Shown: in pieces, positions 1-32,587 of the stretch
Layout: each line of letters begins with the position of its first letter
Numbering within the stretch: the stretch's first letter is position 1
DNA from: a virus
Direction: 5' to 3' (one strand)
Virus record (IMG/VR): IMGVR_UViG_3300037847_004595
Location: 1 to 32,587 of that record
DNA length: 32,587 nt
Made by a program: the position numbers and the translations under genes
The notes under the pieces: generated by a model
What the model was told of the DNA's origin: nothing
What the model saw: only the letters and a program-made list of their open reading frames with translations
Database searches by the model: none

Positions 1-175
1 CCTTTACGTTGTTGATCCAAACAATCCGGTCACGGATCCAAACACCGGCGTTGTTTCTGACTTCACTTGCAACGAATCAATTTCATTCAAGCAAACGGCT
101 TCGTTCTTGAATAAAAGTCTTTACAACGCGCCGTCAATCTTTACGAATCCGACCTTTGAATTGAAGCGAAGCGGA
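1..175. repeat. Terminal repeat marking the circular join (copy 1)
   Basis: This stretch matches 32413-32587 over all 175 bases except three positions (80 A/G, 133 G/T, 136 A/G in copy 1/copy 2). The frame crossing the join stays open in both copies. The simplest reading is assembly overlap of a circular or permuted genome, giving a unit of 32412 bp. The mismatches suggest two co-existing haplotypes rather than one clone. A true short direct terminal repeat is less likely because it would lie inside a coding region and would not be expected to diverge. Confidence 0.9.
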
Positions 176-1624
176 AACGTTGTGACGGACTTTTCGACGG
201 TTCAAAAGACAACGATTGAATTTTCGATCACCGTTCCGGCCGGCCGTGACGTTGACGACGTTGTCTTTCAAGTCATGGAAGTCACCGGAACCGGAAACAC
301 GACAACCTTTCTTGAAAACTACGATTCAAGCCGTTCAAGGATCCAAACGAACACGGTTCCAGGCGTTTTGGATAATCACCTTGAAACACCGTCACAACAA
401 CCGACGGATCAAGGCGGCAACGTTTGGAAAACAACGGCAACGTTTGGAACAAACCTTGACACACAAGGAACATATAAGATCATTGCGATCGTTTACGACA
501 CGGACGAAGAAAACGCGCCGCTTGTTGAATCCTTTATTTCGCCGGACTTCAACGTCACGGATCTTCCGTCGCCTTCGGATTTGTGTTGTCCGCCTTCATG
601 GATTTCAAACTTCAATGACTACAACAACGTCTATTTGACGGACTGCTTCACGCCAACGGTCAAAGAACGCTTTTGTCACAACGTCGCGATTCGTGGCGGC
701 GGTCTTATTCAATGCCTTCAAGATTTAGGAATGCCGCAAGCCGCCGATTGGCGTCAATACGCGGAAACCTTGACGTTGAATATCATGAAAGAAGTCACCG
801 GCTATCCGAACGCAAATCAAATCACTTCGTTTGTCTTTGACACTTATACAAGCTACGTCAATCCGGTTTATGGTGGCGGTTGGTTCAATCCGAACAAAGG
901 TTTCAATGTTTCAAACGTTGGATCTGAAATTCAAACTTCAATTTGTCAACGCGTTCGATACGAAGAAGATCAAGCGCCTTCGCTTGTTTTCACGGCGGAT
1001 CAATTACAACCTTACACAAGACAAAGCGTCGGCGGTCAAGCGCAAGCAATGATCCAGGCGCAAAATATTGACTACAATTGGGCAAACGAAACGATCGTCT
1101 TTGAATATCAATTGAAATTGAATTTGACGCCTTTGGTCGGTTCGCCTTTGTTCCTTGTTAGCGTCTTCCGACCGGTGATCAAGCCGTTTGACTTTGAAGG
1201 CAATTCGTCACCGAATCGCGGCCTTTCAAGAATTACAATGTACGATCAAAACGGTGTGATCATAAACGCGCCTATTTGCGCCGGATCAAAAGAAATTGAC
1301 TACATACTTGTCAAGACGGATCAAATTCCGGCGGCCGGAACATTGAACTTGATCGCGACACTTGATCCGGTTCCGACAAGCGTCAATCATATTCAAGAAG
1401 AAGAAAGCTATCAAGGACAAGCAAACCTTTCGCAACTGCAATCGGTGACGCTTTATGACGTTGACGTTGTCTTTGTCAACAACGAAGCATTCTTCAAGAT
1501 TGACATTTCACAACTTGGCGTCGGAACCTACGAAATTTGTTCAATTGCCTTGCCTACAAACAACGCGCTTCCGGACGGCAATCAAAACGAACACGAACAA
1601 GAAGCGCAAGAACCTAAAAAATGA
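2..1624 (+). CDS. Tail tip/adhesin-like structural protein, C-terminal part (gene continues from 31145 across the join)
   Basis: The frame is open from base 2 and continues in phase from the gene starting at 31145. Circularised, the protein is about 963 residues. An internal ATG at 107 is only the first ATG within the window and is not the likely start. No family was recognised for this half. It is rich in beta-type, Asn/Thr/aromatic sequence, has scattered cysteines, and ends in a polar Gln/Glu-rich tail, as is common in phage tail-tip or receptor-binding proteins. It sits directly downstream of the tape measure and hub-like genes and 4 bases upstream of another cysteine-rich structural candidate, which supports a role in the distal tail. 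The exact role in receptor binding is inference. Confidence 0.7.
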   Translation, partial: LYVVDPNNPVTDPNTGVVSDFTCNESISFKQTASFLNKSLYNAPSIFTNPTFELKRSGNVVTDFSTVQKTTIEFSITVPAGRDVDDVVFQVMEVTGTGNTTTFLENYDSSRSRIQTNTVPGVLDNHLETPSQQPTDQGGNVWKTTATFGTNLDTQGTYKIIAIVYDTDEENAPLVESFISPDFNVTDLPSPSDLCCPPSWISNFNDYNNVYLTDCFTPTVKERFCHNVAIRGGGLIQCLQDLGMPQAADWRQYAETLTLNIMKEVTGYPNANQITSFVFDTYTSYVNPVYGGGWFNPNKGFNVSNVGSEIQTSICQRVRYEEDQAPSLVFTADQLQPYTRQSVGGQAQAMIQAQNIDYNWANETIVFEYQLKLNLTPLVGSPLFLVSVFRPVIKPFDFEGNSSPNRGLSRITMYDQNGVIINAPICAGSKEIDYILVKTDQIPAAGTLNLIATLDPVPTSVNHIQEEESYQGQANLSQLQSVTLYDVDVVFVNNEAFFKIDISQLGVGTYEICSIALPTNNALPDGNQNEHEQEAQEPKK

Positions 1625-1628
1625 AGCA

Positions 1629-2633
1629 ATGAACGGAATCAATTATCAATACTTTAATACAATCTATTGCACCGTTGACGCAAAGATCGACGATTGTCAA
1701 GGCGAAGGATATACAATTTGCACCGATCTTGTGATCCAGGATTGCGCCGATTGCACAAACCTTGTCGTCAACAACGGCTTGATCTTGTGTGATTGCGACG
1801 ATTCTTGGAATTGCAACCTTTGCGCGAACGATCGTCCTTATTGGAACACGGTGAACTATCGTGATTCATTGTATTTCCAATTTCAACAATATGACGCAAC
1901 CAACGGAAACAATCCGGAAATTCCAGGCGTTGCCGGTTGGGGAACTTCGGCGGCCTTCTATACGATTCACCGTTGTTGCGACGATTCACAAATTTCAACG
2001 GACGGATCCGAAGTCGTGAAAGCTTTTGTCGGCCTTTATGGTCAAAGCGACTACAAAGGCAACGAAACCTTCACGAACATTCAACAAATTCAATTCAACG
2101 TTGCAAGCATTATTTCGCAAGGTTTCGGAAACGTTGACGAAGATCATTGCTTTTATTTCAAATTTCAGTTCGGAACGGAAATCTTTTGTTCGGAACCTTT
2201 CAAGCTGAATTCTTGCAACAACAAAACCGTCTTGATTGAAGGCGTTTATCCGGCCGGAATGACGGATTGTTTCGGCTACTACTACGGCCGTCCGGTTTGG
2301 TCGGTTGGTGACGCTTTCACCTTCGTCAATCAATACCGTGTCAAAGGATCTTTCGAATTGCAACAAATTGAAGTCGAAAAAGAAGTCGTGACAAAGCGAC
2401 TTTCGGCAACGTCGGCGACGACTTGTGAAATTTGGTTGCTTCGAACAATTGGCTTGCCGCAAGCCGTGACGAAGCTTTTGACAAACATTTTCGCGGCAAA
2501 AGAAATTTATTTCGACGATCTACTTTATCAAATCGAAGGCGGCGTCGAAAAGAACAACGAAACCGGTTCACAATGGTTCCTTGAAACGAATTTCAAGCGT
2601 TGTGACTGCTTTCCGGACTATTCATGTAATTAA
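1629..2633 (+). CDS. Cysteine-rich putative tail-tip structural protein
   Basis: This 334-residue protein starts at the ATG at 1629, four bases after the preceding stop; the frame is open further upstream, but that part lies inside the adhesin gene. It holds about 19 cysteines. Nine of them fall in the first 70 residues in patterns such as CDCDDSWNCNLC, a CC pair follows near residue 110, and CDC plus a final cysteine close the protein. This looks like a disulfide-stabilised or metal-binding extracellular protein. No known family was recognised. Its position between the adhesin and the portal suggests it is the last gene of the tail module. There is no signal peptide, so it is probably incorporated into the virion rather than secreted. 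Confidence 0.7.
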   Translation: MNGINYQYFNTIYCTVDAKIDDCQGEGYTICTDLVIQDCADCTNLVVNNGLILCDCDDSWNCNLCANDRPYWNTVNYRDSLYFQFQQYDATNGNNPEIPGVAGWGTSAAFYTIHRCCDDSQISTDGSEVVKAFVGLYGQSDYKGNETFTNIQQIQFNVASIISQGFGNVDEDHCFYFKFQFGTEIFCSEPFKLNSCNNKTVLIEGVYPAGMTDCFGYYYGRPVWSVGDAFTFVNQYRVKGSFELQQIEVEKEVVTKRLSATSATTCEIWLLRTIGLPQAVTKLLTNIFAAKEIYFDDLLYQIEGGVEKNNETGSQWFLETNFKRCDCFPDYSCN

Positions 2634-2653
2634 CGACCTAAAAATGAAGATAA

Positions 2654-4528
2654 ATGTTTGATATTGAATCCTTTCACAAAAAAATTGACAAGCTTTCGGA
2701 ACCGGAAAATCTGAAAGATTGGAATCGTGTTCGAAATGAAATGTTCGTTCACACACGCGGAAAATTGCCGGAAAAGCTTTTGAACACCAGGCGACCGAAC
2801 GAAGACGAACACGTTTACAAATACCGCCTTGAAGTTTACGAACCGATCACAAAAGGTTCAATGAACAAAGCGATTGACAAGCTTTTCCGCTTGTTTCAGT
2901 CGGCGAATTATTCGGTGAAGGTGTCAACGGATCTTGACGAATACCTTTCTTTCAAGCGTTTCAAGAACGAACATTTTATCGGATTTATTCAAAAATATGT
3001 CCTTCGAAGAATGATCGAAGATCCGAACGCGCTTCTTGTCACAATACCGACCGGCGAAGGTTTGATTGATCCGGCAATCAAAATCGACGTTGACGCTTTG
3101 ATCGTTCCTTCAAATCACATCAAATACATATCAAACGACGCCGTTTGTTGGCTTCAAGACAAAGAAAAGTCAATTGTCACCAAAGGCGGAAAAAAGGTCA
3201 AAGAAGGAAAGGTCTTTTCAACTTTAACGCGTGAAGGTTATTTCAAACACGTTCAAACCGGCAACGCCGCGTCGAACAAATACGAATTGATTGAAATCTA
3301 TTATCACAACATTGGAAACGTTCCGGCGGTCGTTCTTGGCGGAAATCCAACGGTTGAAGATTATTTCGAAAGCTACTTTTCGCCGTTCTTGCCTTTTGGA
3401 AACGAATGTATTCGTCAATATAGCGATTGGACGGGTGTGATGACAATGTCGGCTTTTCCATATCGCGAAGAAGTCGCCGAAGATTGTGACGCAAAAGGTT
3501 GTCGAAACGGCGTGATCTTCGACAAAGAAACCGAAGAACATATCACTTGCAAGAAATGCAAAGGAACCGGAAAGATCATGTCGCGTTCGCCTTACGGTGT
3601 TTTTATTCGATCAAAGTCTTCCGGCGTTTTCGAAGGCGGTCAAGTGGATAATTCGCCGCTTGTCAAATTCATTTCGCCGCCGGTTGATATTATTAAGTAT
3701 TCCGGCGAAGCTTGGGAAAACTTGCTTCGCAAAGCCGAAGAAGCGCTTCACTTGATCTTTGTTGACGAAGCGCAAAGCGGCAAAGCAAAAGAAATTGATC
3801 GCGAAGAAAGCGATTCAATGTTGACGAAGATTTCAAACAATGTCTTTGACGAAATCATTTTCAAGACGTTGTTGTATATGGAAAAATACCGTGAATTGAA
3901 TGATCCGATTGAACCGGTGATTGTCAAGCCGATTTCTTTCAGAACAAGAACGGAAGAAGACTTGATTCTTGAAATCAATCAATTGTCTGACAAGAACGCG
4001 CCGGTTGCTTTTCAAGTCGAAGCGGCGAAGGATCTTGCAAAGAAGCGCTTTTCCGGAAACAAGGCAATTGCGCGAATGGTTGAAATCCTGGTTGCATTCG
4101 ATCCGATTTATCATGTCAACACGGCAAACAAAGCCGTTCTTCTTGCAAACGGTACGATCAAGAAGCAAGACATTGTCAAAAGCTTGTTCGCTTACAAGAC
4201 ATTAAACGAAATCATTTCAATTGAAGGAACTGAATTCCTGGAAGAACCTTTGACAACGATCTTCGAACGAATGGATCAAGAACTTGTCAAGTTCTATGAC
4301 AATTCACCAACGATTTCGATCGAAGAAGAAAGAAAGCTTGAAGCGCAAAGCAAGATTCGCGGATCCGTCGGCGGTGTCAATGGAATCATTGAAATCAACA
4401 AAGCGGTTGCCGAAGGATCAATGACGGAAGAAGCCGGCGAAGCAATCCTTCGTTCTATTTATGGAATTGATCTTGAAACGGCGGCGCGAATGGTTGAACC
4501 AGGAACGCCAAACGTTGAACCGATTTAA
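2654..4528 (+). CDS. Portal protein with an embedded DnaJ-like zinc knuckle
   Basis: This 624-residue protein has the size and composition of a siphovirus portal. It has an N-terminal region in which the chain is repeatedly Lys/Phe-rich, a central wing with an acidic helix (residues about 360-420, around SGKAKEIDREESDSMLTKI), and a helical C-terminal clip and crown region. It lies directly upstream of the MuF-like gene, the classical partner of portal genes. The odd part is residues 278-307, where C278-x4-C283, fifteen residues, then C299-KK-C302-KGTGK resemble half of the DnaJ cysteine-rich zinc finger (CxxCxGxG). Portal function rests on context and general similarity; the zinc site is seen directly in the sequence. 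Confidence 0.75.
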   Translation: MFDIESFHKKIDKLSEPENLKDWNRVRNEMFVHTRGKLPEKLLNTRRPNEDEHVYKYRLEVYEPITKGSMNKAIDKLFRLFQSANYSVKVSTDLDEYLSFKRFKNEHFIGFIQKYVLRRMIEDPNALLVTIPTGEGLIDPAIKIDVDALIVPSNHIKYISNDAVCWLQDKEKSIVTKGGKKVKEGKVFSTLTREGYFKHVQTGNAASNKYELIEIYYHNIGNVPAVVLGGNPTVEDYFESYFSPFLPFGNECIRQYSDWTGVMTMSAFPYREEVAEDCDAKGCRNGVIFDKETEEHITCKKCKGTGKIMSRSPYGVFIRSKSSGVFEGGQVDNSPLVKFISPPVDIIKYSGEAWENLLRKAEEALHLIFVDEAQSGKAKEIDREESDSMLTKISNNVFDEIIFKTLLYMEKYRELNDPIEPVIVKPISFRTRTEEDLILEINQLSDKNAPVAFQVEAAKDLAKKRFSGNKAIARMVEILVAFDPIYHVNTANKAVLLANGTIKKQDIVKSLFAYKTLNEIISIEGTEFLEEPLTTIFERMDQELVKFYDNSPTISIEEERKLEAQSKIRGSVGGVNGIIEINKAVAEGSMTEEAGEAILRSIYGIDLETAARMVEPGTPNVEPI

Positions 4529-4542
4529 AGCGTTTTAAAGGT

Positions 4543-6183
4543 ATGTTGAACGAAGACTTGATCCGATTGATCAATCGACAAGAAGATTTCATCACAAAGG
4601 CGGAAAACGGCCTTCTTGAAGGAATGACAAGGATTGAAAGAAAGCTTTTTCGTCGTGTCAAAGAACAATTGAATCAAATGAACAAGGAAGGCGGCAAGTT
4701 CACCTTCGACGATTCAAACGTTGATCTTGTCAATCAACTTGATCAAATCATGATTGACGAACTTCAAAATTCGTCTTATCCTGGCGACGTCCGCGACTAT
4801 CTTCAAAACTTTGACACGGTCACGGACTTTCAAGCGGATCTTCATTCTTCATTGAATCAAATATCACCGGACGAACTTCGAAACCTGGTTGATCCGTTCA
4901 AACGTCAAATTGTTGACGATACGCTTCAAGGATTGACCGGATCCGGCGTCGCAACTGAATTCGTCGAACCGGTTCGTCAAGAATTGTTCAAGAACATTGT
5001 CGCCGGCGCAAATTCAACGGACATTGAAAAAGCGCTTCGTGTAATGATTGAAGGCGACGCGTCACGTCTTGGCGGCCTTCAAAAATATGTCGGTCAAGTC
5101 ACGCGTGATTCTTTGAATCAATACGAAGGACAAGTCAACGCAAAGATTGCGGATCAATACAATCTTGACGCTTTTGAATACGTCGGTTCACTTGTTGAAG
5201 ATTCAAGAAGTCAATGTCGTCATTGGGTTGAAAAGCGCGTTTTGACATTGGAAGAATTGCCGCAATTGATTACGAACGCCTACACAACCGGTCAAGGAAT
5301 GATTCCAGGAACAACGGCGCAAAATTTCGCGGTCTTTCGTGGTGGCTACAATTGCCGTCATTCGGCAATTCCTTTCAAAATGACGAAGCGCGAAAAAGAA
5401 CGTCTTGAAGGAAAGCAAGAAGAAGTCGAAAAGAAAGAACCGACGCCAACGGTTGACGCAAGTCTTGACGGCGCAACGCGCGCCGAACGTGAACTTCGTT
5501 TGACTTACGGCGAATCGAAGCTTGTTCCGACAAACCTTCGCGGTGAAGGCGTTCCGGATCAAGTATTCATTCTTTCGGACAATGGAAAGAACCGAATCAC
5601 AAAAGCAAAATCCTGGTATCAACCAGGCGACAAGACCGTTCGTGTTGCGTTAAAAGGTCGCCGATACGGAACCGACAACGTTTCCGGAAGAAAGAAAGTG
5701 ATCGTTCACGAATTCGGACACCGAACACACTTTGAACGCGGCTTTTTTACATACGACAAAAGCGCGCCGAATCACTTGAAGGCCTGGAACAAGTCGAAAG
5801 AATTGATCAACGAAAGGATCCGAACGGACGACGTCTTTCGAAGGGAAATGTCAAACTTCACCAAAGTTCGCGACAAATACTTTGAAAAATTCAAAGATCG
5901 CGGCTACACACAAAAAGAAATTTCCGAAATGGTCGCGGCCTTTACGGACACCGTTGAAGCGGCAACCGCCGGAAGATACGGATTCGGACACGGTCGAAGA
6001 TATTTCACTTATAGAAACGGCGTCATGCAACCGTTTGAATGGTACGCACACGCCGCCGAAAATTACTTTGTCGGAAATCCGGTCTTTCAAGACGCGTTTC
6101 CGGAACTATTCGATCAAATGAACGATTACTTTTCAAAAGAAGTGATCATGAAGACCGAAGCACTAAAACCGTTTATCAAATGA
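4543..6183 (+). CDS. MuF-like minor head protein fused to a C-terminal zincin metallopeptidase-like domain
   Basis: This 546-residue protein starts 14 bases after the portal stop. The middle carries the MuF/SPP1-gp7-type signature: RSQCRHW around C225, a hydrophobic spacer, and YNCRHSAIPF around C271. A charged linker (about residues 285-305) leads to a second domain with HEFGH at 389-393, matching HExxH of gluzincins. Downstream Glu499 and Glu506 (EWYAHAAENYF) are candidates for the third zinc ligand. MuF proteins sit inside or at the vertex of the head and often carry variable C-terminal enzyme or toxin domains that enter with the DNA. Here the domain could be such an effector or could process capsid proteins, since no separate prohead protease is visible. 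The MuF call is firm; the substrate is unknown. Confidence 0.85.
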   Translation: MLNEDLIRLINRQEDFITKAENGLLEGMTRIERKLFRRVKEQLNQMNKEGGKFTFDDSNVDLVNQLDQIMIDELQNSSYPGDVRDYLQNFDTVTDFQADLHSSLNQISPDELRNLVDPFKRQIVDDTLQGLTGSGVATEFVEPVRQELFKNIVAGANSTDIEKALRVMIEGDASRLGGLQKYVGQVTRDSLNQYEGQVNAKIADQYNLDAFEYVGSLVEDSRSQCRHWVEKRVLTLEELPQLITNAYTTGQGMIPGTTAQNFAVFRGGYNCRHSAIPFKMTKREKERLEGKQEEVEKKEPTPTVDASLDGATRAERELRLTYGESKLVPTNLRGEGVPDQVFILSDNGKNRITKAKSWYQPGDKTVRVALKGRRYGTDNVSGRKKVIVHEFGHRTHFERGFFTYDKSAPNHLKAWNKSKELINERIRTDDVFRREMSNFTKVRDKYFEKFKDRGYTQKEISEMVAAFTDTVEAATAGRYGFGHGRRYFTYRNGVMQPFEWYAHAAENYFVGNPVFQDAFPELFDQMNDYFSKEVIMKTEALKPFIK

Positions 6184-6443
6184 CAAAAAGACTTGAACTT
6201 TTGATCGGTCAATATATGGTCGCAAATCCGAACGCGGATTCGCCTTTGAACTATTCGCTTGTCTATTCAGACGCCGAAATTCAACAAATGTTGATCGAAG
6301 CAAACAATGAATTGATTGAATTTGCAATTTTGACCGATAAGGACACCGGCGATTTGATTCCGGACTTGATTGTTCCGCTTGTTGACGGCCGTCCGCTTCC
6401 GTCCTTTGACATTGACTTGAAAAAGTATTCGTTGGAAATTTAG
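6180..6443 (+). CDS. Small hypothetical protein in the head module
   Basis: This 87-residue protein starts at the ATG at 6180, overlapping the MuF stop as ATGA, so it is probably translationally coupled. The longer upstream frame lies inside the MuF gene and is discarded. The protein is acidic, with an N-terminal helical part and a Pro/Asp-rich C-terminal half (DLIVPLVDGRPLPSFDID). No family was recognised. Being coupled to the MuF gene it might assist MuF function, for instance as an inhibitor of the zincin domain while in the producing cell, but that is a guess from position only. Confidence 0.65.
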   Translation: MTKRLELLIGQYMVANPNADSPLNYSLVYSDAEIQQMLIEANNELIEFAILTDKDTGDLIPDLIVPLVDGRPLPSFDIDLKKYSLEI

Positions 6444-6466
6444 TCAAATATTTGCAAAAAAAATTA

Positions 6467-6474
6467 TATTTTTG
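6467..6474 (+). promoter_or_regulatory. Bacteroidota-type -7 promoter element (TATTTTTG)
   Basis: TATTTTTG matches the Bacteroidota -7 consensus TAnnTTTG and lies in the AT-rich gap between 6443 and 6497. A TTG is found 12 bases upstream (6452-6454), which is closer than the usual 17-23, so the -33 element is weak. It would drive the genes at 6497 and 6840 and possibly the capsid genes. Its position also argues that translation of the next gene begins at 6497 and not at the earlier ATG at 6452. Confidence 0.5.
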
Positions 6475-6496
6475 TAATGAATACAAAACTCGAACA

Positions 6497-6820
6497 ATGG
6501 AAAGAATCGTTTTAAAAGACATCAAAACCGGTCGAATCGTCGAAGTCACGGCGGCGGCCTGGAACACCTTAAAAGCGGCCGGCGGTCGCAAGCAATACGA
6601 CGTCGTCAACAACAAGGCAACACAAGCGCAACCAAAGACACAAGCAAAAAAGGAAGCGATTCCGGTTGTTGACACAAATGAAGACGGCAAAAGATCCGCA
6701 AACGAAATGATTGCGGCAATCGAAAAAGCCGATTCAAAGAAAGCCGTTGACGTTTTGATCGACGGTGAATCAAGAAAAACCGTTTTGAAGGCGGCACAAA
6801 AAAGGAAATCACAATTGTAA
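6497..6820 (+). CDS. Small basic hypothetical protein upstream of the scaffold
   Basis: This protein has 107 residues. The start at 6497 is chosen because the only earlier ATG (6452) lies upstream of and across the promoter element at 6467-6474. The N-terminal part (about 1-40) is a compact segment beginning MERIVLKDIKTGRIVEVT. A Gln/Lys-rich linker follows, then a helical C-terminal segment containing KSANEMIAAIEKADSK-type sequence with DGES. The architecture of a small N-terminal beta segment plus a helical tail resembles the short proteins often found before phage scaffolds, but no family could be named. Confidence 0.65.
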   Translation: MERIVLKDIKTGRIVEVTAAAWNTLKAAGGRKQYDVVNNKATQAQPKTQAKKEAIPVVDTNEDGKRSANEMIAAIEKADSKKAVDVLIDGESRKTVLKAAQKRKSQL

Positions 6821-6839
6821 AAACTGAAAATCGGACAAA

Positions 6840-7670
6840 ATGGAAAAGACAAAAGAATTCTTGAAAGCGATCGGCGTTGATCTTGCAACGATCGAAGCGA
6901 TCACGGCGGTTGAACCGGCCGAAGATCTAAACGTTGAAGAACTTTCAAAACAATATATCACGAATCAAAAATCACTTTCGGCAAATGATCCGGAATTGAT
7001 CAAAGGAATCAAGGACGAAATTCGCGGAACGGAATTGTCAAAGATCGAACACAAGATCAAGAAGCAATTCAACCTTTCACCGGACGAAGTTCGTGACAAG
7101 AAGTTCGAAGAAATCCTTGAAACCGCTTACACAAAGATTCAGAAAGAAAGCGGATCGACTTCCGAAGAATTGCAAGCGAAGATCCTTGAATTGAACAAGG
7201 CCGTCAAGCAATACGAAGAAGAAATCCTTCCGGCGGAACGAAACAAAAGCAAGCAAGAAATTTCGAAGTTTAGACGCGATCTTGCTATTCGTGACGCTTT
7301 GTCAAAGAAATCGTTGATCGTTGGATCTGACGTGATTCTTCCGGCCTTAAATGCAACGCTTGATCAATATGAAATCGTAATAAATGAAGACGACAAGATT
7401 GAAATCAAGACGAAAGACGGCTTGAAGCCGCTATCAAAGGACGGAACAAAGACTTTGACTTTTGAAGAAATCGTTGACAATCAATTGAACGAAATGAATG
7501 TCGTTCGTCAATCGAACGCCGAACCAGGCGCCGACAAGATTGTCAAAAAAGAACCTACATTCAACGAAGGCAAGAACGAAGAAAAATCTTCGAACTATTA
7601 TCTTCCTGGATTGAAGAAGGCAAAACAAAACGCCGAAAGCTTGAAAGAAATCAAGACGTTCGGTCTTTAA
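6840..7670 (+). CDS. Putative capsid scaffolding protein
   Basis: This protein has 276 residues and is very rich in Glu and Lys, with a long predicted coiled-coil stretch at about residues 85-150 (SEELQAKILELNKAVKQYEE). It lacks cysteine and lies immediately upstream of the major capsid gene. Those are the classical traits of a scaffold protein, which guides shell assembly and then leaves the head. The C-terminus is basic (PGLKKAKQNAESLKEIK), fitting the capsid-binding end seen in other scaffolds. No protease domain is fused to it. The scaffold call rests on composition and synteny rather than a specific motif. Confidence 0.65.
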   Translation: MEKTKEFLKAIGVDLATIEAITAVEPAEDLNVEELSKQYITNQKSLSANDPELIKGIKDEIRGTELSKIEHKIKKQFNLSPDEVRDKKFEEILETAYTKIQKESGSTSEELQAKILELNKAVKQYEEEILPAERNKSKQEISKFRRDLAIRDALSKKSLIVGSDVILPALNATLDQYEIVINEDDKIEIKTKDGLKPLSKDGTKTLTFEEIVDNQLNEMNVVRQSNAEPGADKIVKKEPTFNEGKNEEKSSNYYLPGLKKAKQNAESLKEIKTFGL

Positions 7671-7790
7671 AATATTGGGCGCGGTGGCGCCGATCGTTTG
7701 ATCAAAACACAAACCGGCGCGGCGGCGCTTCACGCAAATTGAAAACGAAGGAAAAGTTCCTTCAATGTTTAATATTTAAAATTCAAAAAA
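7671..7790 (+). promoter_or_regulatory. Capsid mRNA leader with GC-rich direct repeat and hairpin
   Basis: This 120-base gap before the capsid gene holds two near-identical GC-rich 13-mers, GGCGCGGTGGCGC at 7678-7690 and GGCGCGGCGGCGC at 7716-7728. Between them are the palindromes CGATCG (7691-7696) and TTTGATCAAA (7697-7706). GCGCCG at 7687-7692 can pair with CGGCGC at 7715-7720 or with 7723-7728. Downstream, GAAGGAA (7747-7753) and TTCCTTC (7757-7763) form a perfect 7-bp hairpin with a 3-base loop. No T-run follows, so a simple terminator is unlikely. The role is unknown; mRNA stabilisation or translation control of the capsid gene is plausible. Confidence 0.5.
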
Positions 7791-8840
7791 ATGGCTGCAA
7801 CTGCATTCACAAAAGGTTTGTGTCAAAAACTACAAACGACATTGAACCGAACCGCCGGCGAAAACGCGCCTTCAATGAAGCGTGATCGTGTCGGCTACCT
7901 GGAAGCGTTACTTTCAGACGCGAACACGGCCGGAATCGAACAAATTCCGGTTGAAACAAACGGAAAGAATCGAATGGTTCAGATTGACTATATCCAAAGG
8001 GGAACCGGCGGATCGGTGACAAATGGATCTTTCGAAAATATGCCTTCGCTTTCATGCGACGGCGGAACCGAAGTCACACCAAAAGAACAAATCGTTGAGG
8101 TGAAAAACCTTGCGAAATCGGCCGGTCTTGACTTCTACGAAAGCGAAATGCGAAAGCTTTGTGAAGGTGACGACGTTTGGGTTTCAAATGTCCTTATGTC
8201 ACAAATGAATTCCGTGAACGTTGAATTGAACAAATACTTGCTTGCACAACAAGCGTTGAACTTTGGAAAATTCGCGGACGGAACGGCAAAGAAAGACATC
8301 AAGCTTTTTGAAGATACAACAAACGCGCAACGCGGAATCGCTACGGCGAAAATGCGTCACGAATACGACAAAGCGGCCGCAAGCGGTGCGCCGATTATCG
8401 TTGCCGGCGGAAACTTTGATTTGTACGCAAAAATGAATCAAATCGCTTGTTGTAATGAATTAGGCGCGGATCTTGCGCGTTGGACTGATTATCAATACTA
8501 CTATGACCGTTTTGTTGACGCACAAGTCGGCGCAAATGAAATGATCATGTTTGCACCTGGTGCGGTTCAACTTGTAACGTGGAACGCCTATGTCGGCGAC
8601 TACGCCAAAAGAAACGACGTGTTTGAACATGGAACCTTGACGGATCCTTTCACCGGTTTGACGTATGACATCAAAATTCACTATGACGATTGTAAAGACA
8701 AATGGTCTATTCAATTCGGTGTTCATTTTGAAGTCGTTTACTTGCCGGCCGACGGATTCGGTCAAAGTGACGATTTGAACGGCGTGAACTATACTTTCAA
8801 TTTTGGCGATTGTTCAACGATTGAAGCTTGTCCGGCTTAA
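7791..8840 (+). CDS. Major capsid protein
   Basis: This 349-residue protein directly follows the scaffold candidate and its own structured leader, and has the size expected for an HK97-fold major capsid protein. Features that fit are a helical N-terminal arm, a central spine-helix region (KSAGLDFYESEMRKLCEGDD), and a beta-rich C-terminal half ending in aromatic strands. A CC pair lies in the QIACCNELGADLARW segment. The start ATG follows an A-rich leader. No residue signature uniquely proves the fold; the assignment is from position, size and composition. Confidence 0.75.
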   Translation: MAATAFTKGLCQKLQTTLNRTAGENAPSMKRDRVGYLEALLSDANTAGIEQIPVETNGKNRMVQIDYIQRGTGGSVTNGSFENMPSLSCDGGTEVTPKEQIVEVKNLAKSAGLDFYESEMRKLCEGDDVWVSNVLMSQMNSVNVELNKYLLAQQALNFGKFADGTAKKDIKLFEDTTNAQRGIATAKMRHEYDKAAASGAPIIVAGGNFDLYAKMNQIACCNELGADLARWTDYQYYYDRFVDAQVGANEMIMFAPGAVQLVTWNAYVGDYAKRNDVFEHGTLTDPFTGLTYDIKIHYDDCKDKWSIQFGVHFEVVYLPADGFGQSDDLNGVNYTFNFGDCSTIEACPA

Positions 8841-8868
8841 TGTTTAACCTTTAAAAAAATTTGAAATT

Positions 8869-9429
8869 ATGGCTATTTGTCCTTCAACTTGTGCGCCAAC
8901 ATTGCCGGCTACTTATTCAGGCGGTTGCGGCGTAATTACACGACAAGGCGGAATCAAGAAATTCGCCTTCATTAAATGCGACTACACTTTCACCGACATC
9001 ACGGATCCGTCTGAATGGACGACCGCGATTTCAAACGGCGACGTTGTCGGAAGTGGACTTGTCCTTGCACAAAAACCGAAAGGAAGTTTCACAAAGAAGC
9101 GAATTGCTTCTTGTGAACCGGAAGCGGTTGTCGGTGCGGAAAAGTCAATCACGTTCCAGGATTACAACACGGACGGCGTGACTGCCGGCGGTGCCGGAAC
9201 GCTTCACTATACTTTTTGGAATTCAGTTCTTTCAGAACCGCAAAACTACCTTTTCGCGTTTTACACTTGCGACGGCTATGTTTACGGAACGATCAACGAC
9301 TTTCAAATTGAAATTGACGAAGTGATCGAAGACAACGACACCGGAAACACTTATTTCGACGGAACAATCACCTGGAACGACGTTCTTATGAATGTACCGG
9401 CGAAAGTGGATCTTGACGGAATCCTTTAA
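8869..9429 (+). CDS. Structural protein after the capsid gene, candidate major tail (tube) protein
   Basis: This 186-residue protein is encoded 28 bases after the capsid gene and immediately before a strong terminator, so it is likely produced at high level with the capsid. The C-terminal two thirds are strongly beta-patterned (NDFQIEIDEVIED, YFDGTITWNDVLM), as in tail-tube or head-decoration proteins. The N-terminus has several cysteines (C4, C8, C20). It could be the tail tube protein, otherwise unassigned in this genome, or a capsid decoration protein. The sequence alone does not decide. Confidence 0.6.
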   Translation: MAICPSTCAPTLPATYSGGCGVITRQGGIKKFAFIKCDYTFTDITDPSEWTTAISNGDVVGSGLVLAQKPKGSFTKKRIASCEPEAVVGAEKSITFQDYNTDGVTAGGAGTLHYTFWNSVLSEPQNYLFAFYTCDGYVYGTINDFQIEIDEVIEDNDTGNTYFDGTITWNDVLMNVPAKVDLDGIL

Positions 9430-9464
9430 AAAGGACGACGAAAATTTGTTTTTGTTAATGAAAA

Positions 9465-9501
9465 GAAGCCGGACGGTCAATTCCGGCCGGCTTCTTTATT
9501 T
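9465..9501 (+). terminator. Rho-independent terminator after the capsid operon
   Basis: GAAGCCGGACGG at 9465-9476 pairs with CCGGCCGGCTTC at 9483-9494 (12 bp with one mismatch) around a 6-base loop, followed by TTTATTT. It ends transcription of the two presumed most abundant virion proteins, or attenuates it before 9514. Confidence 0.85.
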
Positions 9502-9513
9502 AAAACCGTAAAA

Positions 9514-9885
9514 ATGGAAAAGAAAATTTTATCAAAAGAAAAGCTTGAAAGTCAAAAGACGACGGCTATTGACAACGCGCTTTCAAAAGAAATTGCGTTC
9601 GTTGAAAAACTTGATCCGGCAAAAGAATTCGGAAAGCCGACGGATCCGGCCAAAGGCAAAGATCCAATTGACAAGAAGCGCGAAGAAGCGATCAAGGCAA
9701 AGAACAAGCTTGTTTTGAACAAACGTGTTCTTCCTAAAAAGAAAGCCGTTCAAACGCCGCGAATCGCGAACGCGAACAATCGTGTTGTTCGACAAAGAAA
9801 TTCAAACGGAACGATCACCGTTCAAGCGCCGAAAATCGACTTGAAACCAAAAGGCGGCGGATCCGGAATCAACTTCAAACGATAG
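9514..9885 (+). CDS. Basic hypothetical protein
   Basis: This 123-residue protein is rich in lysine. It has a helical N-terminus (MEKKILSKEKLESQK), a Pro/Asp/Lys middle, and a disordered, strongly basic C-terminus with Arg-Asn and Gly-Gly-Gly-Ser segments. It has no cysteines or membrane segments. The start follows the terminator and an A-rich leader. No family was recognised. A basic, partly disordered virion or nucleic-acid-binding protein is possible from composition only. Confidence 0.6.
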   Translation: MEKKILSKEKLESQKTTAIDNALSKEIAFVEKLDPAKEFGKPTDPAKGKDPIDKKREEAIKAKNKLVLNKRVLPKKKAVQTPRIANANNRVVRQRNSNGTITVQAPKIDLKPKGGGSGINFKR

Positions 9886-9889
9886 GATC

Positions 9890-10405
9890 ATGATCAAGAA
9901 AAATGAACTTCTAAACAACCAAAGCAAAGCGCTAAAAGCCGCGATCGAAAACATTGATTTCGTGATCGGTTCAATGTACGATCTTCAAATCCTGGTTTCA
10001 ACGGACTTGAACAATCAACTTGACGCTTTGATCATGCAAGGCGGAATCCTTGACGAAGTCAACCAGGAAAGAACCGAAAGCGGTCTTCACAAATTGACTT
10101 CGTTGACAAACGAAAAGATCGTCTTGTCCGAATGGACGGATTTGATCAAGAAAGGTGAAGGAATCGTCTTTTGTTTTCTAATGGATCACGGAAGGCAACG
10201 AATGAATTCACGATTCAAACTTGCAATTGATATGACGAACGAAGCGTTTCCGGACGTTCGTTTTGACGTGAATAACGCCGTTAAAGGCGATTATCTTCTT
10301 TGTTATATAGGTCAAGACCTAAAAGAAGAAAAAACGCCGGAAAAGGCGCCGGAAACACCAAAGACGACAAAAAAGAAAACAACGACAAGAAAGAAGAAAT
10401 CGTGA
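9890..10405 (+). CDS. Hypothetical protein with a Lys/Thr tail
   Basis: This 171-residue protein lies four bases after the previous gene. Residues 1-145 look folded (mixed helix and strand, including FCFLMDHGRQRMNSRFKL). The last 25 residues are a Pro/Thr/Lys tail ending in KKKTTTRKKKS. The stop codon overlaps the next gene's GTG start (GTGA), coupling it to the amidase. No family was recognised. It may be a connector or assembly protein, but nothing in the sequence shows this. Confidence 0.65.
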   Translation: MIKKNELLNNQSKALKAAIENIDFVIGSMYDLQILVSTDLNNQLDALIMQGGILDEVNQERTESGLHKLTSLTNEKIVLSEWTDLIKKGEGIVFCFLMDHGRQRMNSRFKLAIDMTNEAFPDVRFDVNNAVKGDYLLCYIGQDLKEEKTPEKAPETPKTTKKKTTTRKKKS

Positions 10406-11034
10406 TTGAATGGTTGATTGACAACGGACACGGATCACTTGATCCGAATACTTGCGAACCGGTGACGCCTGGAAAGCGTTCGCCGATCTTTCCGGAAGGA
10501 TCGAAGTTCGAAGGTCAACGCTTGATTGAAGGCGTTCGAAATCGCGTTGTTGTCAATTACTTGACGCTACTTCTTGAAGAACACAACATTCGATTTCGCT
10601 TGATTTGCGACGATTGGAAAGATTGTTCTTTGTCTTCCAGGACACAAAAAGCAAATCAAATCGTCCGTGACAACAAGGATCCGGAACTTGAATTTGTTTT
10701 CTTGTCAATACATCACAACGCTTTTCGCGGCGATTGGAACCAGGCGAACGGCGTTTCATGTCATGTCTTTCCAGGTTCAAAAAAAGGTCACGAATTCGGC
10801 GAAGTATTTCAAAGACAAATTGTTGACGCAACCGGATTGAAAGATCGCGGCGTCAAGGAAAACAATTTCTATGTCTTGCGAAACACTATTTGTCCGGCCG
10901 TCCTTACTGAAAACGGATTCATGACGAATCTTCACGACGCTTCTTTTTGTATGTCGGAAGAAGGATCAAGAAAGATCGCCGTCGGTCATTTTGCGGCAAT
11001 CGAAGAAATCAACTACAAAAACGAAAACAAATGA
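10402..11034 (+). CDS. N-acetylmuramoyl-L-alanine amidase endolysin (Amidase_3 type)
   Basis: This 210-residue enzyme should cut the amide bond between MurNAc and the peptide stem. The Amidase_3 fold residues are visible: His10 in DNGHG, Glu43 in QRLIEG, His104 in SIHHNA as zinc ligands, and Glu170 in LTENGFMTN as the catalytic acid. The start is taken as the GTG at 10402, which overlaps the preceding stop as GTGA and places the first strand right at the N-terminus; no ATG lies in a better position. There is no signal peptide, so export should depend on the holin at 12091. There is no separate wall-binding domain, as is usual for phages of Gram-negative hosts. Confidence 0.92.
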   Translation: MIEWLIDNGHGSLDPNTCEPVTPGKRSPIFPEGSKFEGQRLIEGVRNRVVVNYLTLLLEEHNIRFRLICDDWKDCSLSSRTQKANQIVRDNKDPELEFVFLSIHHNAFRGDWNQANGVSCHVFPGSKKGHEFGEVFQRQIVDATGLKDRGVKENNFYVLRNTICPAVLTENGFMTNLHDASFCMSEEGSRKIAVGHFAAIEEINYKNENK

Positions 11035-11966
11035 ATTGTTTGAATCATATTGTCGGAATTCGTTGTCAAGGTGATCAATCGTCTTCCGGTCTTTATATCG
11101 AAGACCTGGAAGGAATAAACTTGAAAACGGCCGCACAAATCGCGGATTCGCGCTATCAAAGCGGACTTGATTTGATCGCAAAGAAAAAAGACTTTGCAAT
11201 CAAGGCGATCGTCAACGACGTTCGCGCTTCGCTTCTTCCATATTATCGAACGAACACCGTTGTTGACGAATTGCAAGTCGGCGAATTCAAAACGACTTCA
11301 CTTTCGACTTCGCCTTTAAGACGCGGATTGAAGGTCAAAACAAGAAGTTCAAACCTTTTGAAAGTTCGAATTCAATGGATTGAAGTTCAAATCGTTGAAA
11401 CAAAAAAGAAAGTCAATATCTACGTTCAAGACGGATCAACAAATCATTTGTTCGAGGTTGAAACCGACAACGACGGATTCGCAAGAATCAACGTTGATTT
11501 GCTTTCTGAAACGAAAGAAGTCGTTGTCTATATACAAGACGACACAATCACGCCGTTTGACGCCTATGTCAAAAACGGTTGCAATTGCTACACTAAAAGA
11601 AGCGAATTCCTTCATTCAACCGGCTTCAAATCCGGCGAAACCGCTTCTTCAACGTTTGGCTTGTCCGTTCAAGCTTTGGCGGAATGCGACAACGAAGCTT
11701 TGATTTGTCTTCTTTCGAATCAATTAGGATTCGCGATTCTTTACAAGACCGGAATTGAAATCGTCAAAGAATGGATCGCTTCGGATCGCTTGAATCCGGT
11801 CACGATCATTGACGACGGAACGGAAGAATTTCTTCTTGACAATTTCGAAAGAGAATACAAGAAGCAATTGTCGCTTCTTCAAACATCAATTTCACGGTTG
11901 TTGAACAACATTGACGAAATTTGCGTCGTGTGTTCCGGCAATCATTACACGGAAGGAATTCCTTAA
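11031..11966 (+). CDS. Hypothetical, probable virion protein with paired cysteines
   Basis: This 311-residue protein starts at the ATG at 11031, overlapping the amidase stop as ATGA. It has eight cysteines, including CNC in NGCNCYTKR and CVVC near the C-terminus. The N-terminal part is helical and charged, the middle beta-rich (KVNIYVQDGSTNHLFEVETD), and the C-terminal part helical. No family was recognised. It lies between the endolysin and holin genes, but its size and mixed fold suggest a structural or neck protein rather than a lysis protein. Confidence 0.65.
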   Translation: MNCLNHIVGIRCQGDQSSSGLYIEDLEGINLKTAAQIADSRYQSGLDLIAKKKDFAIKAIVNDVRASLLPYYRTNTVVDELQVGEFKTTSLSTSPLRRGLKVKTRSSNLLKVRIQWIEVQIVETKKKVNIYVQDGSTNHLFEVETDNDGFARINVDLLSETKEVVVYIQDDTITPFDAYVKNGCNCYTKRSEFLHSTGFKSGETASSTFGLSVQALAECDNEALICLLSNQLGFAILYKTGIEIVKEWIASDRLNPVTIIDDGTEEFLLDNFEREYKKQLSLLQTSISRLLNNIDEICVVCSGNHYTEGIP

Positions 11967-11977
11967 AATTTTGAAAA

Positions 11978-12094
11978 ATGGGTTGCAACTGCGGAAAGAC
12001 TTCAAAGCCGAAACCGGCCGTGAAGAATACATCAAAAAAAACAAACAAAACACAAAGGACAACCTTTGTCCGACCGAAAACAAGACGAAGATGA
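11978..12094 (+). CDS. Very small basic protein with MGCNCGK start
   Basis: This 38-residue frame runs from the ATG at 11978 to the stop at 12092-12094, which overlaps the holin start as ATGA. It begins MGCNCGKT and then is almost entirely Lys, Thr, Arg and Pro. The tight fit in the gap between the 311-residue gene and the holin, plus the coupled start, supports it being real. The N-terminal CxC echoes the CNC motifs in neighbouring genes. Function is unknown; a nucleic-acid-binding or metal-binding peptide fits the composition. Confidence 0.6.
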   Translation: MGCNCGKTSKPKPAVKNTSKKTNKTQRTTFVRPKTRRR

Positions 12095-12615
12095 AAACAT
12101 TGATCGACAAATTGACATCAACACAAGAATTCCTTGAAATTCAAGAAATCGTCGGATCAATCTTTTCGGCAAACTTGAAAGCGCCTTTCTTGATTTGGAT
12201 CGGCGGATTCAGCTTCGGAAGCGTTTCCGGCCTGGTTGAAGATTGGCTTCACGCGCCGGCGGCGTCCTTTTACGCGCTTGTCATTCTTATTTTTGCGGAT
12301 CATTTGTCCGGTGTTGCGTTGGCCTGGAAACGAAATGACTTTCAAACAAGGAAGTTCCTTCGAATATTTTGGACTTTGCTTTCTCATTGTGCGCTTCTTT
12401 ATTTTTCAATGCAATTGACAAAAGGCGCGAACGCGCTTTTTTGGTTGAACGAAGCCGTTTTTGTTCCGTTGGTCATTGTCAATCTTTTGTCTTTGGTCAA
12501 AAACTTGTCGCTTTTAGGTTTCATCAAGAAGGATCTTGCTTCATTCCTATACAAGAAAATAGACATTCACAAGAACTTCGTCGATAAGGACGACAAAAAG
12601 CAAAAAGGCGAATGA
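12091..12615 (+). CDS. Phage holin (four hydrophobic segments, holin_4-like)
   Basis: This 174-residue membrane protein has hydrophobic segments at about 31-48, 58-79, 91-109 and 116-138 and a Lys/Asp-rich C-terminal tail. The stretch IFADHLSGVALAWKRNDF resembles the D-x-x-(T/S)G-x-x-x-A-x-K signature of the phage_holin_4 family. The start at 12091 is set by the ATGA overlap with the small gene before it; a longer frame upstream would overlap that gene. It lies between the amidase and the spanin candidate. It should permeabilise the inner membrane and release the amidase. Confidence 0.8.
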   Translation: MKTLIDKLTSTQEFLEIQEIVGSIFSANLKAPFLIWIGGFSFGSVSGLVEDWLHAPAASFYALVILIFADHLSGVALAWKRNDFQTRKFLRIFWTLLSHCALLYFSMQLTKGANALFWLNEAVFVPLVIVNLLSLVKNLSLLGFIKKDLASFLYKKIDIHKNFVDKDDKKQKGE

Positions 12616-13055
12616 TCAAGACGGTTCAAAATATCGTCTTTTTTTGGTTCATTGCTTTGATCCTGGTGTCTTGTGTGACACAAAAAGCTTGTGATCGAAG
12701 GTTTCCGCCTATAATCAAAACCGAAACGGTGATTCGTGACACAACGATCGTCACGGAAACAACCAGGTTTGACACAATTCACGTCATTCACGAAAGTCAT
12801 GACACCGTCTTTTTTCACGACGTTGAAACACAAATCAAAATCAAATACGTCAACCTTCCAGGTGATTCGATATTCATTCAAGCCGAATGTCCGCCGGACA
12901 CGGTGATCGTCACAAAAGAAATCGTGACGAACAACATTGAAGAAAGACCGAAAAGGTTGATTGATTCAAACGGCTTTGCTTGGATCGGCGCTTTGTTCAT
13001 TCTTGGCCTTTTGCTTATTGCGGCCGGCTATTTCATTAAACAATTAAAACGTTGA
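12612..13055 (+). CDS. Candidate unimolecular spanin (lipoprotein with C-terminal membrane anchor)
   Basis: This 147-residue protein starts inside the holin stop (ATGA). The N-terminus is a lipoprotein signal with a lipobox LVSC ending at Cys21. Residues about 30-115 form a strand-rich ectodomain with repeated Thr/Val/Asp segments (RDTTIVTETTRFDT). A C-terminal helix at about 122-142 (FAWIGALFILGLLLIAAGYF) is followed by KQLKR. A lipid anchor at one end and a membrane helix at the other is the architecture of u-spanins such as T1 gp11, which fuse the inner and outer membranes in the last step of lysis. Position next to the holin supports this. Sequence similarity to a known spanin was not shown. 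Confidence 0.75.
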   Translation: MIKTVQNIVFFWFIALILVSCVTQKACDRRFPPIIKTETVIRDTTIVTETTRFDTIHVIHESHDTVFFHDVETQIKIKYVNLPGDSIFIQAECPPDTVIVTKEIVTNNIEERPKRLIDSNGFAWIGALFILGLLLIAAGYFIKQLKR

Positions 13056-13059
13056 CGTC

Positions 13060-13515
13060 GTGGCTATAAATGAAAAACAATTCGCCGACGGCTTGTCAAA
13101 AGTCGTTTCAAACATCAAAAGCCGTGAACCGGAAGCGCTTCTTTTGACCGGAAAGCGCCTTGAAGGACTAATGAAGCGAAGAATCTTCAATGACGGAAAA
13201 GACACGGCAAACGCAAGAATCGGAAAATACAAGTCGAAATCTTGGATCAAGAAGCGAAGCGAAGGCGGACGTCAAACCGGTTTCGTGGATCTACAATTCA
13301 AAGGCGACTTGATCCGAAGCTTTAAAACCGTTCGTGACGGTGACGAAGTCGTTCTTGCGATCGTCAACAACCAGGACTTCGCAAAGGCAAAAGGCAACGA
13401 AGACCGAAGAAAGAAAAAGATCTTTGAACCTTCAACCGACGAAGTGAAACAAATCGAAGAATATTTCGACGACATCATTTCGGACATTGTTGAAACTGAA
13501 TTTTTGAACCTATGA
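13060..13515 (+). CDS. HK97 gp10/virion-morphogenesis-like head-tail completion protein
   Basis: This 151-residue protein starts with GTG at 13060 (GTG-GCT, a start context also seen at 25731). The order is a helical N-terminus, GKRLEGLMKRRIFNDGKDT, then KSWIKKRSEGGRQTGFVDLQ and FKGDLIRSF, and a C-terminal acidic helix. This order resembles the phage virion morphogenesis/HK97-gp10 group, which joins head and tail. It is followed by a gene of the size expected for a tail terminator. The assignment rests on pattern and context, not on a decisive motif. Confidence 0.6.
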   Translation: MAINEKQFADGLSKVVSNIKSREPEALLLTGKRLEGLMKRRIFNDGKDTANARIGKYKSKSWIKKRSEGGRQTGFVDLQFKGDLIRSFKTVRDGDEVVLAIVNNQDFAKAKGNEDRRKKKIFEPSTDEVKQIEEYFDDIISDIVETEFLNL

Positions 13516-14057
13516 ACAAACCGATCAAACAAATTGCCGAAGCGGTCATGAACAAAGTCAACGGCTTTGATCATTACATTCTTGACGCAAGGAAAGACGA
13601 AGACGGACGCGTCACGATACCGATTGAAGTCAACGGAAACGAAAGAATGTTTTCCGGAATAAGTGACTTTGAAGGTTGCTTCTTCTATATCCGTTGGCGC
13701 GACGATTTCATTTTCTACGAAGAATTAAACGAAGACAATCGAATTTCTTCTTGTGAAAACTTTGTTGAACAAAGATCGCCGCTTCGCCTGGTTGCCGTGT
13801 TTGATCATGAAGTCGATCCGTATTTGATCGAAGGTCAAATTCGTCAAACGCTTCTTCGGTATAAGATCGCGCCGGAAAGCGGAATCAAGACCGGTCGAAC
13901 AATCTTGCGTCAAAGCTTGATTGATTCAATCGCCGTCTTGAAAGAAGAAAACAACGCGGTCAAGAAATTCAACAAGAATCTTTCGTTTCTTTTGGTTGAC
14001 TTTGATCTTTCAATTTCAATCGCGGCAACGTGTGATTCTTCAATATTAACTATCTAA
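13512..14057 (+). CDS. Hypothetical protein, possible tail terminator/completion protein
   Basis: This 181-residue protein is coupled to the preceding gene by an ATGA overlap. It has mixed alpha/beta content, with strands such as RLVAVFDHEVDPYLIEG and SFLLVDFDLSISI. In many siphoviruses the gene following a gp10-like gene encodes the tail terminator that stops tube growth. The size and position fit that, but no motif confirms it. Confidence 0.5.
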   Translation: MNKPIKQIAEAVMNKVNGFDHYILDARKDEDGRVTIPIEVNGNERMFSGISDFEGCFFYIRWRDDFIFYEELNEDNRISSCENFVEQRSPLRLVAVFDHEVDPYLIEGQIRQTLLRYKIAPESGIKTGRTILRQSLIDSIAVLKEENNAVKKFNKNLSFLLVDFDLSISIAATCDSSILTI

Positions 14058-14068
14058 AAATCAAAGAA

Positions 14069-14395
14069 ATGTCAAAATGTAATTGTTGCAACTGCGAAGC
14101 CGATCTTGGTTGTTTTGCTTCGAAAGAACTCATTGAATTCGGCGTTCAAGCTCATTGTGACGGCGACTATATCTTTCACGTTTGTCAACGTGGTCAAGTC
14201 ATGAAAATCGCAAAGACTTTTGTCGCCGGTGATCAATTAGTTCTTGAATATGCCTTCGACGAAATCGGTGAAGCTTGTATCAAGATCGAAGTTCCGCAAA
14301 ATGTAGATTGTCGCGCGATTCCTGGTTTCAATTATATCACAACAACGACCGGCGCTTGTTCATTCAAGGTTTCCGGAATCGTTTCACCTTGTTGA
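14069..14395 (+). CDS. Cysteine-rich small protein
   Basis: This 108-residue protein contains about 11 cysteines, five of them in the first 15 residues (CNCCNCEADLGC) and one as the last residue. The rest alternates hydrophobic and polar residues in a beta-rich manner (YIFHVCQRGQVMKIAKTFVA). It has no signal peptide. It lies after the tail-completion candidates, where a major tail protein is often found, but it is short for that. It could be a disulfide-stabilised virion protein or a metal-binding protein. Confidence 0.65.
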   Translation: MSKCNCCNCEADLGCFASKELIEFGVQAHCDGDYIFHVCQRGQVMKIAKTFVAGDQLVLEYAFDEIGEACIKIEVPQNVDCRAIPGFNYITTTTGACSFKVSGIVSPC

Positions 14396-14397
14396 TC

Positions 14398-14802
14398 ATG
14401 AAGAACGCCGGATTTGTAATTTTGGGCGCGCTTGGCGGATTCCTTGCGGCCTTTTTGATCGGAAGCTTTGAAACCTACGAAGGCGCAATCAACGCGTTGC
14501 TTTTTGGAATCATTGCGGCTTTGTTGTCTTTCTTCCTGGATTTCGCTTTCCGTGAAGGAAATATTTTCGCCTTTTGGATCCGATTCTTGAATCGTCACTT
14601 CTACGACAAAAGCAAAACGCTTTCATTCCTTTACAAACCGCTTGGCGGTTGTTCACTTTGTTTGAATCAATGGATTTCAATTGTTGTGTTCGTCTTCGCC
14701 TGGTGTCTTGTTGGCCTTTCGGAATGGTTCATTTTGCCGCTTTGCCTTGTTAGTCATGTTACGCTTTTCTATTTATTGAAACACTTCGATCTTGAAGACT
14801 AA
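14398..14802 (+). CDS. Four-helix membrane protein with GGCSLCLNQW motif
   Basis: This 134-residue protein starts at 14398, two bases after the previous stop. Hydrophobic segments lie at about 4-22, 30-50, 90-107 and 109-127. Between the second and third lies a loop with PLGGCSLCLNQW (C85, C88), a CxxC followed by Trp at the membrane face. It is not a recognised holin. It could be a second holin or antiholin, a superinfection-exclusion protein, or an assembly factor. The CxxC suggests metal binding or redox activity. Function is unknown. Confidence 0.65.
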   Translation: MKNAGFVILGALGGFLAAFLIGSFETYEGAINALLFGIIAALLSFFLDFAFREGNIFAFWIRFLNRHFYDKSKTLSFLYKPLGGCSLCLNQWISIVVFVFAWCLVGLSEWFILPLCLVSHVTLFYLLKHFDLED

Positions 14803-14813
14803 AATTTGAACCT

Positions 14814-14963
14814 ATGCCCTACAAAAGCAACAAACAAAGAACATATCTAAAAAAGAACAAACCAAAGGTCGCGAAGATCTTTGACAAGTATGAATCAAAA
14901 AAACCGTGTAAACGTGGCGACAAGTCGTGTCAAAATAGGAAGAACCGTCAAGGTAAAAGGTAA
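14814..14963 (+). CDS. Small basic protein (MPYKS type)
   Basis: This 49-residue frame starts at 14814 after a short A/T-rich spacer. It begins MPYKSNKQRTYLKKNKPKVA, like the short basic MPxKSxxQ proteins common in phages, and ends with a two-cysteine segment, KPCKRGDKSCQNRKN. It is extremely Lys/Arg-rich, so nucleic acid binding is plausible. It overlaps the next gene in another frame. Confidence 0.55.
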   Translation: MPYKSNKQRTYLKKNKPKVAKIFDKYESKKPCKRGDKSCQNRKNRQGKR

Positions 14964-15204
14964 AAGCTTCAAGATCAAGAAGCCGACCGCAAAAGGCAAG
15001 AAATACAAAGCTTGTCCGACAAGCGGAAAAGGATCTTGTGTTCATTTTGGCGCAACCGGCTATCGTGTGAAACCTGGAACAAAGGCCGGTGACAACTATT
15101 GCACCAGGTCGGCCGGAATCAAGTCAAAGAAGAAAGGCGCAACGCCGAACGACTTTGCGCGTTTGCTTTGGAACTGCGAAGGAAAGAAGTCAAAAAAGCG
15201 GTGA
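14914..15204 (+). CDS. Small basic protein with conserved-looking Cys/Gly core
   Basis: The frame is open from 14881 and ends at 15204. The GTG at 14914 (GTG-GCG, matching the GTG-GC starts at 13060 and 25731) gives 96 residues and the smallest reasonable overlap with the preceding gene; an ATG at 14890 is the alternative. The core contains VHFGATGYRVKPGTKAGD followed by a Cys-Thr-Arg-Ser segment, and ends in a basic KKSKKR tail. Similar short proteins are known to me from other phages, without a function. The high Lys content suggests nucleic acid binding. Confidence 0.6.
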   Translation: MATSRVKIGRTVKVKGKSFKIKKPTAKGKKYKACPTSGKGSCVHFGATGYRVKPGTKAGDNYCTRSAGIKSKKKGATPNDFARLLWNCEGKKSKKR

Positions 15205-15226
15205 TCTACGTTTTCAAGTGACAATT

Positions 15227-15245
15227 GTTGAAAAGATATTTCAAC
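15227..15245. promoter_or_regulatory. Inverted repeat, candidate operator or weak terminator
   Basis: GTTGAAA (15227-15233) and TTTCAAC (15239-15245) form a perfect 7-bp inverted repeat with a 5-base spacer, followed by TTTTG. It lies 22 bases after the preceding stop and 25 bases before a TTGAC element. A very similar palindrome (GTTGAAAA-CC-TTTTCAA) lies before the gene at 20930. This recurrence favours an operator shared by two early promoters over a simple terminator. Confidence 0.45.
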
Positions 15246-15269
15246 TTTTGTGACGATATTTCGATTCTT

Positions 15270-15299
15270 TTGACTATTATTGCAAGACAATAATCATTC
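15270..15299 (+). promoter_or_regulatory. Early promoter candidate shared with 20868
   Basis: TTGAC at 15270 is followed by TATTATTGCAAGA and later CATTC, closely matching TTGAC-AACTAATTGCAAGA and CATTC at 20868-20900. The arrangement precedes the first gene of the early module by about 15 bases. The -7 region (TATTATTG at 15275 or TAATCATT at 15291) matches TAnnTTTG only in part, so the exact start point is open. Confidence 0.4.
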
Positions 15300-15312
15300 A
15301 AAATCGAAAAAA

Positions 15313-16281
15313 ATGAACGTAAAAATCACCGAAGACATTGATCTTCAACAACTTGTGAAAACGAAAGAATCGGTTTCACTTGATCTTTTCAAAGAAATTC
15401 AATCCGAATTTTGGTATTTGACGCGCTTGTATTCGCGCCAAAACAAGACCGGCCGAAGTGAAGGCCGTTCAATCACACCGGAAGCGAAGACGCTTTCGAA
15501 AAAGTATTCAAAAGAACTTCTTCAAGAAGTGATCGACATTGTTGATCCTTCGAAACCTTCACACCTTGACAATCATGAAAAGGCAACTTTGCAAGATTTC
15601 AAGATCGCCGTTGAACGTGTTGTCAAGGTTCATGAAGACAATCAATTGAAGATCGACACGGCAAATCACGCAAATCAATTGTCGTTGATCCTGGTTCCGG
15701 TCTTTCAGAAATGCGAAGCGATCGTTCGTGATCGTTTTAAAGACACAAGAACGGCTTTGACAAGATCCTTTGACAACTGCAAGGAACGCGCCGATCGCCT
15801 TAAAATACCGACTTTCAAAAATTCCTTGTATTCCGGAAGCGACAAGCTTGTCTTCAATGCAAATGACATTTATCCGCTTTTAAGAAAGGAAGCCGCCGAC
15901 GTGTTCGGTTGTGATTGGAATCAAGATCGTTTCTTTTCGATTGCCGAAAGACGCAACCAGGAAGCCGCACAAAGATTCGTCACGGATCTTGCGAATTGTT
16001 TCCGCTTTGGTTTGACGGCTACGCTTGACAAGCTTGAAAGCGATCACCTGGAAGCGCAAATCGCAAAATTGACTTCAAACCTTGTCAAATATATTCCGAT
16101 CGGAACGGACGACATTCAAGACATTCAAATTCAACCAGGCGCAAAAGGATTCGAAATCAACGCTTCGCTTTTTAGCAAAGGCGAAATGACAAACGTGATT
16201 TCAACAAATGCACACGCCGCCGGCGGTTGGAATGTTCAATCTTTTCATTATCGCTATAAGACGAAAATTCAAAAGGTTTGA
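15313..16281 (+). CDS. Hypothetical early protein (322 residues)
   Basis: The start at 15313 follows the AAAATCGAAA leader (15300-15309); the upstream TTG of the same frame lies inside the promoter region and is discarded. The protein is mostly helical and charged, with a C-terminal domain of mixed content ending in SFHYRYKTKIQKV. No nuclease, helicase or DNA-binding motif was recognised. It opens the module containing the annealing protein, and a terminator follows, so it may be transcribed separately and early. Takeover of host functions is possible but not shown. Confidence 0.65.
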   Translation: MNVKITEDIDLQQLVKTKESVSLDLFKEIQSEFWYLTRLYSRQNKTGRSEGRSITPEAKTLSKKYSKELLQEVIDIVDPSKPSHLDNHEKATLQDFKIAVERVVKVHEDNQLKIDTANHANQLSLILVPVFQKCEAIVRDRFKDTRTALTRSFDNCKERADRLKIPTFKNSLYSGSDKLVFNANDIYPLLRKEAADVFGCDWNQDRFFSIAERRNQEAAQRFVTDLANCFRFGLTATLDKLESDHLEAQIAKLTSNLVKYIPIGTDDIQDIQIQPGAKGFEINASLFSKGEMTNVISTNAHAAGGWNVQSFHYRYKTKIQKV

Positions 16282-16288
16282 CAATAGC

Positions 16289-16325
16289 GAAGGCCGGCGA
16301 ACGAATCAACCGGCCTTCTTTTGTT
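16289..16325 (+). terminator. Rho-independent terminator
   Basis: GAAGGCCGG (16289-16297) pairs perfectly with CCGGCCTTC (16310-16318) around a 12-base loop, followed by TTTTGTT. It lies 8 bases after the stop of the 322-residue gene and before the next AAAATCGAAA leader. Confidence 0.85.
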
Positions 16326-16349
16326 CAAACCCAAAATCGAAAAGGAAAA

Positions 16350-16664
16350 ATGAACATCAACAAAGATATGAAATTTTGCAACGTCACCGGTCAAAAGCTT
16401 GATCAAGAAGTTCGAAAAGCGAATCTTGATTTGACGATCAAGGATCTTGAACGTGACATGATCATTCAAGAATTTCAGTTCTTGAAGATGAGGTTGACGC
16501 AACACCTTGATCAAATTCCGACCGTTGCAACAATGAAATCGTTTCTTTTGAAAGACATTCAAAAGATCCTTCGTGAAGATCTGAAACAACCGCAAACGCT
16601 TCTTCGCGAAACCTTAATCAAATTAGTTTTAATCAAAATCAAAATCAAACAAGATGAAAAATGA
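16350..16664 (+). CDS. Hypothetical helical protein
   Basis: This 104-residue protein is taken from the ATG at 16350, which follows AAAATCGAAA at 16333-16342; the longer frame reaches back into the terminator. It is helical and charged, with a very basic Ile/Lys end (LVLIKIKIKQDEK). A single cysteine lies near the N-terminus. It overlaps the next gene by 11 bases, which suggests coupling. No family was recognised. Confidence 0.6.
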   Translation: MNINKDMKFCNVTGQKLDQEVRKANLDLTIKDLERDMIIQEFQFLKMRLTQHLDQIPTVATMKSFLLKDIQKILREDLKQPQTLLRETLIKLVLIKIKIKQDEK

Positions 16665-17124
16665 AAATCCGATTGAAGTGATTCAAGGATCACTTTCGAA
16701 AGCCGAAATCACAAAGCTTTCAACACAAATTGCCGCCGGTGTCAAAGCCGGAATTGAAGAACCTTTGAACCTGGTTGTCAAGATCGAATTCTTGAAAAAG
16801 GCGCTTGACGACGCGAAAAAGCAAATTCTTGAAGCTTGCATTGACGAAGCTTCGAAATATGAAAAAGAAGGCGCTTCCGTTCGTGGTGTCAAAATCCAGG
16901 TCAAAGAAGCCGGCGTCAAATACAACTATTCAAACACGGAACTATGGAACGAAACGAACCGTGAAATTGAAGAAAGCAAAAAAGTATTGAAGGATCTTGA
17001 AAGCCGTTTGAAAACGGTCAAAGGAACCGAAACAATTGTTCAACCGGAAACCGGTGAAGTCATTGAATTGAATCAACCGACGAAGCGATCAACAACAACA
17101 ATCGCGATCACATTTCCAAAATAA
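16654..17124 (+). CDS. Hypothetical protein preceding the Bet-like gene
   Basis: This 156-residue protein has a helical N-terminal two thirds with probable coiled coil (NREIEESKKVLKDLESRLK at about 108-126) and a polar Thr-rich C-terminus. It is coupled to the preceding gene by an overlap. It lies directly before the recombinase, where many phages place a host-nuclease inhibitor or an exonuclease. It has no visible nuclease motif and resembles neither clearly. A Gam-like role would fit the helical composition but is only a guess. Confidence 0.6.
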   Translation: MKNENPIEVIQGSLSKAEITKLSTQIAAGVKAGIEEPLNLVVKIEFLKKALDDAKKQILEACIDEASKYEKEGASVRGVKIQVKEAGVKYNYSNTELWNETNREIEESKKVLKDLESRLKTVKGTETIVQPETGEVIELNQPTKRSTTTIAITFPK

Positions 17125-17128
17125 AGCT

Positions 17129-17136
17129 TAAATTTG
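17129..17136 (+). promoter_or_regulatory. -7 promoter element before the recombinase gene (TAAATTTG)
   Basis: TAAATTTG is an exact TAnnTTTG match, placed just after the previous stop codon and 30 bases before the Bet-like start. No TTG is visible at the expected -33 distance, so strength is uncertain. Confidence 0.4.
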
Positions 17137-17165
17137 TCAAACATTTCAAAACAAAATCGAAAATC

Positions 17166-18242
17166 ATGAAACAAGAAATTTCAACAACGGCCGTCAACAC
17201 GGTCGATCACGCGACGTTGAAGCAATATTTGCGCGCCGCGAACCTTGTCGGACATTTGACCGACGCCGAAACCGATCAATTCATTCAGATTTCAACCGCT
17301 TTCGGATTGAATCCTTTCAAGCGTGAAATCTACGCTTCGAAGTACGGAAACAACTTTTCAATTGTTGTCGGTTATGAAACCTATATCAAACGCGCCGAAC
17401 GATCCGGCAATCTTGCCGGTTGGAAGGTAACGACGGAAGGATCCGTCAACTTTCAAAAACCGAACGAAAGCGATTTGAAAGCCGTGATCACTATTCACCG
17501 AAACGATTTCAAGTTCCCTTTTGAACATGAAGTCTATTTTTCGGAATATTGTCAAAGGACAAGAAACGGCGATTTAACGCGTTTTTGGCGCGAAAAGCCG
17601 ATCACAATGATCAAAAAGGTCGTCATGTCGCAAGGATTCCGTCTTTGCTTTTCTGACGAACTCGGCGGCATACCGTACACGAAAGAAGAAATCGGAAACG
17701 AAACGATTGACACCGAAGCGATTGTTGTTGATCACGGCAAACAAATTGATCAATCGGATCCGGTGATCCAGGAAATCACGACCGAACAACAATTCCAGGA
17801 AGCCGAAAAAATGCTTGAAACGGCAACAAGCCGCGAAGATTGCGTCAAGGTTTGGAATGCTTTTCCGGATCTAAAAACCGAAGAAGACTTCATTGATTTG
17901 ATCAAAGAAAAGACCGAAGCGATCAAAAACGGCCTTTTAAGCGATTCAAAAGAAGAAAAGGTTGAAGAACCTTCCGAAGAAGAAAAGAAGCCGGAAATCG
18001 AACCGGAACCGCCAACAAAGCAAGAAGAAGATCAACCTTCGACCGGCGGATTTGAAATTCATGACGAAGGAACGCTTTTTGACGGATCACAATCATTCAA
18101 CGCGCCGGAAGCAATTAAACGAATTCAAGTCATGGAAGCGGACGAAATACTTCATTTCGTTGCTTCGGAAACAAGGAAAAGCGTCAACGACGCCGCTTCA
18201 AAACGTATTCAAGAACTAAACAACGACGAAAATGAATCTTGA
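17166..18242 (+). CDS. bet: Bet/RecT-family single-strand DNA annealing protein with acidic C-terminal extension
   Basis: The N-terminal part (about 1-180) has the pattern of phage Bet proteins: a helical start, FGLNPFKREIYASKYG, VVGYETYIKRAERSGNLAGW, FREKPITMI-like (WREKPITMIKKVVMSQGFR) and FSDELGGIPYTKEE. These proteins anneal complementary single strands in recombination and replication. The usual length is near 260. Here residues 259-295 form a Pro/Glu/Lys-rich acidic linker and 312-352 a helical C-terminal segment. The start follows an AAAATCGAAA leader. The usual 5'-3' exonuclease partner is not seen nearby. The stop overlaps the next start by 11 bases. Confidence 0.88.
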   Translation: MKQEISTTAVNTVDHATLKQYLRAANLVGHLTDAETDQFIQISTAFGLNPFKREIYASKYGNNFSIVVGYETYIKRAERSGNLAGWKVTTEGSVNFQKPNESDLKAVITIHRNDFKFPFEHEVYFSEYCQRTRNGDLTRFWREKPITMIKKVVMSQGFRLCFSDELGGIPYTKEEIGNETIDTEAIVVDHGKQIDQSDPVIQEITTEQQFQEAEKMLETATSREDCVKVWNAFPDLKTEEDFIDLIKEKTEAIKNGLLSDSKEEKVEEPSEEEKKPEIEPEPPTKQEEDQPSTGGFEIHDEGTLFDGSQSFNAPEAIKRIQVMEADEILHFVASETRKSVNDAASKRIQELNNDENES

Positions 18243-18660
18243 TCAAAGAAGAAAGCTTGTCAAGGATCGGATCCTTCACAAGTTCGGATCGGTGAACGCT
18301 TTTGCAAATCACCGAAAGCAAGAATTGAATTCCTGGATCATTGTTCGAACTCTAAACGGTGAACGAAAGAAGGATCAAGAACGGTTCCTTCAAATAATTG
18401 CCGAAGGTTGTGAATACTTGAAGCCGGAAAAAGAAATCCTTGAATCAACGCGTCAATTCATTCGAAGAACGGTGTTGTTGAACTATGGATCTTTTGCTTC
18501 GTTCAATCGTGAATTTCCGCGCTTTGGAACGACGTTCTTGTCGAACGTGATCAACGGAAACAAAAAACTATTTGACGACAAAACACGCGATCTTTTGAAT
18601 GTTTGCTTTGTCATTCATTCAAGACCGCAAGACGCCTATGAAAAAGAATTCAAGAAATAA
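18232..18660 (+). CDS. Tandem helix-turn-helix-like protein
   Basis: This 142-residue basic protein appears to consist of two copies of one motif. Copy 1 (about 10-60) has FGSVNAFANHRK and VRTLNGERKK; copy 2 (about 77-127) has YGSFASFNREFP and SNVINGNKKL. The FGS-x-x-x-F-x ... LNG-x-(R/K)K layout resembles small Xre/Cro-like HTH units. Period is about 66 residues. It overlaps the recombinase gene by 11 bases and the replication-initiator-like gene by 23. It could bind operator or origin repeats. DNA binding is inference from the pattern. Confidence 0.6.
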   Translation: MNLDQRRKLVKDRILHKFGSVNAFANHRKQELNSWIIVRTLNGERKKDQERFLQIIAEGCEYLKPEKEILESTRQFIRRTVLLNYGSFASFNREFPRFGTTFLSNVINGNKKLFDDKTRDLLNVCFVIHSRPQDAYEKEFKK

Positions 18661-19405
18661 GGCGCCGGCTTTTCAGTTTTACGCGGCCGATTGGTTGACC
18701 GACACGTCGCTTCGATTGGTGTCTTGTGAAACGCGCGGCGTTTGGATTGATCTTCTTTGTCATGCGTTTCTTTCTTCGGATCCTGGTTTCTTGATTGTAG
18801 GCGGTCAAGTATTGGACGAAAGCGGAATCCGCAAATTGTCCGGATTGACGCCGAAAAAGTTCAAAAAAGTCTTCAATGAATTGACCGATTTCGGAATCCT
18901 AAAACGTGACGAATTCGGAAGGTATTATTCCAAACGAATGGTTGAAGACGCGCGTCTTTCCAGGATAAGACGTGAAGCCGGATCCAAAGGCGGAAATCCT
19001 AACTTGATCAAAAAGGTTCCGGATTTGGTTAACCAAAACGACAACCAAAATCAAACCCTTTCATCTTCTTCTTCTTCTTCTACTTCTATTCAGAAGAAAA
19101 AAAAGAAAAAAGAAGTCATTGTGATTGATCATGTCTTTGATCGGTACGTCAAAGAAAATTGTCCGCGAATCGCTTCATTGAAAACGCAATTGACTTTGAC
19201 GAATTGCGAAAACCTGGAAGCGACATTCGGAAAGAAAGACGTGATCGAAATCTTTGATCAAATGGAAAATTTCAAAAAATTGAACACGAACTATTCTTCG
19301 GTCTATTTGACCGCGAAGAATTGGTTGAAAAAACGGAAAGAACATGAACGAAATTCAAAAGACGGAAGGAAACCTTCCTTCGAAGAAAAGCTTCGCGATT
19401 TCTAA
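18638..19405 (+). CDS. Replication initiator-like protein (winged-helix N-terminal domain)
   Basis: This 255-residue protein starts at 18638 inside the end of the preceding gene. The N-terminal half resembles the Lin1244/Lin1753-type (DUF4373) initiators: AFQFYAADWLTD, a helical segment with RGVWIDLLCHAF, LSGLTPKKFKKVFNEL and GILKRDEFGRYYSKRMVED. These domains bind the origin. A linker of seven serines and six lysines (about 141-160, encoded by a TTC microsatellite and an A-run) leads to a smaller C-terminal domain. No helicase or polymerase gene is present, so this protein probably recruits host replication proteins. An origin could lie inside or beside this gene, but no clear iterons were seen. 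Confidence 0.75.
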   Translation: MKKNSRNKAPAFQFYAADWLTDTSLRLVSCETRGVWIDLLCHAFLSSDPGFLIVGGQVLDESGIRKLSGLTPKKFKKVFNELTDFGILKRDEFGRYYSKRMVEDARLSRIRREAGSKGGNPNLIKKVPDLVNQNDNQNQTLSSSSSSSTSIQKKKKKKEVIVIDHVFDRYVKENCPRIASLKTQLTLTNCENLEATFGKKDVIEIFDQMENFKKLNTNYSSVYLTAKNWLKKRKEHERNSKDGRKPSFEEKLRDF

Positions 19406-20207
19406 AAGGCAACAAGTCAAAGAAGAAATCAAAAGCGAAATCAAGATCCGTGACATTGAAGGCGACGAAGAAATCAAACAAGCGCTTCGATACGTCTTCA
19501 CGTTGATCGGATTGAAACCGGATCAAATTCCTGGTGACATTGAAAAGATTGTCTTGATTCAATACATCAAAGACAATTTCAAATCGTACACGCCGAACGA
19601 AATCAAGATCGCGTTTGAACTTGCTATCAAAGGCGACTTCAACACCGAATTGAATCACTACGGATCTTTTTCCGCGCTTTATATGTCGCGGATCTTCAAT
19701 GACTACATTGAACACCGTCGTCAATTGGTGTCCGAAGTCATGCGCGAAAAAGCTGAAATCGAAAGAAAGAAGCGTGAAGAATACATGAACCGGCCGGAAG
19801 TCATTGAAGAACAAAACCGACGATTCGATTTGAACGTCATTCAAAAGCTTTTTGAAGTCTTCCAGGACACCGGAAAGCTTGACTTCGGTCTTTTGCCGCC
19901 TTCGGTCGTTTACAAAGCTTTAAAAAAGCGACACGGCTTGTTTGATCTTTCAAAGGACGATCAAACGCGAATCATGAATGAAGCAAGGAAGAAAACCGAA
20001 TCGGAAATCAAACACCGTCTTGAACGCTTCGGAACGCGTGAAGACAATGAATTCAGAAAGACAATGAAAGACGCTTTGAAAGGTGACGAAAAGCGCGATC
20101 AAATCTTTCAAAGACATTGTCACTTGATCGCAATCGAAGAATTGTTTCAAGGCCTGGTCGATCAAAATGACGACTTGAAAAATCACTTTAAAAATCAAAA
20201 CGAATGA
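19344..20207 (+). CDS. Hypothetical replication-associated protein
   Basis: This 287-residue protein overlaps the initiator gene by 62 bases, and no later ATG is available near the N-terminus. It is helical and highly charged. A first domain (about 40-130) includes KSYTPNEIKIAFELAIKGDF and GSFSALYMSRIFNDY, then comes a charged helix (REKAEIERKKREEYM) and a C-terminal helical domain. The tight overlap with the initiator suggests a joint role, for example as loader or adaptor for the host helicase. No Walker A motif is present, so it is not an AAA+ loader of the DnaC type. Confidence 0.6.
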   Translation: MNEIQKTEGNLPSKKSFAISKRQQVKEEIKSEIKIRDIEGDEEIKQALRYVFTLIGLKPDQIPGDIEKIVLIQYIKDNFKSYTPNEIKIAFELAIKGDFNTELNHYGSFSALYMSRIFNDYIEHRRQLVSEVMREKAEIERKKREEYMNRPEVIEEQNRRFDLNVIQKLFEVFQDTGKLDFGLLPPSVVYKALKKRHGLFDLSKDDQTRIMNEARKKTESEIKHRLERFGTREDNEFRKTMKDALKGDEKRDQIFQRHCHLIAIEELFQGLVDQNDDLKNHFKNQNE

Positions 20208-20413
20208 AACCACAAATCAACGCGTCAAAGGCGCTTCAATTCCTTTTAAATAACGAATACCAACGTTTCAAGATTGCGTTCATTGAATTGAACGAAAAGC
20301 AACCGGAAGAAGATCAAAAACCGGTTCCAACGTTTGACGTTTGGCTTTCAAGTTTAGGAATCACGGAAGAAAAATCTTCAATTATCAAGCCGAAAGGATT
20401 CTTCGGAAAATAG
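20204..20413 (+). CDS. Small hypothetical protein before ssb
   Basis: This 69-residue protein is coupled to the preceding gene by an ATGA overlap. It has a helical N-terminal half and an acidic/Pro middle with a C-terminal segment IIKPKGFFGK. No family was recognised. Its stop codon supplies the first base of the pseudoknot candidate that precedes the ssb gene, so its translation could influence that structure. Confidence 0.6.
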   Translation: MKPQINASKALQFLLNNEYQRFKIAFIELNEKQPEEDQKPVPTFDVWLSSLGITEEKSSIIKPKGFFGK

Positions 20414-20443
20414 ACGGAAGCGATCACCGTCAATTTTGATCGC
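20413..20443 (+). promoter_or_regulatory. Candidate H-type pseudoknot in the ssb leader
   Basis: Stem 1: GACGG (20413-20417) with CCGTC (20427-20431), 5 bp. Stem 2: GCGATCA (20420-20426) with TGATCGC (20437-20443), 7 bp. Loop 1 is AA, no base separates stem 2's first arm from stem 1's second arm, and loop 3 is 5 bases. This is a textbook H-type geometry. It ends 15 bases before the ssb ATG, and the intervening leader is A-rich and unstructured. T4 gene 32 mRNA is known to use a leader pseudoknot plus an unstructured tract for autogenous repression by its SSB. The same logic here is inference. Confidence 0.5.
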
Positions 20444-20458
20444 ACAAAATCAAACAAA

Positions 20459-20836
20459 ATGAACAAACACTTCATCACCGGCAACGTCGGAAACGATCCG
20501 GAAATCAAAAAGCTTGATTCCGGAATGACAATCGCGAAAATGTCAATCGCGGTCAATGAATTCAAAAAAGACAAGGACACCGGACAACGTGAAAAATCGA
20601 CAACCTGGTTCAACATTGTCGCTTTTGGAAAGCTTGCGGAATTGGTTCAAGCTTACGTCAAAAAAGGAAAGAAGATCCTTGTGATCGGAAAGGTTTCAAT
20701 TCGCGAATATATCGGCGAAGACGGCGTCAAAAGGTACTTCACCGAAACGATCGCCGACGAAATCGAATTCTTGTCAACCGCAAAGGAAGACAATCAAATT
20801 CATCAAGATCATGACGAAGACGATCTTCCGTTTTAA
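20459..20836 (+). CDS. ssb: Single-stranded DNA-binding protein
   Basis: This 125-residue protein has the OB-fold SSB pattern: FITGNVGNDPEIKKLDSG at the start, AKMSIAVNEF, TTWFNIVAFGKLAELVQAYV in the core and KGKKILVIGKVSIREY. The C-terminus is the acidic tip DEDDLPF, the site used by bacterial SSBs to recruit partner proteins. It is slightly shorter than cellular SSBs because the linker is short. It lies after the replication genes and next to the Bet module, so it probably serves both replication and annealing. The leader holds a candidate regulatory pseudoknot. Confidence 0.95.
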   Translation: MNKHFITGNVGNDPEIKKLDSGMTIAKMSIAVNEFKKDKDTGQREKSTTWFNIVAFGKLAELVQAYVKKGKKILVIGKVSIREYIGEDGVKRYFTETIADEIEFLSTAKEDNQIHQDHDEDDLPF

Positions 20837-20845
20837 CAAAGCAAT

Positions 20846-20863
20846 GTTGAAAACCTTTTCAAA
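20846..20863. promoter_or_regulatory. Inverted repeat, candidate operator (second copy type)
   Basis: TTGAAAA (20847-20853) and TTTTCAA (20856-20862) form a perfect 7-bp palindrome with a 2-base centre, preceded by G. It resembles the palindrome at 15227-15245 and lies 5 bases before a TTGAC promoter-like element that is also shared with the 15.2 kb site. With a 2-base centre it is a poor hairpin but a good dimer-binding site. Confidence 0.45.
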
Positions 20864-20867
20864 TAGC

Positions 20868-20901
20868 TTGACAACTAATTGCAAGAAATTTGATACATTC
20901 G
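20868..20901 (+). promoter_or_regulatory. Early promoter candidate for the 20930-22396 gene cluster
   Basis: TTG at 20868-20870 is followed after 23 bases by TACATTCG (20894-20901), a one-mismatch version of TAnnTTTG at an acceptable distance. The internal sequence TTGACAACTAATTGCAAGA is nearly the same as that at 15270. It precedes the AAAATCGAAA leader (20918-20927) of the first small gene. Confidence 0.5.
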
Positions 20902-20929
20902 TTTCAATTGTTTAACTAAAATCGAAAAC

Positions 20930-21115
20930 ATGAACGGAACAATCAAAACGGCGCACATACTTTTCGAACACGAAGGTTCAACCTTTTGGATCGAAGAATT
21001 GCGCCTTGCAAACAACTTCAAACCGAATCGGATCTTCCAGGTTGACGGATTCGGTCTTTTTAACACCAAAGAAGACGCAATCGAAGCAATCAAGAACAAA
21101 AAACCTTTGAAATGA
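20930..21115 (+). CDS. Small hypothetical early protein
   Basis: This 61-residue protein has strands at the N-terminus (TAHILFEHEGSTFWIEEL) and a C-terminal helix (TKEDAIEAIKNKKPLK). The start follows the shared AAAATCGAAA leader and the early promoter candidate. It is the first of six small genes joined by overlaps. No family was recognised. Small, early, unconserved proteins of this type often target host functions; that is context only. Confidence 0.6.
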   Translation: MNGTIKTAHILFEHEGSTFWIEELRLANNFKPNRIFQVDGFGLFNTKEDAIEAIKNKKPLK

Positions 21116-21564
21116 CAAGGAAAGAATTCTTGATTGATTACGAAGGCAACTTGACAACGACCGGAACGAACAACGTCGAAATCAATTCGATCAAATACGT
21201 TCACAACGGTCAAATCCGGTTGTTTGGAACGGATCAAAACCTTGAAGAATTCATTCGCGATCTTGAAAGAAATCCGACATTTCGCTTGATCAAGGTTCAT
21301 GATCTGAAACAAGTGACGGCGATTGTTGACCTTTACGAAACGAAAGAAGTCGATTCCTTGTTCTATATCCAGGAAGAACGATTCTTCGATCAAGCAAGTC
21401 AACCGAAAGCAAAGGCGACGATTTCAAGCGTTGTCAACCTCATCAAAGAAGGCGGACACGATCAAACCGACGTGATCCGCTTTCTTTCAACCGAAGGCGA
21501 ATTTCGATTCCTGGTTGATCGACAAAAGCTTCGATCGTACATTGAAAAAAATGAATTCAAATGA
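21112..21564 (+). CDS. Hypothetical early protein
   Basis: This 150-residue protein is coupled to the preceding gene by ATGA. The N-terminal half is beta-rich (NSIKYVHNGQIRLFGTDQN) with helix, and the C-terminal half is helical (SVVNLIKEGGHDQTDVIRFL). It has no cysteines or membrane segments. No family was recognised. Confidence 0.6.
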   Translation: MTRKEFLIDYEGNLTTTGTNNVEINSIKYVHNGQIRLFGTDQNLEEFIRDLERNPTFRLIKVHDLKQVTAIVDLYETKEVDSLFYIQEERFFDQASQPKAKATISSVVNLIKEGGHDQTDVIRFLSTEGEFRFLVDRQKLRSYIEKNEFK

Positions 21565-21764
21565 AAAAACAAATCACGCTAAACATGACGAAGAACGCGC
21601 TTCAAATGACTTTGATCGCCGTTCAACAACAAATTCAAATCGAACAACAAAAGTCTTTGATTTCCGACATTGCGGAAACAACCGTCAAGGATCTTCAAGA
21701 CACCGTTGTTCAACTGAAAAACAAAATCTTGACGTTTAACACAAAAAAAAAAGACGAAAAATGA
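21561..21764 (+). CDS. Small helical hypothetical protein
   Basis: This 67-residue protein is coupled at both ends by ATGA overlaps. It is almost entirely helical and rich in Gln, Leu and Lys, with heptad-like spacing (QMTLIAVQQQIQIEQQKSL), which suggests a short coiled coil. The C-terminus is Lys-rich and polar. No family was recognised. Confidence 0.6.
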   Translation: MKKQITLNMTKNALQMTLIAVQQQIQIEQQKSLISDIAETTVKDLQDTVVQLKNKILTFNTKKKDEK

Positions 21765-21964
21765 AACCAAAACTTTCGACAAAAGGCAAATTCGGCCTTC
21801 TTCCTTCATTGATCATTTCGATTCCTTTGTTCCTGGTGACTATCGCCGCCGGAATCTTGATCTTCATTCTTGCAAAGATATTTGACGCGGTCGGAATACT
21901 TGACGCGCTTGACTATCAATATAAGCTATTTAAAAGACAAGTAAACAAACGCCGAATGATATGA
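21761..21964 (+). CDS. Small membrane protein
   Basis: This 67-residue protein has a basic N-terminus (MKPKLSTKGK), one or two closely spaced hydrophobic segments at about 13-40 (LIISIPLFLVTIAAGILIFI), and a basic C-terminus (FKRQVNKRRMI). It is early by position, so it is not likely to be the holin; a superinfection-exclusion or membrane-targeted takeover role is possible. Coupled on both sides. Confidence 0.6.
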   Translation: MKPKLSTKGKFGLLPSLIISIPLFLVTIAAGILIFILAKIFDAVGILDALDYQYKLFKRQVNKRRMI

Positions 21965-22155
21965 ACGCAAAACGAAAGCAAGAAAAATTGAACGCGCTTC
22001 GCGGATCTATTCAACACCTGGATCAACAAATTTCTTCAAATGAATCAATGATCCGGTCACTTGAAAGGACGGTCAAACGATACCAGGATTCAAAGGACAA
22101 GATCAACAAGCAAATTGAAGAACTTGAAACCTTGAACAATGATCGAAACGTTTGA
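21961..22155 (+). CDS. Small coiled-coil protein
   Basis: This 64-residue protein is nearly all charged helix. A heptad-like run spans about residues 5-58 (including GSIQHLDQQISSNESMIRSL and KINKQIEELETL). It is probably a dimerising coiled coil. It lies after the membrane protein, so the two could interact; no family was recognised. Confidence 0.6.
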   Translation: MNAKRKQEKLNALRGSIQHLDQQISSNESMIRSLERTVKRYQDSKDKINKQIEELETLNNDRNV

Positions 22156-22396
22156 TTCATTGAAAGATCACGACAAATTCGTTGTTGTGTTTGATCCGGT
22201 TTCCGGAACAAAAGACGAATTCATTGTCTTCTTCGGAACGAATATCAATGAACGACGATTTGCCGGACACGCGGATCTTGACAAGGTCAAACGGCTTTTG
22301 ACTAATGATCAACGCGAACATTTCCGAAAACGTGAAACACTTCAATTCTACATTGAAAAAGAAAAAGTGATTCGCGAATTCGAAGACATCTATTGA
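22139..22396 (+). CDS. Small hypothetical early protein
   Basis: This 85-residue protein overlaps the preceding gene by 17 bases. It has a beta-rich first half (KFVVVFDPVSGTKDEFIVFF) and a charged helical second half (KVKRLLTNDQREHFRKRETL). No family was recognised. It is the last gene of the overlapping small-gene cluster. Confidence 0.6.
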   Translation: MIETFDSLKDHDKFVVVFDPVSGTKDEFIVFFGTNINERRFAGHADLDKVKRLLTNDQREHFRKRETLQFYIEKEKVIREFEDIY

Positions 22397-22415
22397 AACC
22401 CTAAAATCGAAACAA

Positions 22416-22784
22416 ATGAAGAATTTTGAACACTACACACACGACTTGAACGATCAAGAACGCCGCGTTTTTGACATTCTTGTCCGTCGCTTTAACGACA
22501 AACCAGGAAAGCAACACAAGGTCACAAACAAACAAATCGTTGCCGGATTGAAGAACGGCTTCGGAATTGTGATCAAGGAACCGCGAATTCGAAAGATCAT
22601 TCATCACGTCCGAACAACCGGCGCTTTGAAAGGATTGATCGCGACTTCTTCCGGATATTGGAAGACAACCGATCCGCAAGAACTTCGTTCCTGGTTGGAT
22701 TCGCTTGAAGATCGTGAACGCGCGATCCGAAACACACGTCAAGCCGGCGAACGTGATCTTCGTGAAATGCTTGAAAACCGTTGA
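22416..22784 (+). CDS. Winged-helix-like DNA-binding protein, candidate late regulator
   Basis: This 122-residue basic protein follows an AAAATCGAAA leader. The segment HKVTNKQIVAGLKNGFGIVI, then EPRIRKIIHHVRTTGALKGL and SSGYWKTTDPQELRSWLDSL, has the order helix, recognition helix, wing (GYWKTTDPQEL) seen in winged-helix proteins. It sits immediately before the promoter of the terminase/tail operon, with an inverted repeat between them. It is a reasonable candidate for a regulator of late expression. DNA binding and the regulatory role are inference. Confidence 0.6.
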   Translation: MKNFEHYTHDLNDQERRVFDILVRRFNDKPGKQHKVTNKQIVAGLKNGFGIVIKEPRIRKIIHHVRTTGALKGLIATSSGYWKTTDPQELRSWLDSLEDRERAIRNTRQAGERDLREMLENR

Positions 22785-22843
22785 TTTCAGACAATCAATT
22801 GAAAATTTTGTATTTTTGTTGATTGGGGAATCTCGGATCCCAA
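22781..22843 (+). promoter_or_regulatory. Late promoter region with inverted repeat and leader hairpin
   Basis: TATTTTTG at 22811-22818 matches TAnnTTTG. Upstream, TTGATT (22781-22786) and AATCAA (22793-22798) form a perfect inverted repeat with a 6-base spacer, covering the region where -33 contacts would fall. Downstream, TTGGG (22823-22827) can pair with CCCAA (22839-22843) near the expected transcript start, giving a short 5' hairpin. The small terminase ATG follows at 22853. The inverted repeat may be the site of a regulator such as the adjacent winged-helix protein. Confidence 0.5.
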
Positions 22844-22852
22844 TGAACCGAA

Positions 22853-23362
22853 ATGACAAAAAGAAAGACAACAACACGAAAAAAGACTTCGACGCGAAGA
22901 ACCAAAGCGGACAAAATCAAGATTGCAAACAAGATCTTTGACTTGTACGGATCCGGCGACTTCACGCTTGAATCATGTTGTCAAGAAAACGGAATCACTT
23001 CAAGAACGCTTCACAATTGGGCGGAAGTCATTTCCGAAATTTCAAAAGCTTTTAAAAAGGCCAAAGAAGACAATTCAAAGGCCAACAAGGAAAACGTCCG
23101 TGAAAAGGCCGTTGACGGCTTAAAACGGCTAATAACCGGCTTTTACGTCGAAGAAGAAGACGTTGAAGAATTCCGTGACAAGAACGGAAAGCTTATTTCG
23201 ACCAAAACGAAGAAGCGCAAGAAGTACATTCAACCGCAAACCGCCGCCGTGATCTTCGCTTTGAAGAATGTTGATCCGGCAAATTGGAACGACGACAAGT
23301 TCGCGGATCACGAAACCGAAGAACAAGTCTTCAAGATCGGCGGTCAAACCGTTAAATTCTAA
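22853..23362 (+). CDS. terS: Terminase small subunit-like protein
   Basis: This 169-residue protein has a very basic N-terminal tail (KRKTTTRKKTSTRRTKADK), then a helix-turn-helix (SCCQENGITSRTLHNWAEVI), a charged helical middle and a C-terminal segment with QTAAVIFALKNVDPANWNDD, which is typical of small terminase and terminase-like HTH proteins. Position upstream of the large terminase supports the call. It should recognise phage DNA for packaging. Confidence 0.75.
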   Translation: MTKRKTTTRKKTSTRRTKADKIKIANKIFDLYGSGDFTLESCCQENGITSRTLHNWAEVISEISKAFKKAKEDNSKANKENVREKAVDGLKRLITGFYVEEEDVEEFRDKNGKLISTKTKKRKKYIQPQTAAVIFALKNVDPANWNDDKFADHETEEQVFKIGGQTVKF

Positions 23363-23364
23363 AC

Positions 23365-23580
23365 ATGAACACACAAGAAAAGATCAAGAACATCAAAGAA
23401 CAACGCAACAAGCAATTCGGATTCATTCCAGGTTTCCGGAATAAGCGCTTGAAGTGGTTTGTTTGGATCGGCTTGATCGTTGTCTTGTTCATTGTTTGGC
23501 TTGTCGGACGTGTTCTTGAATTCCTGGTTGTCACGGCGTTTGAATTGATCACTTCATTGATTCAAATGATTGCTTCATGA
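23365..23580 (+). CDS. Small single-helix membrane protein between the terminase genes
   Basis: This 71-residue protein has a basic cytoplasmic-type N-terminus (about 1-30, Lys/Arg-rich with FIPGFRNKRLK), a hydrophobic helix at about 31-50 (WFVWIGLIVVLFIVWLVG), and an amphipathic hydrophobic C-terminus. It starts two bases after the small terminase and its stop overlaps the large terminase start as ATGA. A membrane protein is unusual in this place. Function is unknown. Confidence 0.6.
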   Translation: MNTQEKIKNIKEQRNKQFGFIPGFRNKRLKWFVWIGLIVVLFIVWLVGRVLEFLVVTAFELITSLIQMIAS

Positions 23581-24854
23581 ATATCCTTTTTGAACCGCAC
23601 AAAAAGCAAGAAGAATTCATTGACGCGATCCTTTCCGACGATTATCGTTGTTTAATGTACGGCGGCGCGGCCGGTGGCGGAAAGACGTTTGTTTCGCTTG
23701 CGGTCTTTGTTTTGCTTGCAAAGGTTTATCCTGGTTCACGTTGGTTTGTTGTTCGTGAATCACTTCCAACGCTTAAAAGGACGACGATTCCTTCTTTCTT
23801 GAAGCTTTGTCCGCGTCAATTCATTCGGTCGTACAATCAAACGGATCAAATCGTCACGTTCCGCAATGGATCACAATTGACTTTCTTTCCGGAAAACTAT
23901 GTTCAAGACAAGAACTTGACACGCTTTGACGGTATTGAAGCAAACGGATTCTTGATCGAAGAAGGTCAAGAAATACAATCAAAGACGTTTGAAAAATGCA
24001 AGCTTCGCGCCGGTCGTCATATCATTCCAGGAATCGCAAAGCAACCGAAGCCGATCATTTTGATCACTTGCAATCCTTCGAACAATTGGACGAAAAAGGA
24101 ATTTCATGAACCGTCAATTGAAGGAACGCTTCGCGACGATTACTTCTATTTGCGCGCGACAATGTCGGACAATCCTTCACTTCCGGACGACTATCTTGAA
24201 GGCCTGGAAAACCTTGACGAAGTCACAAAGGCCGTCTTTGTTCGTGGTGATTGGAACGTTGTTGACGTGGATCGTCCGTTTGTTTACGCCTTCGACAAGA
24301 AGAAAACCGTTGTCAAAGGCCTTGAAATTGATCAAAGCGAACCGATCATTTTGTCATTTGACTTCAATGTTGATCCGATCACTTGTGTTGCCGGTCAAAG
24401 CTATGACGGCAAGATTCGGATCTTGAAAGAATTCAGACTTCGAAATTCGGACATTTACCGTCTTTGCGAAGCGATCTTTGCCGAATTCGGTGACGTTTAC
24501 TTCATTGTCACCGGTGACGCTTCCGGATCCGCAAGATCCGCAATGACGAAAGGCGCCTTGAACTACTATTCTATTATCAAACAAGAACTTGATCTTTCGA
24601 AAGGTCAATTCAAAGTTCCTTCGGTCAATCCTTCGATCCGCAATTCACGCGTTCTTTGCAATGCGATCGCGGCAAATCACGAAGACTTCATGATTGATTC
24701 GTCTTGTCATTATCTTATTGAAGACCTGGAAACGGTCGAAACAAACGATCAAGGCGACATTGACAAAGGCAAGGACGCGCACAAATCACACCTTCTTGAT
24801 TGCTTTCGATACTTCCTTTGGACGTTTCACAATGACTTTGTTCGGTTCCGCTAA
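23577..24854 (+). CDS. terL: Terminase large subunit
   Basis: This 425-residue protein is the packaging ATPase-nuclease. Walker A is GGAAGGGKT at 29-37. The Walker B and catalytic acids lie in GFLIEEGQE (Glu128/Glu129). An ATPase coupling motif is likely at LITCNPSNNW. The RNase H-like nuclease follows with Asp262 in SFDFNVDP, Asp314 in TGDASGS and Asp408 in HLLDCFRY. It is coupled to the small membrane protein by ATGA. The order of motifs and total length are normal for a siphovirus terminase. What is unusual is that tail genes and not the portal follow. Confidence 0.96.
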   Translation: MNILFEPHKKQEEFIDAILSDDYRCLMYGGAAGGGKTFVSLAVFVLLAKVYPGSRWFVVRESLPTLKRTTIPSFLKLCPRQFIRSYNQTDQIVTFRNGSQLTFFPENYVQDKNLTRFDGIEANGFLIEEGQEIQSKTFEKCKLRAGRHIIPGIAKQPKPIILITCNPSNNWTKKEFHEPSIEGTLRDDYFYLRATMSDNPSLPDDYLEGLENLDEVTKAVFVRGDWNVVDVDRPFVYAFDKKKTVVKGLEIDQSEPIILSFDFNVDPITCVAGQSYDGKIRILKEFRLRNSDIYRLCEAIFAEFGDVYFIVTGDASGSARSAMTKGALNYYSIIKQELDLSKGQFKVPSVNPSIRNSRVLCNAIAANHEDFMIDSSCHYLIEDLETVETNDQGDIDKGKDAHKSHLLDCFRYFLWTFHNDFVRFR

Positions 24855-24859
24855 TTGAC

Positions 24860-24899
24860 AAGAATTCATTTCGATTCTTTTAGAAATTTTGTACCTTTA
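24860..24899 (+). promoter_or_regulatory. Hairpin and -7-like element between terminase and tail genes
   Basis: AAGAAT (24860-24865) and ATTCTT (24874-24879) pair with an 8-base loop and are followed by TT, a weak terminator at best. TACCTTTA (24892-24899) resembles TAnnTTTG with one mismatch and could start the tail transcript. ATTTCGATTCTTTT here (24869-24882) is identical to 15259-15272 near the early promoter, which hints at a shared control element. Confidence 0.35.
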
Positions 24900-24927
24900 C
24901 AAAATAATTTCTAAAAAACAAAATCGA

Positions 24928-25515
24928 ATGTTTGATTTCTTGAAGAAGAACAAAAACAAGGTTGAAGCGAAGTCACAACACGACCTTCGCGAAATCTACA
25001 CGTCAAAAGACGGTTCACGTTGGTTTGAATTTGCAAATCCAATGAACACGCCGGCAAAACGCGCAATTGCGGCCGAAGTCGCAACACGGTTCGTCAATAT
25101 GAACTTGACGAAAGACGAACTTCAAAAGCTTATTGCTAAAATGAAGGAAAGCGCGAACAAAGGTGACATTGTAGGTCTTTTCAATTTGCTTGCGGAAATC
25201 GAATTCCGCCTTGACTTTATAGGCGAAGAAAAGACGCTTCTTGAACTTGCGGCGACATATTACGTCCTGGAAGGTGAAGACGCCGACAACCTTTCGGAAT
25301 CATGGACGGAAAAGAAGAAGAAGATCCTTGCGGAAGATTCGGACGCGCGAAGTTTTTTTTTGTCAAAGGTTTACCTTTTCACAACGAAATCTTCGGAATT
25401 ATCCGGCGCCGATTTCCGAAGGTATTTGAAGAAAAACAAGGAACACGCCGAAAGGATAAGCCGCTTTTTGTCGGCGAATACGTCGGCCGATACATTGAAG
25501 ACATCAACCTTTTGA
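24928..25515 (+). CDS. Tail assembly chaperone, unshifted form
   Basis: This 195-residue acidic helical protein starts at 24928, directly after an AAAATCGA leader; the frame's earlier start lies in the promoter region. It lies just upstream of the tape measure gene, where siphoviruses encode the G and G-T chaperones that coat the tape measure protein. At codons 142-145 it runs through a T9 tract that allows a -1 shift into the overlapping frame. The unshifted product continues to the TGA at 25513-25515. Assignment rests on position plus the slippery overlap. Confidence 0.75.
   Translation: MFDFLKKNKNKVEAKSQHDLREIYTSKDGSRWFEFANPMNTPAKRAIAAEVATRFVNMNLTKDELQKLIAKMKESANKGDIVGLFNLLAEIEFRLDFIGEEKTLLELAATYYVLEGEDADNLSESWTEKKKKILAEDSDARSFFLSKVYLFTTKSSELSGADFRRYLKKNKEHAERISRFLSANTSADTLKTSTF
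25353..25362 (+). other. Candidate programmed -1 frameshift site (T9G)
   Basis: Nine T followed by G give U-UUU-UUU or U-UUU-UUG heptamers in the zero frame (AGT TTT TTT TTG). A shift of -1 at 25359 enters the frame that ends at 25718. A stable hairpin lies downstream, CTTCGGAA (25391-25398) with TTCCGAAG (25414-25421), but at about 29 bases it is farther than the usual 5-9, so its role is uncertain. A one-base homopolymer error would mimic this, and should be excluded. Confidence 0.6.
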
Positions 25516-25718
25516 ATCAAATGATTTGTGAATCACGTCCGTCGGAAGTCAAAGCGCTTGAATCAATGACCGTTGAAGGTTACTATTCAACCGTCAACAC
25601 CTGGCTTCGAATCGTTGAAGAAAAGAACGAAGCCGTCGAAAAGGCAACCGGAAAGGCGTCAAGCAAGGAAAAGGAAAACATCAAAAGAACAATGTCGGCA
25701 ACTCGAAAACCTATTTAA
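25359..25718 (+). CDS. Tail assembly chaperone, -1 frameshift extension (G-T type)
   Basis: Read in the -1 frame from the T9 tract, 119 residues are added to the first 144 of the chaperone, giving a fusion of about 263 residues. The frame is open from 25302, long before the zero-frame stop, and in the second half (from about 25470) its codon choice is like that of real genes here. It ends 12 bases before the tape measure start. An alternative is a separate 65-residue gene from the ATG at 25521, but the long open overlap and the slippery site favour frameshifting. Confidence 0.65.
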   Translation, partial: FVKGLPFHNEIFGIIRRRFPKVFEEKQGTRRKDKPLFVGEYVGRYIEDINLLNQMICESRPSEVKALESMTVEGYYSTVNTWLRIVEEKNEAVEKATGKASSKEKENIKRTMSATRKPI

Positions 25719-25730
25719 AAACGTGAAATT

Positions 25731-28700
25731 GTGGCGGTTAAAAATGTAATATTCAGACTTCAAGCGGAAACCGGACGTCTTCGAAAGGAACTTGATTCAA
25801 TAAAAGCACAAGTCAAAGGCGTCGGCGATCAAACACAACGCGTCGAAAAAGAATTCGTCGGCTTGACCGGTGTGATCAAGAAAGCCGGTCTTGCGCTTGC
25901 CGGATTTCAAATCGGTCGCGGCTTGTTGAATTTTGGTCAAGACGCTATCAAGGCGGCCGCCGATTTCGAAGCTTTGAACATTGCCTTCACTACATTTCTT
26001 GGCGATTCCAAAGAAGCCGAAAAGGTCTTGAAGGATCTTGAAGACTTTTCCGTTTCAACACCTTTCACGCCGGAACAAGTACAAAACGCCGGAAAAGCGC
26101 TTCTTGCCTTTGGTGTTGAAACAAACAAGCTTGAATCGTCACTTGCCGCAATCGGCGACATATCGGCCGGAACCGGAAAGGACTTCAATGAACTTGCCGT
26201 GATCTTCGGAAAAGCAAAGGTTCAAGGAACCCTTTTCGCCGAAGACATCAATCAACTAACGGAAGCCGGCGTTCCGGTGATCCAGGAATTCGCAAAGCAA
26301 TTCGGCGTCACGGAAGGCGAAGTCAAAAAGCTTGGATCCGAAGGACAAATCACCTTTGCAAACCTGGAAACCGCTTTCGCGGATTTGACCGGTGAAGGCG
26401 GAAAGTTCTTCAATTTGACGCAATCACTTTCAGAATCAACGTCCGGAAGGATTTCAACGCTTGAAGGAAACTTCGGACAATTGAAGCGTCAAATCGGTGA
26501 AGGATTGCTTCCGGTCTTTGAATTCCTGGTTGACAAAGCTTTCGGATTGATCGAAGTCTTTTCGGACTTTGGCGGATTCATTGAAAGAAACAAGACGGTC
26601 ATTGTTGGCTTCACAAGCGCGATCGGTCTTCTTGTGGGCGCTTTGACGCGTCAAAAACAAATTCAACTATTGAACCAGGCGATCACGATCAAAGACACGA
26701 TCGTTGAAAAGGCGGCAACGCTTGCAAGGTTAGGAAGGATCAAGGCAACAAGAACCTTGACAACCGTGTCAAAAGCGAACACGGTCGCGCAAAAGGCGTC
26801 AACACTTGCTTCAATTACTGCAACCGGTGCCGTTCGTGCATTTAGCGCCGCAATTGCCGCAAATCCGATCGGACTACTTGTGACCGGTCTTTCACTTGCC
26901 GCCGGATTCTTGTTTGATTTCGGCGAAGACGCCGAAGACGCGGCCGACGGTGTCGGTGAACTTGGCGACGAAACCGAAAAGCTTTCCAGGAAGCAACAAG
27001 CTTTGAACACGGTTCGCGACGAAACGATTGCAAGAACCGCCGAAGAAGGCGCCGAATTAAAGGTCTTAATCACCGAACTAAAACAAACGAACGCGGATTC
27101 GGAACGTCGTTCGGAATTGATCGACGAAATCAATAGCAAATACGGAACAACGCTTCAAAACCTTGCCGACGAAACCGCCTTTGTTCGTCAATTGGATCAA
27201 GCTTATGACGACTTTATTGAAACGCTAAAACAAAGGATCTTCCTTGAAGTCAAGCAAGAAGAATTGACAACCTTGATCAAGGAACAAATCGCCGTTGAAG
27301 AACAATTGAAAGAAATTGTCGGAACGGCAACCGGAAAGCAATTCGCGCAAGCCGGTTCGCTTTTTGGTTCCGACGTTGTCGCAAGCGTTGAACAAGATCT
27401 TGCCTTTTTGCGAACGCTTGTCGGAAAAAGCGCCGAAGAAATTGACGCCGCGTTCAACGAAAAGTTCGCGCAAACCGACGGAAAAGTCATTTTCGGAAGG
27501 TTGACGCGTGAGGTTGCAACACAATTCGCGGAATTTAACGACGAACAAAGGAAGCAATTTGAAATCGCCGCAAAAGCCGAAGCGGAATTCCAAAAGGGAA
27601 GAAACAAGCGAATTGAAGAATTGTCCGGCAATCCAATGGGAGTAGATCCGGTCAAGGCGGCGGATTTGAGTTTTCCACGACTTGAACTTCCAACGGACGG
27701 AAAAAGCTTTGACGAACTAAACAAGGAACTTGTCGGAATCGAAGAAGCAATTGCCGCGCTTCAAGTGGACTTTGAAGGATTTGATTTCGGTGAAGCGTTC
27801 GGCGGATCTTCCGGCAAAAAGCCGAAAGTTTCCGGAAAGAAGGTCAAGAACATAATCGGCGACCTGGAAAAAGAACTTCGAAAGCTTCAAGAAAAGACCG
27901 CTTCACAAAAGATTTCCTTCCTTGATCCGGAAAGCTTTGAAGAAGAAACCGACAAGCTTCGAAAGGCCGCCGCAATTCAAAAGACGATCGTTGAAAATGC
28001 CTTGAAAGATCGAATCAAAGCGGCGGTCGAAGCCGGTCAATTGTCCGTTGACGACGGCGCGGCCTTGATTGCCGACGGTGAAGACGCAAACGTCACGACC
28101 GACAAAGGAATCAAGTTCGCCGAAATAATCGCCGAAAAGAAGCTTCAAATCGAAAACAAGCTTCAAGAAGACATTTCAGATCTAAAAAAGAAATTTGACG
28201 AAGAACAAGCGCAAGTCGCTTTTGATACCGAAACGGTTGATCGTGAAAGGGAAATCCTTCTTGCACAATTGGAAGAAGCGAAAACGATTGAAGCGCAAAA
28301 GAAACAAATCAAAGAAGATCTTGCGAAGGCGTCAACCGGCGCACAAATACAAGCCGAAGTCGATAAGCTTGACGCAATCGTTGCGCTTGAAATCGCAAAC
28401 CTGGAAGCGATCCGTGACTTCAAGATTGAAGAAATCGAAAGACAACGTGACTTTGAACTTCAAAACGCTGAATTGACGGCCGAAGAACGCGTCTTGATTG
28501 AAAAGGAAGCGGATCTTGAAATCTTAAAGCTTCGACAAAAGACGTCGGACGACATTGTCAAAGTTCAAGACGATCAAACAAACACGGTCAAGAAGTCAAG
28601 TGAAGACGAAAAAGAAGCGATCATTGAAGGCGTCAAAGAAGTTCTTGAAGCAACACTTGACGCGGCAAATCAAATCATTGCGGCGCAAATCCAGGAAGTC

Positions 28701-29339
28701 GAAACGGCTATCACGGCGCAAGAAAAGCGCGTTGAAATGGCGACAAAGCTTGCGGAACAAGGAAACGCCGAACTTCTTGAAGCCGAAGAAAAGCGTCTTG
28801 AAGAACTAAACAAGAAGAAAGCGAAGTTCGTTCGTACACAACAAGCGCTTGCGGCGGTTGAACTTGTGATCAATTCAGTCGTTGCAATTTCAAAAGCGGC
28901 GGCCGAAGGTGGCGCGGCCGCACCTTTCACGATCGCGGCGACATTGATTGCGCTTGCGGCCGGCCTGGTTGCGGCAAAAGCACAAGCACAAGCGGCGGCC
29001 GGTGGATTCGCTTCCGGTGGATATACCGGCGACGGCGGCAAATACGAACCGGCCGGAATCGTACACAAAGGCGAATTCGTCATGACAAAAGAACAAACGT
29101 CAAAGTTCCGTCCGTACTTCGAAGAAATACACAAAGGCCGAAATCCGTTCTTGACCGAAGGATTGAACGAACAAGTCATTTTCGTCAACAATTACGGATT
29201 TGATCAAAAGCTTGATCGAATTGAAAAGGCGATCCGATCACAAGATCGAATGAAGGTCAACATTGACGAACGCGGAATCAACGCGATCGTTTCAAATATT
29301 CAATACAAGAACAACCGAATCAGAAACAAAGCGCGATAA
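25731..29339 (+). CDS. Tape measure protein
   Basis: This 1202-residue protein starts with GTG-GCG at 25731. The N-terminal region (about 1-270) has the tape measure domain pattern (FTPEQVQNAGKALLAFGVE and TGKDFNELAVIFGKAK). Hydrophobic segments near 365-395 (NPIGLLVTGLSLAAGFLFDF) could insert into the host membrane. Long charged coiled coils follow (about 700-1010), then an Ala-rich hydrophobic helix and a C-terminal GGYTGDGGKYEPAGIVHKGE motif typical of phage tape measures. By the usual 0.15 nm per residue the tail would be about 180 nm long. It is the largest gene and confirms a long non-contractile tail. Confidence 0.93.
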   Translation: MAVKNVIFRLQAETGRLRKELDSIKAQVKGVGDQTQRVEKEFVGLTGVIKKAGLALAGFQIGRGLLNFGQDAIKAAADFEALNIAFTTFLGDSKEAEKVLKDLEDFSVSTPFTPEQVQNAGKALLAFGVETNKLESSLAAIGDISAGTGKDFNELAVIFGKAKVQGTLFAEDINQLTEAGVPVIQEFAKQFGVTEGEVKKLGSEGQITFANLETAFADLTGEGGKFFNLTQSLSESTSGRISTLEGNFGQLKRQIGEGLLPVFEFLVDKAFGLIEVFSDFGGFIERNKTVIVGFTSAIGLLVGALTRQKQIQLLNQAITIKDTIVEKAATLARLGRIKATRTLTTVSKANTVAQKASTLASITATGAVRAFSAAIAANPIGLLVTGLSLAAGFLFDFGEDAEDAADGVGELGDETEKLSRKQQALNTVRDETIARTAEEGAELKVLITELKQTNADSERRSELIDEINSKYGTTLQNLADETAFVRQLDQAYDDFIETLKQRIFLEVKQEELTTLIKEQIAVEEQLKEIVGTATGKQFAQAGSLFGSDVVASVEQDLAFLRTLVGKSAEEIDAAFNEKFAQTDGKVIFGRLTREVATQFAEFNDEQRKQFEIAAKAEAEFQKGRNKRIEELSGNPMGVDPVKAADLSFPRLELPTDGKSFDELNKELVGIEEAIAALQVDFEGFDFGEAFGGSSGKKPKVSGKKVKNIIGDLEKELRKLQEKTASQKISFLDPESFEEETDKLRKAAAIQKTIVENALKDRIKAAVEAGQLSVDDGAALIADGEDANVTTDKGIKFAEIIAEKKLQIENKLQEDISDLKKKFDEEQAQVAFDTETVDREREILLAQLEEAKTIEAQKKQIKEDLAKASTGAQIQAEVDKLDAIVALEIANLEAIRDFKIEEIERQRDFELQNAELTAEERVLIEKEADLEILKLRQKTSDDIVKVQDDQTNTVKKSSEDEKEAIIEGVKEVLEATLDAANQIIAAQIQEVETAITAQEKRVEMATKLAEQGNAELLEAEEKRLEELNKKKAKFVRTQQALAAVELVINSVVAISKAAAEGGAAAPFTIAATLIALAAGLVAAKAQAQAAAGGFASGGYTGDGGKYEPAGIVHKGEFVMTKEQTSKFRPYFEEIHKGRNPFLTEGLNEQVIFVNNYGFDQKLDRIEKAIRSQDRMKVNIDERGINAIVSNIQYKNNRIRNKAR

Positions 29340-31109
29340 ATGAACGGATCAAACATGAAAATAGAATTCAACGGCGCTTTGATCACCGGTCGAATTGACG
29401 GCCTGGAATCGTTCAAGGTGACGATTGAAAACAAGACCGACGACAATCGAATTGCAAAGCAATTTTCAAGCGAATTGACGTTCTATGACGACGGATATGA
29501 TTTGATCAAGGCGAACTTGATTGACGATCCGAACGGCTTCACAAACAAGATCGACGTCAAGATCTATGACGATTGTTGCAAGGAAGCCGTCTTTGAAGGT
29601 GTTATTCGTGGCGATTCAATTGATTGGTGTGATCCGATTTGTTCGGTGACTGCAAACATCATTCAAGAAGAAGAAGCGATCAATTGCGTGAAATCAACCT
29701 TGATTTGGGATAATCACGCCGGATTCTTGAATCAAAATCATCCGGCGATTCGATATTGTCTTGAATTGCGTCCGGCGTTCATTCAAGTCTTGATTCTTTG
29801 GCTTGCCTTTATATTGAACACGGTCATTCTTGCGGTCATTATTCCAATGATCGCCGTGATCTTTGTGATCTTCGGAATTATCTACATTATTTGTTCGATC
29901 ATTTCGGCGATTGCTTCCGTGATTCCTGGTGTTTCCGGCCCGGATTGCAATGACGGTTGGACGAATCCGATCAACGTGATCAACAACATTCTTGACGCCT
30001 TTGACAACCTTCAAGATCAATTGATCGGTTGCGGTCGCTTTCATCCTTCGCCGTATGTCCGCGACTACATTCAAAACGCTTGTTCAAAGTGCGGATTGAC
30101 TTTTCAATCTTCAATCTTAAACGATCCGGCTTCGATTTATTACAATTTGGCGTATATGTCGGCCGAAGTCGAAAAAGGACGAAAACAAACGTCAACGAAT
30201 TACAAGCTTATTGAAGGAAACGAACCTTTGTTCACGTTGGAACTTTTCCTTTCGGACGTTGTGGCGCCGTTATTCGCGGCAAAATGGGAAGTCGCAAACG
30301 GTGTCTTGATCCTTGAACGTGAAGACTTCTTTCAAAATACCGGTACTTGGGTAAATTCTTTCGACCTGGATCAAGACGATCGACTTGTTGACGGCGTTGT
30401 TTGCTACAATTGGATTGACGAAGATCGCGCCGCTTTTGGTCGTTTTGAGTACACAAAAGACGGTCAAGAATATATCGGAAACGAAGCTTCACCGCGCTTC
30501 AATGACATTGTTGATTGGAACAATCCGCCGAATTCAATGCAATCCGGCGAATACAAATTCATCACACCGACGGCGCCTTCCAGGTTCCGCGACGACGACA
30601 TTGAACAAGACGTCTATTCTTACTTTGCGACCGCGCTTGGCGGCGTGATCAATGCGGCTTTTGGTGGCGCTTTTAGCGAATCGCAATTCTTTCTTCTAAT
30701 GAATCAACACACGACTTTCGCCGGAAAGTTTTTGATCCTGGAAGATTCAACCGCACAATCGACGAACCTTGTTCGAAGAAACTATTCAAACGCCTTCGCC
30801 GGCGGAAACGTTCAAGAAGACGGCGTCACAATAGCAAGCGACGCGCGCTTCAACTATCCGCTTTGGTTTAAAGAAGAAAACGAAAACAATTTGTATTCGT
30901 TATTTCATTACATACGAAATCCGCGTGATCCAGGCGCGCAAAACTTTGAATTTGAATTCGAATTCGTGTTCACTTGTTCGGAATATCAAAGTTTCGATTT
31001 CACAAAATCGGTCGAAATCGTGAAAAGTCAACAAGTCTTGAACGGTGTCGTCCAAAAGATTGAAGTCGATTTCGTCAAAAGATTGATAAAAGTGAACGGA
31101 ATTGTTTGA
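29340..31109 (+). CDS. Tail hub/distal tail-like protein with an internal hydrophobic segment
   Basis: This 589-residue protein starts with ATG immediately after the tape measure stop; a second ATG at 29355 is an alternative. The first 110 residues are beta-rich (KIEFNGALITGRIDGLESF), the C-terminal two thirds mixed with several cysteines. Residues about 146-197 form one of the most hydrophobic stretches in the genome (including NTVILAVIIPMIAVIFVIFG), long enough for two membrane helices, inside an otherwise soluble virion-type protein. Position after the tape measure and before the adhesin suggests a distal tail or baseplate hub role. The hydrophobic hairpin could take part in membrane penetration during DNA entry, which is inference. 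Confidence 0.65.
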   Translation: MNGSNMKIEFNGALITGRIDGLESFKVTIENKTDDNRIAKQFSSELTFYDDGYDLIKANLIDDPNGFTNKIDVKIYDDCCKEAVFEGVIRGDSIDWCDPICSVTANIIQEEEAINCVKSTLIWDNHAGFLNQNHPAIRYCLELRPAFIQVLILWLAFILNTVILAVIIPMIAVIFVIFGIIYIICSIISAIASVIPGVSGPDCNDGWTNPINVINNILDAFDNLQDQLIGCGRFHPSPYVRDYIQNACSKCGLTFQSSILNDPASIYYNLAYMSAEVEKGRKQTSTNYKLIEGNEPLFTLELFLSDVVAPLFAAKWEVANGVLILEREDFFQNTGTWVNSFDLDQDDRLVDGVVCYNWIDEDRAAFGRFEYTKDGQEYIGNEASPRFNDIVDWNNPPNSMQSGEYKFITPTAPSRFRDDDIEQDVYSYFATALGGVINAAFGGAFSESQFFLLMNQHTTFAGKFLILEDSTAQSTNLVRRNYSNAFAGGNVQEDGVTIASDARFNYPLWFKEENENNLYSLFHYIRNPRDPGAQNFEFEFEFVFTCSEYQSFDFTKSVEIVKSQQVLNGVVQKIEVDFVKRLIKVNGIV

Positions 31110-31119
31110 TAATAAAATT

Positions 31120-31127
31120 TATTTTTG
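31120..31127 (+). promoter_or_regulatory. -7 promoter element before the adhesin gene (TATTTTTG)
   Basis: TATTTTTG matches TAnnTTTG and is identical to the elements at 6467 and 22811. It lies 10 bases after the preceding stop and 17 bases before the adhesin ATG. A TTG lies 15 bases upstream (31102-31104). It implies that the adhesin, the cysteine-rich protein and perhaps the portal have their own transcript. Confidence 0.5.
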
Positions 31128-31144
31128 TAAAGAATTAGAAAAAA

Positions 31145-32587
31145 ATGATATTAAGTAATTGTTTCAACGACATCACAAGCGGATTGACCAACAAGATCTA
31201 TCAAGGTTGTTGTTGTTCTTTTACTTGTACGGTAACGCCGGAAAAAGGCGAAGAATGCTTTCGAATCACGGATCTTCAAATCAATCCGAATAGCGGCGAA
31301 GACGGCAACACACAAGTCACGGCGGTCAATGGAAATCCGCTTCCGGTGTCGCCTTTTCCTTTCAACGCGCCGTTCACCTTCGATATAATTCTTTGTTCGT
31401 CCGCGACGGTTCAAACGCGTCGATACACGTTTTTCATTGCCTACATTGATTGTAAAGGTATCGGCCAAACGCAACAATGGGAACTTGACATTGAAACAAT
31501 TGACTTTTCGCAATCCTGGAATCCTTCCGGAATCAACAACACTTTGCCGCACAACTTCGGAAACGTTGCCGTCGGACAAAGCGCAACGTTTCAAGCGATC
31601 TTCACAAACCTTCAAGCTTGTTCAATTGAAATTCAAGACAACATTTCCGGTTCGAATCCTGGTGAAATCACTTCGGACTTTCCAGGCGGTCAAGTCGTTG
31701 TTCTTCCGGCGCAAAGCTTGACGATCAACTTCACTTTTACGCCTTCGGCCGCCGGACTATATCAAGCAACACATTCTTTCCTTTCAAGCAAGTGCGGAAA
31801 TACCCTTCTTGGCGCAATCCGCTTTTCCGGAACCGGTGAAGATACACCGCCGCCGACCGATTGCATCTATTGCGAAGACGTCACCTATCACACGGAAGAC
31901 GACTTGATCGCGGTTCAAAATATCGGTTGCAATTTCAATCCGGCGAACTATGTCGGTTTCAATGCTTTCGGTGAAAAGAAGTCTTTTGAATTTACTTACA
32001 ACTACGCGGCCGGCCTTGCAAACGGCTTCAAGATTTGGTTTGTTCCGGAATTTTGGGCGGACTTTTGTGATTTCGCGGCGTACTATCCGAACAACTTCAT
32101 CAATCAACCGCCGCCGGTGGCCTGGTTCATCAATTACAACAACGGAATCACGACAACGACGGCAATGACTTTGACCGGCGCCGGTGCCGCGACAAATAGT
32201 CAAAAGAACTTCCTTGCGGAATTTGTTCCAATAAGCGGAACACAATTCAAGATTCGATTGACATTCTTCTTCGGAATGGATCTTGATTCCTGGTTGAATA
32301 GCGCCTTGCTAAACAATCAAGACCGATTCTTGAAGTCTTCACGATACGAAACGACACAATTGACGAACAATGTTCCGTCGGTCTTCAATCAAGATCGTCA
32401 AGCTTGTTTCTTCCTTTACGTTGTTGATCCAAACAATCCGGTCACGGATCCAAACACCGGCGTTGTTTCTGACTTCACTTGCAACGAATCAGTTTCATTC
32501 AAGCAAACGGCTTCGTTCTTGAATAAAAGTCTTTACAACGCGCCTTCGATCTTTACGAATCCGACCTTTGAATTGAAGCGAAGCGGA
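31145..32587 (+). CDS. Tail tip/adhesin-like structural protein, N-terminal part (continues at position 2 across the join)
   Basis: The frame runs from the ATG at 31145 off the window end and continues in phase at base 2; the whole protein is about 963 residues. The first 40 residues hold a CCC triplet and more cysteines. Residues about 130-235 look like an ASH/HYDIN-type Ig-like domain: FGNVAVGQSATFQAIFTN, then a hydrophobic FTPSAAGLYQATHSF strand pair and IRFSGTG. CIYC follows near 242. The rest is beta-rich with many aromatic residues. Ig-like domains in phage tail proteins often help bind the cell surface. It follows the hub-like gene and has its own promoter element. Confidence 0.75.
   Translation, partial: MILSNCFNDITSGLTNKIYQGCCCSFTCTVTPEKGEECFRITDLQINPNSGEDGNTQVTAVNGNPLPVSPFPFNAPFTFDIILCSSATVQTRRYTFFIAYIDCKGIGQTQQWELDIETIDFSQSWNPSGINNTLPHNFGNVAVGQSATFQAIFTNLQACSIEIQDNISGSNPGEITSDFPGGQVVVLPAQSLTINFTFTPSAAGLYQATHSFLSSKCGNTLLGAIRFSGTGEDTPPPTDCIYCEDVTYHTEDDLIAVQNIGCNFNPANYVGFNAFGEKKSFEFTYNYAAGLANGFKIWFVPEFWADFCDFAAYYPNNFINQPPPVAWFINYNNGITTTTAMTLTGAGAATNSQKNFLAEFVPISGTQFKIRLTFFFGMDLDSWLNSALLNNQDRFLKSSRYETTQLTNNVPSVFNQDRQACFFLYVVDPNNPVTDPNTGVVSDFTCNESVSFKQTASFLNKSLYNAPSIFTNPTFELKRSG
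32413..32587. repeat. Terminal repeat marking the circular join (copy 2)
   Basis: Second copy of the 175-base overlap. The three differences from copy 1 change one codon conservatively (Val here, Ile in copy 1) and two codons silently (Pro and Ser), as expected for natural variants under purifying selection in a coding region. Confidence 0.9.

What the first reader, a model, noticed from the sequence alone, without database searches (positions are those of the whole stretch)
20411..20461. H-type pseudoknot just upstream of ssb, recalling T4 gene 32 autoregulation
Two interlocked perfect stems (20413-20417 with 20427-20431; 20420-20426 with 20437-20443) with loops of 2, 0 and 5 bases form an almost ideal H-type pseudoknot. 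It ends 15 bases before the ssb start, and the intervening bases are A-rich and unstructured. T4 gp32 is known to nucleate on a leader pseudoknot and repress its own translation. An independent occurrence in a Bacteroidota-type phage with a bacterial-style SSB would be new. GATC-containing words are common in this genome, so chance pairing must be considered.
Basis: partly seen in the sequence, partly recalled or inferred. Interest (0 to 1): 0.65.

Follow-up and report, generated by a model that had tools for sequence, protein, structure and literature searches.

The report
Conserved RNA pseudoknot before phage ssb
Just before the gene for its single-strand DNA-binding protein, a phage that probably infects Bacteroidota carries a short conserved sequence that can fold as RNA into a knot with nearly the dimensions of the one phage T4 uses to control its unrelated counterpart gene, which suggests that the same kind of control may have arisen twice, although no function has been shown.

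Summary
Bases 20413-20443 can form an H-type pseudoknot (5-bp stem 1, loop AA, 7-bp stem 2, no inter-helix loop, 5-base loop 3), 15 bases before ssb. By a nearest-neighbour estimate it is the most stable on the window's + strand; 46/300 shuffled windows hold one as stable somewhere, but 0/20,000 shuffles of the ssb leader do. It is conserved: 28/31 bases identical in three phage lineages, against 50-61% for the rest of the leader. A sister clade with the same gene order lacks it; there the upstream stop codon touches the ssb start. The same scan recovers the T4 gene 32 pseudoknot with almost the same geometry (4-1-7-0-5 against 5-2-7-0-5).

Limits: three lineages, no compensatory change, and one lineage breaks a stem 1 pair (A-U to A.G), leaving a weaker predicted fold. 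The protein is PF00436, not gp32. SSB binding and repression are untested. No match to Rfam or STAXI, none in 396 Bacteroidota genomes.

Verdict: probably a real cis-acting leader element. T4-like autoregulation is the leading hypothesis, not a demonstrated fact; ribosome decoupling, hairpin-only and DNA-site readings remain open.

The parts
20413..20417 (+). Stem 1, 5' strand (GACGG); first base is the last base of the upstream stop codon TAG
   Evidence: identical in all three lineages
20418..20419 (+). Loop 1 (AA), crossing the deep groove of stem 2
20420..20426 (+). Stem 2, 5' strand (GCGATCA)
   Evidence: invariant
20427..20431 (+). Stem 1, 3' strand (CCGTC); CCGGC in G002-G004, giving one A.G mismatch
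20432..20436 (+). Loop 3 (AATTT; AAAAT in the relatives)
20437..20443 (+). Stem 2, 3' strand (TGATCGC)
   Evidence: invariant
20444..20458 (+). A-rich linker to the start codon with A at -3, -6, -12 and -13, the reported initiation signature of Bacteroidia; sequence only 50-61% identical in the related lineages
20459..20836 (+). ssb: 125-aa OB-fold single-stranded DNA-binding protein ending DDLPF
   Evidence: phrog_44 E 3.2e-41, PF00436 E 1.1e-29
20204..20413 (+). Upstream 69-codon ORF of unknown function; its stop codon touches stem 1
   Evidence: about 60% and 56% identical in the two related lineages

Best explanation
Bases 20413-20443 are a cis-acting RNA element in the intercistronic leader of ssb that folds into a coaxially stacked H-type pseudoknot. 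Most likely it is a translational operator: when SSB exceeds the available ssDNA, SSB nucleates on or next to the knot, covers the A-rich unpaired initiation region and first codons, and blocks 30S binding, which in these hosts is thought to rely on upstream adenines and not on a Shine-Dalgarno sequence. Shown here: the sequence, its pairing potential, its conservation, its position and its geometric match to T4. Inferred: that it is transcribed in this form, that it folds in vivo, that SSB is the ligand, and that translation is repressed. My estimates: functional leader element of some kind about 0.8; pseudoknot forms about 0.65; SSB autoregulation about 0.4.
For: Most stable predicted pseudoknot on the + strand, far above other gene leaders, 0/20,000 leader shuffles as good. 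28/31 bases identical in three lineages, while the rest of the leader is 50-61% and the upstream gene 59-64% identical; within 18240-20890 it is the only non-coding stretch so conserved. Two of the three differing columns lie in loop 3. Conservation covers GACGGAA, which lies outside the simple hairpin and is explained by stem 1. The positive control recovers the T4 gene 32 pseudoknot with 4-1-7-0-5 geometry, 39 bases before the ATG. T4 gp32 is reported to nucleate on its pseudoknot and spread into the unstructured region (PMC535899; PMC3014915), and there too the pseudoknot overlaps the upstream reading frame. Clade-restricted presence mirrors RB49, which lacks the T4 pseudoknot.
Against: No compensatory change. 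In G002-G004 stem 1 has an uncompensated A.G mismatch; the predicted fold drops from -15.84 to -11.05 with a 3-bp stem 1. The linker is 15 bases, against 39 in T4. The A-rich linker is ordinary for this genome. The sister clade's ssb lacks the element, so control by it is not general. PF00436 SSBs are not gp32 homologues, and I found no paper showing autogenous control by one (open-access library only).
Confidence: 0.4

Rival explanations
1. The pseudoknot controls ssb translation without SSB. It separates, spaces or couples initiation at ssb from ribosomes terminating at the upstream ORF, which melt and refold it.
For: In the knot-less sister clade the upstream stop overlaps the ssb start (ATGA in L199/L209) or lies one base before it (L211), as in coupled genes; in the knot clade the stop lies 46-51 bases upstream and the knot fills the gap. 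Stem 1 overlaps the stop by one base (window, G002-G004) or starts one base after it (G001). The knot ends just upstream of the adenines used for initiation.
Against: Does not explain by itself why the exact knot sequence is kept, since any spacer could separate the genes; no ligand is needed or identified.
Confidence: 0.25
2. Only the stem 2 hairpin forms; it is an ordinary intercistronic hairpin that affects mRNA processing or stability.
For: Stem 2 is invariant; as a hairpin it is -7.5 kcal/mol in all lineages; the one stem change breaks stem 1.
Against: Does not explain the conserved GACGGAA and CCG.C segments outside stem 2. No U-tract follows and no terminator is predicted there.
Confidence: 0.14
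3. It is a double-stranded DNA site: the 7-bp dyad GCGATCA-N10-TGATCGC is an operator or replication-protein site.
For: Perfect 7-bp dyad in a replication-gene cluster.
Against: Single copy in the window, no other GCGATCA dyad. No sigma-70-like promoter nearby and no TTG-N-TAnnTTTG match just upstream of ssb. The spacer and 5' flank are conserved as well.
Confidence: 0.1
4. A neutral sequence inherited from a common ancestor; the pseudoknot is chance pairing.
For: Only three lineages; 15% of shuffled windows have an equally stable pseudoknot somewhere.
Against: Neighbouring non-coding bases are only 45-72% identical over the same divergence, and the element lies immediately before ssb.
Confidence: 0.1
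5. A recoding element (stop readthrough or frameshift) that makes an upstream-ORF-SSB fusion.
For: In the window, TAG and everything up to the ssb ATG is open in the ssb frame.
Against: In L002 and L029 the frame after the stop meets another stop before ssb (sequences). The knot abuts the stop with no spacer.
Confidence: 0.01

Closest known systems
T4/T2/RB69 gene 32 translational operator (gp32 autoregulation)
   Same: H-type pseudoknot upstream of the phage SSB gene, overlapping the preceding reading frame, followed by an unpaired A-rich initiation region; scan geometry 4-1-7-0-5 (T4) against 5-2-7-0-5 here; patchy presence among relatives (RB49 lacks it).
   Different: No sequence similarity seen by eye; the protein is a PF00436 bacterial-type SSB, not gp32; linker 15 against 39 bases, without UUAAA repeats; the host probably does not use Shine-Dalgarno; no functional data.
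STAXI motif (RF01728)
   Same: Candidate pseudoknot RNA often near SSB genes (PMC2864571).
   Different: STAXI is two or three tandem pseudoknots, often with UUCG tetraloops; here a single knot, and no STAXI match above cut-off in the window or six relatives.
Pseudoknot operators of ribosomal protein genes such as S15 (from general knowledge)
   Same: A leader pseudoknot recognised by the gene's own product.
   Different: Different protein and different relation to the start site; not tested.

Membership tests
T4-type gene 32 translational operator | H-type pseudoknot in the leader of the phage SSB gene | tested here: met
   Pairing and energy scan, conserved in two further lineages, T4 leader as positive control; folding itself not probed
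T4-type gene 32 translational operator | Adjacent unstructured stretch of >40 nt with UUAAA/UAAA repeats reaching the start site | tested here: not met
   15-nt A-rich linker without such repeats, of a composition ordinary for this genome
T4-type gene 32 translational operator | Downstream gene is a gp32 homologue | tested here: not met
   PF00436/phrog_44 SSB, no gp32 family match
T4-type gene 32 translational operator | The SSB binds the leader specifically and represses its own translation | not testable with these tools
   Needs binding and reporter assays
T4-type gene 32 translational operator | Compensatory changes in both stems among relatives | tested here: inconclusive
   35/36 cells pair, none covary, one mismatch
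STAXI (RF01728) | Match to the covariance model; tandem repeated pseudoknots | tested here: not met
   Best score 5.9 bits against a 40.5-bit cut-off, elsewhere in the window; the element is single copy
Any Rfam 15 family | Match at gathering score | tested here: not met
   None in the window, L002 or L029; the T4 gene 32 region also gives none

The most novel reading that the evidence does not exclude
A second, independently evolved pseudoknot operator through which a phage SSB, here a bacterial-type OB-fold SSB in a host lineage that does not use Shine-Dalgarno signals, represses its own translation: convergence on the same knot architecture as T4.
Probability: 0.33. Interest if true: 0.75.

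Novelty: new variant of a known kind. Interest (0 to 1): 0.52.

Why it matters
[quoted passage not shown] An unrelated phage SSB gene with a near-matching, conserved knot gives a concrete second case to test, in hosts whose ribosomes are reported to ignore Shine-Dalgarno sequences.

Tried and rejected
Recoding or readthrough fusion: rejected because the relatives' frames close. N-terminal extension of SSB: rejected because in-frame stops lie between the element and the ATG in L002 and L029. Mobile or repeated element: no second copy in the window. Presence in hosts: 0/396 Bacteroidota genomes with RNA model R1, noting that no genome known to hold the element was in that set. Search for compensatory variants: stem 2 fixed with stem 1 free and stem 1 fixed with stem 2 free gave only the known lineages plus unrelated chance matches; an exact core pattern gave 20 stretches, all but L008 unrelated by context. 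General trend of pseudoknots in SSB leaders: none clear (12/135 distinct leaders at p<=0.05, including the three of this clade). Cultured phage relatives: none close. Paper searches for autogenous control by bacterial-type SSBs gave nothing direct.

Full report
The window is a 32,587-base IMG/VR virus record. The ssb gene lies at 20459-20836 and encodes a PF00436 SSB with a C-terminal DDLPF. It follows RecT (17166), a replisome-organizer-like gene (18599), a phrog_26016 gene (19344) and a 69-codon ORF (20204-20413). The host is inferred, not shown: SSB relatives in genomes are mainly Flavobacteriaceae, gene starts are A-rich, and a TTGAC-N-TACATTCG promoter-like sequence lies after ssb.

Observation. 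The reported pairings are exact. I scored H-type pseudoknots with nearest-neighbour stacks, coaxial stacking and a fixed 9.6 kcal/mol penalty; this is my approximation, not a published program. The ssb knot scores -15.84 and is first on the + strand; the next is -12.53. The minus strand has one candidate at -16.36. Among 300 dinucleotide shuffles of the window 46 reach -15.84 somewhere; among 20,000 shuffles of the ssb leader none do; the next best of 31 gene leaders is -7.66. Existence is therefore unremarkable for a genome this size; the position just before ssb is not.

Conservation. IMG/VR scans found two further lineages with the element: G001 (L002; SSB 77% identical) and the near-identical contigs G002-G004 (L027-L029; SSB about 70%). 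Alignment A8: window GACGGAAGCGATCACCGTCAATTTTGATCGC; G001 differs only in loop 3; G002-G004 also change the fourth base of stem 1's 3' strand, T to G. Element identity to the window is 29/31 and 28/31, against 61% and 50% for the rest of the leader and 64% and 59% for the upstream gene. A sister clade (L198, L199, L209, L210, L211) with homologues of the surrounding genes has a clean gap of about 37 bases instead. There the upstream stop overlaps the ssb start as ATGA, or lies one base before it; in the knot clade the stop is 46-51 bases upstream. The element was therefore gained in, or lost outside, one subclade, and its presence goes with separation of ssb from the upstream stop.

Structure or sequence? 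All seven stem 2 pairs and four of five stem 1 pairs never vary; one stem 1 cell is broken; there is no covariation. The data fit a pseudoknot and explain why GACGGAA, outside the hairpin, is conserved, but they do not prove it. The G002-G004 variant is still predicted to form a shorter knot at -11.05, against -7.5 for the stem 2 hairpin by ViennaRNA; the two scales are not strictly comparable.

Comparison with T4. On the T4 gene 32 leader (NC_000866) the same scan finds UGCCAGCUAUGAGGUAAAGUGUCAUAGC, stems of 4 and 7 bp, loops of 1, 0 and 5, -10.59, 39 bases before the ATG; 1/2000 shuffles is as good. Published work describes the T4 operator as a ~28-nt pseudoknot followed by an unstructured region over 40 nt long (PMC535899), with the pseudoknot overlapping the upstream segG frame. 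RB49, a T4 relative, lacks the knot (PMC3014915). Architecture and position are alike; protein family, linker length, UUAAA repeats and sequence are not.

Initiation context. Bacteroidia initiation is reported to rely on adenines at -3, -6, -12 and -13 and low structure (PMC9976891). The ssb leader has all four, as does G001; G002-G004 have three. The knot ends at -16, so a protein spreading from it would reach this region. The A-rich linker itself is ordinary here and present in the knot-less sister clade, so it is not evidence for SSB binding.

Mechanism. I favour an autogenous translational operator (0.4), then SSB-independent ribosome coupling or separation (0.25), hairpin only (0.14), DNA site (0.1) and neutrality (0.1). 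Recoding is excluded by the relatives' reading frames. Steps shown: pairing potential, conservation, position, geometry. Steps inferred: transcription as this leader, folding in vivo, SSB as ligand, repression.

Scope. STAXI (RF01728), another pseudoknot motif seen near SSB genes (PMC2864571), does not match. No Rfam family matches; the T4 region is not matched either, so Rfam silence is weak evidence. The element was not found in 396 Bacteroidota genomes.

Noticed in passing
window 1-175 and 32413-32587: The two ends are a 98.3% identical 175-base direct repeat, so the record is probably a complete, circularly assembled or permuted genome with an imperfect end overlap; no exact terminal repeat was found.
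   Followed up: partly
window 20849-20905: After ssb: an AT-rich inverted repeat (TTGAAAACCTTTTCAA) and a Bacteroidota-like promoter sequence (TTGAC...TACATTCG from 20868); a similar arrangement is visible in L002. ssb may end a transcription unit.
   Followed up: partly
window 7687-7731, minus strand: The minus-strand pseudoknot scan has one slightly more stable candidate (-16.36, reverse-complement position 24857); its conservation was not tested and the main genes lie on the other strand.
   Followed up: no
window 20204-20413; L199, L209, L211: The 69-codon ORF before ssb is kept in position across the clade but has no significant family match. In the knot-less sister clade its stop overlaps or touches the ssb start codon.
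   Followed up: partly
L029 3331-3987: G004 carries a 218-aa ORF after ssb (ELFAGSRSVGKVGE..., DNA-methyltransferase-like by eye) that was not seen at the same place in the window.
   Followed up: no
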